From positions 1 to 58,908 of the IMG/VR virus record IMGVR_UViG_3300034375_009562: a stretch of DNA of 58,908 bases. One strand, given 5' to 3'. A model generated the notes under the pieces. The model did not search any database and had not been told where the DNA came from. It saw only the letters and a list, made by a program, of their open reading frames with translations. Every line of letters starts with the position of its first letter. Positions within the stretch are counted from its first letter, which is position 1. Origin of the DNA: a virus. The translations under genes were made by a program, and so were the position numbers. Of the stretch, positions 1 to 58,908 are shown one piece after another.

Positions 1-145
1 CATAAGCGTTTATAGCATAATCATTACCGTGATCCCATGTGTCTCCTAGATAATGATTGATGACATACCATGCATCGTCCAGCGTGTCATAATCAGCGTT
101 AAAGTAGTAATGATCAATAGTAGTAACACTAACACTAACCGTCAT
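1..145 (-). CDS. Hypothetical protein, partial (runs off left edge)
   Basis: An ATG at 145 opens a frame that stays open to position 1, so 48 codons are visible and the C-terminus lies outside the window. The fragment is rich in Asp, Tyr and His (for example IDHYYF and DDAWYVINHY). It starts inside the last codons of the upstream 65-residue gene (11-nt overlap), which suggests translational coupling. No family is recognised. Confidence 0.6.
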   Translation of the reverse strand, partial: MTVSVSVTTIDHYYFNADYDTLDDAWYVINHYLGDTWDHGNDYAINAY

Positions 146-332
146 TTTCTCGCCCCCTCAATACTGAATTTATCTTTTCTTTTGATTTTTCCCATTCTCG
201 AAGTTCTTCTACATACTCACTGATTTGTGCGTCTACTGATTCTTCAAGAGACTCACGATAATGATTAGGTGAGTAAGTTTGACTGCGTTGTGAAGACGCA
301 GTGCGAATTGCATGACCTGGTTTATTTCTCAT
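135..332 (-). CDS. Small charged hypothetical protein (65 aa)
   Basis: The ATG is preceded by an AAAGGAG ribosome-binding site about 7 nt upstream. The N-terminal third is basic and polar (RNKPGHAIRTASSQRSQ) and the C-terminal part is an acidic/basic helix (EYVEELREWEKSKEKI) that could form a short coiled coil. The upstream neighbour gmd ends at a terminator at 369-396, so this gene probably has its own promoter in 340-368. No family is recognised. Confidence 0.6.
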   Translation of the reverse strand: MRNKPGHAIRTASSQRSQTYSPNHYRESLEESVDAQISEYVEELREWEKSKEKINSVLRGRENDG

Positions 333-368
333 GACACGCTCCTTTTTTCAATGATTATTTATAGTAAC

Positions 369-396
369 AAAAAAAGAGGCGTTTAGCAACGCCTCT
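369..396 (-). terminator. Rho-independent terminator downstream of gmd
   Basis: A perfect 9-bp stem (AGAGGCGTT at 375-383 with AACGCCTCT at 388-396, 4-nt loop) is followed on the minus strand by a run of T at 369-374. It lies 15 nt after the gmd stop codon and closes the minus-strand operon read from about 4.98 kb downwards. Confidence 0.85.
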
Positions 397-410
397 TTAA
401 GTTCAAGTGC

Positions 411-1418
411 TTATTTAAGAGCAGCACTCATCATTTCATCTACTAGGTTATCAAAGGAGTATTCTGGTTTCCATCCTAGCTTTGTTCTTGCTTTTGTTGA
501 ATCGCCAAGTAGCAACTCTACCTCTGCTGGGCGATAAAATTCTGGATTGATACGAACTATTTCTGCCCCATTTTGACTAATACCGATCTCGTGTATACCT
601 TCGCCTACCCAAGTAATATTATAACCAATATAAGAGAAAGCACGCTCTACAAATTCCCGCACAGAGTGCAACTCGCCTGTGGCGAGTACATAATCATCTG
701 GTTCATCTGCTTGAACCATTTGATACATGCCACGAACATAGTCTTTGGCATGACCCCAATCTCTCTGAGCATCTAGATTGCCTAGTTCTAAGCAGTCCAA
801 ACGATCAGCATCAATATCTACTACACCACGGCAAATCTTTTGTGTTACAAACTCACGACCTCGCCAAGGAGATTCATGATTAAAAAGTATGCCATTTGAA
901 CCGTGTAGTCCATATGATTCACGATAATTACGCACAATCCAGTAAGAGTACAGTTTTGCAACTCCATACGGAGATCGAGGATAAAAAGGTGTTGATTCTG
1001 TTTGTGGCGTTTCCTGAACTAGACCATATAGTTCTGAGGTGCTTGCTTGATAAAATCGTGTATGTTTTGTCATTCCAAGTGAGCGAATACATTCAAGTAG
1101 TCTAACAGTACCGAGTGCATCTACATCAGCTGTATATTCTGGAATATCAAAAGATACACGAACATGACTTTGAGCAGCAAGGTTGTATACCTCATCAAAC
1201 TCATACTGTTGAAATAGTTTCATTAAACAGCCAGTATCTGTTAAATCTCCATAGTGAAGATGAAAGTTTGGATTATACTGAATATGAGCAATGCGGTGCA
1301 TAAAATCTGCCGCAGTGCGTCTTTTAATAGAGTGAACTTCGTAACCAGCATCAAGTAGTAGTTCTGCAAGATAGCCACCATCTTGACCAGTTACCCCAGT
1401 AACAAATGCGCGTTTCAT
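411..1418 (-). CDS. gmd: GDP-mannose 4,6-dehydratase
   Basis: 335 residues, close to full length for Gmd. The enzyme converts GDP-mannose to GDP-4-keto-6-deoxymannose, the first committed step to GDP-fucose, GDP-rhamnose or GDP-perosamine. The N-terminus carries the Rossmann motif [16 protein letters not shown] (residues 8-23), followed by NLAAQSHV and the SDR catalytic YGVAK (about residues 151-155). A GAGG site precedes the ATG. It is the last gene before a strong terminator. With the glycosyltransferases at 26-28 kb and 46-52 kb it suggests that the phage supplies activated deoxysugars for surface glycans during infection. No GDP-fucose synthase is seen in the window. Confidence 0.93.
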
Positions 1419-1585
1419 CTGTTTCCTCTTGGTTTTCTAGTTTTATTTCTATTTTGATTATTTTTACGAGGTGCAGCTTTTGATCGAGGTTTTTCGTCTT
1501 GCACATCATGAGCGTACATCCACTTACCAACTCGATTTTCTCGTGCCCAGGTTTGTAGTTGTTTTAGATCGTGTGCCTTACTCAT
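1415..1585 (-). CDS. Small basic hypothetical protein
   Basis: The start is placed at the ATG at 1585 (MSKAHDLKQ) rather than four codons upstream, because that ATG overlaps the stop of the preceding gene (ATGAGTAA) and has GAGG about 7 nt upstream. The 56-residue product has a strongly basic tail rich in Arg, Lys and Asn ([16 protein letters not shown]), as expected for a nucleic-acid-binding or disordered protein. The stop overlaps the gmd start. Function unknown. Confidence 0.55.
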
Positions 1586-1784
1586 TACCGACCTCACTTT
1601 TGGCTTGATGCCAAGAAGCGTTAGTAATCCAATAGGCTAAAAGTAGTCCTAAAAAAGTAATTAAACCATATAGTTCGTTACCAAGATATTTACTACTTAC
1701 TGCCATAAAAGAGTATATCATGCCCCAGATAACTAAGACATATAAAACATTGCGACTAAGTGCTTTTAAAAATAGTTTTGTCAT
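1578..1784 (-). CDS. Small membrane protein, two TM segments
   Basis: 68 residues with two predicted membrane helices, about residues 13-30 (VLYVLVIWGMIYSFMAV) and 38-54 (LYGLITFLGLLLAYWIT), joined by a short polar loop. Its ATG overlaps the stop of the 59-residue gene upstream (ATGA), indicating coupled translation. It could alter the host envelope or be a minor lysis or exclusion factor, but nothing in the sequence decides this. Confidence 0.55.
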   Translation of the reverse strand: MTKLFLKALSRNVLYVLVIWGMIYSFMAVSSKYLGNELYGLITFLGLLLAYWITNASWHQAKSEVGNE

Positions 1785-1960
1785 TTACACCTCTGAGTCC
1801 AGATTGCATGAGTTTCATTTATAAGTAGATGATGTTTTGGGTTACCATCTACTTCGTGCCACCCTTCATTTTCCCAATGACAAGGTTCACGGTTTGCTAA
1901 CGCTACGAACTCTGCATTATCATGAAACCAGAGTGCTGATACAAAAGCTAAAATAATCAA
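1781..1960 (-). CDS. Small secreted-type protein with TTG start (59 aa)
   Basis: The frame fills the gap between two neighbours exactly: it begins with TTG overlapping the upstream TGA (TTGA) and its own TGA overlaps the next ATG (ATGA). The N-terminus is hydrophobic (MIILAFVSALWF), like a short signal or anchor sequence. The rest is His- and Trp-rich with two cysteines (EPCHWENEGWHEV ... WTQRCK). No family is recognised. Support comes from the perfect coupling at both ends; the weak start codon lowers confidence. Confidence 0.5.
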   Translation of the reverse strand: MIILAFVSALWFHDNAEFVALANREPCHWENEGWHEVDGNPKHHLLINETHAIWTQRCK

Positions 1961-2169
1961 GATGAACTACCTAGCTCACGAACTTTTGGGGCTCCAGCTT
2001 TTGCTCCAATTGCAGCAGCAAACTTTTCATACATTGAATCTAGCTCTGCACGAGTTGGAAAATTATCGCTGTTCACACGAACATTAATATTTACTGAAGG
2101 ATGTTGATCTGTCATAGACTTATTGTCTGTTTCGTCCCAATCTGTTTCAAGGCTCATAATAATTTGCAT
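1957..2169 (-). CDS. Hypothetical protein (70 aa)
   Basis: The ATG at 2169 has GGAG about 7 nt upstream, which favours it over the internal ATG at 2157. The product is acidic at the N-terminus (SLETDWDETDNK) and Ala/Gly-rich near the end (KFAAAIGAKAGAPKV). It sits directly after groES in the same minus-strand operon. Function unknown. Confidence 0.55.
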   Translation of the reverse strand: MQIIMSLETDWDETDNKSMTDQHPSVNINVRVNSDNFPTRAELDSMYEKFAAAIGAKAGAPKVRELGSSS

Positions 2170-2178
2170 CTTTATCTC

Positions 2179-2445
2179 CTATAATACGCCCATAATTTCT
2201 GATTCTTTAATAATTAGGTATTCATTTCCATCAACCTTAATAGGTGTGCCACTCCACTTACCAAAAAGAATTGAGTCTCCAACAGCAACATCAATGTTGT
2301 CATCAGTGCCTACTGCTACAACTACACCTTCCTGCGGCTTTTCTTTAGCAGAGTCAGGAATAATAATACCTGATTCAGTGATCTCTTCTGGATCATTCAT
2401 TTCTACCATTACACGATCATGTAGTGGTCTAAATTTAATTGTCAT
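2179..2445 (-). CDS. groES: GroES-like co-chaperonin (Cpn10)
   Basis: 88 residues, slightly shorter than bacterial GroES. It starts with [11 protein letters not shown], the conserved Cpn10 N-terminus, followed by the mobile loop [19 protein letters not shown] that docks on GroEL. It then has the VAVGD and [19 protein letters not shown] segments and ends in [14 protein letters not shown]. The ATG overlaps the stop of the upstream secreted protein and has a GAGG site. No GroEL gene is visible, so it presumably redirects the host chaperonin to phage proteins, as T4 gp31 does. DnaK and Hsp20 genes elsewhere in the window make this part of a larger folding set. Confidence 0.92.
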
Positions 2446-2774
2446 GTTGCTACCTCTTCTCTTAATATATAGCGTAAAATTGGTTTAAATACAAATGAGT
2501 TTTCACCTGAAGATATAACACAAGATATTTCAGGTTCTTCAGGGTGAGATTCATAAATAGTTAGTGATCCTGTATCTGGATTAAGAGTTATGCTAACATT
2601 TAATCCAACTATAGGATCAAGATATTTTATAAATGGAATCTCACCATGTTGCTTTATTAAGTTTTCTAAACTTTCAGTATTGTAACAAAAAACTGGCTTT
2701 GAGATTTTATTATCTTCAGCAAGTGCTACGCTCGCTGAAAAAAGCATCAACGCCATAACACTTGCTTTAATCAT
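2442..2774 (-). CDS. Secreted/periplasmic hypothetical protein
   Basis: 110 residues beginning with a textbook Sec signal peptide ([19 protein letters not shown], cleavage likely after ALA before EDN). The mature part of about 90 residues has two cysteines and probably forms a small beta-rich domain ([15 protein letters not shown]). The stop overlaps the groES start. It should act in the periplasm or outer envelope; no family is recognised. Confidence 0.6.
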
Positions 2775-2784
2775 AATATTTCTC

Positions 2785-3393
2785 CTAGAAGGCTAGATTA
2801 CCTTTTCTAAAGTCCTCTACACCTGAGTGAGAATCTGACTCATCAAATCCGTCAGAACTTTCTGTTTCTGATTCTTCTTCTAACATAGTTTCTAACCATT
2901 CAGAAATGCCAAACCAATCATCTAGATCTTCACCTACTAGCTCACGAATTTCTTCTGGTTTCTCACAATGAGCATACTCATAATATTCTTCGTCACCATC
3001 AATCCAAGAACCAGTAAAACACATGCCAGGCTCATAGTAGCGGGCATCTACTCCCCAACCTTGATCCATCATTGCTTGAAAAATACCAGTAGGCGGAGAC
3101 CAAGCAGTATCAAACATAATATTTACAGTTTTGTCATCTACCCAGTCTACATCATGAATGGAAGCATCCCATTTTGTACCCCAGTTATTGACTCGCCACC
3201 AGTACCAGCCTGGCATCGCATCTTCTTCGTCTCCATCCTCATAGTCTGGCTCTGGAAGGAAAAACCCAAAAAACGAAGCATCTGAGTTTGAATCATTCGG
3301 TTTTGTAATGTGGTTAAGATGAGCATACAGATTATCTGCATCCTCTTTAGTTGCTGCAATGAGAGTTAAGCTGTTATTACACCAATTTGGCAT
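2785..3393 (-). CDS. YubB/DUF1281-like (Api92-type) protein
   Basis: The start is set at 3393 because MPNWCNNSLTL is the typical N-terminus of the YubB/Api92-like ferredoxin-fold family, and a GGAG site lies about 8 nt upstream; the longer frame adds 20 unlikely residues. The 202-residue product is rich in Trp, Asp and Glu (PGWYWWRVNNWGTKWD) and ends in an acidic tail. Members occur on plasmids and phages and their biochemical role is not established. Confidence 0.7.
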   Translation of the reverse strand: MPNWCNNSLTLIAATKEDADNLYAHLNHITKPNDSNSDASFFGFFLPEPDYEDGDEEDAMPGWYWWRVNNWGTKWDASIHDVDWVDDKTVNIMFDTAWSPPTGIFQAMMDQGWGVDARYYEPGMCFTGSWIDGDEEYYEYAHCEKPEEIRELVGEDLDDWFGISEWLETMLEEESETESSDGFDESDSHSGVEDFRKGNLAF

Positions 3394-3456
3394 CTCTATC
3401 TCCTGTAAATCATCAATAATTATAATATTATCAAAATTTGCAGCAACAAGCAAGTC

Positions 3457-3681
3457 TTATTCTGGATAGTTTTCATCTACCCAGTGTTCAAACTCATCTT
3501 TTTCAGGCCACTCATATGGTGACCACTTAGGCTGCTCTTTGAATGGCAGTTCTTGACCTTTGTAATAGACAACATGCCAGATTTTTCTATTGTCATCATA
3601 CTCTTCCACATCGGGTACATACTCGTATTCTCTATACTTATATCTTGGAAGGGTATGCCAATTAAATAATCCTTTGAACAT
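3457..3681 (-). CDS. Hypothetical aromatic-rich protein (74 aa)
   Basis: Complete small frame with a GGAG-type site upstream of the ATG. The product is rich in Tyr, Trp, Glu and Pro (YKYREYEYVPDVEEYDD, WSPYEWPEKDEFEHW). It lies in a uniform operon of small minus-strand genes. No recognised domain. Confidence 0.55.
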   Translation of the reverse strand: MFKGLFNWHTLPRYKYREYEYVPDVEEYDDNRKIWHVVYYKGQELPFKEQPKWSPYEWPEKDEFEHWVDENYPE

Positions 3682-3690
3682 TATATTCTC

Positions 3691-3885
3691 CTAGTGAAGA
3701 TATTTCCCATTAGAAGGGTTTAATAGTTTTTGATGATAAGCACGAACATAGTGCTCGTCTACAATATCCATAACTTCTCTAACATAGTCTAGTGTGTCTT
3801 CTTCAGATACATGAATACCATGCAGCTCAATACTCTGCATGACACACTCTTCCATTTCCATTACCCACTGACTAACTTTGCTCAT
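3691..3885 (-). CDS. Hypothetical protein (64 aa)
   Basis: Complete frame beginning MSKVSQWVMEMEEC, predicted to be mostly helical and acidic, with a GGAGA site upstream. Its start lies inside the last codons of the preceding 59-residue gene (14-nt overlap). No family is recognised. Confidence 0.55.
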   Translation of the reverse strand: MSKVSQWVMEMEECVMQSIELHGIHVSEEDTLDYVREVMDIVDEHYVRAYHQKLLNPSNGKYLH

Positions 3886-4051
3886 ATAAACTATCTCCTT
3901 CTCGAACCCATGATCTATTCAATTTACGCATTAGTGCCATTGCAGTATTTATCCAAAACTCTCTCATTTCTGAGTCACTGGCTAAAGATGCAGCACGAAA
4001 ACAATCATCAATACGCTTTTCGCATAGTTGAAATTCATCAAGATCTTTCAT
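3872..4051 (-). CDS. Small helical hypothetical protein (59 aa)
   Basis: The ATG at 4051 shares its A with the TAA of the upstream gene (TAATG), and GAGGAG lies about 6 nt upstream. The product MKDLDEFQLC... has two cysteines and is predicted all-helical (EMREFWINTAMALMRKLNR). It overlaps the next gene by 14 nt. The coupling at both ends supports a real gene; function unknown. Confidence 0.55.
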   Translation of the reverse strand: MKDLDEFQLCEKRIDDCFRAASLASDSEMREFWINTAMALMRKLNRSWVREGDSLYEQS

Positions 4052-4365
4052 TATACTCTCCTCTTTCCTGTAGCCGCATCAGCCGCTTCTCTCTTCGAGA
4101 GAACAACTAGCCCCCCTTTGTTATATGCTTGCCCAATAGTATAGTTTGCACTAGTAGCAAGTTTTTGTTCTGGTGTTAGTTTTGACCCATAGTCAATAGC
4201 AACTACACGGTCTGAAGTAGGTGCTGTTTCACGCATCCCAGCTTTGTAGTCAGGAAAAGAATTTACCCTCGTATTCTTTGGATTTTTACGATAACCCATA
4301 CGACGAAGGAAAGCATCATGTTCAGCTTGTAGTTCTGCTTTAGTTTTGCGGCGGACTCGCGGCAC
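4051..4365 (-). CDS. Basic hypothetical phage protein (104 aa)
   Basis: The N-terminus is highly basic (MPRVRRKTKAELQAEHDAFLR) and the C-terminus is also basic (KREAADAATGKRRV). The centre has SKLTPEQKLATSANYTIGQAYNKGG. It overlaps the 3' end of the SprT-like gene by 26 nt. The charge pattern suggests nucleic-acid or virion binding, but no family is recognised with certainty. Confidence 0.55.
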   Translation of the reverse strand: MPRVRRKTKAELQAEHDAFLRRMGYRKNPKNTRVNSFPDYKAGMRETAPTSDRVVAIDYGSKLTPEQKLATSANYTIGQAYNKGGLVVLSKREAADAATGKRRV

Positions 4366-4975
4366 GACGACCTCTCCTCTTTTCGTTCATTAAAGTTTCT
4401 AGTTGAGCGTGAACAGCAATCCAGTCAATTTCATCTTTTTTCTTATTGCTGATAAGTGCTTTTTTATAATCTTCATAGATTATAGACATTTTTTCTTGAT
4501 CTGGCAAGAGAGGATTAACAACTGTTTCCCGCAAATGACGATATATCTGTTTCCAAATATGTCCATGGGGATTACCAGCTGATTTTTTTATTGCATATTT
4601 ACGAAAGTATTGTGCTGCATGAGCCACTTCATGTGCTACAACCATAGCAAGATAGTGTTCATGAGAGGTTGTGATAAATCCTCCGATAACAGGATCTGCA
4701 TCGAAAGATTTATATTCATAAACCCGAAAAGGATCTTCAGGTCTGCGGTTTTTTAGATGAGCCCCACAAGTGTGATGCATCGCGAGGTTGATACCTGCAC
4801 CACCTTGACTGGGATACCACCCACCTCGTGAAGAACGCCTGCGTGCTGACCAATCAAACTTGTGATATGATAATTTAAACTTGGAAAGGTCCGTCATCTT
4901 GCAGACTTCTTTTTCACAAAGGGCGATATAATGAAGACCAAGGTCTTCAAACTGTGACATTTGCTCGAACTTCAC
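4340..4975 (-). CDS. SprT-like zinc metallopeptidase domain protein
   Basis: A GTG start at 4975 is chosen because GGAGG ends 5 nt before it; the ATG 12 nt upstream would place that site inside the gene. The product (about 211 aa) carries HEVAHAAQ (an HExxH zinc motif, about residues 115-122) and a downstream HGHIWKQIYRHL that supplies the third ligand, as in SprT/Spartan proteases. No C-terminal zinc ribbon is visible. Family members cut DNA-protein crosslinks; in a phage it could clear blocked DNA or process a host factor. It is the first gene after the PiT terminator. Confidence 0.75.
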   Translation of the reverse strand: MKFEQMSQFEDLGLHYIALCEKEVCKMTDLSKFKLSYHKFDWSARRRSSRGGWYPSQGGAGINLAMHHTCGAHLKNRRPEDPFRVYEYKSFDADPVIGGFITTSHEHYLAMVVAHEVAHAAQYFRKYAIKKSAGNPHGHIWKQIYRHLRETVVNPLLPDQEKMSIIYEDYKKALISNKKKDEIDWIAVHAQLETLMNEKRRGRRAASPPQN

Positions 4976-5010
4976 TTGTTCCTCCATTGATTATGTATAT
5001 ACTATAACAA

Positions 5011-5043
5011 AAAAATAGGCAAGAGTCCAGAAGATTCTTGCCT
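5011..5043 (-). terminator. Rho-independent terminator after the PiT gene
   Basis: An 8-bp stem (AGGCAAGA at 5017-5024 with TCTTGCCT at 5036-5043, loop 11 nt) is followed on the minus strand by ATTTTTTT. It lies about 30 nt beyond the stop of the phosphate transporter gene and separates it from the SprT-to-gmd operon. Confidence 0.8.
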
Positions 5044-5074
5044 AAATTTAAAGTTTGTCTTTAGTAAAAAAGTT

Positions 5075-6034
5075 CTATAAACCGTTGGGAACGATAATAT
5101 AATGAATTGTAAGCACTACACCTACTGATGCGGCAAGTCCAACCATCATTTTCAAGAAGTCTTTACCAATAAGCGGAAATACAACTTTAAATTTTTCTTT
5201 TCCTGTAACAGTTGCCATTGCCAATTCTCTACCACAAAGTAGACCAACAAACACCCATGTTGTACTCATTGGTATATCATTGAGTTCTTTGAAGAAGAAA
5301 AGAATAAGCCAATACACAGCATCGATAATTGTTGCACTGCGTACATAACGAGTGTTATGTTTTTCAAGAACGATGTTTTGTATTTTACCGCCACCTTCTT
5401 TAAACATCCACCAAAGACCACCAACAAAGACTGCACTAATGACAAACATTAAATCAACTGGTACAGTTCTTGGTAAAAACACAGCAATATTTGCTATATC
5501 GTGTGATAACCAAGTGAACCATAGAAAACCAGTAGTTATCCATTGTCCAACTCGCCAAAAGACTTTATGCTCTTCTTTAACAGGTTTTGCTTCATCTAAC
5601 CAACGACTAACAACAACCCAAATAACATATGCTGCTACAGCTGCAACTGCATACCCCATCATAGATTTCATTAGCATTTTTTCTAATACAAATGTTGAAG
5701 CAAATGCTGATAATACTAAAAATGATGTTGAAACTGGCACGCCAATTCTTGTAAGAAGAAGTAGTAGACCAGGTGCTAATGCGTGATACCATTGTATTTC
5801 TTGGAATGGAATTTTGTTAAGTCTGCCGTATGAAATGTCTCCACCATACATATACCAACCATACCAGATCGTATATAAGAGTACAGCCGAAGCAGCCCCC
5901 CACATAACTTTCCAATTAAATCTCTCATTGTTTGATGCGATCCATGTACCGAGAGTTTGTACTGAATCGTTTGCTATAACTGAATAAGCAGCAAATAAAA
6001 AACCTACTGCCATCCAAAGAGTTACAAGTTCCAT
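5075..6034 (-). CDS. PiT-family inorganic phosphate transporter
   Basis: 319 residues with about nine to ten hydrophobic segments. It shows the internal inverted duplication of the PiT/PHO-4 family: ANDSVQTLGTWIAS near the N-terminus and SHDIANIAVFLPR in the second half replace the paired GANDxANA signatures, with GVPVSTSF and DIPMSTTW as the paired second motifs. PiT proteins import phosphate with Na+ or H+. It is shorter than bacterial PitA (near 500 aa) but similar to short archaeal/bacterial forms. It is flanked by a terminator on each side, with AAGGAG before the ATG, so it is a single-gene unit. It probably boosts phosphate uptake for phage DNA synthesis in phosphate-poor sea water. Confidence 0.85.
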   Translation of the reverse strand: MELVTLWMAVGFLFAAYSVIANDSVQTLGTWIASNNERFNWKVMWGAASAVLLYTIWYGWYMYGGDISYGRLNKIPFQEIQWYHALAPGLLLLLTRIGVPVSTSFLVLSAFASTFVLEKMLMKSMMGYAVAAVAAYVIWVVVSRWLDEAKPVKEEHKVFWRVGQWITTGFLWFTWLSHDIANIAVFLPRTVPVDLMFVISAVFVGGLWWMFKEGGGKIQNIVLEKHNTRYVRSATIIDAVYWLILFFFKELNDIPMSTTWVFVGLLCGRELAMATVTGKEKFKVVFPLIGKDFLKMMVGLAASVGVVLTIHYIIVPNGL

Positions 6035-6052
6035 TGTAATTTCTCCTTATGT

Positions 6053-6086
6053 AAAAAAAAAGAATAAGAGAATCTTCTCTTATTCT
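6053..6086 (-). terminator. Rho-independent terminator upstream of the PiT gene
   Basis: The arms AGAATAAGAGAA (6061-6072) and TTCTCTTATTCT (6075-6086) form a nearly perfect hairpin, followed on the minus strand by eight T. It ends the operon of small genes at 6137-6959 just before the ribosome-binding site of the transporter gene. Confidence 0.85.
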
Positions 6087-6136
6087 AGTAAGTATAGCAC
6101 AGAAATGTTACAGTTTTGTGAAATTTATAAAATTTA

Positions 6137-6322
6137 TCATACGGCTATAGGATCATTCTTTTTGTCCATAGCAATTTTTACTAAATCTTGTTCCGAGCAG
6201 ATAACATAAGTAGTCTTATCTTGTCCTTTTGTTACAATGCCCCAATCATAAAACACATCATCATATGTTCCATAGGCTTTCACAATGCACTGCTTTTCAA
6301 TATCAATTAAAAAATATTTCAT
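6137..6322 (-). CDS. Hypothetical protein (61 aa)
   Basis: The start is set at 6322 (MKYFLIDIEK) because this ATG overlaps the upstream TGA (ATGA). The product looks like a small beta/alpha protein (KYFLIDIEKQCIVKAYGTYDDVFYDWG). No family is recognised. It is the last gene before the terminator at 6053-6086. Confidence 0.55.
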   Translation of the reverse strand: MKYFLIDIEKQCIVKAYGTYDDVFYDWGIVTKGQDKTTYVICSEQDLVKIAMDKKNDPIAV

Positions 6323-6477
6323 TGGTCTCGATGAATCCAAGTAGACTTAAAGCGTTTTTTCTTATCTCTAAGTTTATTACCTCTAATCTTAGTTCTCCGT
6401 CTACTTTGATATGTCTTATTAAAGAAACGCTCTTCTAATTTTTCCCAAAGTGTAGATATTTTCGATCTATCCTTCAT
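6319..6477 (-). CDS. Small very basic protein (52 aa)
   Basis: The frame from ATG at 6477 reads MKDRSKISTLWEKLEERFF... and then a strongly basic stretch (SRRRTKIRGNKLRDKKKRF). Its start lies within the last codons of the upstream membrane-protein gene and its TGA overlaps the next ATG (ATGA). Coupling at both ends makes it likely to be expressed. The charge suggests RNA or DNA binding; no family recognised. Confidence 0.5.
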   Translation of the reverse strand: MKDRSKISTLWEKLEERFFNKTYQSRRRTKIRGNKLRDKKKRFKSTWIHRDQ

Positions 6478-6667
6478 TCCTTAAAATATGGACTTCTCCA
6501 TCCTCTAATTCAATCACTTTAATAAATCCACGATCTTCGATCATTTGGAGTGTTCCATCAATTCCTGCTTCTAATCCTGCTTTAGCGCCTTGTCTATAAC
6601 TAATATAAACTGCTACGCCAAGGAGAACTAAAAAAAGTAAGTCTTTCAGTTGAATTATTAGTTCCAT
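6467..6667 (-). CDS. Single-pass membrane protein (66 aa)
   Basis: One N-terminal membrane segment (about residues 8-24, KDLLFLVLLGVAVYISY), then a soluble tail of about 40 residues (EDRGFIKVIELEDGEVHIL). The 3' end overlaps the small basic gene. Function unknown. Confidence 0.55.
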   Translation of the reverse strand: MELIIQLKDLLFLVLLGVAVYISYRQGAKAGLEAGIDGTLQMIEDRGFIKVIELEDGEVHILRNEG

Positions 6668-6685
6668 TATGTTTCACCTAGGTAG

Positions 6686-6708
6686 GTAGAGGGGTTTTTC
6701 CCCTCTAC
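6686..6708 (-). other. Strong 9-bp hairpin at a gene end
   Basis: GTAGAGGGG (6686-6694) and CCCCTCTAC (6700-6708) form a perfect stem with a 5-nt loop. On the minus strand the stem starts at the stop codon of the 84-residue gene and is not followed by a T tract. It is therefore more likely an RNA-stabilising or processing hairpin, or a partial attenuator, than a full intrinsic terminator. Confidence 0.5.
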
Positions 6709-6959
6709 TTAGTTCTGACTGCTTTCCACACTTCAGTAGAAGGCACACGAATAAAACGCTCACGCGTGTTATTTTTATCTGGATTTTGAATTGTAAGCAT
6801 GACACGCTTACCAAGAGTATGAGCCTTTAGTTGATTATCATTTCGTGCTGAAGACAACATATAGTCTCTACGAGATGCGTTTTTAATTGCTCGTTTGACT
6901 GTAGGTACAAGACCTTGAGACCGATAACCGCTAGACTTACCACCTTTTTTCTTCGCCAT
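6705..6959 (-). CDS. Basic hypothetical protein (84 aa)
   Basis: The start is the ATG at 6959, with GGAGG 5 nt upstream; the in-frame TTG four codons earlier would bury that site. The N-terminus is Lys/Gly/Ser-rich (MAKKKGGKSSGYRSQG) and the body is basic (TVKRAIKNASRRDYML). A clear promoter (6988-7016) lies just upstream. DNA or RNA binding is plausible but no family is recognised. Confidence 0.6.
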   Translation of the reverse strand: MAKKKGGKSSGYRSQGLVPTVKRAIKNASRRDYMLSSARNDNQLKAHTLGKRVMLTIQNPDKNNTRERFIRVPSTEVWKAVRTK

Positions 6960-6987
6960 TTGATCCTCCAAATTTCATTTATAAATA

Positions 6988-7016
6988 ATAGTATAATATT
7001 TTTAAGTAGATGTCAA
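6988..7016 (-). promoter_or_regulatory. Host-type sigma-70-like promoter
   Basis: On the minus strand TTGACA (7016-7011), a 17-nt AT-rich spacer and TACTAT (6993-6988) lie just upstream of the ATG at 6959. Spacer length and composition match the other promoters in the window. Confidence 0.6.
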
Positions 7017-7024
7017 ACTATTAA

Positions 7025-7567
7025 TTAATTAGATTTGATTGATACTACGACTGGAATTTTAGATCCAACGGGAACATCAGAGCGAGTGATCTTAGTTCCT
7101 TTTAAGCCTAGAACTTCATATTCAACTGAATAATGAGAAAGATGCTCTTCTTGAGAGTTTATCCAAGTAGTTTTACATTTTTCTTGTTCTCTATAACCAA
7201 TAATATTGTTATTGGTTGATTTCTTTTTTGTGGCTTCATTTGCTCCAATAATGCCTCCAAGAACTGCACCTGCAGCTCCTGCACCGTCAGCATCGCTAAC
7301 ATTATTACCAATGGCACCACCAATTAAACTACCGATGATAAGGCTACCAATAATATCGCCACCTTCTTGTTCAGCAGTTCCGTAGATTGGTACTTGTACC
7401 ATCTCACAAGTATTTACAGGATTTTGTATATTAACCAGTTTATATTTAGGAGTAGAACTGGTAACAACTCCTTGTACAGTATATGACTCTGCAAAAGCTA
7501 GACTACTAGTAAAGCCAACTGCTGAAGATACTAGTAAAGTAACAATACATTGATTTAAAAATTTCAT
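7025..7567 (-). CDS. Secreted glycine-zipper (17-kDa surface antigen-like) protein
   Basis: 180 residues with a Sec signal peptide (cleavage likely after SSLAFA before ES). The centre has a glycine-zipper double helix (IIGSLIIGSLIGGAIGNN ... GAVLGGIIGANEA), as in the Rickettsia 17-kDa antigen / 2TM glycine-zipper family. There is no lipobox cysteine at the cleavage site, so it is probably a soluble or membrane-inserted periplasmic protein. The C-terminal domain is beta-rich with a C...C pair. Such proteins usually come from host genomes; in a phage it may modify the envelope or block superinfection. Confidence 0.7.
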   Translation of the reverse strand: MKFLNQCIVTLLVSSAVGFTSSLAFAESYTVQGVVTSSTPKYKLVNIQNPVNTCEMVQVPIYGTAEQEGGDIIGSLIIGSLIGGAIGNNVSDADGAGAAGAVLGGIIGANEATKKKSTNNNIIGYREQEKCKTTWINSQEEHLSHYSVEYEVLGLKGTKITRSDVPVGSKIPVVVSIKSN

Positions 7568-7569
7568 GA

Positions 7570-7977
7570 TTATCTCCCATTAATGCGATTTCGTAACTCA
7601 GAAGAACTGAATGCATGGTCTCTTTTATTATAGTGTATTTCGATTCCTCGATTTACACAAATATTTTTACCAGTAAAGTCTTTTCCAATATAATCTGATC
7701 CTATGATTCTAACATCAATTTTAACAGAGTTCAAGATGTCTTTAACATCTTTTTCTGTTTCATATGGAATAATTTCGTCTACATAGGTAACTGAAGACAA
7801 CTGAATGTATCTTTCAACTACCGATTGTACTGGTTTATTTTTGTCTGGTCTGTCAATAGTAGGATCTGTTTGTAGTCCTACTATCATATAGTCACAGTGT
7901 TCTTTTGCCTCTTGCAACATTAATACATGACCTGCGTGTAGTAAATCAAAAGCGCCAAAAGTAATTCCTACTCTCAT
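7570..7977 (-). CDS. Cytidylyltransferase-like nucleotidyltransferase (TagD/GCT type)
   Basis: 135 residues, the length of glycerol-3-phosphate cytidylyltransferases. It has the HxGH motif in TFGAFDLLHAGHVLML (residues 6-21), VERYIQLSSVTYVDEIIPY in the middle, and HAFSSSELRNRI at the C-terminus, matching the class signature. It transfers CMP or AMP to a sugar or polyol phosphate. The stop is 2 nt before the start of the secreted protein gene. The substrate cannot be fixed from sequence; an ADP/CDP-sugar for surface glycans fits the other sugar genes. Confidence 0.85.
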   Translation of the reverse strand: MRVGITFGAFDLLHAGHVLMLQEAKEHCDYMIVGLQTDPTIDRPDKNKPVQSVVERYIQLSSVTYVDEIIPYETEKDVKDILNSVKIDVRIIGSDYIGKDFTGKNICVNRGIEIHYNKRDHAFSSSELRNRINGR

Positions 7978-8189
7978 AGTTTACCTCCACAATGAGGGCA
8001 TATTTTTTCTTCTGTCATTTCACGAAGAGTATTCCTTAAGCCTTTAGCTTCTCTTAATTCTGATTTTAACCATTCTTTTCTTCTATCAGTCTTTGCTTTT
8101 TTTAACTCTTCTTTAAGAGAGTTTTTCATTCGTTTTAGTTTTTCTTCAAAAATCCCCTTAAAAGCAGTAATTGGTCTATTTTTGCTCAT
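7974..8189 (-). CDS. Charged helical protein with C-terminal CPHCGGKL
   Basis: 71 residues, almost entirely Lys/Glu/Arg-rich helix (EEKLKRMKNSLKEELKKAK), then a single CPHCGG knuckle at the end. One CxxC pair could bind zinc only as a dimer. It overlaps the cytidylyltransferase start by 4 nt (ATGA). Function unknown. Confidence 0.55.
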   Translation of the reverse strand: MSKNRPITAFKGIFEEKLKRMKNSLKEELKKAKTDRRKEWLKSELREAKGLRNTLREMTEEKICPHCGGKL

Positions 8190-8213
8190 TTATATAATAT
8201 ACCTTGATAAAAA

Positions 8214-8420
8214 TCATTTAGAGTGAGGAGGCATTCGTCTCTCTACAAAGTACTCATGTTGTCTTTTAGCTGGGTTATACCTTTTCATGCGAAGTTTAAC
8301 CCCATTTCTAATTTGATTAAGAGTTTTTGCATGAACAAAGTGATAAGAATAAGACTTACCAACCTTGTTTTCTTCTTCAGGAACCATCCATACTTTATTT
8401 ATTTTGTTCTTTTTTGCCAT
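8214..8420 (-). CDS. Possible ribosomal protein bL33-like
   Basis: 68 residues. The C-terminal half (KLRMKRYNPAKRQHEYFVERRM) resembles the bL33 core, whose consensus is L-x-x-R-K-Y-x-P-x-x-R-K-H-x-x-F-x-E. The N-terminal MAKKNKI is also bL33-like. It has about 14 extra residues and an insertion after the first strand. The cysteines of zinc-binding bL33 are absent, as in many alphaproteobacterial forms. If correct, the phage would place its own protein at the ribosomal E-site region. The call rests on eye alignment of a short sequence. It could instead be an unrelated basic phage protein. Confidence 0.45.
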   Translation of the reverse strand: MAKKNKINKVWMVPEEENKVGKSYSYHFVHAKTLNQIRNGVKLRMKRYNPAKRQHEYFVERRMPPHSK

Positions 8421-8553
8421 TTATCTGTGCCTTCATTGCTTTTTCGTGTTGAGCATTAAAAAATTTAGGTTTTTCCTTACTACCTCTTAAGTAGTTTGGT
8501 TGTGGTTCACCTATAAACCATTCTTTAATGCGTTTAAGAATTTTTTTGTTCAT
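8395..8553 (-). CDS. Small basic protein (52 aa)
   Basis: Frame from ATG at 8553 (MNKKILKRIKEWFIGEP) to TAA at 8395, overlapping the end of the methyltransferase gene by 20 nt and the start of the bL33-like gene by 26 nt. The N-terminus could form an amphipathic helix and the rest is Lys-rich. It fills an otherwise unused gap in the operon. No family recognised. Confidence 0.45.
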   Translation of the reverse strand: MNKKILKRIKEWFIGEPQPNYLRGSKEKPKFFNAQHEKAMKAQINGKKEQNK

Positions 8554-9151
8554 CTAAAGTCTCATACTGTTTTCTAAACCACCAAGTTGTATTCGGATAG
8601 ACATTAATCTTTTCACCGCATACATCAAAAACTGCCTGTTTAACTTCGTCAAAATCAAAGTCGTCACCAGATATAATCCCACCAAGTTTAACTTTAGGGT
8701 ACCAGGCTTTGATGTCGTCAATCACATCTTGATAAGCGTGAGATGCATCAATCATAACAAAAGAAACACTTCTATCCTCAAACTGCTCTGCAGCGTCGAT
8801 AGAGGTCATCTTATGTATTTTAACTTGATCCTCAACTCCTGCCTCACGCAAGTTAGATTTAAAGGCTTCTAGAAAGTCACCACCATGCGCCTCAATAACC
8901 TCATAATGAGGTGCGTCACTAAAATCTGATAGGTCAAAGATATCAACTGCATTAAACTCAATGCACTTTTTACTATCTTTGATGAATTTTCCCATTGCTG
9001 AAGTAGATTGTCCTAAAAAACTACCAACTTCTACGAAAACATCCTCATCCATAGAGTTTGCAACTATTTCACCATAAAATTGGATATACCTAGAATACCC
9101 ATATATTTTATGCCCATTTACTTCTACATAGAAGCCACCATCATTAAACAT
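8534..9151 (-). CDS. Class I SAM-dependent methyltransferase (Methyltransf_24 type)
   Basis: 205 residues. FVEVGSFLGQSTSAM (about residues 39-53) is motif I, AVDIFDLSDF carries the acidic ribose-binding residue, and the later segment FVMIDASHAYQDVIDDIKAWYPKVKLGGIISGDDF is the hallmark of the methyltransferase-24/cephalosporin-hydroxylase-like group that often acts on sugars or polysaccharide precursors. An AAAGG site precedes the ATG. It sits between dnaK and the bL33-like gene. Substrate unknown; a role in glycan decoration is inferred. Confidence 0.8.
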   Translation of the reverse strand: MFNDGGFYVEVNGHKIYGYSRYIQFYGEIVANSMDEDVFVEVGSFLGQSTSAMGKFIKDSKKCIEFNAVDIFDLSDFSDAPHYEVIEAHGGDFLEAFKSNLREAGVEDQVKIHKMTSIDAAEQFEDRSVSFVMIDASHAYQDVIDDIKAWYPKVKLGGIISGDDFDFDEVKQAVFDVCGEKINVYPNTTWWFRKQYETLDEQKNS

Positions 9152-9233
9152 AAAGTTACCTTTCTAACTTACATAATATATAGAATACAGCAAACCTACA
9201 ACTGCCCAAAAAGACATTAGTATTAAAAGACTT

Positions 9234-11054
9234 TTAAGCAACTTCTTGCTCGTCTACTATATCAGCATCAGGATTTCTTGCATACATACGAGATCCTACT
9301 TTCATCTGAGCATCTTGAAGTTCATTGAGTAGATTTTCAAGAGCATCTGTATCTGCCTCATTGATTTTTTCAATCAAAGATTCGATTTCAATTCGTTCTT
9401 CATCAGTGATTTCTTCTGAGAACTCTTTCAGCATAGATTGTGCAGAGTGAACTGCTGATTCAGCCGCATTGCGTAAGTCGACTTCGCGACGACGTGCTGC
9501 ATCAGCTTCTTTATTTGCTTCTGCCTCATCTATCATACGATCAATCTCTGCATCGCTCAATCCCCCATCTGACTTAATAGAGATCTTTTGTTCTTTGCCA
9601 GTTGCCTGATCTCGCGCACTAACATTAACAATACCGTTTGCATCAATATCAAAGGTTACTTCAATCTGTGGAACGCCTTTCGGTGCAGGAGCAATTCCTG
9701 ATAACATAAACTCTCCAAGTAGTTTATTATCTGCTACCATTTCTCGCTCACCTTGATACACTTTAATACTCACCGCTGGTTGATTGTCAGCAGCCGTAGA
9801 GAATGTCTGAGATTTTTTAGTTGGAATTGTAGTATTACGATCAATAATACGAGTCATTACACCACCAAGTGTCTCAAGACCTAATGATAGAGGTGTTACG
9901 TCTAATAAAACTACATCGTCTACGTCTCCGCTAAGTACTCCAGCTTGAATTGCTGCTCCAATGGAAACTACTTCATCAGGATTAACACCTTTATTTGGTA
10001 CAGTTTTAAAGTAAGCTTCAACAATCTCTGCAACCTTCGGCATACGAGTCATTCCACCTACAAGTACAACCTCATCTACCTTATTAAGGTTAGCATCTTT
10101 CATTGCTCTTTTACAAGCCTCAATACTCTTATCAAGTAGATCTTGTACTAAAGATTCAAACTTAGCACGAGTAATTTTAACCTGAAGATGTTTTGGACCA
10201 GAAGCATCTGCTGTAACAAAAGGAAGATTTACTTCAGTTTGTGTGGTGGAAGACAATTCGATTTTAGCTTTTTCAGCCGCTTCTCTTACTCTTTGAAGTG
10301 CTAGGTTATCTTTTCTGAGATCAATTGATTCGTTTTTCATAAACTCATCTGCAATGTAGTCTATCAAACGATTATCGAAGTCTTCACCCCCTAAATATGT
10401 GTCTCCATTTGTGGAAAGCACTTCAATGATACCATCTCCGATGTCTAATATAGAAACGTCGAATGTGCCTCCACCTAAGTCATAAACTGCAATTGTACTG
10501 CTGTCATTTTTATCTAGTCCATATGCAAGTGCCGCTGCAGTAGGCTCGTTAATAATACGAAGTACTTCAAGACCTGCAATTTTTCCTGCGTCTTTAGTTG
10601 CTTGACGTTGGGCATCATTAAAGTATGCAGGTACAGTAATAACCGCTTTATCAACTGACTGCCCTAAATATGCTTCTGCGTCTGTTTTAAGTTTTTGTAA
10701 AATTTTTGAAGAGATTTGAGATGGTGAGTATTCTACGTCTAGTGCTTTTACCCAGGCATCTCCATTTCTTGATTTAATAATACTATATGAAACTGATTCT
10801 CTAACGCTTTTTGCTGTGTCGCTGTCATACCTAACGCCCATCAGTCTTTTAACTGCATGAATTGTATTTTCTGCATTAGTAACTGCTTGACGCTTTGCTG
10901 AAGCGCCAACAACTTCTTCATCCGCGCTAAAAGAAATAATAGATGGAGTAGTTCTAGCTCCCTCTGCATTTTCAATAATCTTTGCACTCCCGTTTTCAAA
11001 TACCGAAACACAAGAGTTTGTTGTACCTAAATCAATACCAATTGTTTTACTCAT
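9234..11054 (-). CDS. dnaK: Molecular chaperone DnaK (Hsp70)
   Basis: 606 residues. The complete nucleotide-binding domain starts [18 protein letters not shown], contains [36 protein letters not shown] and [15 protein letters not shown], and leads via [20 protein letters not shown] to a full substrate-binding domain with a helical lid. The lid is shorter than in bacteria (E. coli DnaK is 638 aa), and the acidic tail ends [11 protein letters not shown] instead of the usual EEVDK-like end. It is coupled to a small upstream membrane-protein gene (ATGAGTAA). No DnaJ or GrpE is seen, so host co-chaperones would be used. With GroES and Hsp20 it forms a phage folding set. Confidence 0.97.
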
Positions 11055-11208
11055 AATTTATTCTCCAATGCACATAACCGTGCCAAAGTAAATAGTTTAT
11101 AAAAATACCTAAAGCATCCCCAAAGGCAATGCTTATAGTACTTGTGTAGGCTATATAAGCTATCACTACATAGTCGTACCATTCAAGGCTAGTCCCAGAG
11201 TGATTCAT
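11047..11208 (-). CDS. Small membrane protein coupled to dnaK
   Basis: The start is placed at 11208 ([13 protein letters not shown]), where the ATG lies in the last codons of the upstream gene (20-nt overlap). The longer in-frame start would overlap that gene by more than 110 nt. The 53-residue product has two hydrophobic segments ([17 protein letters not shown] and [14 protein letters not shown]). Its TAA overlaps the dnaK ATG. Function unknown. Confidence 0.5.
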
Positions 11209-11650
11209 AATGTTTACCAAATAGTGCGAAACCTTCATCCATTCGTGCTTGATGAGCATTTCTTGCATCCCGATCAATGATATGCTCTTTAGACCAGACA
11301 AGAGTTTTGTTGCCTTCTGAGTCTACTTCTCCCGCATCCCAGTCTATCTCACCTTCTTGAAGCACATACTGTTGTTCCCAATCAATTAGTTTTTGCTCAA
11401 ATGACCAGATCATTTTATCTAAAATCTCATCCCATTGTTCTTCAGACATAGTACTAGGATAACTATGAGTTGATGCTTTAAGTTGTTTTAGCATAGGAAC
11501 AATAATTTCAGCAAGGGTAAGATCCATACTCCAAGTATCCCAAGGGTCTATATGTACCTTTCTTTTTTGTTCTGGAAGATAATCAAAAAGTTTATATAAC
11601 CAGTTGTGATAAAATCTGTAAGTAGGATAATTGCTAATATATACTTTCAT
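11189..11650 (-). CDS. Hypothetical phage protein (153 aa)
   Basis: Complete frame beginning MKVYISNYPTYRFYHNW, acidic and rich in Trp (EEQWDEILDKMIWSFEQ). Its middle and end resemble the 110-residue protein at 13354-13686: both have a Pro-x(3)-polar-E-x-W-D-I-L segment followed by a helix, and both end in a Tyr-x(2-3)-Phe/Leu-Trp motif, so they may be distant paralogues. A promoter at 11660-11688 lies directly upstream. No function is recognised. Confidence 0.6.
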   Translation of the reverse strand: MKVYISNYPTYRFYHNWLYKLFDYLPEQKRKVHIDPWDTWSMDLTLAEIIVPMLKQLKASTHSYPSTMSEEQWDEILDKMIWSFEQKLIDWEQQYVLQEGEIDWDAGEVDSEGNKTLVWSKEHIIDRDARNAHQARMDEGFALFGKHYESLWD

Positions 11651-11659
11651 AGTGAACTC

Positions 11660-11688
11660 ATTTTATTAAAATTTTAAGCATTTGTCAA
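11660..11688 (-). promoter_or_regulatory. Sigma-70-like promoter for the dnaK operon
   Basis: On the minus strand TTGACA (11688-11683), a 17-nt spacer and TAAAAT (11665-11660) lie between the giant-RNA terminator and the 153-aa gene. This would drive the 153-aa gene, the small membrane gene and dnaK. Confidence 0.6.
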
Positions 11689-11690
11689 AC

Positions 11691-11720
11691 AAAAAGCACG
11701 CCCAGTTTCCTGAGCGTGCT
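11691..11720 (-). terminator. Rho-independent terminator of the giant RNA
   Basis: AGCACGC (11695-11701) and GCGTGCT (11714-11720) pair. The stem is extended inward by CAG/CTG around a GAAA-type loop, and a T run (11694-11691) follows on the minus strand. It marks the 3' end of the long non-coding transcript and insulates it from the dnaK promoter. Confidence 0.85.
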
Positions 11721-12722
11721 AGTTTGTGATTGCCCCTCCCGACAGGGGACTTACCAACTCGCTCACAAACAAACGAGACTAAACATCAATTTTCGGGCAG
11801 GATGAGTTTAGTACATCCCCGACAAGTTTTGGGTTAACTGGTACTTATCAAACCAGCCCCTCATCTACGAACATTTAGTTGTAGTGAAGGAAAACTAGGG
11901 TAGTCGCCACCAACCTCGCCAACTACCGTGCGGCAGGATACACCCTGTTGTTCCGCCCCGACTCTCAGTTTTAGGCCGATTTAACATGCCATGCCCCTGA
12001 GACAAGGGACTACTTGAAGAGAGAGGTTTGCACTCCATTTCCGAGTTCATAAGTCTCAGGTCTTGCTAATTAGACGATCTTCAAGCAGCAAGTGAGTGGC
12101 GCTTGTAAAACTAGTAATAACTGCTTACCACTCTAAATTGGGCAGAGCCTGTAAATAAACACAGGTTGCACCTTCCTCTATTCGCCCATAGTGGCATGGT
12201 GTAGAGGTTTCACCATATAGTGAAGTGATGAGAATATTTTTTACTCACAAGCGACTAGTCAGTATCTCGTATACCATTCGCCACAACAACCTGTTAGCTA
12301 GTTGAGCAGGAGCACTACTCCCCAGGTCTACTTTTTCCCGCTGACACAGGAATATTCAGTCACACTTCGATGTGGGAGCTACCCACACAAGAAACTGGGG
12401 GGAGAACTTTTAGGTCGCTCCCCTGCCCCTCACAGAGCCGACCGCGTTGATGTAGGTAACTGCAAAACCTGTCCAAGACGGCGATATTTTATGAGCAAGC
12501 TCAAGGACTGCGGCTCAGGTCTCGTATCGCTCGTGCCTAGCGTCACGGTAACGGCGGGAACCCGATGAGTTCTTCTTTTATGTCGCGCTCATTACGACAA
12601 GAGAGACAGGCTGAGACCGATTCCGTGACTCCGTTGCATCATTAACTGGTTTTACCTTGTGCTGTTAGTGTCCCGAAGGAGACTGTGTAGCCCAGAGGAT
12701 GATGCCTACTCTCTCATTCAAT
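11695..12722 (-). ncRNA. Giant structured non-coding RNA, GOLLD/ROOL-class candidate
   Basis: About 1,030 nt have no credible CDS on the minus strand, where all neighbouring genes lie. The base composition is much richer in G+C than the flanks. A consensus promoter (12729-12757) sits at one end and a perfect intrinsic terminator (11691-11720) at the other. Local hairpins are visible, for example CCCCT/AGGGG near 11735, TGTGGG/CCCACA near 12370-12390, TGTCG/CGACA near 12580-12600, and a UUCG-type loop near 12675. Large ornate RNAs of the GOLLD and ROOL families have this size, occur in phages and lie near tRNA genes, as here (11 tRNAs within 5 kb). Being a structured RNA gene is well supported. 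The family name is inference, since I cannot run a covariance search. Confidence 0.6.
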
Positions 12723-12728
12723 AAATAT

Positions 12729-12757
12729 ATTATATAAAAATTTTAAGTTCTTAGCAA
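12729..12757 (-). promoter_or_regulatory. Promoter of the giant RNA
   Basis: On the minus strand TTGCTA (12757-12752), exactly 17 nt, then a perfect TATAAT (12734-12729). The predicted start is near 12722, at the boundary where base composition changes from AT-rich to structured sequence. Confidence 0.75.
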
Positions 12758-12767
12758 CATTAAAATC

Positions 12768-13091
12768 AAAGGGGAGACTGCTTTCTGTACTAGCGAAGAT
12801 TAATTTTACAGTGCCTAGTGAACTACCTTTGTAATACACATCTTTGGCGGATCTTGCTTTCCTTACTTACAGGACTCCCCATGAAATTTTGCGGATGGTT
12901 TTTTTAAGTTGGTTATCCATTCCTCAACAACAGAATAAGGGCTGATCACGACACCAAATCTGGTAATTGTCTATCAGCTCTCTCTGAGGTTCAGAGAGCA
13001 TTTCCTTCTAGTGAAAACTAGAGTGCTATAGTAGGTGCTATTTTTGTCCGAATCTTATTCAGCGACTTAGGCATAACTGCCTTCTCATTAT
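12768..13091 (-). ncRNA. Second structured non-coding RNA (about 320 nt), unknown family
   Basis: The region lacks a supported CDS and has its own promoter (13098-13126). On the minus strand it shows GGCA/TGCC, TCTAGT/ACTAGA with a TTTC loop, and CTCTCTGA/TCAGAGAG (plus-strand arms 12980-12987 and 12991-12998) hairpins. A long-range stem joins GGGGAGT near 12885 with CTCCCC near 12770, followed by TTTGATTTT. Its first transcribed bases (AATGAGA) match those of the giant RNA. I looked for RNase P, 6S and SRP signatures and found none. It could be a leader part of one larger locus, but the internal promoter argues for separate transcripts. Confidence 0.5.
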
Positions 13092-13097
13092 TTTAAT

Positions 13098-13126
13098 ATT
13101 ATAAATAAAAATTTAGAGTTAGCCAA
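13098..13126 (-). promoter_or_regulatory. Promoter of the 320-nt RNA
   Basis: On the minus strand TTGGCT (13126-13121), 17 nt, TATAAT (13103-13098). The spacer resembles that of the giant-RNA promoter (CTAA-rich then T-rich). Confidence 0.65.
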
Positions 13127-13168
13127 TCAAATTTTTGAAAATTTTAAAGTAAGCCTATTACTCTAAGG

Positions 13169-13357
13169 TCATTTTTTTAGTTTTTCGCTTAACCAGATAA
13201 ACGGAAAGATAACAACAAATATAGGCAACACAATAGCCCATAAAAGTAAGTCACTTACAGTTGATTCTTGTTCTTCGTGTTTTCCGTTTCCTGATGCAGC
13301 TCTTGTCCAATATACCCCACTATTGTGGTTCTTCGGTTTTAGTCCTGCTTGTCTCAT
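13169..13357 (-). CDS. Single-pass membrane protein (62 aa)
   Basis: The N-terminal half is polar (RQAGLKPKNHNSGVYWTRAASG) and a C-terminal membrane helix (SDLLLWAIVLPIFVVIFPFIW) ends with KLKK, suggesting a cytoplasmic basic tail. The ATG overlaps the upstream TGA (ATGA). It ends just upstream of the promoter for the small structured RNA. Function unknown. Confidence 0.55.
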   Translation of the reverse strand: MRQAGLKPKNHNSGVYWTRAASGNGKHEEQESTVSDLLLWAIVLPIFVVIFPFIWLSEKLKK

Positions 13358-13686
13358 CTATCATTCCAAAATTCATCGAAGTATTCAGCATAGAGTTTTA
13401 GAGATGCTCTAAGATTCTCTCTATCATAGACTTCTGCTTCGTCACTTTCATAAAAGTCTGTGAACAAGTATCTATCCAAATCGTCAATGATTTGAGCAAC
13501 TAAAATATCCCAATTTTCTTGAGAAGTAAAATCATTCGGGAATGTGTCACATACTTTTTGATACTCTACAAGAGACCTGTACATCACATTAAGAATGATT
13601 TTATCAGCGTAAAAACCATCTTCTCGTTCAGTAAAAATGTCTATTCGTTCACAGTCAGTGTCTAACGAAGTCAGATTAGCTAACAT
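13354..13686 (-). CDS. Hypothetical acidic protein (110 aa), possible paralogue of the 11189 gene
   Basis: Mostly helical and acidic, with TFPNDFTSQENWDILVAQIIDDLD in the centre and KLYAEYFDEFWNDR at the end. Both segments are similar in spacing and character to the protein at 11189-11650. No known domain. It overlaps the next membrane-protein gene by 4 nt. Confidence 0.55.
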   Translation of the reverse strand: MLANLTSLDTDCERIDIFTEREDGFYADKIILNVMYRSLVEYQKVCDTFPNDFTSQENWDILVAQIIDDLDRYLFTDFYESDEAEVYDRENLRASLKLYAEYFDEFWNDR

Positions 13687-13687
13687 A

Positions 13688-13987
13688 TTATTTCTCTATT
13701 ACTTCATCCATAAAAGTTTCAAATTGATCGAGCATTTCTTTATAGGAAAAAGCATCGACAACCTTCCAGTCTTTGTCTATAACAAAACTGTCATAATCTT
13801 CCATTTCTTCTAGTGCTTTAACCATCAAACAATGTTTATGCTGTGTTTTGTCTTTTTGAACATAAAAACCTCTACAATCACAAGAATAGTGACCACGATT
13901 ATTTTTTGTAACATTGTAGGTGATTGGATCATCTTGTAGGTTAGTAACTTGAAAATCTGAATTAGTTATTTTTTTAACTGCATACAT
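13688..13987 (-). CDS. SWIM-like zinc-finger protein
   Basis: 99 residues. The stretch YSCDCRGFYVQKDKTQHKHC gives a C-x-C-x(n)-H-x-H-C arrangement close to the SWIM zinc finger (CxCxnCxH), about residues 34-53. SWIM domains bind DNA or proteins. The rest is acidic helix. A GGAGAG site precedes the ATG and a promoter lies at 14011-14039. Exact role unknown. Confidence 0.65.
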   Translation of the reverse strand: MYAVKKITNSDFQVTNLQDDPITYNVTKNNRGHYSCDCRGFYVQKDKTQHKHCLMVKALEEMEDYDSFVIDKDWKVVDAFSYKEMLDQFETFMDEVIEK

Positions 13988-14010
13988 TCAACTCTCCTTG
14001 ATTATTCTTA

Positions 14011-14039
14011 ATAATATCAAAAAATTTAATGTTAAGCAA
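14011..14039 (-). promoter_or_regulatory. Promoter between the tRNA cluster and the SWIM-like gene
   Basis: On the minus strand TTGCTT (14039-14034), 17 nt (AACATTAAATTTTTTGA), TATTAT (14016-14011). It would drive 13987 to 13169. Confidence 0.65.
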
Positions 14040-14056
14040 GAACTAATTGAAATAAT

Positions 14057-14150
14057 TGGTAGGCCAGTCTGGATTCGAACCAGAATCGCTCTCTAATCTG
14101 GAGACTGTGCCGCGTATAAGGCGGGTGTTTTACCATTAAACTACTGGCCT
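14057..14150 (-). tRNA. tRNA-Ile (UAU), atypical long variable arm
   Basis: The acceptor stem AGGCCAG/CTGGCCT, D-arm GTTT/AAAC and T-arm TCTGG/CCAGA with TTCGAAT loop are all intact, and CCA is encoded. The anticodon loop CTTATAC reads AUA codons. The anticodon stem has one C-C mismatch. About 24 nt separate the anticodon and T arms, including a TCTC/GAGA hairpin, so the molecule has a class II-like variable arm unusual for an isoleucine tRNA. Confidence 0.75.
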
Positions 14151-14152
14151 AT

Positions 14153-14229
14153 TGGTACTCCCGGAGGGACTCGAACCCCCAACAACACCGTTATGAGCGG
14201 TGGGTTCTAACCAATTGAACTACAGGAGT
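14153..14229 (-). tRNA. tRNA-Met (CAU)
   Basis: Acceptor ACTCCTG/CGGGAGT, anticodon stem CACCG/CGGTG with loop CTCATAA, T-loop TTCGAGT, and CCA encoded. The CAU anticodon could also be isoleucine type (lysidine-modified); the sequence alone does not decide. The 3' end of the 14191-14508 CDS overlaps it. Confidence 0.88.
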
Positions 14230-14508
14230 AAATATTCGAGTTATCCAAGATTTTTTAGGACTCGATTGATACTTATGTATAAATTCTGGCGAGTAGTCTT
14301 GTGTTAAATAGTATGCTAAAGCAGCTTTAGCAATAGCTGTTTCGACTAGATTAACTTGAGAATCAGTATAGGCTTTCATTTTAAGCAAATCGTTTTCAGT
14401 AAGTTCTTTACCCCAATGGTCAATTAATGTTTTTGCTATAGCTTCTAGCTCAAGTTGCTTTTCAAAAGCATCAATTTCTAGATCTGCCCAAAAATCATTT
14501 CCCATCAT
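14191..14508 (-). CDS. Hypothetical helical protein ending inside tRNA-Met
   Basis: 105 residues, helical and acidic at first (EKQLELEAIAKTLIDHWGKELTENDLLKMK). The last 13 codons are read from the 5' half of the tRNA-Met gene and the TAA stop lies in its anticodon loop, giving the odd tail TPVVQLVRTHRS. A GGAGA site precedes ATGATG at 14508. The natural product probably ends this way, but the tail may simply be tolerated. No family recognised. Confidence 0.5.
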   Translation of the reverse strand: MMGNDFWADLEIDAFEKQLELEAIAKTLIDHWGKELTENDLLKMKAYTDSQVNLVETAIAKAALAYYLTQDYSPEFIHKYQSSPKKSWITRIFTPVVQLVRTHRS

Positions 14509-14680
14509 CTGTTGTATCTCCCATTCTGAAAAAGTATTTTTTCATTGCAATAGCTAAGTCATCCCCTTCGATATATACCCTGCTTGAAGGTATGCCTTCT
14601 TGAAATAAAGTAGCAAAAAGTTTACCATTATCAATAGCAAACTCTATTTCAATATTTGTCCCTTCAAATCTGTATTTCAT
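14495..14680 (-). CDS. Hypothetical protein (61 aa)
   Basis: Starts MKYRFEGTNIEIEFAIDNGK, probably beta-rich followed by a helix (GDDLAIAMKKYFFRMGD). It overlaps the next gene by 14 nt and lies between tRNA-Leu and tRNA-Met in a mixed tRNA/CDS transcript. Unknown function. Confidence 0.5.
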   Translation of the reverse strand: MKYRFEGTNIEIEFAIDNGKLFATLFQEGIPSSRVYIEGDDLAIAMKKYFFRMGDTTDDGK

Positions 14681-14694
14681 GCTATCCTCATGTT

Positions 14695-14780
14695 TGGTAC
14701 GGACGGCGAGACTCGAACTCGCACGACTTAAAGTCTCAGGATTTTAAGTCCTGTGTGTCTACCTATTCCACCACGCCCGC
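14695..14780 (-). tRNA. tRNA-Leu (UAA)
   Basis: Acceptor GCGGGCG/CGTCCGT (with G-U pairs), anticodon stem CAGGA/TCCTG with loop CTTAAAA, long class II variable arm, T-loop TTCGAGT, encoded CCA. Confidence 0.93.
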
Positions 14781-14786
14781 ATATAA

Positions 14787-14996
14787 TTAATCTTTTTCTG
14801 TTAATTCTTTAATACGAGCATAAGCAGCATATCGCGCTTCTGTTTCTTCTTTTAGTTGATGTTTTAGTAGTTCAATTTCGTTACTCAGTTGTATTACCAT
14901 TTTTCGATAGTATTCAGCTTCTTTGTCAGTCTGGTCGACTGCTTCTTGCTTTTGTAGCACAGGTTTTTTTAAAGGTATGCCAAAAGAATATTCCAT
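14787..14996 (-). CDS. Small coiled-coil protein (69 aa)
   Basis: The ATG at 14996 (MEYSFGIPLKKP) is preferred because GAGG lies 9 nt upstream; the longer frame has no site. The C-terminal two thirds is a heptad-like helix (YYRKMVIQLSNEIELLKHQLKEETEARYAAYARIKEL). Probably a dimer or trimer; function unknown. Confidence 0.5.
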   Translation of the reverse strand: MEYSFGIPLKKPVLQKQEAVDQTDKEAEYYRKMVIQLSNEIELLKHQLKEETEARYAAYARIKELTEKD

Positions 14997-15027
14997 AGTA
15001 ATTAACCTCATTTCATTTTATATTTAT

Positions 15028-15056
15028 ATAATATAATAAATTTAAGTAGCTGTAAA
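15028..15056 (-). promoter_or_regulatory. Promoter upstream of the 14996 gene
   Basis: On the minus strand TTTACA (15056-15051), 17 nt, TATTAT (15033-15028). It would restart transcription after tRNA-Trp. Confidence 0.5.
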
Positions 15057-15064
15057 GTATAAAT

Positions 15065-15139
15065 TGGCACAGGTGCGAGGATTTGAACCCCGACTTCCGG
15101 TTTTGGAGACCGTCGTGCTACCATTGACACTACACCCAT
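15065..15139 (-). tRNA. tRNA-Trp (CCA)
   Basis: Acceptor ATGGGTG/CACCTGT with G discriminator (as expected for tRNA-Trp), anticodon loop CTCCAAA, T-loop TTCAAAT, encoded CCA. Confidence 0.9.
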
Positions 15140-15140
15140 A

Positions 15141-15230
15141 TGGCGGAGAGACAGGGATTCGAACCCTGGAAGGGCTTGCACCCTTGCTGGTTTTCAAGAC
15201 CAGTGCCTTCAACCACTCAGCCATCTCTCC
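15141..15230 (-). tRNA. tRNA-Ser (UGA)
   Basis: Acceptor GGAGAGA/TCTCTCC, anticodon stem CTGGT/ACCAG with loop CTTGAAA, long variable arm, T-loop TTCGAAT, encoded CCA. Confidence 0.95.
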
Positions 15231-15233
15231 ATT

Positions 15234-15310
<77 letters not shown>

Positions 15311-15318
15311 AAGTGTTA

Positions 15319-15822
15319 TTACTTTTGTGCAACACAATAAAATGCGTGGTTCAAATCATATCCTTGAGAAACAAAACTTTTAGACCAAAGATTATCCATA
15401 TCTTCAAAGTAGTATTCCATCAAATTAGGAGTCAATGCGTGAATATGCTTTCTGTTATGCCAAGGACGCCAATATTTTTGATCAAAATGAGGTAGATATA
15501 GAAATAAAATACCACCTGGTTTTAGTTTAGAATTCCAGTACTCAAGTGCTTCTACATAGTTAGGTAGATGTTCTAAGCAGTGAGAAGAGAAAATATAATC
15601 TACTAAAGGAGGCACATCAGGAAGGTTATAAGCATCCCAAGGATCGTCAAAATCTAAATCAATTGGGATAGCTCCAGGATACGCCCATTCTTTTTTCATA
15701 CATCCAATATCAAACCCAATTCCTGAGAGTATTTCTTGAGCAAAAGGAATAGCATACTTAGACGCATGACCTTTTGTTTGGAGTATAGGATATTCCTCTC
15801 CTTTAAATTCAATTGTTTCCAT
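15319..15822 (-). CDS. Class I SAM-dependent methyltransferase (Methyltransf_11 type)
   Basis: 167 residues. FDIGCMKKEWAYPGAIPIDLD (about 37-57) gives motif I and the acidic second strand; DYIFSSHCLEHLPNYVEAL (about 74-92) is the conserved post-motif with CLEHL; LKPGGILFLYLPH follows. The protein is compact, lacking the long C-terminal part of many family members. It starts within the end of a 50-residue gene and stops just before tRNA-Arg. Substrate unknown. Confidence 0.8.
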   Translation of the reverse strand: METIEFKGEEYPILQTKGHASKYAIPFAQEILSGIGFDIGCMKKEWAYPGAIPIDLDFDDPWDAYNLPDVPPLVDYIFSSHCLEHLPNYVEALEYWNSKLKPGGILFLYLPHFDQKYWRPWHNRKHIHALTPNLMEYYFEDMDNLWSKSFVSQGYDLNHAFYCVAQK

Positions 15823-15961
15823 TTTGTAGTAACCTATCTATTTTCTTTTCAATACTTTGAAGAGTAGTTTCAATATCTTTTATAAGATCTTTTACATCTT
15901 TTGGCTCTTTTGTCTCTTCTCGTAACCTTCTAAGCATATAAGCCTCATAAGACTCTCTCAT
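15809..15961 (-). CDS. Small coiled-coil protein (50 aa)
   Basis: ATG at 15961 overlaps the upstream TGA (ATGA) and has AGGAG 6 nt upstream. The product MRESYEAYMLRRLREE... is a single amphipathic helix rich in Lys and Glu (KDLIKDIETTLQSIEKKIDRLL). It overlaps the methyltransferase start by 14 nt. Likely an oligomerising small protein; function unknown. Confidence 0.55.
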   Translation of the reverse strand: MRESYEAYMLRRLREETKEPKDVKDLIKDIETTLQSIEKKIDRLLQNGNN

Positions 15962-16263
15962 CTTAGTCTCCTGTAATGAGTTAATTCATACATTCGCTTA
16001 AATGATTTTGCTTCTGAAGAAGAAAAAAACCTAAACCAAACAGTATTTCCAAAACCATACTGCCACTGTGTCCAGTCCCACATATACTCACAATTATCTA
16101 AACACCATTGTTTTAGTACTTTAAATTCGGCACTATCATATGTGAACTTTGTTTTAAAAAATTCAATAGAATCTCCTTGAATACCTTTATTAAAAGATTC
16201 AAATTTCTTATTTTCTTTACAAAACTCATATGCTTTTTGATCGGACCAATTCTTCTTTATCAT
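15958..16263 (-). CDS. Hypothetical Trp/Phe-rich protein (101 aa)
   Basis: Complete frame MIKKNWSDQKAYEFCKENKKF..., with clustered aromatics (EYMWDWTQWQYGFGNTVWFRFF). No domain recognised. It is translationally coupled to its neighbours on both sides. Confidence 0.55.
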   Translation of the reverse strand: MIKKNWSDQKAYEFCKENKKFESFNKGIQGDSIEFFKTKFTYDSAEFKVLKQWCLDNCEYMWDWTQWQYGFGNTVWFRFFSSSEAKSFKRMYELTHYRRLR

Positions 16264-16354
16264 ATTTTTCTTTTACCTTTGTATAAATTCTTTTAGCAGT
16301 AGTCTTATTACCATAAAAAAGAACAACATTATTTACATAGATAATACAACGCAT
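16226..16354 (-). CDS. Small hypothetical protein (42 aa)
   Basis: The ATG at 16354 follows the upstream TAA by one base (TAATATG). The product reads MRCIIYVNNVVLFYGNKTTAKRIYTKVKEKY..., a small beta-hairpin-plus-helix pattern. It overlaps the next gene by 38 nt. Short length limits confidence. Confidence 0.4.
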   Translation of the reverse strand: MRCIIYVNNVVLFYGNKTTAKRIYTKVKEKYDKEELVRSKSI

Positions 16355-16355
16355 A

Positions 16356-16592
16356 TTATCTATCTCTTGCATCTTCAATATGGGTTTCTGATTTCCAGAC
16401 AATTTGGCCCTCTAAAACATATTCTACTGCGTGGATGTAATCTTTTTCTTCATCATTTAATATATTCCAAAATTTAGTAATAGAATAAAGATGTTCTCTG
16501 ACAACTTCAGGTCTATTAAGATGATAATTATGATTCATCCAGTTCTCAAGTATATCTAGTCTTTGATTAATTTTTTGCTTTAAGTCTGTCAT
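16356..16592 (-). CDS. Hypothetical helical protein starting at a tRNA 3' end
   Basis: 78 residues beginning MTDLKQKINQRLDILENWM. The ATG at 16592 lies one base after the CCA of tRNA-Glu, so no independent ribosome-binding site can exist once the tRNA is processed. An in-frame GTG at 16601 would lie inside the tRNA. It may be translated as a leaderless message. Predicted all-helical; no family recognised. Confidence 0.5.
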   Translation of the reverse strand: MTDLKQKINQRLDILENWMNHNYHLNRPEVVREHLYSITKFWNILNDEEKDYIHAVEYVLEGQIVWKSETHIEDARDR

Positions 16593-16593
16593 A

Positions 16594-16669
16594 TGGTACA
16601 CCCTACGGGATTCGAACCCGTGTTGCCGCCGTGAAAGGGCGATGTCCTAAACCACTAGACGAAGGGTGC
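16594..16669 (-). tRNA. tRNA-Glu (UUC)
   Basis: Acceptor GCACCCT/AGGGTGT, anticodon stem TCGCC/GGCGG with loop CTTTCAC, T-loop TTCGAAT, encoded CCA. Confidence 0.93.
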
Positions 16670-16670
16670 T

Positions 16671-16744
16671 TGGAGCGGCATATCGGATTCGAACCGATGA
16701 CAAGAGCTTGGAAGGCTCGCATGTTACCACTACACCAATGCCGC
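16671..16744 (-). tRNA. tRNA-Gly (UCC)
   Basis: Acceptor GCGGCAT/ATGCCGC, anticodon loop CTTCCAA, T-loop TTCGAAT, encoded CCA. Separated from tRNA-Glu by one base. Confidence 0.94.
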
Positions 16745-16750
16745 GTCATA

Positions 16751-16972
16751 TTAAAGATACTCTTCAACAATTTCTAACTTATCTTTGTAGTCTGCCATTT
16801 CAGCAATTTCTTTTTCAATTTCATCCATAATGTCGCCATGCTCTCCAATCCCAGCTGGATTCTCTAGCAAGTTTTCAACATTAATTAGATGTTTTTCAAT
16901 ATGTGCTTCAAAGTGAAGACGAAGTGCTTCTTTGATGCGTTCTTGCATACTAATATGTGATCGTTGTTTCAT
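16751..16972 (-). CDS. Hypothetical acidic helical protein (73 aa)
   Basis: The start at 16972 (MKQRSHISMQERIKEAL) is chosen because GAGGG lies 5-6 nt upstream. Mostly helical (LHFEAHIEKHLINVENLLEN ... IMDEIEKEIAEMADYKDKLE). It lies between tRNA-Leu and tRNA-Gly. Unknown function. Confidence 0.55.
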   Translation of the reverse strand: MKQRSHISMQERIKEALRLHFEAHIEKHLINVENLLENPAGIGEHGDIMDEIEKEIAEMADYKDKLEIVEEYL

Positions 16973-17093
16973 TTTACCCTCATTAAAGTTGATGTGGGCT
17001 AACCGTTGACCCACACGCGTGTATTAAGGCACGACCCTACCCAGGTGGCACCATCTGCTTAGTTATTTTACAAGAGAAGCAGAACTCTTAAAC

Positions 17094-17178
17094 TGGTGCC
17101 CATGGAGGGAGTCGAACCCCCACGCCGTAAAGCACAGGTACCTAAAACCTGCGTGTCTACCAATTCCACCACATGGGC
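17094..17178 (-). tRNA. tRNA-Leu (UAG)
   Basis: Acceptor GCCCATG/CATGGGC, anticodon stem CAGGT/ACCTG with loop TTTAGGT, class II variable arm, T-loop TTCGACT, encoded CCA. Confidence 0.94.
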
Positions 17179-17181
17179 TTG

Positions 17182-17257
17182 TGGCTCCGACTGCAGGACT
17201 CGAACCTGCGACAGGGTGATTAACAGTCACCTGCTCTACCAACTGAGCTAAGTCGGA
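17182..17257 (-). tRNA. tRNA-Asn (GUU)
   Basis: Acceptor TCCGACT/AGTCGGA, anticodon loop CTGTTAA, T-loop TTCGAGT, encoded CCA. Confidence 0.95.
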
Positions 17258-17260
17258 ATA

Positions 17261-17336
17261 TGGTGCTGAGTGGAGGACTTGAACCCCCAGCCTCTGGAGT
17301 ACAAAACCAGTGCTCTACCAGTTGAGCTAACTCAGC
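17261..17336 (-). tRNA. tRNA-Thr (UGU)
   Basis: Acceptor GCTGAGT/ACTCAGC, anticodon loop TTTGTAC, T-loop TTCAAGT, encoded CCA. First tRNA of the cluster in transcription order, 16 nt after the promoter. Confidence 0.93.
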
Positions 17337-17351
17337 ATTATTAATATAAGT

Positions 17352-17380
17352 ATATTATCAAAATTAAAACCTAAAAGCAA
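17352..17380 (-). promoter_or_regulatory. Promoter of the tRNA cluster
   Basis: On the minus strand TTGCTT (17380-17375), 17 nt (TTAGGTTTTAATTTTGA), TAATAT (17357-17352), directly upstream of tRNA-Thr. Confidence 0.7.
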
Positions 17381-17382
17381 GC

Positions 17383-17415
17383 AAAAAATAAGGGGCTTTA
17401 CTAAGAAAGCCCCTT
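17383..17415 (-). terminator. Rho-independent terminator after hsp20
   Basis: AAGGGGCTTT (17390-17399) and AAAGCCCCTT (17406-17415) form a 10-bp perfect stem with a 6-nt loop, followed on the minus strand by ATTTTTT. It insulates the tRNA promoter from the Hsp20 transcript. Confidence 0.9.
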
Positions 17416-17434
17416 AATGTGTAAGTAACTGATA

Positions 17435-17860
17435 TTACTTAATTTTTATGGTACGAGGCTTTTTCTCTTCTGGAATTATTCGTTGTAAGTAGATTTGTAG
17501 CATACCATTTACCATCTCTGCATCTTCTACAACAACATCATCTGCTAAAGTAAAGTGTCTTTTAAACTTTCTTTGAGCAATACCTCTGTGTAGCCACGTT
17601 TCTTGTGCGTTGTCAATCTCTGCTGGATCGTGCATTATTGTTAAGACTCCATCAGAAACTTCTATTGATAGATCTTTTTTATTTACTCCAGCTAGAGCGA
17701 TTTCAATCTTGAAACTATTACCTTCTTTAAGAATATTATATGGAGGATACCCTGTACTAGCAGAGGCGTGCTCCATATATCTGTGCATATCATTAAAGAT
17801 TTTATCAAATCCTACAGCGTAGGGCGTAAGTTTATTTATATCAAGTAGTGCTTTATTCAT
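17435..17860 (-). CDS. Small heat-shock protein Hsp20 (alpha-crystallin type)
   Basis: 141 residues, normal for the family. The alpha-crystallin domain runs from about residue 38 (YPPYNILKEGNSFKIEIALAGVNKKDLSIEVSDGVLTI) through the GMLQIYLQRIIPEE end strand, followed by KKPRTIKIK. AAGGAG lies upstream of the ATG, and terminators on both sides make it a single-gene unit. Hsp20 proteins hold unfolding proteins; similar genes are common in marine myoviruses, where they may support capsid or tail assembly or host stress control. Confidence 0.93.
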   Translation of the reverse strand: MNKALLDINKLTPYAVGFDKIFNDMHRYMEHASASTGYPPYNILKEGNSFKIEIALAGVNKKDLSIEVSDGVLTIMHDPAEIDNAQETWLHRGIAQRKFKRHFTLADDVVVEDAEMVNGMLQIYLQRIIPEEKKPRTIKIK

Positions 17861-17889
17861 TTTATATCTCCTTTTAAAGCAAGATAAGC

Positions 17890-17912
17890 TAAAAACCCAT
17901 TAGGCGTTTTTA
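17890..17912 (-). terminator. Likely terminator after the 17923 gene
   Basis: On the minus strand TAAAAACGCC and GGGTTTTTA form about 9 pairs with one bulged G and a TAAT loop, ending in a T-rich arm. It lies about 10 nt after the stop of the acidic protein gene. Confidence 0.55.
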
Positions 17913-17922
17913 ACTTCAATGA

Positions 17923-18195
17923 TTATTTTTTAATAAAGTTTGTAAAGCTAGAACCTGTTGAAGACATTACCTTTTTAACTTCAGTTTCTTCTTCCTCTTC
18001 ATCTTCATCTTCTTCCTCAACCTCTTCAACTACAGGTGCAGGTGCAGCAGGTCTTGCAATAGCCTCTTCTTGAGCATCAAGCCATTTTTGACGAAGTTTT
18101 TCTGATTCTTCTTTACTAATGTCATTAGCCTTTAAAAACTTATTTACATCATTAATTGTAGCAAATCTAAGTATCATATCAAGCATATTATTCAT
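17923..18195 (-). CDS. Acidic hypothetical protein (90 aa)
   Basis: Helical N-terminal part (MLDMILRFATINDVNKFLKANDISKEESEKLRQKW), then an Ala/Pro linker and a dense acidic run (EEVEEEDEDEEEEETEV) before a short basic end. Looks like a histone- or DNA-mimic-like acidic tail, but no family is recognised. Overlaps the upstream DNA-binding gene by 8 nt. Confidence 0.55.
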   Translation of the reverse strand: MNNMLDMILRFATINDVNKFLKANDISKEESEKLRQKWLDAQEEAIARPAAPAPVVEEVEEEDEDEEEEETEVKKVMSSTGSSFTNFIKK

Positions 18196-18496
18196 CCTTT
18201 TTTAAGAAGCTGATTAGGTCTGATAAAGAATCTTTTGTGGCTCCTAGAAAACCTCCTGTATCAAATTGGACAATTTCCTCTAAGTCTCTTAGCAGTTCTT
18301 TTTTACTTTTACCTGTTTTTTTAATATAGTCAGATTTCATAGGTATATACAAACCTTCTCTAACTAGCTTACTTCTCACGCTTCTTATTGTTTTGTTTAG
18401 TTCTTCAGCGATAAACTCGATATTCTCTGTACCGAATTCATCATAAAGTTTTTTTAATTTTTTTGTTTCTTCTTCTGAGTATGCGTTATTAGTCAT
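18188..18496 (-). CDS. SANT/helix-turn-helix DNA-binding protein
   Basis: 102 residues. The first 50 (YSEEETKKLKKLYDEFG ... FIAEELNKTIRSVRSKLVREGLY) form a three-helix SANT/Myb-like unit with a recognition helix of the RSVxxKL type. The same unit recurs in the proteins at 52047 and 52544, so these are paralogues. The C-terminal half is helical (KKELLRDLEEIVQFD) and resembles the end of the 52047 protein. Probably binds phage DNA; may be a regulator or accessory replication factor. Confidence 0.6.
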   Translation of the reverse strand: MTNNAYSEEETKKLKKLYDEFGTENIEFIAEELNKTIRSVRSKLVREGLYIPMKSDYIKKTGKSKKELLRDLEEIVQFDTGGFLGATKDSLSDLISFLKKDE

Positions 18497-18669
18497 TCAC
18501 CTAACCAAAAGTTTTTCCATTCTGTAAATTCATGAGGCATCATACCAAGTTTACGCTCAAGTTCCATCTCAGAGCCAAACTCAGACAAGACCGTATCCCA
18601 TCTTTCTTTGTCGATCAAAAGTCTTAAAACTTCTAGTTCTTCATCATCAATTAGTTCAAAACTAATCAT
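18493..18669 (-). CDS. Hypothetical acidic protein (58 aa)
   Basis: ATG at 18669 overlaps the upstream TAG and its TGA overlaps the next ATG (ATGA). The product is MISFELIDDEELEVLRLLIDKERW..., predicted helical. It exactly fills a 160-nt gap. No family recognised. Confidence 0.5.
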   Translation of the reverse strand: MISFELIDDEELEVLRLLIDKERWDTVLSEFGSEMELERKLGMMPHEFTEWKNFWLGE

Positions 18670-18919
18670 CGTACGTCCTGTCTCTTCTAATGTAGTGCCT
18701 ACTTATTGTTCCATCTTCAAACTCTAGATAACCTTCAGCGCCATCCATATTTTCTAAGATTCTAGATCCATCATAATGGTTTTCGAACCTCAAGTCAAGA
18801 GAAGATTCTTTTAATCTGGCGTCATACCCCCAACTATCTAAATCTGCTCCAATCTCCTTAGCAAAGTCTTCAGCGTCAGACTTAGAAACAAAGTGTGTGC
18901 TAGGTAATCTTATTTTCAT
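18662..18919 (-). CDS. Hypothetical protein (about 85 aa)
   Basis: The start is uncertain: 18919 (MKIRLPSTHFVSKSDAED) gives a 20-nt overlap with the upstream gene; 18937 is an alternative with GGAG directly abutting the ATG. The product looks like a small alpha/beta domain with acidic surface (DLDSWGYDARLKESSLDLRFENHYDG). Unknown function. Confidence 0.5.
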   Translation of the reverse strand: MKIRLPSTHFVSKSDAEDFAKEIGADLDSWGYDARLKESSLDLRFENHYDGSRILENMDGAEGYLEFEDGTISRHYIRRDRTYDD

Positions 18920-19286
18920 TGTCGGCAATGTTTTCATCTCCTTCAAATACAACTGCTAGTCCAATAGATTTTGCAGATGTATTACTATGCATTACTTCAA
19001 TCAAATCACCAGTAATATCTAACATATGAGTCCCTGGATGATCTACATTTAAATATCTTGAAACTATAGCACTCGCTATAAAAGAGAAACTTTCAATATC
19101 TTTTACAGTTTGATGATTAGAATACGGATCATACCCTAAATCTTCTAACAAATCGCACATTCCAATAAAGGATTCTTTACCTACTATTTTAATTAAGTCA
19201 AGTTCTTCATCGTCTCTTATTTTTTTAGTATCTTCTACTTTAGTTTTTTCTTTAATTTTTTTATTGAAATCAATGACCTCAGCCAT
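18900..19286 (-). CDS. Hypothetical protein downstream of ligA (128 aa)
   Basis: Begins MAEVIDFNKKIKEKTKVED and contains a conserved-looking central helix-loop (LIKIVGKESFIGMCDLLEDLGYDPYSN). The size and start (ExIDFNKK) match small hypothetical proteins seen in many marine phages, without assigned function. Overlaps the ligase stop by 8 nt. Confidence 0.55.
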   Translation of the reverse strand: MAEVIDFNKKIKEKTKVEDTKKIRDDEELDLIKIVGKESFIGMCDLLEDLGYDPYSNHQTVKDIESFSFIASAIVSRYLNVDHPGTHMLDITGDLIEVMHSNTSAKSIGLAVVFEGDENIADNENKIT

Positions 19287-21018
19287 GAAATTCTCCTTTT
19301 AGAATGGAAGATTTGTTATCCCAATAATTAATAATTGGAATACCATATTTTTCTGCTTTTACAACTTTACTAGTTGCTTCACCAGAAGATAACAAGTAAT
19401 CTACATCTTTAGTAAGACTATCTTTGATAATAATATTATACCTAGACAAATGATCTGCTAAGTCTTGCTTTGTCATGTCTAACTTTCCTGAAATACAAAC
19501 TACTAATGTATCTATTTCAGTTGAGTTAGAATCAGTAGTTATTTGTTTATTTAATTCATAAGGTAGATCATAAACCCATTCTTCATTTACATCAAGCCAA
19601 GCCAGAATATTATCTGTAGTTTTAGGGCCAATCCCATCAATTGCTTGATATTGAATATCTCTTAGCCTATCAAAACTTGGTATAAAATCAGTAATAGTTT
19701 TAGCGGTACTTTTACCAACGCCAGGAATACCAAGAGAAGCTAATACTTGTTCATAAGGTTTAGGCCTTGCTAACTCCTCTAGTACTTTTTCTCCGTTTTT
19801 ACCCATTTCTTCCCAAGGAGTTTCTTCTGAGAAAAGATCTGTAGGGTGTTTAAGATTAAGCTTCTGTATCCATCTAGGCCCAAGCCCTTTAATACCGAGT
19901 TGCTTAACAAAGTATTCTACTGATTTTTGAGCATCTGCAACAGAGGCAAATAATTTAGGACCTTGCCTACGCAATGTCATACCGAGTTGTTTTTCTGCAT
20001 CTGCTAAACAGAATCTAGGAAAGGAGGACTTGGAAAGTACCTTTACAAACTGAGGAGTAATTTGTCTCTCAATAACAATCTGATCACCCGGACCCAAATC
20101 GTGCTCTTCAATAAATTCAATATTATGTAGAATAACACGAGAAATAGTTGCATCATCAATAACTACAGGTTCCACTACTGCTACTGGAGTCACAACCCCT
20201 GTGCGTCCTAAGTTCCAAACAATATCTTGAATAGTGGTAGTTGCCGTCATAGCCGCACGCACTTTCAGTGCGACTGCAAAGCGTGGATATTTAGAAGTAT
20301 GCCCAAGTAACTTTTCTCTTTTGTATGAAGCTACCCGATATACGCTTCCATCTTGTGGATAGGGATCACAGTTCCAACTTAATACCGAAGAAAAACCTTC
20401 ATCATGAGCTAGATTTATTCTAGCTTGATAATCTAGTTCTGTGCCTAATACATCATGAATAATAAATCTTAGTTTTCTATCAGCAATATCTTTTGCATTT
20501 TTTACGCCTAAAGAACCACTAACAAAATTTCTGAAATTATCTACATTTTTATCTGTAACCACTTCACCTACAAAAGTAAGTGGGTTCTCATACTCATCTG
20601 ATAGTTGAGGGATAGCTCCTGCAATATGAGAAACAAGATGAGATACGTCTTCACCGTACTCACCATCTCCACGAGTTAATGCGTGACGAAAACTCCCATC
20701 TTCATTATAAGTAATAGATAAATTTGCTCCGTCAAGTTTTGGCGTTTTGATTGAAAACTCTGATTCAATTTCTTTTTCGTCATAAACCTTTTTAAGAGAG
20801 TATAGCCTATAAGGATGTTTTATCTTACCCCCACTAAATCCTACTCTAACTGTAGGAGAAGACGAGTCTCGCCATCCTTGACGGTTTTCCATCTGTTCAA
20901 GTTTATCGTACAAAGAATCATACTCTTCATCTGATATTGTAGGTGAAGATTTATCATAGTAAAGTTTTGCGTGATGCTTTACTGTTTCTAGTAACGATTT
21001 ATAGTCTTGTAGATTCAT
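19279..21018 (-). CDS. ligA: NAD+-dependent DNA ligase
   Basis: 579 residues, shorter than bacterial LigA (about 670). Order: Ia-like N-terminus (YYDKSSPTISDEEYDSLYDKL), adenylation domain with the nucleophile in TPKLDGA (Lys94), GRTGVVTPVAVVEPV OB-fold, then a region where the four-cysteine zinc finger should lie but only one Cys is present (FPRFCLADAEKQLG). Helix-hairpin-helix repeats (GIKGLGPRW, GIPGVGKSTA, IDGIGPKTT) follow, then a C-terminal BRCT domain (about 505-575). It seals nicks using NAD+. The missing zinc finger is the main oddity. Confidence 0.93.
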   Translation of the reverse strand: MNLQDYKSLLETVKHHAKLYYDKSSPTISDEEYDSLYDKLEQMENRQGWRDSSSPTVRVGFSGGKIKHPYRLYSLKKVYDEKEIESEFSIKTPKLDGANLSITYNEDGSFRHALTRGDGEYGEDVSHLVSHIAGAIPQLSDEYENPLTFVGEVVTDKNVDNFRNFVSGSLGVKNAKDIADRKLRFIIHDVLGTELDYQARINLAHDEGFSSVLSWNCDPYPQDGSVYRVASYKREKLLGHTSKYPRFAVALKVRAAMTATTTIQDIVWNLGRTGVVTPVAVVEPVVIDDATISRVILHNIEFIEEHDLGPGDQIVIERQITPQFVKVLSKSSFPRFCLADAEKQLGMTLRRQGPKLFASVADAQKSVEYFVKQLGIKGLGPRWIQKLNLKHPTDLFSEETPWEEMGKNGEKVLEELARPKPYEQVLASLGIPGVGKSTAKTITDFIPSFDRLRDIQYQAIDGIGPKTTDNILAWLDVNEEWVYDLPYELNKQITTDSNSTEIDTLVVCISGKLDMTKQDLADHLSRYNIIIKDSLTKDVDYLLSSGEATSKVVKAEKYGIPIINYWDNKSSILKGEFHG

Positions 21019-21274
21019 AAAGTTTATCTTTCTCTATCTTCTTTATTACTTTATCGCATTTTACACAAATATAGTCTCTAGACTGTAGAGCACTACGCTC
21101 ACTTGCTTCTTCTAATAGATCTCGTATCAACTCAACACAGTAGTTTAAAGGGTTTTCTTTAATGAAGTCAAAAATGTAGTTGCGTATTGCTTCTCGCTCT
21201 TGTTCGTTATTTAATACTGAGTGTGCGCTAACTCCTAGTTGCTCACTCAGTAGGTTTACTTTCTGTTGTTCCAT
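20999..21274 (-). CDS. Hypothetical protein with CxxC (91 aa)
   Basis: Start placed at 21274 (MEQQKVNLLSEQLGVSAHS), giving a 32-nt overlap with the upstream gene in another frame; GGAG lies 10 nt upstream. Helical N-terminal part and a C-terminal YICVKCDKVIKKIEKDK with one CxxC. It overlaps the ligA start. Function unknown. Confidence 0.5.
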   Translation of the reverse strand: MEQQKVNLLSEQLGVSAHSVLNNEQEREAIRNYIFDFIKENPLNYCVELIRDLLEEASERSALQSRDYICVKCDKVIKKIEKDKLYESTRL

Positions 21275-21425
21275 TTTGTACAATCTCCAAACTATTGACA
21301 GTCTTAACAAATTCATCTACTGTTTTTGTTAACTGTAAAGTTCCTTGTAAAAATAAAGGCCAAAGAGCTATAGTTAAATAAGTAGCTGCTAAAAAAGAGA
21401 ATAATTTAACGAGCACGTTTCGCAT
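21243..21425 (-). CDS. Small membrane protein (60 aa)
   Basis: One or two hydrophobic segments near the N-terminus (LVKLFSFLAATYLTIALWPLFL), then a polar helix. Its start overlaps the stop of the preceding membrane protein gene. Unknown function. Confidence 0.5.
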   Translation of the reverse strand: MRNVLVKLFSFLAATYLTIALWPLFLQGTLQLTKTVDEFVKTVNSLEIVQNGTTESKPTE

Positions 21426-21726
21426 CTTCGTTCCTCATATAATTACGGAAGTCAAACTCAATTTCGTCAAGACGATCTTGTAACTCTGTAGAATCTTCAA
21501 TTTCTTGTGAGTGTCCAAAGTATTCCATATACATATCGTTTTCTTCTTCAGGAGTTAGTTTCCTTCTAGGTGAAGGGAAATCTGAAGTAAATTTAATGTC
21601 CATATCATTTTGCCTTTCTGCCCAGTTATAGACGCCTCTTGTTAGTGTTGAAGTAAAACTAAAAATAGCTATACACGGTAACACTAGAAAAAATAAAAAC
21701 ACAAATAAACTAGTTATTGTTTCCAT
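21406..21726 (-). CDS. Membrane-anchored acidic protein (106 aa)
   Basis: N-terminal membrane helix (about 5-27, TSLFVFLFFLVLPCIAIFSFT), then an acidic cytoplasmic or periplasmic tail (TPEEENDMYMEYFGHSQEIED). A promoter lies just upstream (21735-21764). No family recognised. Confidence 0.55.
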   Translation of the reverse strand: METITSLFVFLFFLVLPCIAIFSFTSTLTRGVYNWAERQNDMDIKFTSDFPSPRRKLTPEEENDMYMEYFGHSQEIEDSTELQDRLDEIEFDFRNYMRNEDAKRAR

Positions 21727-21734
21727 GATTATTT

Positions 21735-21764
21735 AATATACCATATTGTTAAGGTTATTGGCAA
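21735..21764 (-). promoter_or_regulatory. Promoter upstream of the 21726 gene
   Basis: On the minus strand TTGCCA (21764-21759), 18 nt, TATATT (21740-21735). It would drive the small membrane proteins and ligA. Confidence 0.5.
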
Positions 21765-21767
21765 GTA

Positions 21768-22298
21768 TTAGTTTAGAGAATATCTAAACAACGGAGTTTC
21801 GAGTTCAGATTTATCGAAGGGTTTAGGTTCTGGTAAGATTATTTTTTCAGTTTTGAACTGCTGAATATCTCTTTTCAATGAATCTGTAGATAGGCCAAAA
21901 TAAATCATATTAGATAAAGTGTTTGTGCCTAACATACCAGTTCTACTTCTATTCAATCTAAGTAACTCAAAAGGTTCAAGTTGTAAACTTTTTACTTTAT
22001 TTTTTATATGATCAAAGAAAATCATAGGTGGGAAACAATTTATACTAAATATGTAGTCATATATATTTATTTCTTTAACATATGTATCATTATATATTAC
22101 TACAAGCTCGCAGTTAAGTTTAATCTTAATTTTGTTGGTGAAAATCACACTAAAAAGTAAATCTTCATACACATAGTGACCTTCCTTTATTTTTAACATT
22201 CTTCCCGAATCTAGTATAATTTTAGTATACTGTTCTAAATAAGAGAGCATTGAAGGATCAAATACATCAACTAGAACTCTATATGGTTCGTTACTCAT
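21768..22298 (-). CDS. Hypothetical protein (176 aa)
   Basis: Start set at 22298 (MSNEPYRVLVDVFDPS), overlapping the upstream TAA (ATGAGTAA). Alpha/beta protein with segments like KIKIKLNCELVVIYNDTYV and LQLEPFELLRLNRSRTGMLG. No known domain seen. It is the last gene of the block that starts with peroxiredoxin. Confidence 0.55.
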   Translation of the reverse strand: MSNEPYRVLVDVFDPSMLSYLEQYTKIILDSGRMLKIKEGHYVYEDLLFSVIFTNKIKIKLNCELVVIYNDTYVKEINIYDYIFSINCFPPMIFFDHIKNKVKSLQLEPFELLRLNRSRTGMLGTNTLSNMIYFGLSTDSLKRDIQQFKTEKIILPEPKPFDKSELETPLFRYSLN

Positions 22299-23031
22299 AA
22301 GACTTTTTACTCCAGTATAAAGATTTATAAGCATCTATACCCGTTTTGTCTAAGCTTTGAGTTATTTTTTGTACTTTATCCTCAAATACTTCATCAAAAA
22401 TTGTATGAGTCCACTCTTCTCTTTTAAAAGGAATAACTTGAACCATAGGATATCCTTTAGGTATCTCTATTTTTTTACTGTCTTTTTTGATTGTGAAAGG
22501 AAATGCGACTGCATTTTCATAGGTATCAGTATCAACTATAGCAGGAAGCATAGTGAAACTTTTATTTGATTGATAAAACGGTTGAGTAAATAGACAAGAG
22601 TATCCAGGAGGAGTTTTTACCACCCAGATATTATCATATTTACAAACATACTCATCTTCAAAAGGAGCATTAGTATATTGATTTAGTACATGACCAGAAA
22701 ATAAGAGCCTACCTTCATCTCCATACTCTATCTCATTACCATCTATCTCAATGCTAACTGGATCAACTAAAGGTATAATATATCCTGTAGACAATATGTC
22801 AAACACAGGCATACAGTTTTTAATCGTACCACCTTTGTCTCTAGCATACTCCTCTTGCTTATTATCTTTTCTTTTAGGAGTGTTTTTGTACCACTCTTGT
22901 AGTCCTTTTTTAGCAGGATAAGGCTTAGGATATTCATCTTTTAAATTCCAAGTAAGATTAAGTATCTCTCCACTAAGTAAAGATATTGACCGAGAACAGT
23001 TTTTTTGCTTTAAGAAAAACTCAATTTGCAT
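22291..23031 (-). CDS. Hypothetical protein (246 aa), cupin-like features
   Basis: Contains NCMPVFDILSTGYIIPLVDPV and VKTPPGYSCLFTQPFYQ, then PKGYPMVQVIPFKREEW, a pattern of beta strands with conserved Gly/Pro turns that looks like a double-stranded beta-helix. Proteins of this general type (possibly DUF6065) occur near 2OG-oxygenase and tail genes in marine phages. Start overlaps the glutaredoxin stop by 11 nt. Function unknown. Confidence 0.5.
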   Translation of the reverse strand: MQIEFFLKQKNCSRSISLLSGEILNLTWNLKDEYPKPYPAKKGLQEWYKNTPKRKDNKQEEYARDKGGTIKNCMPVFDILSTGYIIPLVDPVSIEIDGNEIEYGDEGRLLFSGHVLNQYTNAPFEDEYVCKYDNIWVVKTPPGYSCLFTQPFYQSNKSFTMLPAIVDTDTYENAVAFPFTIKKDSKKIEIPKGYPMVQVIPFKREEWTHTIFDEVFEDKVQKITQSLDKTGIDAYKSLYWSKKSYE

Positions 23032-23290
23032 TATCTAAATAAGTAACCAGTTCATTATAACCCCCAATCGACTCATTGTCGATTTTAATTTGAGGCACAG
23101 TTCTAGCATTTGGGAACTCATTAAATAAATCTTCTTTTGTAATCCATTTTTGATTATCTTTTAGATCCATGTGTTTATTGGTTGGATCTTGAATAATAAA
23201 TTCTTTAAAAGGAATTTCTTTTAGGTTAAGTAAGTTTTTTGCTTTTACACAAAAAGCACAATTTGACTTAGAATAAATTTCAATTTGCAT
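23021..23290 (-). CDS. Glutaredoxin (dithiol)
   Basis: 89 residues, standard size. Active site CAFC (11-14) in IYSKSNCAFCVKAKNLL, cis-proline motif TVPQIKI, and GGYNEL glutathione-binding turn. Reduces disulfides with glutathione, for example for ribonucleotide reductase or the neighbouring peroxiredoxin. Start and stop both overlap neighbours with the same AATGCAAATTGA junction. Confidence 0.93.
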   Translation of the reverse strand: MQIEIYSKSNCAFCVKAKNLLNLKEIPFKEFIIQDPTNKHMDLKDNQKWITKEDLFNEFPNARTVPQIKIDNESIGGYNELVTYLDNAN

Positions 23291-23549
23291 TTTCTTCTCT
23301 CAATATGTTATACGCTTCTTTTAACGAACTGATATAAGTACCATTAATAAATATGATAGGTATAGAATAAAACTTCCTATCGTACATCTCTTCTATATCT
23401 GCATACTCAAAGTCATGTGCGATTTGTGGATACTGACTATCTCTTAATCTATAGTACTGAAGATCAGTTTTATCTGACCAGTAGTCAATAAAATCATTTG
23501 AAGGTATGCAACTAACTTTAGAGTAGATTGTTACTTTAGGCGTCATCAT
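23280..23549 (-). CDS. Glutaredoxin-like protein with CIPS active site
   Basis: 89 residues, paralogue of the adjacent glutaredoxin. VTIYSKVSCIPSNDFIDYW has Cys14 but Ser instead of the second cysteine, so it is monothiol-like. SIPIIFINGTYI gives the cis-proline, and the GG turn is degenerate (ISSLKEA). Could be a monothiol or specialised partner for the peroxiredoxin gene immediately upstream (14-nt overlap). Confidence 0.75.
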   Translation of the reverse strand: MMTPKVTIYSKVSCIPSNDFIDYWSDKTDLQYYRLRDSQYPQIAHDFEYADIEEMYDRKFYSIPIIFINGTYISSLKEAYNILREENAN

Positions 23550-24045
23550 AAATATTTATCTCATCAAGGTAACGTAACATTGTTTTAGCGTCACTAACCT
23601 CAAATGGATCAGTAGGTGATCTATCTCCAAAGTCAGGTTCGGTAAATAGTTTTCTAACTCGTCTATCATCTACGAGCATTGAATATCTCCAAGAACGCAT
23701 ACCAAAACCTAAGTTTGATTTATCTACAAGCATTCCCATCATACGAGTAAAATCTCCGTTACCATCTGGTAACATTTTTACTTTTTCTATGTTTTGATCT
23801 TTTGCCCATGCATTCATAACAAAAGCGTCATTTACTGAAATACAATATACATCATCTACTCCAGTAGATAAAAAGTTAGCGTAGTGTTTTTCGTATTCGG
23901 GTAAATGAGTTGAAGAACAAGTAGGGGTAAATGCTCCTGGAAGTGCAAATACTACAATCTTTTTTCCTGCAAAAAGCTCTTTAGTAGTTTTTTCAATCCA
24001 TTCTCCCCCTTCTCTCATTTTAAAGGTTACAAAAGGTATTTTCAT
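23536..24045 (-). CDS. Peroxiredoxin (Prx5 type)
   Basis: Start set at 24045 (MKIPFVTFKMREGG), with AAGGAG 7 nt upstream. 169 residues. The signature PGAFTPTCSSTHLPEYEKH has the peroxidatic Cys43; SVNDAFVMNAW and LPDGNGDFTRMMGM follow, typical of the Prx5 group whose members are often fused to a glutaredoxin. Here the glutaredoxins are separate adjacent genes. Removes H2O2 or organic peroxides. A promoter lies at 24075-24103. Confidence 0.93.
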   Translation of the reverse strand: MKIPFVTFKMREGGEWIEKTTKELFAGKKIVVFALPGAFTPTCSSTHLPEYEKHYANFLSTGVDDVYCISVNDAFVMNAWAKDQNIEKVKMLPDGNGDFTRMMGMLVDKSNLGFGMRSWRYSMLVDDRRVRKLFTEPDFGDRSPTDPFEVSDAKTMLRYLDEINIYDDA

Positions 24046-24074
24046 AATAGTTCTCCTTATATACCATGTCATAT

Positions 24075-24103
24075 AGTATATCAAGTTGCTAAGTTCTAAG
24101 CAA
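24075..24103 (-). promoter_or_regulatory. Promoter of the peroxiredoxin operon
   Basis: On the minus strand TTGCTT (24103-24098), 17 nt (AGAACTTAGCAACTTGA), TATACT (24080-24075). The spacer shares AGAACTTA with the giant-RNA promoter. Confidence 0.65.
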
Positions 24104-24116
24104 TATTTAATTAAAA

Positions 24117-24677
24117 TTATCTTAAGTTGAAACTCATACTAATTCTAGTTTCATTAGTCTCATTAGGCTCAACATAGTGTTCTAACCATGATGGAAAAAT
24201 TATACATACTCCTTCTTCAGGAGTTATAGGATAATTTAAACATCTAATCTTTTTTTCTGACATTGACACTCTTTGTCTAGGATCAACAAATACTATTCTA
24301 CCTGCTTTTCCTGCAGGAACTTTTACATAAAAGACACCAGAAAGTTCGGCACCATGAATATGCGCCATGTTGAAAGCATTAGGGTAATTAATATTAGCCC
24401 ACATTGACTCAAAATAAAAGTTATCATAACAATAGTCAGAAAACTGTTCTTTTATTTCTGTATTAGCTACTCTTAGTATTGCATTTTTTATATAGTCTAA
24501 CCATTCATATTTATGAATATCATCAGGGCTTTGCCACCCTAAAAAGTTACTTTTATCTCTATTAGGTAGTACCTTACTCATTTCTAAAAGAGTAACTTCA
24601 AGTTGCTTTAAATAATCTGTGTCTGACAACTTAAAGCCCCAAATAGGGGTTGGAAACAGTTCGTGTTTAAAACTCAT
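24117..24677 (-). CDS. 2-oxoglutarate/Fe(II) oxygenase (TIGR02466-like)
   Basis: 186 residues. The N-terminus HELFPTPIWGFKL and core MAHIHGAELSGVFYVKVP match the phage/marine 2OG-Fe(II) oxygenase family. HIHG (about 106-109) supplies metal ligands, HYVEPNETNETRISMSFNLR the distal histidine and the 2OG-binding arginine. Such enzymes hydroxylate a protein, nucleotide or small molecule; the substrate is unknown. Located between a methyltransferase and peroxiredoxin genes. Confidence 0.85.
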   Translation of the reverse strand: MSFKHELFPTPIWGFKLSDTDYLKQLEVTLLEMSKVLPNRDKSNFLGWQSPDDIHKYEWLDYIKNAILRVANTEIKEQFSDYCYDNFYFESMWANINYPNAFNMAHIHGAELSGVFYVKVPAGKAGRIVFVDPRQRVSMSEKKIRCLNYPITPEEGVCIIFPSWLEHYVEPNETNETRISMSFNLR

Positions 24678-24678
24678 A

Positions 24679-25266
24679 CTACTTCTTTCTTAAAATTGTA
24701 GTCTCGCTCTGTTTTCCTGTAGTAAGTTTCTTACCAGGAAAGGATAGAATTTCTGAAAAATGATGTGATAGTTTAAATACTTCTCTCTTGTATTCTATTC
24801 TATCTGTATCATCATAAATAATTAAACCATCTTGTTTAACCCTAGAAAGTGCTAAATTTAAACATCTGTTCCTAGCTCTTCCATCAACAATAACCATATC
24901 AAACATTTCTTGTGGATAATCATTTATAGTTAAAGCAAAAGCTTTAAAAGAGTAACCTTTAGCTGAAGAAAACTTAGCTATATATTCTGGATCTTTAGCT
25001 AAATCAGGAGCCATATATCTTATCTCACAGTTAGTGATATTTGCATTATCTATATAATCTTGCATATAAACACTAAACTCTTTGAAATACTCTATAGACC
25101 AAATTTTATTACACCTTCTAGCAAACCAAACTGTAGAGGCTCCAGTTCCCCACTCAAATATATTCCAATCTTTCATATTTACATTGCTCAACCAAGCAAT
25201 ACTAGACTCTGTAAAATCAGGTATTTCTAACTTAACAAGCTCTTCGTTTATACGTTTTCCTCGCAT
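24679..25266 (-). CDS. SAM-dependent methyltransferase
   Basis: 195 residues. Motif I WNIFEWGTGASTVWFARRC (about 34-52) and WSIEY acidic strand, then MVIVDGRARNRCLNLALSRVKQDGLIIYDDT, typical of small class I methyltransferases in sugar/glycan clusters. It starts 2 nt after the radical SAM gene ends and stops 2 nt before the oxygenase gene. Substrate unknown. Confidence 0.75.
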   Translation of the reverse strand: MRGKRINEELVKLEIPDFTESSIAWLSNVNMKDWNIFEWGTGASTVWFARRCNKIWSIEYFKEFSVYMQDYIDNANITNCEIRYMAPDLAKDPEYIAKFSSAKGYSFKAFALTINDYPQEMFDMVIVDGRARNRCLNLALSRVKQDGLIIYDDTDRIEYKREVFKLSHHFSEILSFPGKKLTTGKQSETTILRKK

Positions 25267-25267
25267 T

Positions 25268-26233
25268 TTAATCTCCGTGTACTAGTGACCTAAAATCTAT
25301 AGATTGATCAGATTTATGTTGTCCGTACTTTTTACCTTCAATATTTGTCCACACAAGAGAGTCTGGCGCGTCATATAGTTGATCACAGTTTTTACAGTAA
25401 TCAATTTCATCAAATCTCTCATTTCTATGTGCGTTTCTTAATCTTTTATACTCTTTGCTTCTCCAAATTTCTGTAAGCGATTCTGTTTCAAGATGCCCTA
25501 ACACTGCTTTTGAATCTTGTCCTAACACATAACAACAAGGTACAACAGCTCCATACTTACCTTCGAGCCCTCCGGCTCTGACGTTGAGATAAGGTGCAAA
25601 CGGTCTGCCGCAACTGCGTTTTTCTTTTTTAGGGCGATCATAAGGAGTTTCAAATTGACCTCCCCAGTTATGCATCATCCATATTTCAGCATCAATATCT
25701 AAAGGAGTAATCCAATTAAGTTTATACTCTACTATTTCTTGAGATATATTATTATTATCTAGTATTAAGTGATAAGATGAAATATTTGTTTCATAAGCGC
25801 TTTTATCTAAGATTCTTAGAAATGTTCTACAGTTTTGATATACTGTATTAAAAGCATCTTTGCTCATCCAATGTTTATAGGTATCTCTATCATACCCAAT
25901 AACACTAACTCGAATAGTATCAAGTCCTGAATCAAGTAGTTTTAAACTCATATCTTCTGTTAAATTAAAGCCATTAGTTACGATACTACAAGCAATATTA
26001 TACTTAGATGCTATTTTAATGTATTCATCTATATTTCTATTAAGTAAAGGTTCACCACTGCCTTGTAAGTTTATATCTGAGCATCCAGCTTCTTGAAGCT
26101 CATCACATATTTTTTCAAATAGTGATAGTGGCATCTTTTTTAAAAAGTCTTTTTCTCTTCCAGTAGCTTGTGGACACATTGGACAAGCATAATTACATCC
26201 ACCATTAATTTCTATACTCGCATTTTTTATCAT
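25268..26233 (-). CDS. Radical SAM/SPASM-type enzyme
   Basis: Start placed at 26233 (MIKNASIEINGGCNYACPMC), where ATG overlaps the upstream TGA. About 321 residues. The CxxxCxxC cluster motif is at Cys13, 17 and 20; GSGEPLLNRN is the radical SAM glycine/GxGEP motif; and a C-terminal cysteine-rich part (CGRPFAPYLNV ... VPCCYVLG ... DYCKNCDQ) resembles a SPASM auxiliary-cluster domain. Relatives mature peptides or modify sugars. Neighbours are sugar and methyltransferase genes, so glycan modification is the simpler guess, but a peptide substrate is possible. Confidence 0.85.
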   Translation of the reverse strand: MIKNASIEINGGCNYACPMCPQATGREKDFLKKMPLSLFEKICDELQEAGCSDINLQGSGEPLLNRNIDEYIKIASKYNIACSIVTNGFNLTEDMSLKLLDSGLDTIRVSVIGYDRDTYKHWMSKDAFNTVYQNCRTFLRILDKSAYETNISSYHLILDNNNISQEIVEYKLNWITPLDIDAEIWMMHNWGGQFETPYDRPKKEKRSCGRPFAPYLNVRAGGLEGKYGAVVPCCYVLGQDSKAVLGHLETESLTEIWRSKEYKRLRNAHRNERFDEIDYCKNCDQLYDAPDSLVWTNIEGKKYGQHKSDQSIDFRSLVHGD

Positions 26234-26808
26234 ACAAAAGCCCATTCTATTCTATTATTATTTTTTAAGTATGCTTCATCTAGCTCTGGTTTATGGACGG
26301 GTGCAGGCTGTACTATTTTTCTAACTGTATGAATTTTAACTGTTTTATAAAAATCAAAGTTCAATAGCGTAATTTTAGAGGTTGTATAGCGTAAAAACCA
26401 ATAAGCTGCAATTGTGCCTGTAAGAGGTCTATCAATATTTATCTCTTCTGTCATCTCTTTCCAATATTTTGGATCCCAAAAATATGTTTTATTATACCAC
26501 TCTTCTGGATAATTTCTGATCATATTAGATCCGTCTCTATCTCCATTACCTCTAATAATAAACTTCTCATTATTAGAACCAGAAGACTTATAGTGTTCAT
26601 CTAAACCATTACAGTAGTTGTTAAACCAAATATCACAATCTCCCCATCGTCTACTAGAGTTTAATCTAACGACAATAGGATAGTTTATTTTCAAGTGAGA
26701 TATATCTTTACTAGAGCCTACAATTACAATAGGTTTATCGCCTATATAAGAAATTATATCTGACTTAAGATGTTCGCTCCTAGAAAGTATGGTTTCTAAA
26801 GAGTTCAT
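26230..26808 (-). CDS. Glycosyltransferase-29-like (sialyltransferase-fold) protein
   Basis: 192 residues. IVIVGSSKDISH, then YPIVVRLNSSRRWGDCDIWFNN resembles the L-motif of GT29 enzymes (a nucleotide-binding loop and a VxRxN stretch), and DRPLTGTIAAYWFLRY resembles the S-motif PxTG. The conserved disulfide pattern of animal enzymes is missing. It would transfer a sugar from a CMP-activated donor. Stop overlaps the radical SAM start; start overlaps the next glycosyltransferase stop by 29 nt. Confidence 0.5.
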   Translation of the reverse strand: MNSLETILSRSEHLKSDIISYIGDKPIVIVGSSKDISHLKINYPIVVRLNSSRRWGDCDIWFNNYCNGLDEHYKSSGSNNEKFIIRGNGDRDGSNMIRNYPEEWYNKTYFWDPKYWKEMTEEINIDRPLTGTIAAYWFLRYTTSKITLLNFDFYKTVKIHTVRKIVQPAPVHKPELDEAYLKNNNRIEWAFV

Positions 26809-27466
26809 ATTCTTTTAACCACAGATCTGCATACTCACATTGTTTATATTCATCAAACCAAGGTCCTCCCTCAGTATAGTGTAACGCCCGTGGAGTACCA
26901 TCTTGTGGCTCTTGATACCACCCAACGAGCCAATTCCACTCTAAAGATATTTCTCCAATATCAAAATCATTTAGCCAGCTAAATCTATGTAAGTAAGATG
27001 GAGAAGCCTGGTTTATTGTATCTAACGAAAGTTGAGCATTAGATGGATGAGCACAATTCCAAATTATTAAAGAACTCCAGTTTTTTCTAGGATACTGAGA
27101 CTGTTCTTTTCCGTCCATTTTAGTTTTATTTGTAGGCTTATAGTCATGTTTTACAACATATACGGCAAACTTTGTATCTAAGCTGCTAATTAAGTCTCTA
27201 ACATCCTTAAGCCAAAGAAAATCACAATCGCAATATATTGCCCATCCCTCATACTGGTTAAGAAAGGGAACCATAAATCTAGTATAAGTAAATTCTGTAG
27301 ACGCTCTATCATCTTTTTTCCTCGTGTAAAAACCATTATCTCTAAGTTCTTTTTGTATTAAAGGTTTGATTGTAATATTAGTTGACGAATGCCTAAGAAG
27401 AGAAGAAACGCAAACTCTCCAAGCTGCGTCTTCTCTAGCATCATAACCAATATAAACATTTGTCAT
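26780..27466 (-). CDS. Glycosyltransferase (GT-A, GT8-like)
   Basis: 228 residues. IYIGYDAREDAAWRVC start, WAIYCDCDFLWLKDV with a DxD metal/nucleotide-sugar motif (about residues 76-90), and ALHYTEGGPWFDEY near the end with the conserved His. This is typical of small GT8-like transferases found in marine viruses. Probably acts on host or virion glycans together with neighbouring genes. Confidence 0.75.
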   Translation of the reverse strand: MTNVYIGYDAREDAAWRVCVSSLLRHSSTNITIKPLIQKELRDNGFYTRKKDDRASTEFTYTRFMVPFLNQYEGWAIYCDCDFLWLKDVRDLISSLDTKFAVYVVKHDYKPTNKTKMDGKEQSQYPRKNWSSLIIWNCAHPSNAQLSLDTINQASPSYLHRFSWLNDFDIGEISLEWNWLVGWYQEPQDGTPRALHYTEGGPWFDEYKQCEYADLWLKEYELFRNHTF

Positions 27467-27558
27467 TTTTTCTTAGCTTTCTTCTTCTTTACCTTTTTCT
27501 TAACTCTCTTCTTTTGTAAATTTTTGAGAGTAGAAGTTTGGAAGATCGGGGCTGTTAT
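27463..27558 (-). CDS. Possible 31-aa Lys-rich peptide nested in the 3' end of the fusion gene
   Basis: In the +1 frame of the fusion gene an ATG at 27558 (AGGG about 9 nt upstream) opens MITAPIFQTSTLKNLQ followed by a run of Lys and Arg, ending in TGA that overlaps the glycosyltransferase ATG (ATGA). The coupling is neat, but the length is short and the codons are constrained by the overlapping frame, so this may be chance. Confidence 0.25.
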   Translation of the reverse strand: MTAPIFQTSTLKNLQKKRVKKKVKKKKAKKK

Positions 27559-28318
27559 CATACGAATTATCCCTTTCAATGTCCCATTCTTCACAGATAC
27601 TGCCAGTTTGTACCTCTAAAACGTGACATCTTTCATTTTTAACATTAATAGCTTTGTGCCATTGACCAGAGAATATAGTTGTAGTACCGAATAAACTTAA
27701 ATTCTCTACAACTCCAGATCGTCTATCTATTATACAAGAACCTTTCAAGACATACCAATGTTCATTTCTATATTTATGTTTTTGCATAGAGAGTTCTTTA
27801 TTAGGCTCTATTACTAGCTCTTTTATTTTATAGCCTTTTTGTTCTTCTAAAACTCTATACCAGCCCCATTCTCGAATTGTTTTTGGGGCTTTCCATTCTT
27901 CTAATATCCAGCTAGAAGAGTTCTTTTTATTATCTCCCCCAACACCAAATGCGAACATAACCCTAAGATTATTAGTAAAATGTTCAAGCTCAGGTATATT
28001 ACCTTGTACTCTATCCCCTCCATTGGCAAATACTATAGACTCACTTGAGGGGTACATAGATAGAGTTTTATTGATAGCATCAGTAGCGCTATCATTACTA
28101 TCATCAAAAGAGATAACTTCATCAACCATTTTTAAAGAGGATAAAACTGAATATCGTTCTTCAAAAGGCATGAAAGGCCTACCCTTTTTACGGGTAAGCC
28201 AATCATCGCTGTTTAAACCTACTACTAGTTTATCACCTAATTTTTTAGCGTCATCAAAGTAGTCTATATGCCCAGAGTGAAGAGGATCAAATCCTCCAGT
28301 TACTAGTACAATTGTCAT
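27500..28318 (-). CDS. Fusion: nucleotidylyltransferase (HldE-C like) + sugar-phosphate isomerase cupin
   Basis: 272 residues. N-terminal 130: LVTGGFDPLHSGHIDYF with the HxGH motif, GLNSDDWLTRKKGRPFMPFEERYSVL and a later NGGDR, typical of the RfaE/HldE C-terminal adenylyltransferase. C-terminal 110: ELSMQKHKYRNEHWYVLKGS and QWHKAINVKNERCHVLEVQTG, matching the type II phosphomannose isomerase cupin (SMQxHxxRxEHW). The pair could make an activated heptose or mannose-type sugar. It starts the minus-strand sugar block and overlaps the upstream gene by 4 nt. Confidence 0.8.
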   Translation of the reverse strand: MTIVLVTGGFDPLHSGHIDYFDDAKKLGDKLVVGLNSDDWLTRKKGRPFMPFEERYSVLSSLKMVDEVISFDDSNDSATDAINKTLSMYPSSESIVFANGGDRVQGNIPELEHFTNNLRVMFAFGVGGDNKKNSSSWILEEWKAPKTIREWGWYRVLEEQKGYKIKELVIEPNKELSMQKHKYRNEHWYVLKGSCIIDRRSGVVENLSLFGTTTIFSGQWHKAINVKNERCHVLEVQTGSICEEWDIERDNSYDNSPDLPNFYSQKFTKEES

Positions 28319-28599
28319 TTACAGATACTCAAAATAGCTCTGATTTGCTGTTCTTTTTCGTCTAACTCTTCTTCATTTTGCTTTAACAAAACATTTGCTG
28401 CAGCTCTAACTGCTGTTGAGTTAAGACCGTATGTATCTTTTAGATACTTTACTCGTCTGTTTATCTCATCTCGTGAATCTGATATTGCTCCTAAAAAAGC
28501 TACTATCGCGTCTAAACATTCTGAGACATCTTCTGAATCAATTGGCTTGATCTCTTTTGCAACTTTACTCTGTTTCTTTTCTAGATCCCTATCTGACAA
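28315..28599 (-). CDS. Small DNA-binding-like protein (GapR/DsbA-like?)
   Basis: 94 residues. The C-terminal 60 (AISDSRDEINRRVKYLKDTYGLNSTAVRAAANVLL ... EEELDEKEQQIRAIL) has the length, helix pattern and DxxE-xQ-ILxL-like end of the DUF2312/GapR family and of T4 DsbA-like late proteins, which bind AT-rich or overtwisted DNA. The N-terminus is a polar extension. The assignment is by pattern only. Confidence 0.4.
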   Translation of the reverse strand: MSDRDLEKKQSKVAKEIKPIDSEDVSECLDAIVAFLGAISDSRDEINRRVKYLKDTYGLNSTAVRAAANVLLKQNEEELDEKEQQIRAILSICK

Positions 28600-28610
28600 C
28601 TATCCCTCCA

Positions 28611-29318
28611 TTATAGGTTTTTATGTAAAAATCTGATATATTCATCCATACTATGATCATATACAGAATCAAATAATTGAAGCTTTGACCAGGCTCTAAT
28701 TCTACCTCTCATTGAATCGACAAATCTCTGAAATTTATTCATCTTAGCAATTTTTCCAGTATAAGACAAGTAAATAGGTTCACAAGTATGTCTAAATCCC
28801 ATAATATAAAGTGGAACTTTTGGTACAATATCGTTATTATTTACAACTCTATAATGCTTTGTTTTAAAATGATCAACCCAATCTGAGTCTCCGACTCGAG
28901 GTGATCCATAGGTATAACATTCATCAGCAGAGAAACGTCTTGCACTAATAGTAGCTAATGCTCCTCCTAAAGAATGTCCACAAGTGATAACAGTTTTGCC
29001 ACTTCTCCTTGCTTCAACCCATTGAGATAGTGCATTCCAAATCTGATCTAAAGCTTCTTTAAATCCTGTATGAACATCTCCTAAACCACTATGAGAAGAG
29101 GTTTGCCAAGCTTTCAAATCTGCTGCTAAATCAGCCATTTGATCGGGCTCAGTACCTCTAAAAATAATAATTATTGAGTCTGGTGTTTCAATAGAAACAG
29201 CCTGTGTACCGTTTCTATCATATGTTTGTTTATCTATTTCTCCCTCTATAGATATATCTTCCAAGTTTCCATAAACTTGTCCCGATAGCTTTGCGTAGCG
29301 TATCAAGTTTTGAATCAT
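28611..29318 (-). CDS. Class 3 lipase-like alpha/beta hydrolase
   Basis: The start at 29318 (MIQNLIRYAKLSGQVYG) is preferred over a TTG 11 codons upstream, but either overlaps the preceding gene by about 90-120 nt. The product (about 235 aa) has FRGTEP (oxyanion region), the nucleophile elbow CGHSLGGAL, YGSPRVGD, NNNDIVPKVP with the catalytic Asp, and YDHSMDEYI with the catalytic His: a full Lipase_3 triad. No signal peptide. It could hydrolyse host membrane lipids during lysis or release fatty acids. Confidence 0.88.
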   Translation of the reverse strand: MIQNLIRYAKLSGQVYGNLEDISIEGEIDKQTYDRNGTQAVSIETPDSIIIIFRGTEPDQMADLAADLKAWQTSSHSGLGDVHTGFKEALDQIWNALSQWVEARRSGKTVITCGHSLGGALATISARRFSADECYTYGSPRVGDSDWVDHFKTKHYRVVNNNDIVPKVPLYIMGFRHTCEPIYLSYTGKIAKMNKFQRFVDSMRGRIRAWSKLQLFDSVYDHSMDEYIRFLHKNL

Positions 29319-29628
29319 TGATGGTTCTCGACTTATAAATGATTTCCCCAATCAACATTCGCACATCAATTGGAGTTACTTTTTCATCTATATAAATGAA
29401 AACCCCCTCATTATCGTGAATAAGAGTATATCTCTTATCTTTAAATCTTTTAAATAGTTTTCTTAGCTTACCAGGCGTACGCACTTTCAGTGCGACCCAG
29501 CTATCTTCATATAGCTGTTCTACTTGAAACTTATCTACTCGTTCTAAAGAACGCACAAACTGCCTAGCTATTACTTCTCGTTCAATACTAGAAGGTTCTT
29601 GATCATTCTGAAATAAATAATTACTCAT
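29230..29628 (-). CDS. Hypothetical protein (132 aa)
   Basis: Basic protein beginning MSNYLFQNDQEPSSIEREVIARQF, with VRTPGKLRKLFKRFKDKRYTLIHDNEGVFIYIDEKVTP in the centre. Codon pattern and coupling to the upstream DUF3310-like gene support it, but its 3' end overlaps the lipase 5' end by 89 nt. No known family. Confidence 0.5.
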   Translation of the reverse strand: MSNYLFQNDQEPSSIEREVIARQFVRSLERVDKFQVEQLYEDSWVALKVRTPGKLRKLFKRFKDKRYTLIHDNEGVFIYIDEKVTPIDVRMLIGEIIYKSRTINDSKLDTLRKAIGTSLWKLGRYIYRGRNR

Positions 29629-29968
29629 CTCTCTGCCAACCAGGATTTTCTTCTATTTTTTGTGCTCTCATTGTTTCAAACTGAATTTGCTTAAGTCGTT
29701 CTTGGTCAAAGTCATATATAGCTAAGAGAGCATAATGCATAATCTTAAACAGATCTTTTTTATTTTTACCGTCTTTTTTACCAAATCGTTGAGCATATTT
29801 CATGATATTGCCTAAACAAAATCCTTCACCATGTCCTGAATCAATAATAAACTCTGTTGCTTGAAATTGATTCATTGAATAGTGTTGAGAGTAAGTAGAA
29901 TTTACATATTCAACAAACTCTTGTATGATTCTATCTTCTTCATACTTGTATTGTTTTTCTACTGACAC
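29621..29968 (-). CDS. DUF3310-like (SaV) protein
   Basis: 115 residues. QHYSMNQFQATEFI ... GFCLGNIMKYAQRFGKKDGKNKKDLFKIMHYALLAI matches the DUF3310 pattern (HY....P.E.I, GN.IKY..R...K.....DL.K...Y), common in phages and often called a nucleotide-kinase-like protein; its chemistry is not established. Overlaps the UV endonuclease stop by 10 nt. Confidence 0.7.
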   Translation of the reverse strand: MSVEKQYKYEEDRIIQEFVEYVNSTYSQHYSMNQFQATEFIIDSGHGEGFCLGNIMKYAQRFGKKDGKNKKDLFKIMHYALLAIYDFDQERLKQIQFETMRAQKIEENPGWQRDE

Positions 29969-31023
29969 TGTAGCTTTTCTCCCGAATACTCTATCTCTGA
30001 ATTAATAAAGTCATAAAACTTTTGAACAGCAACCTCTTTGAATTTAGCTTCTACATCAAAATCTGCATATTGAAGCATAGGAACATGACGAGCCATTAGT
30101 TCTTCATCCCAGTATGTTTCTGAATGCGCATTAGGCTTCATCCAGTAGTCTGGATTTTCGGGATGAAACGACTGAGACTTGTGGAACAGCGGGCGTACGC
30201 TTTTCCAGCTTTTAACTGCTTCGATAAAGAGGTCGTCTGTATGAGAGATGTGTTTGACATCTCGCACTTTTCTATTAACTGTTTTTTCTCCGAAAGCGAC
30301 TTTTTCTGTTTTAACCATTCGATGGCAGGCATAGTGGTGTGTGTCAAGTGTACAGCGGATCGGAATTCTCTGTGCAAGTTCAACGGTATGTTCAATGTCG
30401 TATCCGTTGGGCTTATCTTCATTCTCGACTGCGAGACACTGCTGTGCGTAGTCGGAGAGATAGGGGAAGTGCGTAGCAAACCGTTTGATCCCAGCTTCAT
30501 GTGTTCCTCCATATAGTCCCTGAAGATGAATGTTCATTACAAAGTCTTTAGCTTCAATACCCATTAGTGAGCCATATAGTGCGTGATACTCTAGATCTTT
30601 AATAGAGTTTTCTACAACACTTGGCTTATCAGAAGCCAGAACAGTATATTGCCCAGGATGGACACTAACACGTATTTCATTTTTACGTGCACTATCTCCT
30701 GCTCTAGAGAGAATTTCTGTAATATCTTCCCAAATTTCCTGATACCACTCACGGGTAAAGTCGAGAGTGTAGCAAGGAAATAACTCAGATGAGATACGAA
30801 AACTGCGTAAATGTACTGGTTGAGTTGGAAAATATGTTTCCAAAACATCCGCCAACTTACGGCAATTCTCCAAAGCTTTTGTTTGAACACGCTCTTTTCC
30901 ACCTTCTTTAAGCGCATAGGTTTTTGTGGTTGTTCCAAAATTATACCTTTTTGCAAGCTGCTTATCATGAAACTGGCAGCACTGTGAGATGCGCCAATTA
31001 GTTTTTGTTTTGTTGAAATACAT
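29959..31023 (-). CDS. uvsE: UV damage endonuclease (UvdE/UvsE)
   Basis: 354 residues, a TIM-barrel enzyme that nicks 5' to UV photoproducts. Visible family motifs: WRISQCCQFHDKQLAKRYNFG start, VSVHPGQYTVL (metal ligand His), LAVENEDKPNGYD (Glu ligand) and CTLDTHHYACH. AGGAG lies 6 nt before the ATG but sits in the 3' arm of a perfect 12-bp hairpin (31029-31071), with a promoter whose start point falls inside the loop. Expression from that promoter should free the site; read-through from upstream should hide it. Useful to a phage in sunlit water. Confidence 0.92.
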   Translation of the reverse strand: MYFNKTKTNWRISQCCQFHDKQLAKRYNFGTTTKTYALKEGGKERVQTKALENCRKLADVLETYFPTQPVHLRSFRISSELFPCYTLDFTREWYQEIWEDITEILSRAGDSARKNEIRVSVHPGQYTVLASDKPSVVENSIKDLEYHALYGSLMGIEAKDFVMNIHLQGLYGGTHEAGIKRFATHFPYLSDYAQQCLAVENEDKPNGYDIEHTVELAQRIPIRCTLDTHHYACHRMVKTEKVAFGEKTVNRKVRDVKHISHTDDLFIEAVKSWKSVRPLFHKSQSFHPENPDYWMKPNAHSETYWDEELMARHVPMLQYADFDVEAKFKEVAVQKFYDFINSEIEYSGEKLQCQ

Positions 31024-31028
31024 AAAAA

Positions 31029-31071
31029 ACTCCTGATTAGAATGTATATCTACTATACGCTAATCAGGAGT
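31029..31071 (-). promoter_or_regulatory. Perfect 12-bp hairpin covering the uvsE ribosome-binding site
   Basis: Arms ACTCCTGATTAG (31029-31040) and CTAATCAGGAGT (31060-31071) are exact complements with a 19-nt loop. On the minus-strand RNA the second arm contains AGGAG, 6 nt before the uvsE ATG. Followed by TTTTTT, so it might also act as a weak terminator for upstream read-through. Confidence 0.7.
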
Positions 31072-31080
31072 AGTTGTCAA
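31052..31080 (-). promoter_or_regulatory. Internal promoter for uvsE
   Basis: On the minus strand TTGACA (31080-31075), 17 nt, TATAGT (31057-31052). The predicted start near 31045 is downstream of the first hairpin arm, so this transcript cannot form the hairpin. Confidence 0.65.
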
Positions 31081-31097
31081 TTACAATTTTGATTTAA

Positions 31098-31439
31098 CTA
31101 GTCATCATCTTCAGATTCATTAGAAGTAATTGAATAATCACTATACTTATAAAAGTCGTAAACTGTGTCCATATATTCTGATGCTAAAGTTACTTTAGAC
31201 TGTAACCAAGCAGGAAACTGTTCATCATCTTCGATCATTTTGATAAGCTCAGAGGCTTGAGCTTCCATACGTCTAAGCTGAGTACGAACCATATAGCCTT
31301 CATAATCATACTCTTCACCAGGACCTGCCTTTTGTGTAAGTTGCTTTTCTCGTTCATGAAGTAGATTGACTAAATCTTCTTTAACAACTTCATCAAGTTC
31401 CCAATTAGGATCTAATAGGTTTTTATTCTCAATGCTCAT
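31098..31439 (-). CDS. Hypothetical phage protein (113 aa)
   Basis: Helical, ending in a strongly acidic tail (SNESEDDD). The segment AWLQSKVTLASEYMDTVYDFY resembles a motif in small proteins near structural genes of marine phages (WVQSK-x-TxA-x-DY-type). Probably virion-associated or an assembly factor; unproven. Confidence 0.55.
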   Translation of the reverse strand: MSIENKNLLDPNWELDEVVKEDLVNLLHEREKQLTQKAGPGEEYDYEGYMVRTQLRRMEAQASELIKMIEDDEQFPAWLQSKVTLASEYMDTVYDFYKYSDYSITSNESEDDD

Positions 31440-31795
31440 CTTCTAGGTCCTCCTTTTTTGGGAGACTTTTTAGAACCACCTGGGCCTGCCCAAAGTTTTT
31501 TACGCGCCCAGTAGTTAGCGGAAAACTTATCATTTTTTGTTAACTGACCCGATTTATTTTTGATGCCTGCGCTACGAGCCATATAACTTTTACGTGCTGA
31601 TTCTGAATAGTTATGTCCGTAACCTTTATGCCCAAAACGAACTACTTTGATCTCATCGCCTTTTTTAGCGAGCACAACTTGTTTGTGTTGAGATCCAGAA
31701 GTGTTGCGTTTTGGTTTATTAAATCCTGGAAATGTTTCTCCACGATACTTAATTTTTCCGCTTGGAAGTCGTTTTGCGTCTTTTGCTTTTGCCAT
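31436..31795 (-). CDS. Basic phage protein with conserved SANYWARKKLW motif
   Basis: Start at 31795 (MAKAKDAKRLPSGKIKYRG) is preferred, six codons into the longer frame. Very basic, 119 residues. KSYMARSAGIKNKSGQLTKNDKFSANYWARKKLW is a conserved block in cyanophage and other marine phage proteins of unknown function that are encoded near structural genes. ATG overlaps downstream by 4 nt. Likely DNA- or virion-binding. Confidence 0.6.
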   Translation of the reverse strand: MAKAKDAKRLPSGKIKYRGETFPGFNKPKRNTSGSQHKQVVLAKKGDEIKVVRFGHKGYGHNYSESARKSYMARSAGIKNKSGQLTKNDKFSANYWARKKLWAGPGGSKKSPKKGGPRR

Positions 31796-31799
31796 TGTT

Positions 31800-31982
31800 T
31801 TATCCTTTACCAAATATATGTTGTGTTTTAAACTTGTGAGCCTGAAGCCAACTCTCTATTGAAATCAAAAGTAGCTGATTATGTTCTACCTTATATTTGT
31901 TAACTTCTATGAAAACTTTTTTACTATTTGTTTTTATAAAATCCAACTTAAGACTATTAAGTTTGAATATTTCCGACAGCAT
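31800..31982 (-). CDS. Possible small protein (60 aa) overlapping a tail gene end
   Basis: ATG at 31982 lies inside the last codons of the tail gene (26-nt overlap) and no clear ribosome-binding site is seen. The product (MLSEIFKLNSLKLDFIKTNSKKVF...) is mixed helix/strand. It fills the 140-nt gap before the next gene, but chance cannot be excluded. Confidence 0.35.
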   Translation of the reverse strand: MLSEIFKLNSLKLDFIKTNSKKVFIEVNKYKVEHNQLLLISIESWLQAHKFKTQHIFGKG

Positions 31983-33645
31983 TGAAACCAGAAGTAAACT
32001 CTGCTATGTCTGTAGCAGGAGAATCACTAGCAAAAGGATATTTTTGAATAGAGTTATCTAATGTGGGGTCTGCTGGTGTTCCAGTAGGACCTGCATATCT
32101 ACCTGATAAATTATACCCATGAGTAGTACTAGAGCTGCCAGTTGTGTGATCTTGTCTATAAGCTAACTCTGCAATATCTGTTGCATTTGTATCTGATGAA
32201 AAAGGAAATTTTTCAATTTGGTCTGAAGCAGGAGTAGTAAGCCCAGGTTGAAAACCTCCATGCACGTAACCATTTTCAGTACTGTTAGAGCCAGCTACAA
32301 GATATTTTCCAGCTGTTAAATCTCCTGTAACTGTAGCAGTTGAATCACTACTACCAGGCACTTTAAATATTTGAGATATGGCAGGACTAGTGGGAGTACC
32401 TGTAGGGCTGATATTACCTCTTGCTCCCGCAAAATACATAGTATCTGGTGATGCGATACCCGCACCTCTACCCTTTATAGTACCGACTCCTAAGTCTGAA
32501 GTTACTTGCGATCCTGGAGAATCAGAAGAAAAAGGAAACTTTTGAAATGATTTACCATACGTTTCTTGAGGACTCGCTTGCACCTGAAAACCTCCAAATA
32601 AATATCCATGAGTCGTGGTCATAGTTCCTGAGTTATTATCAATACTATTAGCTAGTTCTGCAATATCAATAGAAGACGAGTCAGAAGAAAATGAAGTTTT
32701 TTCAATTGCATCAGTAGAACTAGTAGGAAGTCGTCCTCCTGCTACATATCCGTAGGTATCAGAATGATGTCCTGATCCTCTGGTGCCATTATAAGTTAAC
32801 TCTCCTACATCTACACTTGGAGAGTCTGAGGTAAAAGAAGTTTTTGTTATGACATCAGTAGACGCTGTTCCATCATGCTGACCCATTGTGTAACCAAAAC
32901 TTGTTCCTTGAAAGTTAGATGAACTACCTGCCGCTACAGTTGCAATCTCACCTGTATATGGTAAATAACGTACTTCAACATCAGTACCATTTAAGATAGG
33001 ATAAGTGTTATTAAGTGTAAGAGTAGTAGAGCTTACAACGTAGTTAATTCCTGGCTCTTGTATTAATCCGCCGACTGTAACATATAGTGTATATTCAGGG
33101 CGATTATCCGTACTAAGAGTAACTGTGTTAGAAGTACCGTCTAGTGTAAAGTAATCAGACTTAATATCACCTGCATACATGCTAAAGGTTAATGACTGTG
33201 CATCAGCATTAGCTAAGATGGAGATACCATTGCCAGTTGCAAATATAACGTTATCTGTAGCTGTAGCAGCTACTACATTCGCGTCACCGACTGTAATTGT
33301 ACTAAAAGAGTTTGCAGCGTCAGCTGCATAATTAGTATTAGCATAAGCTGCGAAAGTATCTAAGTTAGCTTGAACAGTGTCAATATTTGTATTAGAAGAA
33401 GATAGCAATGAAATTGTACTAGTAACATTATCTTGTACAGTATCTATATTAGCTGTAAGTTGTGTATTTACTGCATCAGCATTTGACGAAACAGTACCAA
33501 CACCTGCAACAGTTAATGAGAGTTCTTTAAACTCTACTGAATTATTTGCTGCTACATAGGTTAAGACGTGTTGATCTGTTACACCTTCATTACCGTCTGA
33601 AGCTGTATTTGAGATTAAACCTATATTTAGTTTATTAATTGCCAT
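31957..33645 (-). CDS. Tail fibre-like protein with six kelch-type repeats (copy 1)
   Basis: 562 residues. About 1-125: predicted coiled coil (NTQLTANIDTVQDNVTSTI). About 125-240: beta domain (YFTLDGTSNTVTLSTDNRPEY ... DVEVRYLPY). Then six repeats with FPFSSDS, a TDIAEL-like strand and a GYxxGG turn, suggesting a beta-propeller or kelch-like receptor-binding head. The N-terminal 240 residues are almost identical to copy 2 and differ greatly in the repeat part, as expected for adhesins that share a baseplate anchor but vary their tip. AAGGTAGAA precedes the ATG. Confidence 0.75.
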   Translation of the reverse strand: MAINKLNIGLISNTASDGNEGVTDQHVLTYVAANNSVEFKELSLTVAGVGTVSSNADAVNTQLTANIDTVQDNVTSTISLLSSSNTNIDTVQANLDTFAAYANTNYAADAANSFSTITVGDANVVAATATDNVIFATGNGISILANADAQSLTFSMYAGDIKSDYFTLDGTSNTVTLSTDNRPEYTLYVTVGGLIQEPGINYVVSSTTLTLNNTYPILNGTDVEVRYLPYTGEIATVAAGSSSNFQGTSFGYTMGQHDGTASTDVITKTSFTSDSPSVDVGELTYNGTRGSGHHSDTYGYVAGGRLPTSSTDAIEKTSFSSDSSSIDIAELANSIDNNSGTMTTTHGYLFGGFQVQASPQETYGKSFQKFPFSSDSPGSQVTSDLGVGTIKGRGAGIASPDTMYFAGARGNISPTGTPTSPAISQIFKVPGSSDSTATVTGDLTAGKYLVAGSNSTENGYVHGGFQPGLTTPASDQIEKFPFSSDTNATDIAELAYRQDHTTGSSSTTHGYNLSGRYAGPTGTPADPTLDNSIQKYPFASDSPATDIAEFTSGFNAVGNIQT

Positions 33646-33657
33646 TTACGTTCTACC

Positions 33658-35241
33658 TTATACCTGTTGTCCGGCAGCTTGGGTAACGCCAATAACAAGT
33701 TCACCAACATCTGCTGCGCTTGCATCTGAAGAGAAAGGAAACTTTTGAATTACAGTTCCGTTAGAAACATAACCTGAAACAGTTGAATTTTGTGTTGCGG
33801 CTAATGTAGTTGTTGCTAATAATTCTCCTACATCTGTAGAGTTACTATCACTACTGAATGAGAATTTTTCGATGGTATCAGTATCTGCAGGACTACCTAC
33901 ATAATCAGTACCTCCAGATGTATACCCGTGAGTACTTGAAGAATTACCTGCACCATACATTTTTGTCACTGTTAAGTCTCCAACAGCACTAGCTGATGCG
34001 TCTGAAGAGAAAGGAAACTTATCAATAGTATTCACTCTAGCAGGAGATTGACCTCCACTATAATAGCCATGAGAGGGAGATGACTGAGCTGCTCCTGTAT
34101 ACCTAGCTTGTGTTAATTCACCAACATCTGCTGTACCTGTATCTGATGAGAAAGGAAATTTTCCTATAGTATCTACAACAGTAGGTTGAAAACCCCCAGA
34201 AATATAACCATGAGAAGAAGATGACTGACCGCCGTGCCACTTAGTAGCGGTTAATAGCTCTCCTACATCAGTGGCATTTCCATCAGATGTGAATGAAAAT
34301 TTATCAATCTCATGTCTAATAGTAGTTGTGCTTCCTCCCGATGAGTACCCATGAGTCAAAGAAGAATGTCCAGCTAAAGCTTGACGAGATAATATTGTTG
34401 TTCCTATGTTAGTAGATGAAGAATCTGACGAGAAAGGAAATTTTTGAATTGGATTATTAGCTGGTGATCCTCCCGTTACATAACCAAAACTAGATCCTAT
34501 AATTCCAGGAGATGAACTACCTCCTGCCGTCACAGTTGCAATTTCTCCTGTATACGGTAAATAACGTACTTCAACATCAGTACCGTTTAAAATAGGATAA
34601 GTGTTATTAAGTGTAAGAGTAGTAGAGTTTACAACGTAGTTAATTCCTGGCTCTTGTATTAACCCACCTACTGTAACATATAGTGTGTAATCAGGTCGAT
34701 TGTCGGTACTAAGAGTAACTGTATTAGCGGTACCATCTAATGTAAAGTAATCAGATTTAATATCGCCTGCATACATGCTAAAAGTTAGTGATTGAGAATC
34801 AGCATTAGCTAAGATGGAGATACCGTTACCTGTAGCAAATATAACATTATCAGTAGTTGTAGTAGCTACTACATTAGAACTTCCTACTGTAATTGTACTA
34901 AAAGAATTTGCAGCATCAGCTGCATAATTAGTATTAGCATAAGTAGCAAAAGTATCTAAATTAGCTTGAACAGTATCAATATTTGTATTTGATGAGGACA
35001 GCAGTGAAACTGTACTAGTAACATTATCTTGTACAGTGTCTATATTAGCTGTAAGTTGTGTATTTACTGCATCAGCATTTGATGAAACAGTACCAACACC
35101 TGCTACAGTTAAAGATAGCTCTTTAAATTCTACTGAATTATTTGCAGCAACATACGTTAAGACGTGTTGATCTGTTACACCCTCATTACCGTCTGAAGCT
35201 GTATTAGATATTAAACCTATATTTAGCTTATTAATCGCCAC
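33658..35241 (-). CDS. Tail fibre-like protein with six kelch-type repeats (copy 2)
   Basis: 527 residues. Same architecture as copy 1: near-identical coiled-coil and beta anchor for about 240 residues, then repeats containing KFPFSSD, DVGEL and HGYxSGG (HGYSSGG, HGYISGG, HGYYSGG, HGYTSGG). The two genes are adjacent (12-nt gap) and arose by tandem duplication. The anchor is a DNA-level repeat (coding positions near 32,930-33,645 and 34,520-35,241) and could recombine. Confidence 0.75.
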   Translation of the reverse strand: MAINKLNIGLISNTASDGNEGVTDQHVLTYVAANNSVEFKELSLTVAGVGTVSSNADAVNTQLTANIDTVQDNVTSTVSLLSSSNTNIDTVQANLDTFATYANTNYAADAANSFSTITVGSSNVVATTTTDNVIFATGNGISILANADSQSLTFSMYAGDIKSDYFTLDGTANTVTLSTDNRPDYTLYVTVGGLIQEPGINYVVNSTTLTLNNTYPILNGTDVEVRYLPYTGEIATVTAGGSSSPGIIGSSFGYVTGGSPANNPIQKFPFSSDSSSTNIGTTILSRQALAGHSSLTHGYSSGGSTTTIRHEIDKFSFTSDGNATDVGELLTATKWHGGQSSSSHGYISGGFQPTVVDTIGKFPFSSDTGTADVGELTQARYTGAAQSSPSHGYYSGGQSPARVNTIDKFPFSSDASASAVGDLTVTKMYGAGNSSSTHGYTSGGTDYVGSPADTDTIEKFSFSSDSNSTDVGELLATTTLAATQNSTVSGYVSNGTVIQKFPFSSDASAADVGELVIGVTQAAGQQV

Positions 35242-35253
35242 TTATGTTCTACC

Positions 35254-36879
35254 TTATATTTGTGCCGCAGCCATCTGTGTTCCACCACCGATTAGTGTAG
35301 CTACGTTAGTGGCTGATACGTCGCTTGAAAAAGTAAACTTATCAATATTAGTTTGTGCAAGCCCACCACCAAAAGAGTAACCATTGAGAGTACTTTGAGT
35401 TCCTGTATTTCCATATCTAGCTACTGAAAGTTCGCCTACATCACTTGAGGTAGTATCAGAAGAAAACGGATATTTTTCTATTTGATCAACGCCATTGTTT
35501 GTATTACCATAACCTCCTATTCTATATCCATGAGTTGATGAACTACTACCTGTAGCTCCTGCTTCATATGTGCCAAGTGTCAGATCTCCTACTAACGTAG
35601 TTCCTGAGTCAGAAGAAAATGGATGCTTTTGAATAGTTGTTATACTCGATGGAGATTCGTTAGGATCACGTCCTCCATGTAAATATCCGTGAGTAAAGCT
35701 AGAAGTACCACTAGGAGATTCTAGCTCATTATTACTGGCTATTTCTCCAACGTCTGAAGATCCTGTGTCAGAAGAAAAGGGAAATTTTTGTATTGTGCTC
35801 AGAATCACTGAGGAAGGGTTTGCTGCGCCCCCTGTACTATAACCGTGCGTAGGAGAGTTAGTGCTTCCTGGTTTACGTACTGCAGTTAATAGTTCTCCTA
35901 CATCAGTGCCTCCCGAATCTGAAGAGAAAGGAAATTTACTAATTGCATCAACACCTGTTGGGAAAGATGTAGGATTAAATCCCGCAAAAACATATCCTGA
36001 AACTGTAGATGATGCACCTGCCGATCTTCCGTGTCCAATAGGCAGCTCTCCTACATCTGTAGCGTTTGAGTCTGAAGTAAAGGAGAACTTTTGGATACCA
36101 TCAGAATATGTGTTGCTGGGTTGTCCCGCAGAGGCATATCCAAAACTAGAACCTAAAACTATGGGAGATGAAGGAGTACTAATACCAGGTGTATTCTCTG
36201 TAGTGTTAGGAATCCAACGTACCATAACTTCAGTTCCGTTTTCAATAGGAAGTGTATTCATGAGAGTAAGGGTAGTTGAAGACACTTGATAGTGTAAATT
36301 AGGTGACTGTAATAGTCCTTCAACAGATACTAAAATATCTAAATTAGAAGAGGCAGCTTGTGTTAATGTAAAAGCATTAGTTGATCCATCAGCTATAAAA
36401 TAGTTATTTACTGAGTTAGAAAGAGAGGCTTTAAAAGTAATAGTGTCCGATGCAGCGTCAGCATTAATAGTAATATTATTACCTGCTGTAAAGGTAAGAG
36501 TGTCTGTAGCTACATTAGCTACAACATTTGCTCCGCCAGCTATTAACTTTGTAAAAGTATAACCTGTAACAGCCCCAAAAGTTGAATTAGCATAAGTAGC
36601 ATAGGTATCAATGTTAGATTGTACAGTACCAATGCTTGCATCTAGTGCAGTAATATTAGAAGATGCTGAAGCAACATTGTCTTGTACAGTATTAGTATTA
36701 GACGATACATTAGCATCTAATCTATTTAGGTTATCTTGAAGTACATCTGAGTTACCGCCATCAACTGAAGAAGAGGTAACAAACTCTACTTTAGCATTAG
36801 CATCTACATACTGTAAAATATCGCCATCAGAAGCTCCTGTGACATCAATTAATTGAGGAAATACTTTTCTTAAACTCAT
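35254..36879 (-). CDS. Tail fibre-like protein with six kelch-type repeats (copy 3)
   Basis: 541 residues. Repeats of the same kind (GSSFGYASAG, SGYVFAG, HGYSTGG, HGYLHGG, HGYRIGG, NGYSFGG) joined by KFPFSSD...DVGEL, but the N-terminal part (MSLRKVFPQLIDVTGASDGD) has diverged from copies 1 and 2. It keeps the coiled-coil/beta order (TVQDNVASASSNI; NYFIADGSTNAFTLTQ). It may be a different fibre segment or an older duplicate. Confidence 0.72.
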   Translation of the reverse strand: MSLRKVFPQLIDVTGASDGDILQYVDANAKVEFVTSSSVDGGNSDVLQDNLNRLDANVSSNTNTVQDNVASASSNITALDASIGTVQSNIDTYATYANSTFGAVTGYTFTKLIAGGANVVANVATDTLTFTAGNNITINADAASDTITFKASLSNSVNNYFIADGSTNAFTLTQAASSNLDILVSVEGLLQSPNLHYQVSSTTLTLMNTLPIENGTEVMVRWIPNTTENTPGISTPSSPIVLGSSFGYASAGQPSNTYSDGIQKFSFTSDSNATDVGELPIGHGRSAGASSTVSGYVFAGFNPTSFPTGVDAISKFPFSSDSGGTDVGELLTAVRKPGSTNSPTHGYSTGGAANPSSVILSTIQKFPFSSDTGSSDVGEIASNNELESPSGTSSFTHGYLHGGRDPNESPSSITTIQKHPFSSDSGTTLVGDLTLGTYEAGATGSSSSTHGYRIGGYGNTNNGVDQIEKYPFSSDTTSSDVGELSVARYGNTGTQSTLNGYSFGGGLAQTNIDKFTFSSDVSATNVATLIGGGTQMAAAQI

Positions 36880-36892
36880 TTAAATTCTCTCT

Positions 36893-37198
36893 CTAAACTC
36901 CAAAACTCTCACCACAACCGCACTGAGCTGTAGCATTTGGATTTATTACTTTAAGATATGATCCACCTAGTTCAGAAATATAATCTACAGAAGACCCTAA
37001 AACAAACATCTCAGCTAATTCATCTAAAACTAAAATATCTTCTATCAGTGTACCTTTATCGGTGTCGTTAGTCAAATCCCATTTATATTGAAAGCCAGAA
37101 CACCCTCCACCTTCAACACTTAAGTATACATATTGTTTAGAGTGTTCTGCAGTAATTTTTTTTAAATATTCTTTAGCTTTGTGTGTTAGGTTTAACAT
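36893..37198 (-). CDS. A-type iron-sulfur carrier (IscA/SufA/ErpA-like)
   Basis: 101 residues, standard size. Conserved cysteines are present: GGGCSGFQY (Cys33) and QCGCGESF (Cys93, Cys95) near the C-terminus. Carries Fe-S clusters to target enzymes. In this genome the radical SAM protein and the exonuclease-like protein are possible clients. Start overlaps the APEPVK-repeat gene by 26 nt. Confidence 0.92.
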   Translation of the reverse strand: MLNLTHKAKEYLKKITAEHSKQYVYLSVEGGGCSGFQYKWDLTNDTDKGTLIEDILVLDELAEMFVLGSSVDYISELGGSYLKVINPNATAQCGCGESFGV

Positions 37199-37412
37199 TT
37201 TTCACCTTTTTTGGTGCAGTCTTAACAGGTTCTGGAGCCTTAACAGGCTCTGGAGCCTTAACAGGTTCTGGAGCTTTGACAGGTTCTGGGGCCTTTCTAT
37301 CAGCTAAAAATATTTTAATAGATGAAGGTCCGTACCCTGCACGTCCTAAATATGTTTTAGCTTCTTCGTCATTCATTGAAGCAATTGCTTCCATAACTTG
37401 TTCATCATTCAT
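37173..37412 (-). CDS. Small protein with APEPVK tandem repeats (79 aa)
   Basis: N-terminal 38 residues look like a small helical domain (EQVMEAIASMNDEEAKTYLGRAGYGPSSIKIFL). Then four APEPVK units form a stiff Pro/Lys linker and a basic tail (TAPKKVKNVKPNTQS). The Pro-rich linker and location beside tail genes suggest a virion or scaffold protein. Confidence 0.6.
   Translation of the reverse strand: MNDEQVMEAIASMNDEEAKTYLGRAGYGPSSIKIFLADRKAPEPVKAPEPVKAPEPVKAPEPVKTAPKKVKNVKPNTQS
37222..37293. repeat. Four 18-bp tandem repeats encoding APEPVK
   Basis: Units at 37222-37239, 37240-37257, 37258-37275 and 37276-37293 differ by one to three bases each (plus strand ttaacaggttctggagcc type). In-frame, so copy-number changes would only lengthen or shorten the linker. 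Confidence 0.9.
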
Positions 37413-37414
37413 TA

Positions 37415-38065
37415 TTAATCTCCTTGATAAGGTGCGCCCTCATCGTTAAACTGTGTAAAGTATGAGTTATCTGTAAAAACATTTCTAGAATTTTCTACAG
37501 AATAAACTGTTTGGTCTATTAAGTAACCAGGGTTTTCTTTAATTGGATTATAAACCCAGGCATCATCTTGCCAAATAATTCTATTATTAGGATAGGCAAA
37601 AAAATTACCATCATCCATAGCAAATAAATGTGCACATTTATGTTCAGGATGCTCAGAAAAATTAGTATCAGTATTACCTGCTTTATTTTCCCAGCCCCAG
37701 TCTAGTGTATAGCGATAGATACCTGTATGTTTATTTCCTTTGTAGTCTATCAAAGTACCTCTTAAATTTGCTAGTCTATTTCTAACCTGTACATCAATAT
37801 AAGGCGAAAAACAATCCCAGTACATATGTATATTTAAAGGTAGCTTTGGAGCATCTTTCTTCCAACAAAAAGCGTGTATAGGTCTTCTTGTCCAGTTTAC
37901 TCCGTTTTCCAAGAACGCTTCGAAAAGTGGTACTCGTTTTTCCATTGAAACAACAGAGTGAATATCACAAGGGGTATAGTCTCCGTAGCCTTTTGTATGA
38001 TTATAAAGATACTCGTTTCTAATATAAGCTGTTATACAAGGTAAATTATGATTTAAGTATGCCAT
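37415..38065 (-). CDS. Hypothetical protein (216 aa), possibly structural
   Basis: Rich in Trp, Asn, Tyr and Asp (RRPIHAFCWKKDAPKLPLNIHMYWD, YRYTLDWGWENKAGNT, NNRIIWQDDAWVYNP), beta-rich and without signal peptide. It starts within the end of the ATE-like gene (13-nt overlap). Position beside tail-protein genes suggests a minor virion or glycan-binding protein; no family recognised. Confidence 0.55.
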   Translation of the reverse strand: MAYLNHNLPCITAYIRNEYLYNHTKGYGDYTPCDIHSVVSMEKRVPLFEAFLENGVNWTRRPIHAFCWKKDAPKLPLNIHMYWDCFSPYIDVQVRNRLANLRGTLIDYKGNKHTGIYRYTLDWGWENKAGNTDTNFSEHPEHKCAHLFAMDDGNFFAYPNNRIIWQDDAWVYNPIKENPGYLIDQTVYSVENSRNVFTDNSYFTQFNDEGAPYQGD

Positions 38066-38820
38066 TTAAGTTTTTCTAAGTAGGTTAATTGATGAGTATA
38101 AAGATCATCTATAGTTTTAATCTTATCATCTTGTTCACATAACCATCTAAATTCTTCTATATTATTAGACCAGTATCTACCTGTCCACCATTGAAATCCT
38201 CTCTTTAGTGATTTATAAATAGAGTCAGAATTATAGGCTAAACCTAAATATAAAAAACTAAGATGTAGTTTTTTAACAAACTGTATTTCAATATACGAAG
38301 ACAGCTTTCCGACTGAAAGGCTTGGATCGCTATAGTTCCACCAAAAAAATTCTGCAAAGGGTGAAGCATTCCATATTGAAATTTTTGTTATTGCTATCAA
38401 TTGGTTGTTTAAATAAAAATGAATAAAGTATCCAGGTTGTGATTTAGTAAAGTATTGTTTTATATATTCATACCTTGCAACATCACTGAAACCTTTATAT
38501 TCACAATATTGAAGATATAGCTCATATATACTGTGAATATCATTTACTTCTTCTTTTATTTCCCAAGTAACAGGAGTATCTCTAACTAAAAGTTTGCTTT
38601 TTCTACTCGGTGAGTAGTCTTCTATATTAATTCTAGTTTGCCTAGATTGATACCAAACTAATTTATTTGGGAAGTTAGGTAGATAAAACTCATGTGTAGG
38701 AGCCCATCCATTTTCAAAAGCATAATTCCATTCAGAATGGTCAAAATCTGCGCTAATCAAAGAGTATATAAAGTCTTTATCTCTTTGTTCACCGTGTACA
38801 TGGTCAAAATAAATTTTCAC
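38053..38820 (-). CDS. Acyltransferase-like protein similar to ATE/Bpt aminoacyl-tRNA transferases
   Basis: 255 residues. The centre (YIKQYFTKSQPGYFIHFYLNNQLIAITKISIW) and later LSVGKLSSYIEIQFVKKLHLSFLYLGLAYNSDSIYKSLKRGF show the strand-helix order of the GNAT fold and strongly recall the C-terminal half of arginyl/leucyl-tRNA-protein transferases (SLGtysilwqIelAkrlglpYLYLGY). The ATE N-terminal zinc cysteines are not visible. It could attach an amino acid to a protein or peptide, but FemX-like or other GNAT functions are possible. Confidence 0.5.
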   Translation of the reverse strand: MKIYFDHVHGEQRDKDFIYSLISADFDHSEWNYAFENGWAPTHEFYLPNFPNKLVWYQSRQTRINIEDYSPSRKSKLLVRDTPVTWEIKEEVNDIHSIYELYLQYCEYKGFSDVARYEYIKQYFTKSQPGYFIHFYLNNQLIAITKISIWNASPFAEFFWWNYSDPSLSVGKLSSYIEIQFVKKLHLSFLYLGLAYNSDSIYKSLKRGFQWWTGRYWSNNIEEFRWLCEQDDKIKTIDDLYTHQLTYLEKLKWHT

Positions 38821-39068
38821 TTGCGATAGTTTCTTGTTTTCTTAGCTATTTTTTTAGGTTGCTTTACGAACTGCTTACCTGCTTTTGATCCTTTTCTTTT
38901 TGCAGCATTAGTTGCGCGTTTTTCGCCAGAAGATAAAGAACTCCATGCAGCTTTAGGTAGGTATCTTCCTCGTTTAGCACGTGGCTTATCTTGCTCTTTT
39001 TTTGAAGAGTAACCCCATTTTTGTTTTGTCCATTTATCGAGTGATCTTTGTGATGCTTTTTTAGGCAT
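38817..39068 (-). CDS. DUF5872-like Lys/Arg-rich protein (83 aa)
   Basis: SLDKWTKQKWGYSSKKEQD followed by a RGRYLPKAAWSSLSSGEKRATNAAK block is the DUF5872 signature seen in phage and giant-virus proteins. Very basic overall (KQPKKIAKKTRNYRK). Probably binds DNA in the virion or organises phage DNA. Stop overlaps the next start by 4 nt. Confidence 0.65.
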   Translation of the reverse strand: MPKKASQRSLDKWTKQKWGYSSKKEQDKPRAKRGRYLPKAAWSSLSSGEKRATNAAKRKGSKAGKQFVKQPKKIAKKTRNYRK

Positions 39069-39220
39069 TATTCAGATTTCCAAATAGTCCATGCGCCATA
39101 AGCTATCATGCCGTAAGCAATTAAACTTACAGGAGTAATAATCATTGCTACACCAGTAGCAATTAGTATAATACCATCCCAAGATGTTCTTTCTTTTAGT
39201 CTACTTTTTATCCAACCCAT
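39068..39220 (-). CDS. Small phage membrane protein (50 aa)
   Basis: MGWIKSRLKERTSWDGI followed by two short hydrophobic segments (ILIATGVAMIITPVSLIAYGMIAYGAW) is a recognisable small phage protein type found in marine T4-like phages. The ATG lies in the end of the DUF6356-like gene; its TAA shares an A with the next ATG (TAATG). Function unknown. Confidence 0.65.
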   Translation of the reverse strand: MGWIKSRLKERTSWDGIILIATGVAMIITPVSLIAYGMIAYGAWTIWKSE

Positions 39221-39410
39221 ATCTTCTCTCCAGAATTTTACTCATTGTATTTGTTGCAGTATGTGTAAAAAATCGTGGTGCAACACCATGTATAAGTAGT
39301 GCAGGAACTAACAATTGTAGTTTTATAGCTGTTTTAAAGGCTTGTTTCATGTGCTGCAAGCCTGTTTCTCCTACGTCATTTAAGTGAGCTTTACACTGTT
39401 TACTAAACAT
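39201..39410 (-). CDS. DUF6356-like small membrane protein (69 aa)
   Basis: CKAHLNDVGETGLQHMKQAF is the DUF6356 signature, with a hydrophobic helix (AIKLQLLVPALLIHGVAPRFF). Small phage/host proteins of this family have unknown roles. Overlaps the following 50-aa membrane protein by 20 nt. Confidence 0.65.
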   Translation of the reverse strand: MFSKQCKAHLNDVGETGLQHMKQAFKTAIKLQLLVPALLIHGVAPRFFTHTATNTMSKILERRYGLDKK

Positions 39411-39424
39411 TTTTATATTATCCT

Positions 39425-39610
39425 TTAATCACGATATCCACCACCCCTTTTTTTGTACTCCGCAGCAAGCAGTTGTGCTTTTCTAGCACTCCATTGTCCG
39501 GGTCTACCGCCTTTTGATCCTGCTTTTATTTTTTGAAATAGCTGCTTTCTAAGAGTAGGTTTAGTGTAGTTACCAGCTTGATTTACTTTTGATTTTGTTT
39601 TCTTTTTCAT
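39425..39610 (-). CDS. Lys-rich KPTLRKxLFxKIKAGSKGG protein (61 aa)
   Basis: KPTLRKQLFQKIKAGSKGG, then PGQWSARKAQLLAAEYKKRGGGY, is a conserved block found in cyanophages and large DNA viruses. It has a basic, helix-forming, Gly-rich composition. Probably a DNA-packaging or virion protein. Coupled to neighbours by ATGA. Confidence 0.65.
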   Translation of the reverse strand: MKKKTKSKVNQAGNYTKPTLRKQLFQKIKAGSKGGRPGQWSARKAQLLAAEYKKRGGGYRD

Positions 39611-39768
39611 TTTTTCTTCTTTTTCTTAAGAATTGCTTTTTGAAGAGCAGCTGGAAGTTTTTTCTGAGCAGCAGTTAACCCATTACCTTTTTTCTTTTTT
39701 GGATCTTCTTTTTTCCCTTTTGATAAAAAAGCAGGTTTACCGCCTTTCATAGGCATCTTTTTAGCCAT
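39607..39768 (-). CDS. Tiny Lys-rich protein (53 aa)
   Basis: MAKKMPMKGGKPAFLSKGKKEDPKKKKGN, a short helix (LTAAQKKLPAALQKAIL) and a C-terminal run of Lys. Its TGA overlaps the next ATG (ATGA). The short helix between Lys-rich arms is reminiscent of histone-like tails. Unknown family. Confidence 0.55.
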   Translation of the reverse strand: MAKKMPMKGGKPAFLSKGKKEDPKKKKGNGLTAAQKKLPAALQKAILKKKKKK

Positions 39769-39963
39769 TTATTTTCTCCTTTTCTTTCGAGCAGTTGAAA
39801 GAGCTATTGCAATAGCTTGTTTTTGTTGAGCTTTTTTCTTAGAAATACCTTTATTTTTAGCTAAAGTAGAGATAGCCTTTGATCTACTTTTACTAGGTTT
39901 TTTCATAAGCTCTTTAATATTACTTGAAATTGTTTTTTGGGATTTTCCCTTTTTCAGAGGCAT
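39769..39963 (-). CDS. DUF6496-like Lys-rich protein (64 aa)
   Basis: Start at 39963 (MPLKKGKSQKTI) because GGAG lies 6 nt upstream. The C-terminal KQAIAIALSTARKKRRK matches the DUF6496 signature; KELMKKPSKSRSKAISTLAKNKGISKKKAQQ repeats a Lys/Ser pattern. Basic, likely DNA-binding. Overlaps the Cys-rich gene by 44 nt. Confidence 0.6.
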   Translation of the reverse strand: MPLKKGKSQKTISSNIKELMKKPSKSRSKAISTLAKNKGISKKKAQQKQAIAIALSTARKKRRK

Positions 39964-40078
39964 TTTTTTCTCCACAAACACAGGTAACACAAACATCATT
40001 GATACACTCTGAGCATTCCACAGATTTACAATGACATTCATGTCCACAGTTTTTACAAGTTTTTATGTAGTTTTTCAT
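39920..40078 (-). CDS. Cys-rich mini-protein, likely metal-binding (52 aa)
   Basis: Frame from ATG at 40078: MKNYIKTCKNCGHECHC ... ECSECIND ... VCVTCVCGEK, with nine cysteines and two histidines in 30 residues, arranged as CxxC pairs typical of zinc ribbons, then a Lys-rich tail. A promoter (40085-40113) lies directly upstream, so this is the first gene of the transcript. No SD is obvious, which is a weakness. Confidence 0.55.
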   Translation of the reverse strand: MKNYIKTCKNCGHECHCKSVECSECINDVCVTCVCGEKNASEKGKIPKNNFK

Positions 40079-40084
40079 ATCATA

Positions 40085-40113
40085 ATAATAACTAAATTTT
40101 TATATAGTGTCAA
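40085..40113 (-). promoter_or_regulatory. Promoter of the Lys-rich gene run
   Basis: On the minus strand TTGACA (40113-40108), 17 nt, TATTAT (40090-40085), immediately upstream of the Cys-rich gene. Confidence 0.65.
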
Positions 40114-40132
40114 TTATGATTTTTGGGATTTA

Positions 40133-40321
40133 CTATTCTAGTGTATAAAAATGCTTATCATATATGTTCCAAAAAGAATCATACATACGAGTTGTTACTT
40201 GAGGATATTCTTTTTGAGCCCTTAATACACTAGTGACAAACTTTCTTTCAAAGTCATTTAGTTCAAGGCTTAAGAGTTGTTTAATATTTTTTAGTGGAAT
40301 TCTTCTACGTTTTTTTATCAT
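40133..40321 (-). CDS. Small basic hypothetical protein (62 aa)
   Basis: MIKKRRRIPLKNIKQLLSLELNDFERKFVTSVLRAQKEYP, helical with a basic start. It overlaps the phoH stop by 4 nt and lies just before the promoter of the next unit. Function unknown. Confidence 0.55.
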   Translation of the reverse strand: MIKKRRRIPLKNIKQLLSLELNDFERKFVTSVLRAQKEYPQVTTRMYDSFWNIYDKHFYTLE

Positions 40322-40953
40322 CTTAAATACTTTATTAACTCCTTAACTAATTTACTTCTAACAACATCATCATCTTCAAACTGAACAGAGGATACAAGAC
40401 TACAGGGTTTAAGTCTTCTAAGTGACCAATCTAATCCATTTTCTTCAAATAAATCAGACTGAGTTATATCTCCTGTAATAGAGCATTTGATATTATGTCC
40501 GAATCGTGTTAAAAACATTTTCATTTGCTCAATAGTTGTATTCTGTGCCTCATCTAAAATGATAAAAGTATCATTAAAAGTTCTTCCCCTCATATAAGCA
40601 AGAGGTGCTACTTCAATTACACCATCTTTTATCATATCTTCAATTGTTTTTTTATCATATATTGAAGATAAAATATCTAACAAAGGATCTATAAAAGGAT
40701 TTACTTTTTCTTCAATAGTTCCAGGTAAATAACCAAGTTCTTCTGTAGCAACAACTGGTCTAGTTATAACTATTCTATCTATTAATTCATCTTCAAAAAA
40801 CTTTAAAGCAGCTGAACAAGCCGCATAAGTTTTGCCGCTTCCAGCGGCTCCTGTTAAATATATTAGATCAAAATGATTTAATAATTCATAATATTCTTTT
40901 TGTCTTTCAGATGGTTCAATTAGTCTTTTCGTTGTTCTTTTTTTGTAACTCAT
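40318..40953 (-). CDS. phoH: PhoH-like ATPase
   Basis: 211 residues. Walker A GAAGSGKT (35-42), Walker B-like FIILDEAQN (about 130-138), and ITGDITQSDL sensor, as in phage PhoH proteins. PhoH is very common in marine phages; it is an ATPase linked to RNA metabolism or phosphate stress, with unproven phage function. Overlaps the exonuclease gene by 38 nt. Confidence 0.9.
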   Translation of the reverse strand: MSYKKRTTKRLIEPSERQKEYYELLNHFDLIYLTGAAGSGKTYAACSAALKFFEDELIDRIVITRPVVATEELGYLPGTIEEKVNPFIDPLLDILSSIYDKKTIEDMIKDGVIEVAPLAYMRGRTFNDTFIILDEAQNTTIEQMKMFLTRFGHNIKCSITGDITQSDLFEENGLDWSLRRLKPCSLVSSVQFEDDDVVRSKLVKELIKYLR

Positions 40954-41617
40954 AAAACTGTTTTACTCTAAATTTAAGTTCTGGTATATAGTTGACTACT
41001 TTTCCCTCAAAAAGTTGCATATCAACTTGATCTCCGCCGATTACAATAGCAAAGTTATTTATCTCAGTATGAAATAGGTAGTTATGTGCTACTGCATAGG
41101 CAGTCGCTTGAACATAATAGTTTTTAATTGTAGAAGGATATTTTTTCTTTCTGGAAGTTTTAAAGTCAATTATAGAAAGAGTATCATTCCATAAACCGAT
41201 ACCGTCAACACGACCAGCAAATCTAAGTTTTGGATGCCAAAGAGGTATTTCTTGAGCATACGGAATAAAATTATTTTTTTCACACTCTTTTATAATTGCG
41301 CGGGTAGGTTGTCTAATCTTAACAGGTTCTTCATGTAGTCCAGACTCTAAAAAGTATTTAGAAAACTCCCTATCGTCTTGTTTAAAATACTGCTCTATGT
41401 AATCGTGCACAGCCGTACCTCGCTCAGATGCTTCTTGCATCACACGATCAGCTTCTGCATCGCCAACTTTTTTACGCCAGCGAACTAAGAATGATTTGTC
41501 TGAGGTTGCACTAAGAATTGTAGTGATAGAAGGGTATGTTCCAGCTGGGGTCTTATAAACTCGCCCATCAGGAGAATCAATGTTATATGCTTCTTCGCAA
41601 ATTGAATAATCAAACAA
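40916..41617 (-). CDS. PD-(D/E)XK exonuclease (Cas4/RecB-like)
   Basis: 233 residues. GTAVHDYIEQYF, then LRFAGRVDGIGLWNDTLSIIDFKTSRKKK and NYYVQATAYAVAHNY are the catalytic D-IIDFKT and QAxxY motifs of the RecB/Cas4-type nuclease family. Likely a phage recombination exonuclease; comparable proteins stand near polymerase/helicase genes in marine podoviruses. Confidence 0.82.
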   Translation of the reverse strand: MFDYSICEEAYNIDSPDGRVYKTPAGTYPSITTILSATSDKSFLVRWRKKVGDAEADRVMQEASERGTAVHDYIEQYFKQDDREFSKYFLESGLHEEPVKIRQPTRAIIKECEKNNFIPYAQEIPLWHPKLRFAGRVDGIGLWNDTLSIIDFKTSRKKKYPSTIKNYYVQATAYAVAHNYLFHTEINNFAIVIGGDQVDMQLFEGKVVNYIPELKFRVKQFYELQKKNNEKTN

Positions 41618-41942
41618 TGGTAAATCTTTCTCTAAGGTTATCTGGTTTTTCTCTTATAAAACCTTCTGATTTAAGTTCTTCTACCATTTCTGACCATAGT
41701 TTTTTAGATCGAGCAAGCTCTTCTTCGCTTCTTGCTGGTAGATCTATTCCATTCATAGTTGATAAAAATGCAGAGGCGAGAAAAAGATTAGCAGAACCTA
41801 TTTCTCTAGTAGGAATATCATCTACTAGTCTCTCTTCTACTAATTCTATTGAACTTACTTTTAAATCGTCATCTGCTCCTCTATAAACATCTAGAGGGTC
41901 TTCCATTAAGTAAGTTTTAAATAAAGTTTTTACGTCTGTCAT
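41610..41942 (-). CDS. Hypothetical protein (110 aa)
   Basis: Acidic helical protein (MTDVKTLFKTYLMEDPLDVYRGADDDL ... EELARSKKLWSEMVEELKSEGF). Overlaps neighbours by 4-8 nt on both sides. No family recognised. Confidence 0.55.
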   Translation of the reverse strand: MTDVKTLFKTYLMEDPLDVYRGADDDLKVSSIELVEERLVDDIPTREIGSANLFLASAFLSTMNGIDLPARSEEELARSKKLWSEMVEELKSEGFIREKPDNLRERFTIV

Positions 41943-42235
41943 GATTGGTTGAAAATTCCTAGTATAGTATAAGTAAAAGTAGCTATACCAGTAATTAACG
42001 CTCCTACAAACAAAAGAGTTCTAAAAGATGTTCGCCCTTGGGTAGCCATTTTATGTAGTTCTGCAATTTGTTTTGAATTATCCTCTATAGCTTTATCCAT
42101 TTTTTCTAGGGTTTTCTGAAGTTGTTCATATCTTTCAGCACAAACAGCTTCATGTGTACTCAAATCACTTTTAGTTTGTTGAGTACGTTCATGAAGCCAA
42201 TTTATGTTCTGCGTTGTTTCAGGAGTAGTTTCCAT
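41939..42235 (-). CDS. Coiled-coil protein with C-terminal TM helix, XhlA-like holin candidate
   Basis: 98 residues. About 20-65: heptad coiled coil (HEAVCAERYEQLQKTLEKMDKAIEDNSKQIAEL). About 72-95: membrane helix (LLFVGALITGIATFTYTILGI) and a short tail. This is the layout of haemolysin XhlA-type and similar lysis proteins. It lies next to the SleB-like hydrolase, with its own promoter (42242-42270). Holin role is inferred from layout and neighbour. Confidence 0.5.
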   Translation of the reverse strand: METTPETTQNINWLHERTQQTKSDLSTHEAVCAERYEQLQKTLEKMDKAIEDNSKQIAELHKMATQGRTSFRTLLFVGALITGIATFTYTILGIFNQS

Positions 42236-42241
42236 GTTTTG

Positions 42242-42270
42242 AGTTTACCACCTTACTACTAGGCAGTCAA
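42242..42270 (-). promoter_or_regulatory. Promoter between the hydrolase and the XhlA-like gene
   Basis: On the minus strand TTGACT (42270-42265), 17 nt, TAAACT (42247-42242). Confidence 0.5.
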
Positions 42271-42281
42271 AAAAAATATTA

Positions 42282-42803
42282 TTATTTTTCCCACCTGTAA
42301 AATATATGATCATCTATTTGTGTCACTCTTATATGATCTTTTCCCCAATCAGGAGCGACATAGTATGCGTGATAATGAGTAGAGCCCTCAGTAATATCTA
42401 TAAAAAGAACTCTTTTATCTAAAAATAAACCAGCAACTTCTAACATTTTTTTATATGTTTTAAAGTCTTTTATTTCGTCTGCTTTACCATCACACCACCA
42501 AGAAAATTGGCATTTATGACGAACAGGGTAAAAGATGCGTTCTTCTGCATCAAGAGTTGGATCTATTCTGGTTTTCCAACTTTCTTTTGTAGGTCCTTCA
42601 TAGATAACTCCACAAATTGTGTTTGGAAATCTAGTATCATTTACACGATTTATTACCACTAAAGATATTGCAATTTGACCCGCAAAACTTTGGTCTCTTG
42701 CTTCAAAATAAAGATTTTTTGCTAAACAGGTTAAATCTTTTTCATCAGCGACAGCGCTATACGCACTGAATAGTAGGAGAGTAGTAAGTAGTCCTCTGAT
42801 CAT
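42282..42803 (-). CDS. SleB-type cell-wall hydrolase with signal peptide (endolysin candidate)
   Basis: Start at 42803 gives a classical Sec signal (MIRGLLTTLLLFSAYSAVADEK); longer in-frame starts exist in the Fpg gene overlap. The mature part is Hydrolase_2/SleB: CLAKNLYFEARDQSFAGQIAISLVVINRV, then CQFSWWCDGKADEI and STHYHAYYV. The catalytic Glu lies in YFEAR. A secreted lysin would let the phage time lysis via membrane energy changes. It overlaps the Fpg 3' end by 47 nt. Confidence 0.82.
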   Translation of the reverse strand: MIRGLLTTLLLFSAYSAVADEKDLTCLAKNLYFEARDQSFAGQIAISLVVINRVNDTRFPNTICGVIYEGPTKESWKTRIDPTLDAEERIFYPVRHKCQFSWWCDGKADEIKDFKTYKKMLEVAGLFLDKRVLFIDITEGSTHYHAYYVAPDWGKDHIRVTQIDDHIFYRWEK

Positions 42804-43641
42804 CCAAAACAACTTTAAGCACCTCATTTCCATAAATATCTGTTTTCTGCCCATAAACCATTACTCTAGATGGGTCTCTCGCAGAAACCATTTCACTAGG
42901 ATTTGAAGGAAATCTAGTATAGTTCCCATGAGAAGCATACAAATCAGAATAAGATTGAATAGTAGCTCCTCCACTTTCATAAGAGGATTTTAACACTTTT
43001 ACAATAGCTTTGTATAGCCTTGTCAGATCTTCGTCTGAAAGCTCTTCAATCTTTTTAAAAGGTGAGATGCTAGATAAAAATAAAGACTCACTTTTATAGA
43101 TATTTCCTACCCCACTTATATACTTTTGCTCCATTAAAAATTTTACAATAGACTTGCTTGAATACTTTCTACAAATATTTATGAAGTCTGAAATAGAACA
43201 AGGTGCGTTTAACATATCAGGACCGATAGTTCTTAGTTTTTTATGAAGTTCTTCTATACCGTTTACAAACTTTAGAGTCCCAAAATTTCTAGCATCACAA
43301 TAAAAAACATCAAATGTTTCAGTCTCATATCTATTTACCCGAGTTAAAGTAAATCGTACTCTGGAATGTTTGTTCTCTTCAAGTTTATAGTTACCACTCA
43401 TTCCTAAAGTAGAGTAGATGAACCAGTCTTTTTCTAGTTCCCACCAAATAAATTTTCCTTTATTATTAACTGATTTTACAAGTAAATCACCTTTTGCTAA
43501 TAATTCTAAAAAATTAAAATACCCATCTGGTGCTTTTTTGGTGTATCTACCTGAAATAGGCTCAATGTCGTTTAAAAAAGTATTCCCGACAACAGTATTT
43601 AGCTGTCGGGATACTCTAGTTACTTCTGGACCTTCAGGCAT
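42757..43641 (-). CDS. Formamidopyrimidine/endonuclease VIII-type DNA glycosylase, zincless finger
   Basis: 294 residues. N-terminal MPEGPEV supplies the catalytic Pro2 and Glu3; NKGKFIWWEL gives the conserved Lys; YISGVGNIYKSESLF is the helix-two-turn-helix. The C-terminal finger (VMVYGQKTDIYGNEVL ... QRTTYYSPTIQ) has the beta-hairpin shape and final catalytic Arg but none of the four zinc cysteines, a zincless finger as in some Nei-like enzymes. Removes oxidised bases. Confidence 0.9.
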   Translation of the reverse strand: MPEGPEVTRVSRQLNTVVGNTFLNDIEPISGRYTKKAPDGYFNFLELLAKGDLLVKSVNNKGKFIWWELEKDWFIYSTLGMSGNYKLEENKHSRVRFTLTRVNRYETETFDVFYCDARNFGTLKFVNGIEELHKKLRTIGPDMLNAPCSISDFINICRKYSSKSIVKFLMEQKYISGVGNIYKSESLFLSSISPFKKIEELSDEDLTRLYKAIVKVLKSSYESGGATIQSYSDLYASHGNYTRFPSNPSEMVSARDPSRVMVYGQKTDIYGNEVLKVVLDDQRTTYYSPTIQCV

Positions 43642-43964
43642 TACTTAATCCAGTTTTCTGTTGAATAAGAACTAGTCCAAACATATTCAACCTGAAGCAA
43701 CTTTTGCATTGCAAAAATATCTTGACACTCGTTCATAATTTTGATACACTCATTTGTAAACTTTGTAAAGATATTAGTATTGATTGCATCTACTGGATAA
43801 CCAAATTTTTCAGCAGGATGCTTATACAAGTGTTTTGAATAGTAAGTAGGGTTATTAAGTTTAAGGATTAAAGGTTTCAATTCTCTTTTTAAGTCGTCAC
43901 AGCTTTCATAATCAGCCTGAAGAATTGCTTTGATTGAGATAAAATCTTTTATATACTTATTCAT
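43641..43964 (-). CDS. Hypothetical protein (107 aa)
   Basis: Helical, beginning MNKYIKDFISIKAILQADYESCDDLKREL, with AEKFGYPVDAINTNIFTKF in the centre. Its stop overlaps the glycosylase start. No family recognised. Confidence 0.55.
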   Translation of the reverse strand: MNKYIKDFISIKAILQADYESCDDLKRELKPLILKLNNPTYYSKHLYKHPAEKFGYPVDAINTNIFTKFTNECIKIMNECQDIFAMQKLLQVEYVWTSSYSTENWIK

Positions 43965-44206
43965 TAGAAGATCTCCAATAGAGTTGATGGGTATTGTCCC
44001 CAGTATTCTTTCTTATCGTAATAAGGGGCTGTTTCAATAGACTTAATTGTCTTGTTAATGCTAATAGCAGCATGAGTCCAGACACGATGTTTCATCTCTG
44101 ATTCTCCAGCTTCTATCCTTAACATTTCCATGTCACGAATTGCTGAATGAGGATTCCATCTTACTAGATTTACACAACGACTGATTTCTGACTGGAAATC
44201 ATACAT
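43964..44206 (-). CDS. Hypothetical protein, first gene of the left arm (80 aa)
   Basis: MYDFQSEISRCVNLVRWNPHSAIRDMEMLRIEAGESEM... helical. AGGAG lies about 8 nt before the ATG and can pair with an upstream segment (44240-44248). The promoter at 44249-44277 starts the whole minus-strand arm here. Function unknown. Confidence 0.55.
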   Translation of the reverse strand: MYDFQSEISRCVNLVRWNPHSAIRDMEMLRIEAGESEMKHRVWTHAAISINKTIKSIETAPYYDKKEYWGQYPSTLLEIF

Positions 44207-44209
44207 TTT

Positions 44210-44248
44210 TAACTCCTGTTTTTATTTATCGTTTCTAATACAAGAGTT
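44210..44248 (-). promoter_or_regulatory. Hairpin that could mask the ribosome-binding site of the first left-arm gene
   Basis: On the minus strand AACTCTTGT (44248-44240) can pair with ACAGGAGTT, which contains AGGAG (9 pairs, one G-U). Because the promoter start point falls near 44242, most of the first arm may not be transcribed, so the hairpin would matter only for read-through RNA. Confidence 0.35.
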
Positions 44249-44277
44249 ATATTATCCTAAAAATAACCAATAAGCAA
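44249..44277 (-). promoter_or_regulatory. Divergent promoter, left arm
   Basis: On the minus strand TTGCTT (44277-44272), 17 nt, TAATAT (44254-44249). It lies in the only divergent intergenic region of the window. Confidence 0.65.
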
Positions 44278-44341
44278 GAAAAAAATCAAGTTATTTGCAG
44301 GAGAGTTTTTTGGTAAGAAAAAAACTTATTGGAGTAAGATA

Positions 44342-44581
44342 ATGAAAAAGGTTTTAGGTATTTACGATATTAATAATAAAATATATGTTCAAAGAGAACT
44401 ATATAAACTATCTCTTTTAGGCTATGCAACTGAAGCTAAAGATAACTCAGACTTTTCTAAGAGATATTTAACACCGTGTTTTATCTGTTTAAAACACGGT
44501 AGTGTAGTTTCTAAACTGTTTGGGAAATACTCTTCTAACAAGGTAGAAACTTGGGTAAAAAATAAATTAAAGGTAACTTAA
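44342..44581 (+). CDS. Hypothetical protein, first gene of the right arm (79 aa)
   Basis: GGAG 7 nt before ATG. Begins MKKVLGIYDINNKIYVQRELYKLSLLGY; the centre TPCFICLKHGSVVSKLFGKYSSNKVETWV has a CxxC-like pair. Its TAA overlaps the bS21-like start. No family recognised. The plus-strand promoter for the arm was not clear. Confidence 0.6.
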   Translation: MKKVLGIYDINNKIYVQRELYKLSLLGYATEAKDNSDFSKRYLTPCFICLKHGSVVSKLFGKYSSNKVETWVKNKLKVT

Positions 44582-44856
44582 TGAAAATTAATGTAAAAAG
44601 ATTTAATAACGATGTTGGTAAAGCATATAAAGTGATGATGAGAAAGTTAAATAACGAAGGCTTTTACACAGATCTTAAGAAAAGAGAGTACTTTACTAGC
44701 AAAGGTGAGCAGCAGAGACTTGATAAAAAAGTTGGTAGAAAAAGATTTTTAAAAGCTGAAAAGAAAAGACAAGAATTATTTGAAAAATTAGAACGAAGAA
44801 TACCTAACTCTAAAAGACCGAATAATAATAGGCCAAAGACCAAAAGCAAAAATTAA
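44581..44856 (+). CDS. rpsU: Ribosomal protein bS21-like
   Basis: 91 residues. NNDVGKAYKVMMRKLNNEG, then FYTDLKKREYFTSKGEQQR and KKVGRKRFLKAEKKRQEL follow the bS21 consensus (DVALRRFKR.CEK.G...E...REYYEKP...R.RK......R), with a longer basic tail. bS21 helps ribosomes start on mRNAs; marine phages are known to carry it. It sits directly before the tmRNA gene, forming a translation module. Start overlaps the upstream TAA. Confidence 0.75.
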   Translation: MKINVKRFNNDVGKAYKVMMRKLNNEGFYTDLKKREYFTSKGEQQRLDKKVGRKRFLKAEKKRQELFEKLERRIPNSKRPNNNRPKTKSKN

Positions 44857-44865
44857 TTTTTGCTT
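44844..44865. repeat. 22-bp perfect palindrome at the bS21 stop codon
   Basis: AAGCAAAAATT followed by its exact inverse AATTTTTGCTT, spanning the bS21 stop codon and touching the -35 box of the tmRNA promoter (44864-44869). It could be a weak terminator for the small operon or an operator. Confidence 0.6.
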
Positions 44866-44892
44866 GCTAAGTACTAAATTTTTTGTTAAATT
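44864..44892 (+). promoter_or_regulatory. Promoter of the tmRNA
   Basis: TTGCTA (44864-44869), 17 nt, TAAATT (44887-44892). The predicted start near 44899 precedes the acceptor piece. Confidence 0.6.
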
Positions 44893-44963
44893 ATATTCAA
44901 TAGCTTCGTTGAAGCAAGTCAAACACTAGACTGGACGCGGGGGCAGTACCCGCCGCCTCCACC

Positions 44964-45102
44964 ATAAACACACGATGAAGTATTGCAAAAACTGTAAACA
45001 TTATTGGACAAAAGGCACTAAAGGTAAATGGTGCTGTAAGTTTGGTAAAAAATGCGAAAAAGCAATGGGACATTGTAAACTAAATAATGGTCGTGTGTTT
45101 AT
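44964..45102 (+). repeat. 12-bp inverted repeat flanking the tmRNA intervening segment
   Basis: ATAAACACACGA (44964-44975) and TCGTGTGTTTAT (45091-45102) are exact complements. With the acceptor stem (44954-44960/45106-45112) and two further pairs between them, they form a continuous helix of about 21 pairs with one mismatch. The intervening RNA is thus a long hairpin from which the two tmRNA pieces are cut. Confidence 0.8.
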
Positions 45103-45118
45103 GATGGGGGCGAACTAG
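44975..45118 (+). CDS. Cys-rich mini-protein (47 aa) nested inside the tmRNA gene
   Basis: The intervening segment of the tmRNA has one open frame: MKYCKNCKHYW, then GKWCCKFGKKCEK and MGHCKL, ending VFMMGAN and TAG inside the 5' acceptor strand of the coding piece. The six cysteines in CxxC and CC/C...C spacing look like the zinc-binding mini-proteins common in phages (YCKxCKHY start). The ATG lies at the top of the processing hairpin, and no Shine-Dalgarno is present. Expression and processing would compete: translated RNA could not be cut into tmRNA. It may be translated from the excised segment or be a relic. Confidence 0.45.
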   Translation: MKYCKNCKHYWTKGTKGKWCCKFGKKCEKAMGHCKLNNGRVFMMGAN

Positions 45119-45304
45119 GATCGACAGGTGGTTAATAGATAAGTGGAGAAGCAGGTGCGCAAGCGACCTTAACCGCAAGATTAAAACATCCGCAAACGAT
45201 AACTTTGCAATCGAGGACATCCGCTTAGCGGCATAGTCTCATGGGGTATGGTTCCACCTAGCAACAGAACGGGCCGATTTTTTATAATAAAAGTGAGTAA
45301 AATA

Positions 45305-45640
45305 ATGAAAAACGTAAGCATTATGCTTTTATCCTCAGTATTACTTAGCACTCCTGCTTTTTCTGAAGAGAGTGTTATGGATAATATTGATGTAACTCTA
45401 GGAGCTGAACGTAATCTAGAAGCAGAAACTAACGCTATCTATGGTTCCGTTGGTTTAGGAGTTATTACCGTAGGTGCTACTATGGAAGATACCTCAGCTG
45501 ACTCAGGTAAATTTAATATCAGTAAATATGAGATTGACTCAGAACATGAAATCGCAGGATTAACCGTTTATATGGAAAATGATTTTGATGATGGATTCAA
45601 ACATACTGAAACAACTATTGGAGCTAAAATTAAGTTTTAA
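45305..45640 (+). CDS. Small outer-membrane beta-barrel-like protein
   Basis: Start at 45305 (MKNVSIMLLSSVLLSTPAFSEES), a clear Sec signal with cleavage after AFS. The mature part of about 90 residues alternates polar and hydrophobic residues (YGSVGLGVITVGATMED ... AGLTVYMENDFDDGFKHTETTIGAKIKF) and ends in Phe, the BAM-recognition type C-terminus. Looks like a mini porin or a barrel fragment. Possibly alters the outer membrane of the infected cell. Confidence 0.65.
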   Translation: MKNVSIMLLSSVLLSTPAFSEESVMDNIDVTLGAERNLEAETNAIYGSVGLGVITVGATMEDTSADSGKFNISKYEIDSEHEIAGLTVYMENDFDDGFKHTETTIGAKIKF

Positions 45641-45703
45641 CTCTTTGTGGTTCTTCTGTAAGAAGATTAAATCGTGTTTGTTACACAGCCACCTTATTTT
45701 AAA

Positions 45704-46306
45704 ATGAATAAATATTTAACACTCACTGTTGACGAATTTAAACTTAAATACAATATAGATGAGAGTAATTATTTTGATTCATCTGTTAAAATAATAATAT
45801 CTGATGAATCTTATGGAATAGTGATAGGAAAAGATAATTACTTCTGTGCAGGAACTTTAATTTTTGGGGCTACAGGGTATAGAGAAAATACTATCATAGG
45901 TTCTAATAATTATTTCGGACCTTCTACAGTTATAAAAAACGATGTATTTATCGGTAATAATAATACTTTTGATTCTTCTACCTATATAGGAAATTTATCA
46001 AATATACAAAACTATACTAAGATAGAGTCTAATAGTAATATTTGCGATCATACTTCAATAGGTAGTTTTTCTCATGTAGGTTGTTTAACTCCTATTTATA
46101 AAGATGTTAAACCTTTTTGTAAAGTTTATGGCAATCCTCCTAAAGTAAATGTAAACGCGATCACTACAAATACAAAAAAACGTTTTTCTTCAGATGAATT
46201 AATAGCAATAAAAGAATATGTTAAATCAGATATAATTCCTGATAATATTAAAATACAGATAGTAATTGATGAATTTACAAACATATCTAGAAAGAAACAA
46301 TATTAA
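45704..46306 (+). CDS. LpxA-like left-handed beta-helix acyltransferase
   Basis: The start may be ATG 45704 or GTG 45674. Hexapeptide-type repeats dominate (IVIGKDNYFCAG, TIIGSNNYFGPST, VFIGNNNTFDSST, TSIGSFSHVG). The end CKVYGNPPKVN then TKKRFSSDELIAIKEY resembles the LpxA C-terminus (GNPARxxGLN ... KRRGFS). Predicted to transfer an acyl group to a sugar nucleotide or glycan, such as a lipid A precursor; the catalytic His could not be fixed with certainty. Stop overlaps the next ATG (TAATG). Confidence 0.65.
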   Translation: MNKYLTLTVDEFKLKYNIDESNYFDSSVKIIISDESYGIVIGKDNYFCAGTLIFGATGYRENTIIGSNNYFGPSTVIKNDVFIGNNNTFDSSTYIGNLSNIQNYTKIESNSNICDHTSIGSFSHVGCLTPIYKDVKPFCKVYGNPPKVNVNAITTNTKKRFSSDELIAIKEYVKSDIIPDNIKIQIVIDEFTNISRKKQY

Positions 46307-47082
46307 TGAAAATACTTTATAGAGCTTCAGAGGCTAATAAGTCCCCAGGAAGTATTTCTGACGGCACAAATGATGCTCCAAGATGGAATGACAAAAAGAA
46401 AGATGAAATCCTAAAAAAATGTTGGATTTCCCTACAAGACGGATTAGAAGGTTGGGAAGATAGCATTATTATACTGGCGGATAGAGTTACTGAAGAAACT
46501 AAAACATTTTTTAAAGACACCTGTAGTATTCCAACAAAACTTAGTATTATTGATATCCCACCTAGAACAGAAGTTCCTCCTTATGGAGAACACCCTTATC
46601 CTCATTATCATCCTGTAACTGTAAATACCTGTATCCCCTTAATGGAAAAGTTAATCTCGCTCTGTGAGGATGATCCTACAGAGTTAATTTATATATGTGA
46701 AGATGACTATCTGCACGTACCCGGAGCTATTAAAATAATGAAAAATCTTTATAAGAATGGTTATGATGGTTTTTATGTTCCTTACGATTATCCAGATAGA
46801 TATACAATGGATAGAGATAGAAACTGTGAAGTACTGATAGGTCCTGATTGCCATTTAAAAACAGTAGCCTCAGCTACTCTAACTATGGCAGGCTTAGGTA
46901 AAACGTTTTTACCCTTTAAATACTCTATACTTCAAGCAGGACTCTTTTCTGATGATTCTTGGACTTGGAAAGCTTTTAGACAGTCTGTAGCTCTGTGCCC
47001 TTTACCAAGTACGTCAACACATTTACAAAATGGAAGTATATCTCCTATTATAGATTGGAATGAAATATGGAATCAGTGGTAA
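46306..47082 (+). CDS. Glycosyltransferase-like protein (GT-A type)
   Basis: 258 residues. ELIYICEDDYLHVPGAIKIMKNLYKNGYDGFYVPYDYPDRY has a DxD-like EDDY and the usual acceptor loop of GT-A enzymes; the start MKILYRASEANKSPG resembles related proteins in other glycan clusters. It overlaps the LpxA-like gene by 1 nt and the epimerase by 16 nt. Sugar and acceptor unknown. Confidence 0.6.
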   Translation: MKILYRASEANKSPGSISDGTNDAPRWNDKKKDEILKKCWISLQDGLEGWEDSIIILADRVTEETKTFFKDTCSIPTKLSIIDIPPRTEVPPYGEHPYPHYHPVTVNTCIPLMEKLISLCEDDPTELIYICEDDYLHVPGAIKIMKNLYKNGYDGFYVPYDYPDRYTMDRDRNCEVLIGPDCHLKTVASATLTMAGLGKTFLPFKYSILQAGLFSDDSWTWKAFRQSVALCPLPSTSTHLQNGSISPIIDWNEIWNQW

Positions 47083-48101
47083 TTACTGGAAGTGCTGGAC
47101 TTATAGGCAGTCACTTATGTAAAAAATATTTAAAGCTAGGATGGAAAGTTGTTGGTATAGATAACTTAGTTGGCGGTTATAAAGATAATATGCCTTTAAA
47201 TGATGAAAATTTTAAATATCATCATGTAGACATCTTAGATGTTCATAACCTAATTAAAGTACTAGCCCTTCACGAACCAACTTTAGTAATTCATTGTGCA
47301 GCACTAGCTCATGAAGGATTAAGTGTGTTTTCACCTAAAACAATAGTAGAAAATATATATGCAGGTACAGCTTCAATATGTAGTGCAGCAATTCAAACGG
47401 GAGCAAAGACTTTTATTAACACAACTAGTATGGCTAGATATGGTGCTATAAAACCTCCTTTTACCGAAGACTTAAAACCTGAACCTGTAGACCCATATGG
47501 ATTAGCTAAACATCATGCAGAGCAACATCTAAATCTAATGAGTGATATACACGGTATCAAAGTTTTTCATGTAGTACCTCATAATGTCTGTGGCCCTAAT
47601 CAATGTTACTCTGACCCTTTCAGAAATGTTATGAGTATTTTTGCTAACTTAGTAATGCGTGATAGACCTATTTATATTTACGGAGATGGGTCACAAAAAA
47701 GATCTTTCTCTCACGTTACAGATTGTGTAGACGCATTTGTGTCTTTGTATGATAAAAAAGATACGCTAAACTCAGGAGAAGTATTTAATATCGGACCAGA
47801 TCACGGTTCTGAAACAACAATTCTTGAACTTGCTAAAAGAGTTGGGGCTTATTGTAATAAAGAGCCAGAAATTAACTTTGTCCCAGAAAGACCTAGAGAA
47901 GTAAAAAATGCGTGGGTATCAACTGATAAAGCAAGCAGTGTTTTAGGATACACAGCTGATACACCAATGGAAGATACAATCAGAGATACAGTAAGCTGGA
48001 TCAGAACTCAGCCTAAACGAGATTTTAATTATCACTTAGATTTAGAAATCATCAATGAATCAACACCTAAAACTTGGACAGATCAATTATTTAACAAATG
48101 A
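47067..48101 (+). CDS. NAD-dependent epimerase/dehydratase (GalE/RfbB-like)
   Basis: 344 residues. GSAGLIGSHLC near the N-terminus, the SDR Tyr-Lys pair in DPYGLAKHHAE, and RSFSHVTDCVDAFVSLYD later, as in extended SDR epimerases. Converts UDP- or GDP-sugars. Works with Gmd and the fusion nucleotidyltransferase to provide precursors. Overlaps the following gene by 4 nt. Confidence 0.9.
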   Translation: MESVVITGSAGLIGSHLCKKYLKLGWKVVGIDNLVGGYKDNMPLNDENFKYHHVDILDVHNLIKVLALHEPTLVIHCAALAHEGLSVFSPKTIVENIYAGTASICSAAIQTGAKTFINTTSMARYGAIKPPFTEDLKPEPVDPYGLAKHHAEQHLNLMSDIHGIKVFHVVPHNVCGPNQCYSDPFRNVMSIFANLVMRDRPIYIYGDGSQKRSFSHVTDCVDAFVSLYDKKDTLNSGEVFNIGPDHGSETTILELAKRVGAYCNKEPEINFVPERPREVKNAWVSTDKASSVLGYTADTPMEDTIRDTVSWIRTQPKRDFNYHLDLEIINESTPKTWTDQLFNK

Positions 48102-49081
48102 CACATATAGCTTTTATAAATACTCAAGCATTCGGAGATTCTGTATTAGGAATAAACGCTGCACGAAGATTAAAAGAGAATAATCCTGATTTTTTAATAT
48201 CTTATTCATACTTAAATAGATTTAATTTAACTACTAATGACGGTGCTAATGGATTATTTGAAGCATTAGAGGTGCTAGAACATCAACCTTGGATTGATGC
48301 AGTTGGAGTTGCACAGACTGATAATACTGGTAGGATAACAGGACTAAATCTAAATGATCAGAGTGAAAATTTTAAAAAAGTAGATGATGTTATCTTTCAT
48401 GATAGATGGTTTTCTGATCTAGGCATTTCTAGGAGTCAAAATGTACCTATTAAGAAATATTTAACAAAAGAACAATTTCTCGATGGAAACCTAGAACTAT
48501 TTGTTGAATCTGAAAAAATTAAAGATGATACTTTAAGAATAGCTACTCATGGCCCTCTAGACTGGAATAGAAAACTCATGAATGAGTCTTTACGACTAGA
48601 TGTTATGTTTGGGTTAAAAGAAATTTGTGATAATAGAAACATAACGTATGAGATAGATATGTTTGGGGTGGATATTGGTAACTACTCTTTATATACTGCC
48701 TTGAATATTTTAAATAGAAATGACATATTTATAGGACCTGCAGGTTCTTTAACACACAGTGCTACAGCATTAGGTTTAGATACAATTACTATTCCTTCTG
48801 TATTTCCTGTAGAGTATGATTTACCAGAGTTTTATTCTACAAATAAAGGAACACACATCTCAGTAAGACATAGGGCTGAAAATCACTGTGGCGACTTTAA
48901 ATGTGTATCTAAAAAAGAACATGATGGTGAAGATAAAAGACCTAATAATCCTCCTACTGAATGGGGATTTTGGTTAAAAGCTTGCCCTCATACAGATAGT
49001 AAATTAGCCTGTACTAAAATGGTGCAAAGTAAAGATATATTAGATAGTTTTGAAAGGTTGTTAGATGTCAGAAGTAAATGA
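48098..49081 (+). CDS. Glycosyltransferase family 9-like protein
   Basis: 327 residues. TQAFGDSVLGINAARRLKENNP at the start and FIGPAGSLTHSATALGLDTITIP near residue 220 match heptosyltransferase/GT9 motifs (GD-x-L, GPxSG-x-H-xA-A-LG). The insert EDKRPNNPPTEWGFWLKACPHTDSKLACTKM carries cysteines as in related proteins. Likely adds a sugar to a lipopolysaccharide-like acceptor. Confidence 0.72.
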   Translation: MTHIAFINTQAFGDSVLGINAARRLKENNPDFLISYSYLNRFNLTTNDGANGLFEALEVLEHQPWIDAVGVAQTDNTGRITGLNLNDQSENFKKVDDVIFHDRWFSDLGISRSQNVPIKKYLTKEQFLDGNLELFVESEKIKDDTLRIATHGPLDWNRKLMNESLRLDVMFGLKEICDNRNITYEIDMFGVDIGNYSLYTALNILNRNDIFIGPAGSLTHSATALGLDTITIPSVFPVEYDLPEFYSTNKGTHISVRHRAENHCGDFKCVSKKEHDGEDKRPNNPPTEWGFWLKACPHTDSKLACTKMVQSKDILDSFERLLDVRSK

Positions 49082-49829
49082 CCCTATCGTAGTAGTTCCT
49101 TACATTATAGAAGAAGAAATAAAAGATTTAAAAAAGTCTCTTGGATGGAAAATCGAGTGCGAATTCTGGGAAGACAAAGGTAGAATAGGCAGTGATTTAG
49201 CATATCAGTATCTCTGGAATAAACATAAAGATAGAGATGTAATTATTTTACACGCAGATATGTTACCTATGCCTGAAGACACAGAGCACTCGTGGTTCTA
49301 TAACTTAATTGATACTGTAGAAAAGTATCCAGAAGCTGGAATGTTTGGTATGAAACTTTTATACCCTCAAAAAATAGATAATAAATATATAATCCAGCAC
49401 GCTGGAGGGAGATTTAATGATGACGGAGAAGCGTTACATTTCGGAGGAGGACTTAATCTTTTTGATGGATCAACAAATGGATCGCTGGAAGCAGATGAAG
49501 GACAGTACGACAAGTTACGAGAAGTTGCCTGGATTACCATGGGCGGTATATATATCAAAAAAGCTGTTCGTGATACTGTTGGCAATTTTGATCCCGCTTT
49601 TTATTGGACTTACTTTCGTGACGTGGATTACTGTCTTTCTGCCCGTAGGTCTGGTTTTAAGATTTATCAAACTGGTATCCCGTTTCTTCACTTCGAGAGT
49701 AAAGACAACAAAAGATTAATGGCACAAAATCCTGCACTAGGAGAAAAATGGTCTATTAATAGAGAAATATTCTTAGAAAAATGGAAAGGCACTGAGTTTC
49801 ATAAAACAGTGGATCGGGTAGTTGAATGA
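49065..49829 (+). CDS. Glycosyltransferase family 2-like protein
   Basis: 254 residues. DVIILHADMLPMPED carries the DxD-like site, and ITMGGIYIKKAVRDTVGNFDPAFYWTYFRDVDYCLSARRSGFKIYQTGIPFLHFES matches the GT2 (rhamnosyltransferase-like) acceptor block with FDxxF..Y.ExxDYC. Overlaps neighbours by 4-17 nt. Confidence 0.8.
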   Translation: MSEVNDPIVVVPYIIEEEIKDLKKSLGWKIECEFWEDKGRIGSDLAYQYLWNKHKDRDVIILHADMLPMPEDTEHSWFYNLIDTVEKYPEAGMFGMKLLYPQKIDNKYIIQHAGGRFNDDGEALHFGGGLNLFDGSTNGSLEADEGQYDKLREVAWITMGGIYIKKAVRDTVGNFDPAFYWTYFRDVDYCLSARRSGFKIYQTGIPFLHFESKDNKRLMAQNPALGEKWSINREIFLEKWKGTEFHKTVDRVVE

Positions 49830-50653
49830 GAAAGAAGAGTGTTATAAGCTTAATTTCTTATGATGCTTCTTACTTAGCTGAGAGCATTAAAACATATTAT
49901 AATTATGTAGATGAAATTATACTAGGATTAGATAAAGATAGAATTTCTTGGAGTAGAAATAAGTTTTCTTTTGACGAAGATGCTCTTTGGAAGGAACTAA
50001 GTGCCATTGATGGTGATGGAAAAATAGAAATAGTTGAAGGTAACTTTCACAGATCCGGTGTTCCAATTGAGAATGATAACCATGAGAGAAACTTCTTAAA
50101 AGAACACTGTTCCAATGATTGGATTTTTTCTTTTGATGCTGACGAGATGTTAGTGAATGCGGATGATTTTTTTAATAAATACTGCCCTCTAGTAGAAAAC
50201 TATAAAGCTGATTTACTATTTTATTGGATTTTACCTTATAAAAGATTAAATGATGAAGAAGTACTAGTGATTTCAAAAGCAGATAGAAAAACTCTACCTA
50301 ACAATGAAGTACAAGGATTTGTAACTGATAAAGAAAATACTTTTACATACTGTAGATGGACAAATAATCAAAACAGATTGCAGTCTCCTTTAGTAATTTT
50401 ACATTGGTCTTTCTGCCGCCCTAAAAAAGAACTAGACTTAAAGGTAAACAATTTTGGGCACTCTATAGAAAGTAAAAAAGATCCTTTCTATGATATTCAA
50501 GCTAGTATAGATGAAACTAATTGGCAACAACTACAAAACTTTAAAACTAGTAATATGGGACCTCAATGGGAGTCTTTGATTAAATTAAAAGAATCAAATC
50601 TCAACGATTATATTAAGCAACAAGCTGATCAACTTTACAGGAACACACAATGA
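49826..50653 (+). CDS. Glycosyltransferase-like protein (GT2-type)
   Basis: 275 residues. MRKKSVISLISYDASYLAESIKTYYNYVDEIILGLD then DWIFSFDADEML: the DADE motif and the opening strand are as in small GT2 transferases. HWSFCRPKKELDLKVNNFGHS follows. Stop overlaps the next start (ATGA). Acceptor unknown. Confidence 0.7.
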   Translation: MRKKSVISLISYDASYLAESIKTYYNYVDEIILGLDKDRISWSRNKFSFDEDALWKELSAIDGDGKIEIVEGNFHRSGVPIENDNHERNFLKEHCSNDWIFSFDADEMLVNADDFFNKYCPLVENYKADLLFYWILPYKRLNDEEVLVISKADRKTLPNNEVQGFVTDKENTFTYCRWTNNQNRLQSPLVILHWSFCRPKKELDLKVNNFGHSIESKKDPFYDIQASIDETNWQQLQNFKTSNMGPQWESLIKLKESNLNDYIKQQADQLYRNTQ

Positions 50654-51774
50654 TTGTAGAATTATTAGGAAAGTTTTATGATAACCATTCACTTTCAATA
50701 GTAAACAGATATTTAGCATTAGAACTATCAAAGCACATAGAAAAATTAGTTATATCGCCTATGGATTCTTACAATCCAGATGCTAAAGTAGATTCAAAAG
50801 TATTAGATAGACTAGAAAAACTAAAGCCAAAAGGAGATGAAACAACTCCTCCTGATGTGCAAATTAGACACACTTATCCTCCTATGTGGAGATGGCCTAT
50901 CTCTAACGATACTAAAGTGGTTTATATTCAACCTTGGGAATTTTCTAGAGTTCCTTTTGAGTGGCAGTATAAATTTGAAACATTTGCAGACGCTGTGATG
51001 ACGTTTAGTCGATGGACAGCAGCAGTATATCACGAAGGAGGTTTAAATCCTGAAAGATTATTTCCTTTACCGATAGGGTATAATCCAGAAGTTTTTAAAG
51101 TAGATAGAAAAGTAAAAAAGCCTGAAACCTATACCTTTTTATTCGTAGGTTGTGATCAATATAGAAAAGGTCTTGATGTTCTTTTAAAAGCTTGGCAAGA
51201 CACGTTCACAAAAGATGATAATGTAGAACTGATTGTCAAAGATACTCCACAAATATATGGAAGAACAAGTTTACAAGATACTTTGATTAAGATGCAATAT
51301 AAAACACACGTTGCTAAAATATCTTATATAGACGATGCTTATACTGAAAAACAAATGGCTGATTTATATAGGCGTTGTCATGTTATTGTTCACCCTTATA
51401 GAGGAGAAGGTTTTGGTATGCCAATTCAAGAAGCTATAGCTTGTGGAACTATTCCTTTAGTTACAGCTTCTGGATGTACTGATGAGTTTGTAGACACAAT
51501 TAAGATTAACTCTAATCCTAAACTTGTAGATATTAACGGTATATTTGCAGGAAAACCAGGAGATAGTTTTAACTTAATGGGATCACATACTTGGGTACTA
51601 GAACCTGATCTAGAAGATTTAAAAGCTAAAATGAAACAGCTGTACCAAGACAGAAAAATGGCTGTACCTAGATCAGACAAAATTAAAACTTGGGAGACTG
51701 TAGGACTCATGTATTTTGATGCAATTAAGAAAATACACGAATATCCAAAAGTTAAAAGAACACATGGAAATTGA
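50650..51774 (+). CDS. Glycosyltransferase family 4 (GT-B)
   Basis: 374 residues. FLFVGCDQYRKGLDVLLKAWQDTF and ISYIDDAYTEKQMADLYRRCHVIVHPYRGEG, then GMPIQEAIACGTIPLVTASGC, are the GT4 C-terminal signatures (GRxxxxKG-like; E-GFG-x-P-xxE-A-xA-x-G). Overlaps the PC4-like gene by 11 nt. Probably extends a host or virion glycan. Confidence 0.9.
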   Translation: MIVELLGKFYDNHSLSIVNRYLALELSKHIEKLVISPMDSYNPDAKVDSKVLDRLEKLKPKGDETTPPDVQIRHTYPPMWRWPISNDTKVVYIQPWEFSRVPFEWQYKFETFADAVMTFSRWTAAVYHEGGLNPERLFPLPIGYNPEVFKVDRKVKKPETYTFLFVGCDQYRKGLDVLLKAWQDTFTKDDNVELIVKDTPQIYGRTSLQDTLIKMQYKTHVAKISYIDDAYTEKQMADLYRRCHVIVHPYRGEGFGMPIQEAIACGTIPLVTASGCTDEFVDTIKINSNPKLVDINGIFAGKPGDSFNLMGSHTWVLEPDLEDLKAKMKQLYQDRKMAVPRSDKIKTWETVGLMYFDAIKKIHEYPKVKRTHGN

Positions 51775-52057
51775 TTTAGGCTTTGTTGGTTATGTAACAG
51801 AAGATAAGGCTATAAAAATTACTATAAATGAATTTAGAGGTCAAGAATATATTCATATTAGAGAGTATATGAAAGATGGTGATACCGGCTTTTGGTATCC
51901 AACTAAAAAAGGGTTAGCTATACGACCGGAACATGTAGATATGGCAGCCCACTTACTAGATCAAGCAGGAGAAATCTTAGCTAAACGATATCTAGAAAAA
52001 ATAGATAATAGCAAACAGTTAGAGCTGTTTGAAAAGGAGAATATGAATGGCAGGTAG
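51764..52057 (+). CDS. PC4/Sub1-like (p15) single-strand DNA-binding protein
   Basis: Start at 51764 (MEIDLGFVGYVTEDKAIKI). The body ITINEFRGQEYIHIREYMKD, then FWYPTKKGLAIRPEHVDMAAHLLDQAGEILAKRYL has the PC4 fold pattern: strands with R-G, the PTKKGI turn and a C-terminal helix. PC4 proteins bind ssDNA and can act as transcription or replication cofactors. It is followed immediately by a HTH gene (11-nt overlap) and the replication genes. Confidence 0.8.
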   Translation: MEIDLGFVGYVTEDKAIKITINEFRGQEYIHIREYMKDGDTGFWYPTKKGLAIRPEHVDMAAHLLDQAGEILAKRYLEKIDNSKQLELFEKENMNGR

Positions 52058-52367
52058 ATCGAATAAAGCGTGGAGTGATGAGGAAGAGGCAATCTTACAG
52101 TCTCTCTACGTAGAACAGGGTCTTGATGTTTACGAAGTAGCTGAGCACTTTGGTAAAGGGCATAGAAGTGTAATCAGTAAACTCGTACAAATGAAGATTT
52201 ATAGAAAGCCTGAAGAAGAAAAAGAAGAAAAACGTAGTGTAAAAACTATGATCAGAGAAATAGAAGATCTTTTAGAAATTGAAATAGAAGGACTAAACCT
52301 AACAAAAAAATCCAATTTAGAGTTGCTAACTGATGCTTTAAAATATAAAATATCAAAAGAAAGTTAA
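52047..52367 (+). CDS. SANT/helix-turn-helix DNA-binding protein
   Basis: 106 residues. WSDEEEAILQSLYVEQGLDVYEVAEHFGKGHRSVISKLVQMKIY is a SANT-like HTH with the RSVxxKL recognition helix also seen at 18188 and 52544. The C-terminal helix (KTMIREIEDLLEIEIEGLNLTKKSNLELLTDALKYK) resembles the end of the 18188 protein. GGAG precedes the ATG. Likely a phage regulator. Confidence 0.65.
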   Translation: MAGRSNKAWSDEEEAILQSLYVEQGLDVYEVAEHFGKGHRSVISKLVQMKIYRKPEEEKEEKRSVKTMIREIEDLLEIEIEGLNLTKKSNLELLTDALKYKISKES

Positions 52368-52391
52368 GAAACACTTTCAAAATTGTGTTAA

Positions 52392-52472
52392 TCGAACAAT
52401 TTAAAAAAACGAAGCAACCGACTAAATTACTTTTACATTTTTCTTGCTATTACTTAAATTGTTTGATATATT
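52392..52472 (+). promoter_or_regulatory. Promoter and candidate operator upstream of the multi-HTH gene
   Basis: Promoter TTGCTA (52444-52449), 17 nt, TATATT (52467-52472). An inverted pair TCGAACAATTTA (52392-52403) and TAAATTGTTTGA (52455-52466, one mismatch) surrounds it, the second arm covering the spacer up to the -10. A binding protein there would block the promoter; self-control by the downstream HTH protein is plausible. A further hairpin, CTTTGAT/ATCAAAG, lies in the leader near 52500-52520. Confidence 0.5.
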
Positions 52473-52543
52473 CTTTATATAAACAAAAACAACAACTTTG
52501 ATTAGCCGATCAAAGTAATCTAACCTAAGAGGGGGTATTTAAT

Positions 52544-53239
52544 ATGGCTAAATTTGAATATACCGATGAAATGGTATCCCGTATGGAATCTGCTTGTGCA
52601 GGTGGCATCACTGAAGATACGATTCAATCACTTTGTGACGAGTTTGATTTTCCTCGTCGTTCAGTAACCGCAAAGCTTCGTAAGCTTGGTTACGATGTAC
52701 CTACTAAGCCAAAGGCAGCACCTGCTTTTGACGAAGCAGAAACAAACGCACTTGTTGCTTTCCTAGAAGGTAACTCAGGCGTACACACAGCTGAAGAAAT
52801 TGCTTCTCACTTCTCAAGTGAGTGGGATCGTGAAGTAACTTCACGCCAAGTAAATGGTAAAGCTCTTTCGCTTGAAATGACTGCTCATATCAAGCCAGCT
52901 GAAAAGAAAGTAACTCCACGTACCTACACTGAAGCTGAAGAAGCTACAATTACCGAAATGGCTAATAACGGTTCATATCTTGAAGATATTGCTGAAGCTC
53001 TTGGTAAGACAGTTAATTCTGTTCGTGGTAAACTTCTTTCAATGCAGCTTAAGGCTCCTCAGCGTGATAAGAAGAACTCAAAGAGTGACTCTTATGAAGG
53101 CATCGATGAAGTTGCTGGTTCAATGACTGTTGCACAGCTTGCTGAACATTATGGTAAGTCTGAGCGTGGTGTTAAGACTGTTCTTACACGCCGTGGTATT
53201 GCAGCCTCTGACTATACACCAAAAGCTCTTGAAGCCTAA
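52544..53239 (+). CDS. Multi-helix-turn-helix DNA-binding protein (four HTH-like units)
   Basis: 231 residues. Units at about 4-50 (YTDEMVSRMESA ... RRSVTAKLRKLGYD), 61-111 (FDEAETNALVAFLEG ... REVTSRQVNGKALS), 124-170 (YTEAEEATITEMANNG ... VNSVRGKLLSM) and 190-222 (MTVAQLAEHYGKSERGVKTVL). A GAGGGGG site precedes the ATG, and a strong terminator follows. Codons are clearly richer in G+C and use CGT, GGT, GCT more than neighbouring genes, as in highly expressed genes. Likely an abundant DNA-organising or regulatory protein. Confidence 0.7.
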   Translation: MAKFEYTDEMVSRMESACAGGITEDTIQSLCDEFDFPRRSVTAKLRKLGYDVPTKPKAAPAFDEAETNALVAFLEGNSGVHTAEEIASHFSSEWDREVTSRQVNGKALSLEMTAHIKPAEKKVTPRTYTEAEEATITEMANNGSYLEDIAEALGKTVNSVRGKLLSMQLKAPQRDKKNSKSDSYEGIDEVAGSMTVAQLAEHYGKSERGVKTVLTRRGIAASDYTPKALEA

Positions 53240-53267
53240 TTTAGTATAGTTTTAATCTAATTAAATC

Positions 53268-53296
53268 AAGGCACGGCTCTAAGTCGTGCCTTTTTT
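53268..53296 (+). terminator. Rho-independent terminator after the multi-HTH gene
   Basis: AAGGCACG (53268-53275) and CGTGCCTT (53285-53292) form a stem with a 9-nt loop, followed by TTTTTT. It ends the transcript of the multi-HTH gene. Confidence 0.9.
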
Positions 53297-53309
53297 AGTA
53301 GAGATTTTT

Positions 53310-53618
53310 ATGAATGATCCATTATATCTATATGAATTAGAAAACTCAACACTTGAAAAAATTCTTCATTTAGATGACACAGATAAACATAAATACTTTT
53401 TAACACTTATAAGAACGTATTATCCGAATTCTGATAAAGAAACTAAATCAGAACTGATGGCTGCTTATATGGCAAGTTTTATCGTAGAGTATATTTATAG
53501 AAATCATGATCTACTAGGTAGCGCCTTTACCTTAACCTATACTCCTACTGGAATGGTAAGAGAGATGGCTAATGATTTATACAACTTTGAAGAAAGTTAT
53601 AAGTATCAAATAAATTAA
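53310..53618 (+). CDS. Hypothetical protein (102 aa)
   Basis: Start at 53310 (MNDPLYLYELENSTLEKIL), eight codons into the longer frame, with a weak site. Helical (MAAYMASFIVEYIYRNHDLLG ...). It stands between two terminators/promoters. No family recognised. Confidence 0.55.
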   Translation: MNDPLYLYELENSTLEKILHLDDTDKHKYFLTLIRTYYPNSDKETKSELMAAYMASFIVEYIYRNHDLLGSAFTLTYTPTGMVREMANDLYNFEESYKYQIN

Positions 53619-53626
53619 TTTATATC

Positions 53627-53655
53627 TTGCTTTCTCCTACAAACTTTGATATACT
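53627..53655 (+). promoter_or_regulatory. Promoter of the replication module
   Basis: TTGCTT (53627-53632), 17 nt, TATACT (53650-53655), followed by GTGGAGG and the ATG at 53681. It would drive the HTH protein, helicase, primase and polymerase genes. Confidence 0.65.
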
Positions 53656-53680
53656 TAATCTAATCGTGGAGGTAGAGTAA

Positions 53681-54454
53681 ATGGCAGCAAAAACTGAAAT
53701 ACCAGAGGCAAAGATTCGTCAAGCCCTCTGGATGATTAAAGCTAATAAAACAAAAAAATCAATTTGTGAGCACTTAGGTATTGCTTATAATACCAAGCGT
53801 CTTGATAATATTTTAAACGACTTTAAAGAGCGTGAAGCAAGAATTGCAGAGTTAAAGAAAAAGGCTAAAACAAAAGTCTTTTCTAAAGCTGAAAAACTTG
53901 CTATGGCTACAGATTATCAAGATGGTGAAAGTGTTTCAGCGATCGCTACTCGAAACTATATCTCATCACAAAAAGTAAAATCATTTCTACTTGAGCTAGG
54001 TGTGCCCATCCGAGGCAGGAAAAAGAGAGCCCCAGCTCAAACAGATCACGTTATTCAAGATTTAGACATTAAGTTTAAAGTAGGAGACCGAGTATTTCAC
54101 GGTCCTACAAACTCGTTTGCGTTAATTACAGAGGTTATGGACGAAGACTATATTGAGTACTTGATGGGTGGTTATCAAAAATATGTAGAAATATACCCAT
54201 TCAAACCTGATCCCAAAACAGGGATGGCTGGTAAATACTTTGAACCGACATATGATGTACACTATATGATTTATTGGATTTTGGATGACGGTAAAAAATG
54301 GAAGATGAGTGCTTTGCAAAATCATCGTAAAAAAGTAGAAACGCATATTGAGGAACATGGCAGAGAGAGTTACTCAATTCAAGTTCAAGGTGATTATGGT
54401 CACGGCAGAACATTTGTACCTCGCGATCAACTATTTCCAGTGGTCAAAAAATAA
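53681..54454 (+). CDS. Helix-turn-helix protein upstream of the helicase (257 aa)
   Basis: Two HTH-like units: about 8-45 (EAKIRQALWMIKANKTKKSICEHLGIAYNTKRL) and 60-105 (SKAEKLAMATDYQDGESVSAIATRNYISSQKVKSFLLELGV). The C-terminal 140 residues are a beta-rich domain (KFKVGDRVFHGPTNSFALITEVMDEDY ... HGRTFVPRDQLFPVV) that resembles a small SH3- or PUA-like fold. Possible control or loading factor for replication. Stop overlaps the helicase start. Confidence 0.6.
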   Translation: MAAKTEIPEAKIRQALWMIKANKTKKSICEHLGIAYNTKRLDNILNDFKEREARIAELKKKAKTKVFSKAEKLAMATDYQDGESVSAIATRNYISSQKVKSFLLELGVPIRGRKKRAPAQTDHVIQDLDIKFKVGDRVFHGPTNSFALITEVMDEDYIEYLMGGYQKYVEIYPFKPDPKTGMAGKYFEPTYDVHYMIYWILDDGKKWKMSALQNHRKKVETHIEEHGRESYSIQVQGDYGHGRTFVPRDQLFPVVKK

Positions 54455-55830
54455 TGGCAGTAGATCTACAAAAATTAGCTCTTAAAAGACTTTTAAGTAA
54501 TCAAAGTCCTGATTTTTATAATAAACTAGTAAATAAATATTTTACTGGTAACAACCTTATTTTGTTCAGGAAAGTTAATAACTTTTATACAAAGAATCTC
54601 CGTATACCTTCTCTCGATGAGTTTTATGAGCTTCAAAAACAAGAAAATACAAAAAACTACTTTAAAAGAGAGTTTTTAGATGTATCTCTTGAAGGAGAAA
54701 ATACTGTAGATAATGAGTTTATTAGCTCACAACTACAAGATTTTTATATCAGAGAAGAAACAATTTCGTTCTTAGATAAATTTATTGATGACTTAGATAA
54801 TCTTGAGCAAACAGAAATCATTGACAAGATTCAGGAACATATTTTATCAGTACAAAAATTTATTCCAGAAGGTGAAGAGCTTTTTGATGTAGCTACAATT
54901 GAAACTGTACCTCAAGAACAAAACTTTGTTATGTTTCCAAGCGGCTTAAGTTCTGAGTTTGACGCTGAGAACGGAGGTTTTGGTTTACAAGAACTTGTTC
55001 TCTTTGGTGGACGTAGAGGCTCTGGTAAGTCAATTATAACTTTAAACATGGCTTTGAATAACTTTCTTTTAAATAACTCTGTAATGTTTATGAGTATTGA
55101 GATGAGGTATGTTGAAGTTTATTATCGCTTAATGAGTATGATTAGTGGAGTACCTTTCTCTAACTTTATGTTAAATAAACTAACAAGAGAAGATAAACTA
55201 CAAGTAGCTAAGTCTAAATTAGAAACATTTTATCAATCTACAGAAGATAGTACTCGTATATATAATAAGCTTGCACAAGATATGAACTTTAGTGAATTTG
55301 ATGCAGAACTGAAAAAAGGTTCACTACAATTTAAAAAGAATAGATTCCACATTATCGATGATGTACAACTTTCTCTTGCGAGAATTGACCATTATCTTAA
55401 TATGATGACTTCTAAACATGATATTAAAATGTGTGTGGTTGATTATCTAAATATTGTTAAGGTTGAAGATAGAATGGACTGGAAATCTCAGATTAATATT
55501 TCAGATTCACTTAAAACTTTAGCTAGAAAGTATAAAGTAATCATGATCTCTCCTTATCAGATTGATGCAACAGGTGAGGCTAGGTTTGCAAAAGGTGTTC
55601 TTGATTCAGCTGATAAAAGCTTTAGATTTATGCCGAGTGACTTAAACGAAGATCCAAGCGCACTTCCTTTCGAGGTAGCTAAGATTCGTAATGGTAAAGC
55701 CATGAAATTTAATGTTCATATGGATTGGGATTGTCTTAAAATTGATAGTAATAAGTCAAAAGCTATCAGCGGTAAAATTCTCAATAAATATGGTAATGAT
55801 ACTTCTGAGACAGGAAGAGACTTAGGATGA
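54454..55830 (+). CDS. Replicative helicase (DnaB/gp41-like)
   Basis: 458 residues. N-terminal helical domain, then RecA-like ATPase with Walker A GGRRGSGKS (185-193), MSIEMRYVEVYYRL, and Walker B KMCVVDYLNIVKV. SPYQIDATGEARFAKGVLDSADKSFR contains the conserved Q/R region of the DnaB family. It unwinds DNA at the fork. Overlaps the following genes by 4 nt; the primase gene follows. Confidence 0.9.
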   Translation: MAVDLQKLALKRLLSNQSPDFYNKLVNKYFTGNNLILFRKVNNFYTKNLRIPSLDEFYELQKQENTKNYFKREFLDVSLEGENTVDNEFISSQLQDFYIREETISFLDKFIDDLDNLEQTEIIDKIQEHILSVQKFIPEGEELFDVATIETVPQEQNFVMFPSGLSSEFDAENGGFGLQELVLFGGRRGSGKSIITLNMALNNFLLNNSVMFMSIEMRYVEVYYRLMSMISGVPFSNFMLNKLTREDKLQVAKSKLETFYQSTEDSTRIYNKLAQDMNFSEFDAELKKGSLQFKKNRFHIIDDVQLSLARIDHYLNMMTSKHDIKMCVVDYLNIVKVEDRMDWKSQINISDSLKTLARKYKVIMISPYQIDATGEARFAKGVLDSADKSFRFMPSDLNEDPSALPFEVAKIRNGKAMKFNVHMDWDCLKIDSNKSKAISGKILNKYGNDTSETGRDLG

Positions 55831-56057
55831 TAGAAACACCTAAAAAGATAATATTACTCTCAGATATAATAGATCAAAGACTTAGAAAAGAGAGAGAACT
55901 AGAGTATTACCAAAAACAATTAGAAGAAATAAGTATAAAAATCAGTTACTTAAGCAGAGAACTAGATTTGACAAATTTAATAATTGATATGATCGAATCA
56001 GAAAAAGTTATTGATATTCAAGATTACATGGTAGAGAAGAAAAATGATAGATCATGA
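55827..56057 (+). CDS. Small coiled-coil protein between helicase and primase (76 aa)
   Basis: MIETPKKIILLSDIIDQRLRKERELEYYQKQLEEISIKISYLSREL..., one long heptad helix. Located between helicase and primase, so it may bridge them, but no family is recognised. Overlaps both genes (4 and 14 nt). Confidence 0.55.
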   Translation: MIETPKKIILLSDIIDQRLRKERELEYYQKQLEEISIKISYLSRELDLTNLIIDMIESEKVIDIQDYMVEKKNDRS

Positions 56058-56931
56058 TTTAATTAAAATACTAGAAAAGAAACAAATCTTTTATGAGAGA
56101 AACCCAAACTCTCCGTCAGAGATTAAAATTAAATGTATTAGTGGACTTCATGAAGATCAAAATCCTAGTTTAAGTTTTAACCTAGATAAAAACATATTTA
56201 ACTGTTTTTCTTGCGGATACGGTGGAAACTATAAAAAACTTCTTAAAGACTTAGGAGAAAATACTTTTGTAGAGTTTGAAACTAAACAAGGGTATAAAAT
56301 AAAGAAACTTAAGGATAAACTAGTAACAAAATTTTACCAGACTGATATTACTCTTCCTAATGATAAGATAAACTATAACTTTGATTTTAAAGGAGTGAAT
56401 GGAAAGGTGTTACAAAAATTTGGTGCTTTCACTACCAGACAGCACGGGTTAAGTGACTACTTATGTTTTCCTATATCACAGTATGGAAAGATCAGATTTA
56501 TTGAAGGTAGATATAAAATATTGAATGTTCAATCAGAGAACCCTAAGTATCTGAGAAAACCAGCTAATGCAAAGACAAGTGACCTAGTGTTTCCTCTTGA
56601 TAAGGTAGAGAATAAAAGTCATTTAATTCTTGTCGAAGGGTTATTTGATATGCTAAACTTATGGCAATATGGTTATGAAAATACAGTTTGTATTTTTGGA
56701 ACTAATAACTTTGATAATCCAAAAGCAAAATTGTTAGATGACAATGGCGTAAAAAAGTGTACTATTTTTATGGATAGTGATCAAAGTGGTATTAGAGCCT
56801 CTAAAAATATATCTAATATGTTAGAAGCGAGAGATATTGAAACAAGAATTGTTAATGCTCCAGATGGTAAAGATCCAGGAGAGCTAAATAAACAAGAAAT
56901 AATGAAAGTATTTGGAGAAGAATATGAATAA
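56044..56931 (+). CDS. DnaG-type DNA primase (CHC2 zinc finger + Toprim)
   Basis: 295 residues. Zinc-binding residues Cys31, His36, Cys54 and Cys57 (CISGLHEDQNPS ... FNCFSCGYGG). Then the Toprim core LVEGLFDMLNLWQYGYENTVCIFGTNN and CTIFMDSDQSGIRAS with the DxD pair. Short relative to bacterial DnaG; no C-terminal helicase-binding domain is visible. Makes RNA primers for the fork. The polymerase gene starts in its last codons. Confidence 0.9.
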   Translation: MIDHDLIKILEKKQIFYERNPNSPSEIKIKCISGLHEDQNPSLSFNLDKNIFNCFSCGYGGNYKKLLKDLGENTFVEFETKQGYKIKKLKDKLVTKFYQTDITLPNDKINYNFDFKGVNGKVLQKFGAFTTRQHGLSDYLCFPISQYGKIRFIEGRYKILNVQSENPKYLRKPANAKTSDLVFPLDKVENKSHLILVEGLFDMLNLWQYGYENTVCIFGTNNFDNPKAKLLDDNGVKKCTIFMDSDQSGIRASKNISNMLEARDIETRIVNAPDGKDPGELNKQEIMKVFGEEYE

Positions 56932-58908
56932 GTTTGTATATGTACTAAGCTCTTCTGTTAAGAAAGATACACCTATTAAGCTAAAGTCCTTTTCAAAAGG
57001 ATTAGACTTTGATGTAAAATATCTATGCTCTGATCCTAAAGATAAGATTTTGAAGAAAGATATTGATCTTAACTTTGACGAACTAAATGGCTATGATCTA
57101 GTATGTCCCGTGGGTGCAGAACCTCTTAAATATGTATGTGGAGTAACAGGTATTTTAAAATATGCTGGTAACGTAGTTAATGAAAAATATGTACCTATCA
57201 TTGATCCAAATATGCTTGCTATTAAACCTCAATATAGAGTAGAGCTACAAAAATGTTTTGATAAGATTAGAGATATTAAAGATGGAAAAGTACAAGCAGT
57301 ATATGAGAAAGACTATAGATATATTGATACTGTTGAAGGTTTTGAGGAATATATGAAAGACCTTCTTGCCGCTGATGAGATTGTAGTTGATATTGAAACA
57401 ACAGCATTATCTGCAAGAAAAGGCTCAGTTATTGGTATTGCTCTTTCTACAAAACCGCATGAAGGTATTTTTGTAGCTAGTGATGTAGTAGAAGAGTTTT
57501 ATGATGAAGTAAAAGACCTATTTGCAACAAAAAAATGTATTTTTCACAATGCAAAGTTTGACGTCCAGTTCTTGAATAAACAGTTTGGATTTGAGTTTCC
57601 AGACTTTGAGGATACTATCTTGATGCATTATTGCCTAGATGAAAGTGTGGGGTCGCATGGACTTAAAGATCTAGCTATGAAGTTTACTGATTTAGGTGAT
57701 TATGATCGTGATCTTCATGAGTATAAGAAAACATTTTGTCGTCAAAACAAAATTCTATTAGCTGACTTTAATTATGGTATGCTTCCACTAGATATTTTAA
57801 GTCCTTATGCTTGTAAAGATGGCGATGCTACCTTTCAGTTATATAACAAGTTTAAACCTTTAATAGATAAGAATGAAAACTTTTCTAATATCTATAATAA
57901 AATACTCAAGCCTGCAACTAGAGCACTAATGTATTTAGAAGATACAGGAGGTCCTATTGATCTTAGTGTTTTAACAACAATTCAAGAGGACTTTAGAATT
58001 GATATTGAAGAGTGTTTGGCTGAAATAGCTATGCACCCTGCAGTAAAAACATTTGAAGAGTCCACTAAGAAGACATTCAACCCTAATAGCACTTATCATC
58101 TTCGTGATGTCTTTTTCAACATAATGAAGCTGCCCGCTACGAAAAAGACAGAAACTGGAGCTTACTCTACCGACCAAGAAGTGTTAGAGGGGTTGAATGA
58201 TCCTCTTGCAGATGCAGTCCTTGACCTCCGCAAGAAAGTAAAACTTTCTCAGACATATATTAAAAATATCCGTGAAGGGGTAGACGAAGATATGCGCCTT
58301 CGTTCAAGCTTTAATATTATCGGCACAGCCGCAGGACGACTATCGTCGTCCGGTGTATTGAACTATCAAAATCTTCCTCGTGACAAAGATTCGGGTATCA
58401 AAAAGTTTTTTGCTGCACGTGACGGTTATAAAATTGTTCAAGCTGACCTTGGAACAGCTGAGGTGTATGTTGCTGCGGCTCTTGCTAATGATTCTTTTCT
58501 TCAACGAGCCTTTATTGAAGAGCTAGACTTTCACTCTTATGTGGCGCATGGCATGTTTAAACTAGACTGTGATGTTGATGAGGTGAAAACTAAATATGCA
58601 GATCAACGACAACACGCAAAGGCTATTACCTTTGGTATTTTATATGGGGCAGGACCTGCTAAAATTGGAGAAACAGCTAATGTGTCAATGGATGTTGCAA
58701 GACGCTTTATCAAACAATACTTTGCACAAGCTAGAGACCTAAAAACTTGGATTGATGCAAACATACAGTTTATCAAAGATAATCACTTTACCTATAGTGC
58801 ATTTGGGCGCAAGCGTAGACTTCCAGAGGCAGGAGCTGAATCAAAAGGAGTAGCTGCACACGCTCAACGATCAGGATTAAACTTCCTGATCCAGTCTGTT
58901 GCTTCTGA
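56924..58908 (+). CDS. polA: Family A DNA polymerase with 3'-5' exonuclease, partial
   Basis: ATG at 56924 (MNKFVYVLSSSVKKD), overlapping the primase stop by 8 nt; open to the right edge (661 codons). The exonuclease domain is complete: DIETT (Asp156, Glu158), HNAKFDVQFL and YACKDGDATFQLY. The polymerase domain shows RLSSSGVLNYQNLP, motif A as QADLGTAEVYVAA (Asp508 and Glu kept, YSQ changed to LGT) and motif B RQHAKAITFGILYG, with Phe at the position of E. coli Phe762. No 5'-3' exonuclease domain. The C-terminal motif C is outside the window. Confidence 0.93.
   Translation, partial: MNKFVYVLSSSVKKDTPIKLKSFSKGLDFDVKYLCSDPKDKILKKDIDLNFDELNGYDLVCPVGAEPLKYVCGVTGILKYAGNVVNEKYVPIIDPNMLAIKPQYRVELQKCFDKIRDIKDGKVQAVYEKDYRYIDTVEGFEEYMKDLLAADEIVVDIETTALSARKGSVIGIALSTKPHEGIFVASDVVEEFYDEVKDLFATKKCIFHNAKFDVQFLNKQFGFEFPDFEDTILMHYCLDESVGSHGLKDLAMKFTDLGDYDRDLHEYKKTFCRQNKILLADFNYGMLPLDILSPYACKDGDATFQLYNKFKPLIDKNENFSNIYNKILKPATRALMYLEDTGGPIDLSVLTTIQEDFRIDIEECLAEIAMHPAVKTFEESTKKTFNPNSTYHLRDVFFNIMKLPATKKTETGAYSTDQEVLEGLNDPLADAVLDLRKKVKLSQTYIKNIREGVDEDMRLRSSFNIIGTAAGRLSSSGVLNYQNLPRDKDSGIKKFFAARDGYKIVQADLGTAEVYVAAALANDSFLQRAFIEELDFHSYVAHGMFKLDCDVDEVKTKYADQRQHAKAITFGILYGAGPAKIGETANVSMDVARRFIKQYFAQARDLKTWIDANIQFIKDNHFTYSAFGRKRRLPEAGAESKGVAAHAQRSGLNFLIQSVAS

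Follow-up and report, generated by a model that had tools for sequence, protein, structure and literature searches.

GOLLD, ROOL and other giant RNAs of phages have no known function. GOLLD assembles as a 14-mer nanocage, and it is suspected to act in trans as a scaffold or a decoy. tRNAs are sometimes located within the linker of GOLLD, and ROOL is likewise a large phage RNA near tRNA islands (PMC12286853). The manA RNA is classed as cis-regulatory (PMC2864571). The tRNAs of phages reportedly vary in the anticodon loop as a means of evading host nucleases (PMC10264068).

The window analyzed in this study is a whole stretch of 58,908 nucleotides (58.9 kb), a linear virus record of a phage of marine type encoding Hsp70, Hsp20, an NAD-dependent ligase, a DnaB-like helicase, and a permuted tmRNA. 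The RNA locus lies directly downstream of a tRNA island of 11 tRNAs (14057-17336) and upstream of the phrog_11543 and dnaK genes. Related phages have up to 25 tRNAs. The original prediction described a gene-free kilobase, with more G+C than its surroundings and lying between a consensus promoter and an intrinsic terminator on the minus strand, as a large structured RNA of the GOLLD/ROOL kind. Its coordinates for the RNA were correct, and the features of the locus are listed in Table 1.

Table 1. Positions of the RNA, its parts, and the neighboring elements in the window.
Feature	Position	Strand	Basis
Predicted noncoding transcript, whole (about 1,028 nt)	11695..12722	-	Promoter and terminator, no ORF, frame-breaking indels, fold z -3.9
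Promoter TTGCTA-17-TATAAT, expected start near 12722	12729..12757	-	10/12 consensus matches
Second similar promoter TTGGCT-17-TATAAT, upstream	13098..13126	-	Repeats the region of the first promoter (76%)
5′ block of the extension (335 nt), no recognized homologue	12388..12722	-	Local fold z -0.4
Diverged manA domain (RF01745; 170 nt) with the invariant GUGACUGAAUA	12218..12387	-	Rfam 61.3 bits, gathering score 55.2
tRNA-like cloverleaf	12009..12089	-	Core 12084-12013, acceptor 12 bp, no CCA
Conserved pseudoknotted 3′ core (146 nt), directly before the terminator	11720..11865	-	Match to model R3
Core helix P1	11856-11852/11842-11838	-	
Core pseudoknot PK1	11849-11843/11827-11821	-	
Core helix P2	11812-11806/11784-11778	-	
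Core pseudoknot PK2	11797-11793/11742-11738	-	
Core helix P4	11748-11744/11737-11733	-	
Core helix P5	11769-11763/11729-11723	-	
Intrinsic terminator	11695..11720	-	11-pair stem (one U.G), loop GAAA, tail TTTTTGTTTG
Promoter-like TTGACA-17-TAAAAT for the downstream genes	11660..11688	-	11/12 matches
Next gene downstream, phrog_11543 (unknown function)	11189..11650	-	
Phage DnaK (Hsp70), downstream	9234..11054	-	

Is this RNA a GOLLD or a ROOL? The region 11600-13200 was searched against all 4227 Rfam families at E ≤ 10, and neither GOLLD (RF02032; a covariance model of the conserved 3′ part with a gathering score of 150 bits) nor ROOL matched at this threshold, so that the Rfam check suggested for the two families was negative for both. 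With the same library, the sister phages L004, L463, and L464 gave matches to true GOLLD of 197-209 bits, and membership in either family was rejected on these grounds. In size, setting, and layout, its resemblance to GOLLD is well supported: both are roughly 1-kb RNAs located in tRNA islands of phages, with a conserved 3′ part and a variable 5′ part, and the window RNA has a tRNA-like insert in its 5′ part. In contrast, the window RNA shows no sequence or structure match to GOLLD, its 3′ core of about 146 nt has another fold, and the sister phages carry true GOLLD as a separate locus. It differs from ROOL in the same lack of a match, and no module was found in common. The original prediction left it between a known family member and a new one. 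A new kind is closer: the 3′ core covaries and lacks an Rfam match, and it is joined by a tRNA-like domain and a manA domain that has diverged.

The anatomy of the transcription unit was as predicted. The minus strand of the RNA region has no ORF of 60 amino acids, and an 88-residue frame starting with TTG on the plus strand has no Pfam match. The G+C content is 0.45-0.49 inside the region versus 0.35-0.38 in the flanks. The promoter was found on the minus strand as described, and so was the strong terminator, one of whose pairs is a wobble. In near-identical copies of the region, two indels (at 12192 and 12037-12042) disrupt any reading frame. Terminator-like sites occur in excess (5 observed, 2.0 by chance), promoter-like sites are no commoner than chance (7 observed, 7.7 by chance), and TTG-N20-TATAAT occurs four times against 1.83 expected. 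Because promoter matches alone do not exceed chance, the promoter call rests on context. About 50 nt spanning the promoter are about 86% identical to DNA of T5-like Klebsiella phages (78 records), and the short homologue in L463 starts with TTGCTAAG at the place matching the window promoter. The full RNA folds at -358.5 kcal/mol, a value reached by 0 of 100 shuffles. Since a dnaK stretch of the same length also has a z of -2.4, folding energy alone proves little, and covariation is the real evidence for a structured RNA.

The covariation came from relatives of the 3′ end. A protein query from upstream of the RNA (13688-13987) led to two syntenic relatives, L463 and L464, each with a 275-nt gap containing a promoter, an RNA starting with AUGAGGGGCUGGU, and a terminator. 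A search for the AUGAGGGGCUGGU motif gave 10 contigs, these two among them, besides two sister contigs of the window. The covariance model R3, built from seven sequences of other phages with the window excluded, has a single match in the window (11865-11720; 57.7 bits, E 1.1e-12), the next score being 13.2 bits. It matches 14 of the 50 records searched, namely the window, its near-identical sister, and 12 other related phage records. Among the seven sequences without the window, 8 double-changed pairs fall in five helices (1/500 shuffles). Covariation among homologues had been proposed as a check, and adding the window and the distant L487 brought the number of such pairs in the 3′ core to 12 (0 of 500 shuffles as high). 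The alignment was made with the covariance model and hand-set strands, MAFFT having misaligned PK2 and P5 between the window and its relatives. Both pseudoknots pair in all core sequences, and pairing is higher within than between sequences (0.97 versus 0.58 for PK1; 1.00 versus 0.76 for PK2). In L487, PK2 has changed from CCCGAA/UUCGGG to GCACAA/UUGUGC. All six elements pair in the window core, which is followed by the terminator, and an intrinsic terminator likewise comes after the core in all homologues that were checked. No Rfam match was found over the core in the window, L463, or L464. Since the latter two also lack one, the core is absent from Rfam release 15. Sequence and covariation together show that the 3′ 146 nt of the window RNA are part of an RNA family that contains pseudoknots, occurs in a clade of tRNA-rich phages, and is not in Rfam.

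Farther upstream, the manA domain scores above the gathering threshold and keeps the architecture and the GUGACUGAAUA motif, although its 61 bits compare with about 170-196 for canonical full copies. Of 47 aligned pairs, 3 are broken and 44 are standard, of which 21 are the same as in the consensus, 16 differ at both positions, and 7 differ at one. The count of 16/47 leans towards structure because the alignment was fitted to structure. The closing helix has changed from the consensus GGGAG/CUCCC to AAGUG/CACUU and still pairs, and the conserved helices are present, with one consensus hairpin missing. The setting is different. Canonical manA lies close before a gene, the next ORF usually beginning soon past the motif, whereas the window domain sits inside a larger terminated RNA and is separated from the next start codon by 568 nt that include a terminator.

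It may be asked whether the whole RNA is a giant 5′ leader, in which ligand sensing by manA governs an attenuator ahead of the phrog_11543-dnaK genes. The cis-regulatory classification of manA (PMC2864571) would fit, as would the 45 nt between the terminator and the next start codon, and in relatives, too, the core and terminator lie shortly before an ORF. However, the end of manA is about 500 nt from the terminator, and the genes adjoining the core vary from phage to phage. The search for an antiterminator gave a best upstream partner of -12.4 versus -18.8 for the terminator. With no competing antiterminator and a separate promoter-like site for the downstream gene, action in trans is favored over an attenuator, and the leader is considered unlikely.

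In several phages, manA was found next to tRNA genes. Genes for tRNAs (Asn, Gly, Met) lie directly 3′ of manA in L170, L186, L197, L215, L251, and L256, and also in L464 (9065-9349). Among the canonical manA loci, these six, which resemble one another in part, stand against an expectation of about 0.03. A link between manA and tRNAs is possible. In a diverged subtype of manA, GUGCAAGGAAA replaces GUGACUGAAUA, and this subtype adjoins GOLLD in L463 (9789-9995) and L464 (9065-9268), and the motif of L165 is similar. The weak manA match in L165 (37 bits) was set aside since the conserved GUGACUGAAUA is absent. A contig scan with the manA core gave too many matches, likely due to chance.

The cloverleaf between manA and the core matches the Rfam tRNA model (RF00005) at 32.3 bits under permissive filters, which is above the gathering score. 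With the model R2 (30 phage tRNAs, filters off), it scores 32.8 bits (E 6e-9), and the next non-tRNA match 7.5 bits. The copy in the sister contig L002 scores 34.5 bits despite seven changes and folds as a clean cloverleaf. Because no tRNA is reported for this copy with default-type filters, the cloverleaf call depends on the unfiltered search. ARAGORN calls no tRNA at the site. The window RNA shares the four-arm cloverleaf with tRNAs, but its acceptor is closed and has 12 bp instead of 7 bp, without a free 3′ CCA. GG is missing from the D loop, and UGC takes the place of UUC in the T loop. Judged by these features, it cannot be an ordinary tRNA. The window and L002 differ at 25 sites over 19 kb, and seven of these fall in a 24-nt stretch of the cloverleaf (12037-12060), in the anticodon arm, the T arm, and the D stem, with the fold kept. 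The cluster could be the result of one recombination event.

In summary of the layout, the window has an extension of about 860 nt, with manA and the cloverleaf, 5′ of the core, and the core stands alone in the relatives examined. DNA searches of phage records and searches through the relatives of DnaK and DnaB for full-length homologues gave near-identical contigs only, and the extension is known from just three near-identical contigs. The local fold of the 5′ block is no better than that of shuffled sequence, and pairing between the 5′ and 3′ blocks of the extension is at chance level (202/400). Long-range helices of the minimum free energy (MFE) structure reaching 11831-11780 were rejected because they clash with the covariation-supported PK1 and P2. 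A single long MFE helix (-62 versus -41.5, 0/1000) was not accepted since it was picked from the MFE structure and is hence biased. A long-range fold of the extension is thus unsupported beyond chance.

In most relatives, the core begins about 20 nt after the upstream gene, as in L463 and the L466 group; the other arrangement is a start some 45 nt after a promoter of its own. With this 3′ UTR-like position, the core may act in cis in most relatives. In L463, the gene immediately preceding the core (6632-7345) has a phosphomannomutase match (PF03332, E 5e-28). In the tRNA island of L463, manA (9789-9995) and GOLLD (10502-10947) are separate loci. In that of L464, GOLLD (8519-8965) is followed by manA (9065-9268) and, 7 nt later, by a tRNA-Met. 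From such separate loci in related islands, the modules appear to circulate within phage tRNA islands. It was considered whether only the 146-nt core is functional and the extension merely reflects a chance insertion of modules that once belonged to the island. The stand-alone cores, the manA directly before a tRNA in L464, and the 5′ block without excess folding are consistent with this. On the other side, the manA fold has been maintained with 16 compensated pairs and the cloverleaf through seven between-strain changes, which makes an inert extension improbable.

The region is very probably a real modular noncoding RNA. There is good support for a large structured RNA that sits in a phage tRNA island and has a promoter and a terminator of its own, and comparison of its parts shows a terminated modular RNA with predicted domains under structural constraint. 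The best overall explanation, with a probability of roughly 0.55, is a modular noncoding RNA of the phage, about 1.03 kb long and independently transcribed. Divergence from GOLLD or ROOL would explain the size, the tRNA island, and the conserved 3′ and variable 5′ parts, but it is very improbable: neither family matches at E ≤ 10, and GOLLD lies beside a stand-alone core in L463 and L464, which makes the core a locus separate from GOLLD. Decay of a coding region, for which there is nothing but the absence of ORFs, was rejected as practically excluded by the frame-breaking indels, the covariation, the terminator, the higher G+C content, the RNA-family matches, and the one frame lacking a Pfam match.

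As an independent modular RNA, it would on balance act in trans rather than as a leader. The best reading by analogy is that, although not a GOLLD, it would work in the manner of one during infection, serving as a scaffold or decoy, with the core and terminator forming a stable 3′ end. The cloverleaf might mimic a tRNA and so bind or soak up a host factor directed at tRNAs, for example an anticodon nuclease, and manA might dock against the cloverleaf or sense beside it. The mimic idea was raised because the cloverleaf changes fast and keeps its fold in a phage with tRNA-rich relatives. The tRNA-decoy step would be the most likely specific role, offered as a tentative hypothesis. It is a speculative and rather unlikely combination that giant phage RNAs generally consist of a conserved pseudoknotted 3′ core plus interchangeable modules (manA, tRNA mimic), with manA as a tRNA-linked structural module and not a metabolite riboswitch, and the tRNA mimic as a fast-evolving decoy against host tRNA-targeting defences.

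What is added to the known giant RNAs is a terminated, pseudoknotted phage RNA core supported by covariation and without an Rfam match, as well as a kilobase version of it carrying two known modules (manA and tRNA-like). The finding shows that giant phage RNAs can be module-built, here from a diverged manA, a domain resembling a tRNA, and a pseudoknotted 3′ end that related phages share. Their modularity thereby becomes testable, and so do the question of whether manA belongs with tRNAs or with metabolite sensing and the use by phages of embedded tRNA mimics against tRNA-targeting defences.

Some other features of the window and its relatives were observed. The gene-free region continues upstream to 13168, and within 12770-13126 the second promoter precedes a further gene-free stretch with hairpins. 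This promoter may give a longer transcript with a longer 5′ end or a separate RNA at about 13090-12770. The window encodes a GDP-mannose 4,6-dehydratase at 411-1418, and its tmRNA (44860-45279) matches the alphaproteobacterial and permuted models alike. ARAGORN called a tRNA-Pyl in the relatives L336 (9609-9683), L337 (9231-9305), and L463 (9117-9191), where amber reading is possible.

Follow-up and report, generated by a model that had tools for sequence, protein, structure and literature searches.

A probable small protein gene carried in the intervening spacer of a permuted phage tmRNA

Introduction

A tmRNA has been regarded as encoding one short tag. Could the precursor of a permuted phage tmRNA carry a complete protein gene as well, within the spacer that has to be cut out to make the mature RNA? 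The question is raised by a virus record from IMG/VR (IMGVR_UViG_3300034375_009562; 58,908 nt, analysed over its whole length and hereafter called the window), in which an earlier note had pointed to a Cys-rich mini-protein frame inside a tmRNA intervening segment. From comparisons of this locus with its relatives, we regard the frame as a likely genuine small gene of the phage, which would be cargo in the spacer of a working permuted tmRNA and would be expressed from the precursor.

Results

A permuted tmRNA with an intact tag frame

An Rfam search placed a permuted tmRNA at 44903-45236 of the window (RF04321, 95.0 bits), and RF01849 matched 44860-45279 with 96.8 bits, both models scoring above their gathering scores; an ARAGORN run on the window missed this tmRNA. 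The acceptor-side piece comes first and the coding piece second, with a 7-bp acceptor stem (GGGGGCG paired with CGCCTCC) and an encoded CCA (Table 1). The tag frame, ANDNFAIEDIRLAA, is intact and ends as expected of a tmRNA tag (-LAA or similar). A scan for consensus sigma-70 promoters upstream of the tmRNA found no site.

Cuts behind the CCA and at the mature 5' end (45106) would be expected to release the spacer. The two ends of the spacer are predicted to form a 12-bp helix that extends the acceptor stem and whose 5' arm takes in the A of the start codon, and the predicted fold of the spacer is stable (z=-6.5).

Table 1. Parts of the permuted tmRNA and of its spacer in the window
Feature	Position	Strand	Evidence
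Acceptor-side piece, transcribed first, including the T-arm	44903..44964	+	Rfam RF04321/RF01849 alignment, sequence
Acceptor 3' strand, CGCCTCC	44954-44960	+	window sequence
Encoded CCA	44962-44964	+	window sequence
Predicted spacer-end helix, 5' arm, ATAAACACACGA	44964..44975	+	sequence, folding
Intervening spacer, 141 nt	44965..45105	+	Rfam alignment, acceptor pairing search
Putative Cys-rich gene, MKYCKNCKHYWTKGTKGKWCCKFGKKCEKAMGHCKLNNGRVFMMGAN, 47 aa, ATG start, TAG stop	44975..45118	+	ORF list, homologues, dN/dS
Predicted spacer-end helix, 3' arm, TCGTGTGTTTAT, encoding some of the frame's last codons	45091..45102	+	sequence, folding
tmRNA coding piece: 5' acceptor strand, tag region and 3' end	45106..45279	+	Rfam RF01849
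5' acceptor strand, GGGGGCG	45106-45112	+	window sequence
Intact tag reading frame, ANDNFAIEDIRLAA followed by a stop	45192..45236	+	translation

The surroundings hold other features. A gene for a bS21 ribosomal protein homologue (Pfam PF01165, E 4.7e-7; 44581-44856, + strand) lies directly upstream of the tmRNA, its end 46 nt from the RF04321 match. Elsewhere in the window we found a manA RNA motif (RF01745, 61.3 bits; 12218-12387, - strand) and eleven tRNA genes within 3.3 kb (14057-17336, - strand).

The 47-codon frame in the spacer

The ORF list contains exactly the complete 47-codon frame that had been claimed for the spacer, and its translation has the six reported cysteines, at positions 4, 7, 20, 21, 27 and 34. 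The frame was also said to end within the acceptor stem, which needs correction: it reads across the entire 5' acceptor strand, and its stop codon (45116-45118) lies four bases beyond that strand, so that its final 13 nt are mature tmRNA sequence. The frame occupies 93% of the 141-nt spacer. In shuffles of the window spacer, an ATG frame of equal coverage arose with p=0.003; for the spacer allele of a second phage (L002, see below) the same test gave p 0.003-0.03, varying with how the ends were held fixed.

As had been noted, the window frame lacks a Shine-Dalgarno (SD) sequence. Its start codon sits at the edge of the predicted 12-bp helix, and folding predictions pair the A and U of this codon in every state examined, namely the precursor, the excised spacer and the nascent RNA that still lacks the 3' arm. 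This predicted pairing speaks against strong initiation.

The window protein, whose cysteines the earlier note had described as zinc-ribbon-like in spacing, had no significant family in Pfam or PHROGs, and its AlphaFold (AF2) model, with a pLDDT of 50, was of too low quality to search for related folds such as a zinc ribbon. Five invariant cysteines and a histidine suggest a small metal-binding protein.

A family of free-standing mini-proteins

A homologous frame in relatives, which the earlier note had proposed to look for, was found in several settings. An identical tmRNA is present on another contig of the same phage type as the window (L001), and a different phage (L002) carries the Cys-rich gene at the same spacer position with one SNP (M31I). 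Four other records (L003-L006) hold free-standing homologues with no tmRNA, and an alignment search added a further set (L315-L330). A tblastn search of isolated phages with the window protein gave no match, but with the L003 homologue as query it reached Puniceispirillum phage HMO-2011 and Caulobacter phages. In HMO-2011-type and Caulobacter phages the homologue lies behind nrdJ, overlapping the end of this class II RNR gene. Bacterial genomes searched with conserved peptides gave no homologue of the Cys-rich protein.

Eleven aligned homologues share M1, C4, C7, W19, C20, C21, G24, G32, H33, C34, K35 and G39, and the window protein has all the residues that are invariant in the free-standing family (HMO-2011, CcrColossus, L315). 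The expected conservation of the cysteines thus holds for five of the six, which the more distant free-standing homologues keep as well; C27 is confined to the window, L002 and L315. Judged by these alignments, the Cys-rich frame is a member of a real gene family.

The same gene outside and inside the spacer

The L315 contig has a permuted tmRNA (111 bits) with a 36-nt spacer, and its Cys-rich gene is free-standing, between the tmRNA and an apparent Rieske oxygenase gene. The encoded protein is 79% identical to that of the window, with 83% identity at the DNA level and all six cysteines kept. Low dN/dS had been named as a further sign of a real gene, and the comparison of the window with the free-standing L315 gene gave 0.095; the differences fall 2/4/15 on the three codon positions (p=0.0009). 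A putative Rieske-type ring-hydroxylating oxygenase gene, recognised by reading the sequence, lies behind phage tmRNAs in several contigs, L315 and L002 among them.

L002 is nearly collinear with L315 and has the same apparent Rieske oxygenase gene behind its tmRNA. Of a free Cys-rich gene, L002 retains behind the tmRNA only AACACGAAGAA-GAACAAAAAACGTGTATTTATTAAGG, a remnant corresponding to the final codons of the L315 copy. This scar, together with the copy in the spacer, indicates that the free copy was deleted in the lineage that holds the spacer copy; L002 is a single 7.5-kb metagenome contig, for which mis-assembly via the conserved tmRNA ends is possible in principle. The L002 spacer copy differs from that of the window by a single SNP, and the block shared by the two extends 37 nt to the left and 24 nt to the right of the spacer, beyond which the flanks are unrelated. 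From these boundaries we infer transfer of the cassette between phages, with the conserved tRNA-like ends as the sites of recombination. A possible basis of the exchange is the likeness between the gene's 3' end, CGTGTATTTATTAAGG, and the spacer's 3' arm, CGTGTGTTTATGATGG.

Two distinct spacer alleles of the Cys-rich family are known, one amino-acid-changing SNP apart, so the purifying selection that we see within spacers comes from other families and not from this one.

Spacers as an exchangeable slot

Comparison of related phages showed that, with the surrounding tmRNA intact, the spacer behaves as a slot that is either empty or short or filled with one of at least 15 unrelated small genes or with a two-gene operon. 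In one tmRNA-Rieske neighbourhood the spacer measures 29, 36 or 74 nt, or holds a CINNYS, MKHYxNW, Cys-rich or KITKEN gene. The KITKEN gene is found within spacers (L566-576, L583-594), free-standing upstream of the tmRNA (L577-579) and free with no tmRNA nearby (L595-603). In L579 the spacer has an NWDWHW gene and the KITKEN gene lies outside, while in L580-582 a 388-nt spacer (L580:1859-2246) contains a two-gene operon with a GTGA overlap, in which KITKEN is second. The free KITKEN gene beside the tmRNA in L577 (2001-2280) has retained a tail, TAGTGTGATTATAAT, similar to the 3' arms of tmRNA spacers, as if this gene had left a spacer.

Coding spacers among viral permuted tmRNAs

Pattern scans of IMG/VR, together with loci from protein-based scans, yielded 371 permuted genes with 235 distinct spacers of 4 nt to 464 nt; two doubtful 'spacers' (706 nt in L020, 368 nt in L356) were apparent mis-extractions and were left out of the evidence. 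A terminal inverted repeat or end helix was present in 59 of the 63 viral spacers of at least 100 nt. All 14 ORF-bearing loci checked by Rfam were permuted tmRNAs with intact tags.

Long spacers mostly contain an ORF, and the coverage by ORFs was assessed on spacers from scans that had not been selected for ORFs. Among 48 independent clusters of viral spacers of at least 100 nt, 23 have an ORF at p<=0.05, against 2.4 expected, and 13 have one at p<=0.01; the mean coverage is 0.64, compared with 0.34 in shuffled spacers and a maximum of 0.42 over 1000 shuffled sets. Viral spacers below 100 nt are mostly non-coding, with no significant ORF.

Across the 235 distinct spacers we counted about 15 unrelated protein families. 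They include the Melnitz family (MFKWL...ITRDYF), which has an SD sequence (GGAG) and a 24-nt in-frame indel; the hydrophobic KITKENTPNKY (KITKEN) family of 76-78 aa; and the GDLSKHRLHT..YEDLC, NWDWHW, VTYLLLRF, DNQLW, SSCCTRKRTWKD, CINNYS and MKHYxNW families. In six spacer families dN/dS was 0.10-0.36 in closest-pair, independent comparisons, and over all pairs it ranged from 0.04 to 0.38 in nine families. Independent pairs showed a strong third-position bias in NWDWHW (4/5/30) and KITKEN (22/8/59); the codon-position bias in independent pairs of the Melnitz and DNQLW families was not significant.

An SD sequence precedes the ORF in 13 of the 18 families with a leader of at least 14 nt (shuffled mean 2.8; 0/2000 reach 13). 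One of the scans behind this count had selected for SD sites, although nearly all the families tested had turned up in the unselected ones too. In fourteen families or single cases, that of the window included, the ORF begins 3-12 nt after the CCA, in five of them exactly 7 nt after it, and most have no SD. The missing SD of the window frame is thus common to about a dozen other CCA-proximal families or single cases, some with conserved proteins.

The position of the stop codon varies. In about nine families it is at +13 of the mature tmRNA; in the Melnitz and KKVYG families it lies deeper still, and in about ten it falls within the spacer (-1 or -7 to -17).

A 464-nt spacer (L117:1995-2458, - strand) holds an HNH homing endonuclease gene (PHROG 655, E 2e-13) preceded by an SD; the endonuclease has relatives in isolated phages and could drive the spread of spacers. 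In the cultured phage Melnitz (MZ577097.1) and its sister isolates, the tmRNA spacer contains a 54-codon frame with the SD GGAG (L009:2544-2685) and the predicted product MFKWLSKTRLVVITRDYF...; the record MZ577097.1 has no CDS annotated at this frame.

Four non-coding spacers (L110:3824-3942; L013:1349-1438, L024:2386-2478 and L092:4621-4739, these three on the - strand) have a T-arm-like hairpin, for example ATAGGTTCGAATCCTAT, inside the end helix. They resemble tRNA derivatives; within them Rfam gave no match to a tRNA.

Spacers of alphaproteobacterial tmRNAs

A pattern scan of bacterial genomes gave only 5 permuted genes in 115 loci, and 190 alphaproteobacterial genomes were therefore searched with Rfam. 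Of the 35 spacers extracted, 32 measure 5-56 nt; the other three (115-232 nt) include repeat-like stretches and lack a credible ORF. The 232-nt spacer of one genome (L560) is filled by a duplicated repeat unit, GCGTACTTTTATGTACGTGAGTATT.... In this sample, then, spacers with an ORF appear to be a feature of phages, the alphaproteobacterial ones being short and holding no such genes.

Discussion

Several observations support the protein gene in a tmRNA spacer that the earlier note had suggested: homologues within spacers and outside them, conserved cysteines, low dN/dS and a gain/loss event. The window gene is one of a widespread class, and many marine phages appear to hold small protein genes in their tmRNA spacers. 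How might such a gene be expressed? We propose that it lacks its own promoter and that the tmRNA precursor would serve as its message. Owing to the permuted order, the acceptor stem could close only once transcription has passed through the spacer and the second piece, and this delay would give ribosomes time to translate the frame before excision, for which the expected cutters are RNase P and the enzymes that process tRNA 3' ends. The excised RNA would carry a leader of 10 nt ahead of the AUG and as such could itself serve as a near-leaderless mRNA. The stop codon of the window frame lies in the mature tmRNA and would be removed by processing, so that the message would be complete only on the uncut precursor. 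A coupling of spacer-gene translation to RNA processing appears plausible.

The strongest rival reading, comparable to S23, is that the frame is an untranslated passenger: the spacer would tolerate insertions that preserve the helix, nearby genes would enter it by recombination, and the RNA would be degraded after excision. The absence of an SD in the window and the predicted pairing of its AUG agree with this, as does the S23p ORF of Coxiella, which persists although its protein is apparently not made in vivo (PMC4990558). Against an untranslated passenger stand protein-level selection in spacer-only comparisons of several families, the strong enrichment of SD sites in spacer families, and L002, which lost the free copy and retains the one in the spacer; we regard this reading as improbable.

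Returning to the frame as an expressed cargo gene, a refinement would add a control like that of arfA. The RNase P cut would turn the message into a non-stop mRNA, its product would be tagged by the tmRNA of the same precursor, and the protein would accumulate only when maturation or trans-translation is overloaded. There is a precedent in arfA itself (PMC3989581), and in the window and about nine families the stop is found 13 nt into the mature tmRNA, in the Melnitz family deeper still. However, other families stop inside the spacer, and the window gene also exists free-standing with an ordinary stop. Such control seems unlikely to us as an account of the window; given the several families that stop within the spacer, an arfA-like loop may operate in some cases and is no general rule, and we rejected a universal loss of the stop on processing for the same reason.

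A broader version would have the slot exchanged by recombination among marine phages, the protein made from the uncut precursor only, and stopless spacers tagged by their own tmRNA, the cargo reporting or feeding back on ribosome rescue; we offer it tentatively, as a doubtful extension of the cargo reading.

Finally, a chance open frame in an AT-rich spacer that matters as RNA only is very unlikely: most viral spacers below 100 nt have no significant ORF, the window spacer folds stably and the coverage of a single spacer (p about 0.003-0.03) is not overwhelming alone, but homologues with conserved cysteines occur outside any tmRNA, the substitutions are biased towards synonymous ones and spacers as a group have an excess of ORFs.

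If spacer genes are translated, many phage tmRNA annotations, that of the cultured phage Melnitz included, hide proteins. One transcript would then give rise to a ribosome-rescue RNA and to an mRNA whose stop can be removed by RNA maturation, and the permuted tmRNA precursor would offer a compact natural system for the competition between translation and tRNA-type processing.

Comparison with known systems

Alphaproteobacteria and marine phages, among them Methylophilales phage Melnitz, have permuted tmRNAs with the same acceptor stem, tag and spacer architecture as that of the window (PMC9004378). As far as its accessible text goes, this earlier work treated the spacer as empty and makes no mention of a spacer ORF, whereas the Melnitz spacer itself has a frame. 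Our literature search, which lay mostly outside subscription journals, returned no account of a protein gene within the spacer of a permuted tmRNA.

In a 2025 survey of 97,179 tmRNA genes, one intervening sequence contained a tRNA-Ala and another a repetitive element, and homing endonucleases were mentioned for group I introns only (PMC11915505). These introns likewise place a protein gene in a removed part of the tmRNA, and an HNH endonuclease is also found in the L117 spacer. They differ in that they sit in the T-loop, are self-splicing and carry LAGLIDADG genes (PMC11915505), while the permuted-tmRNA spacer is an intervening sequence that is not spliced and holds mostly non-endonuclease genes. 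A group I intron in the window tmRNA was rejected, no intron family being among the Rfam matches in the window.

In E. coli arfA, RNase III removes the stop codon and trans-translation represses the gene (PMC3989581). Here too a small gene would have a message that loses its stop by endonucleolytic processing, but arfA encodes a rescue factor and lies outside any tmRNA precursor, which limits the possible parallel to regulation.

Closer in kind is the IVS in the 23S rRNA of Coxiella burnetii, which carries the S23 ORF and whose protein is probably not made (PMC4990558). In both systems a protein ORF lies in an excised segment of a structural RNA precursor, the functional RNA is left in pieces, and horizontal transfer has been proposed. 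The IVS, however, involves 23S rRNA, RNase III and one protein, as opposed to tmRNA and the expected tRNA-processing enzymes, and we rejected an S23-type element as the identity of the window case on account of its tmRNA host and of a protein with no Pfam match. Moreover, the tmRNA slot takes many unrelated small genes, several with purifying selection and SD sequences. As a kind, a protein ORF within a segment that is cut out of a structural RNA without splicing would thus be known; its occurrence in tmRNA is apparently new and the diversity of the putative cargo unusual.
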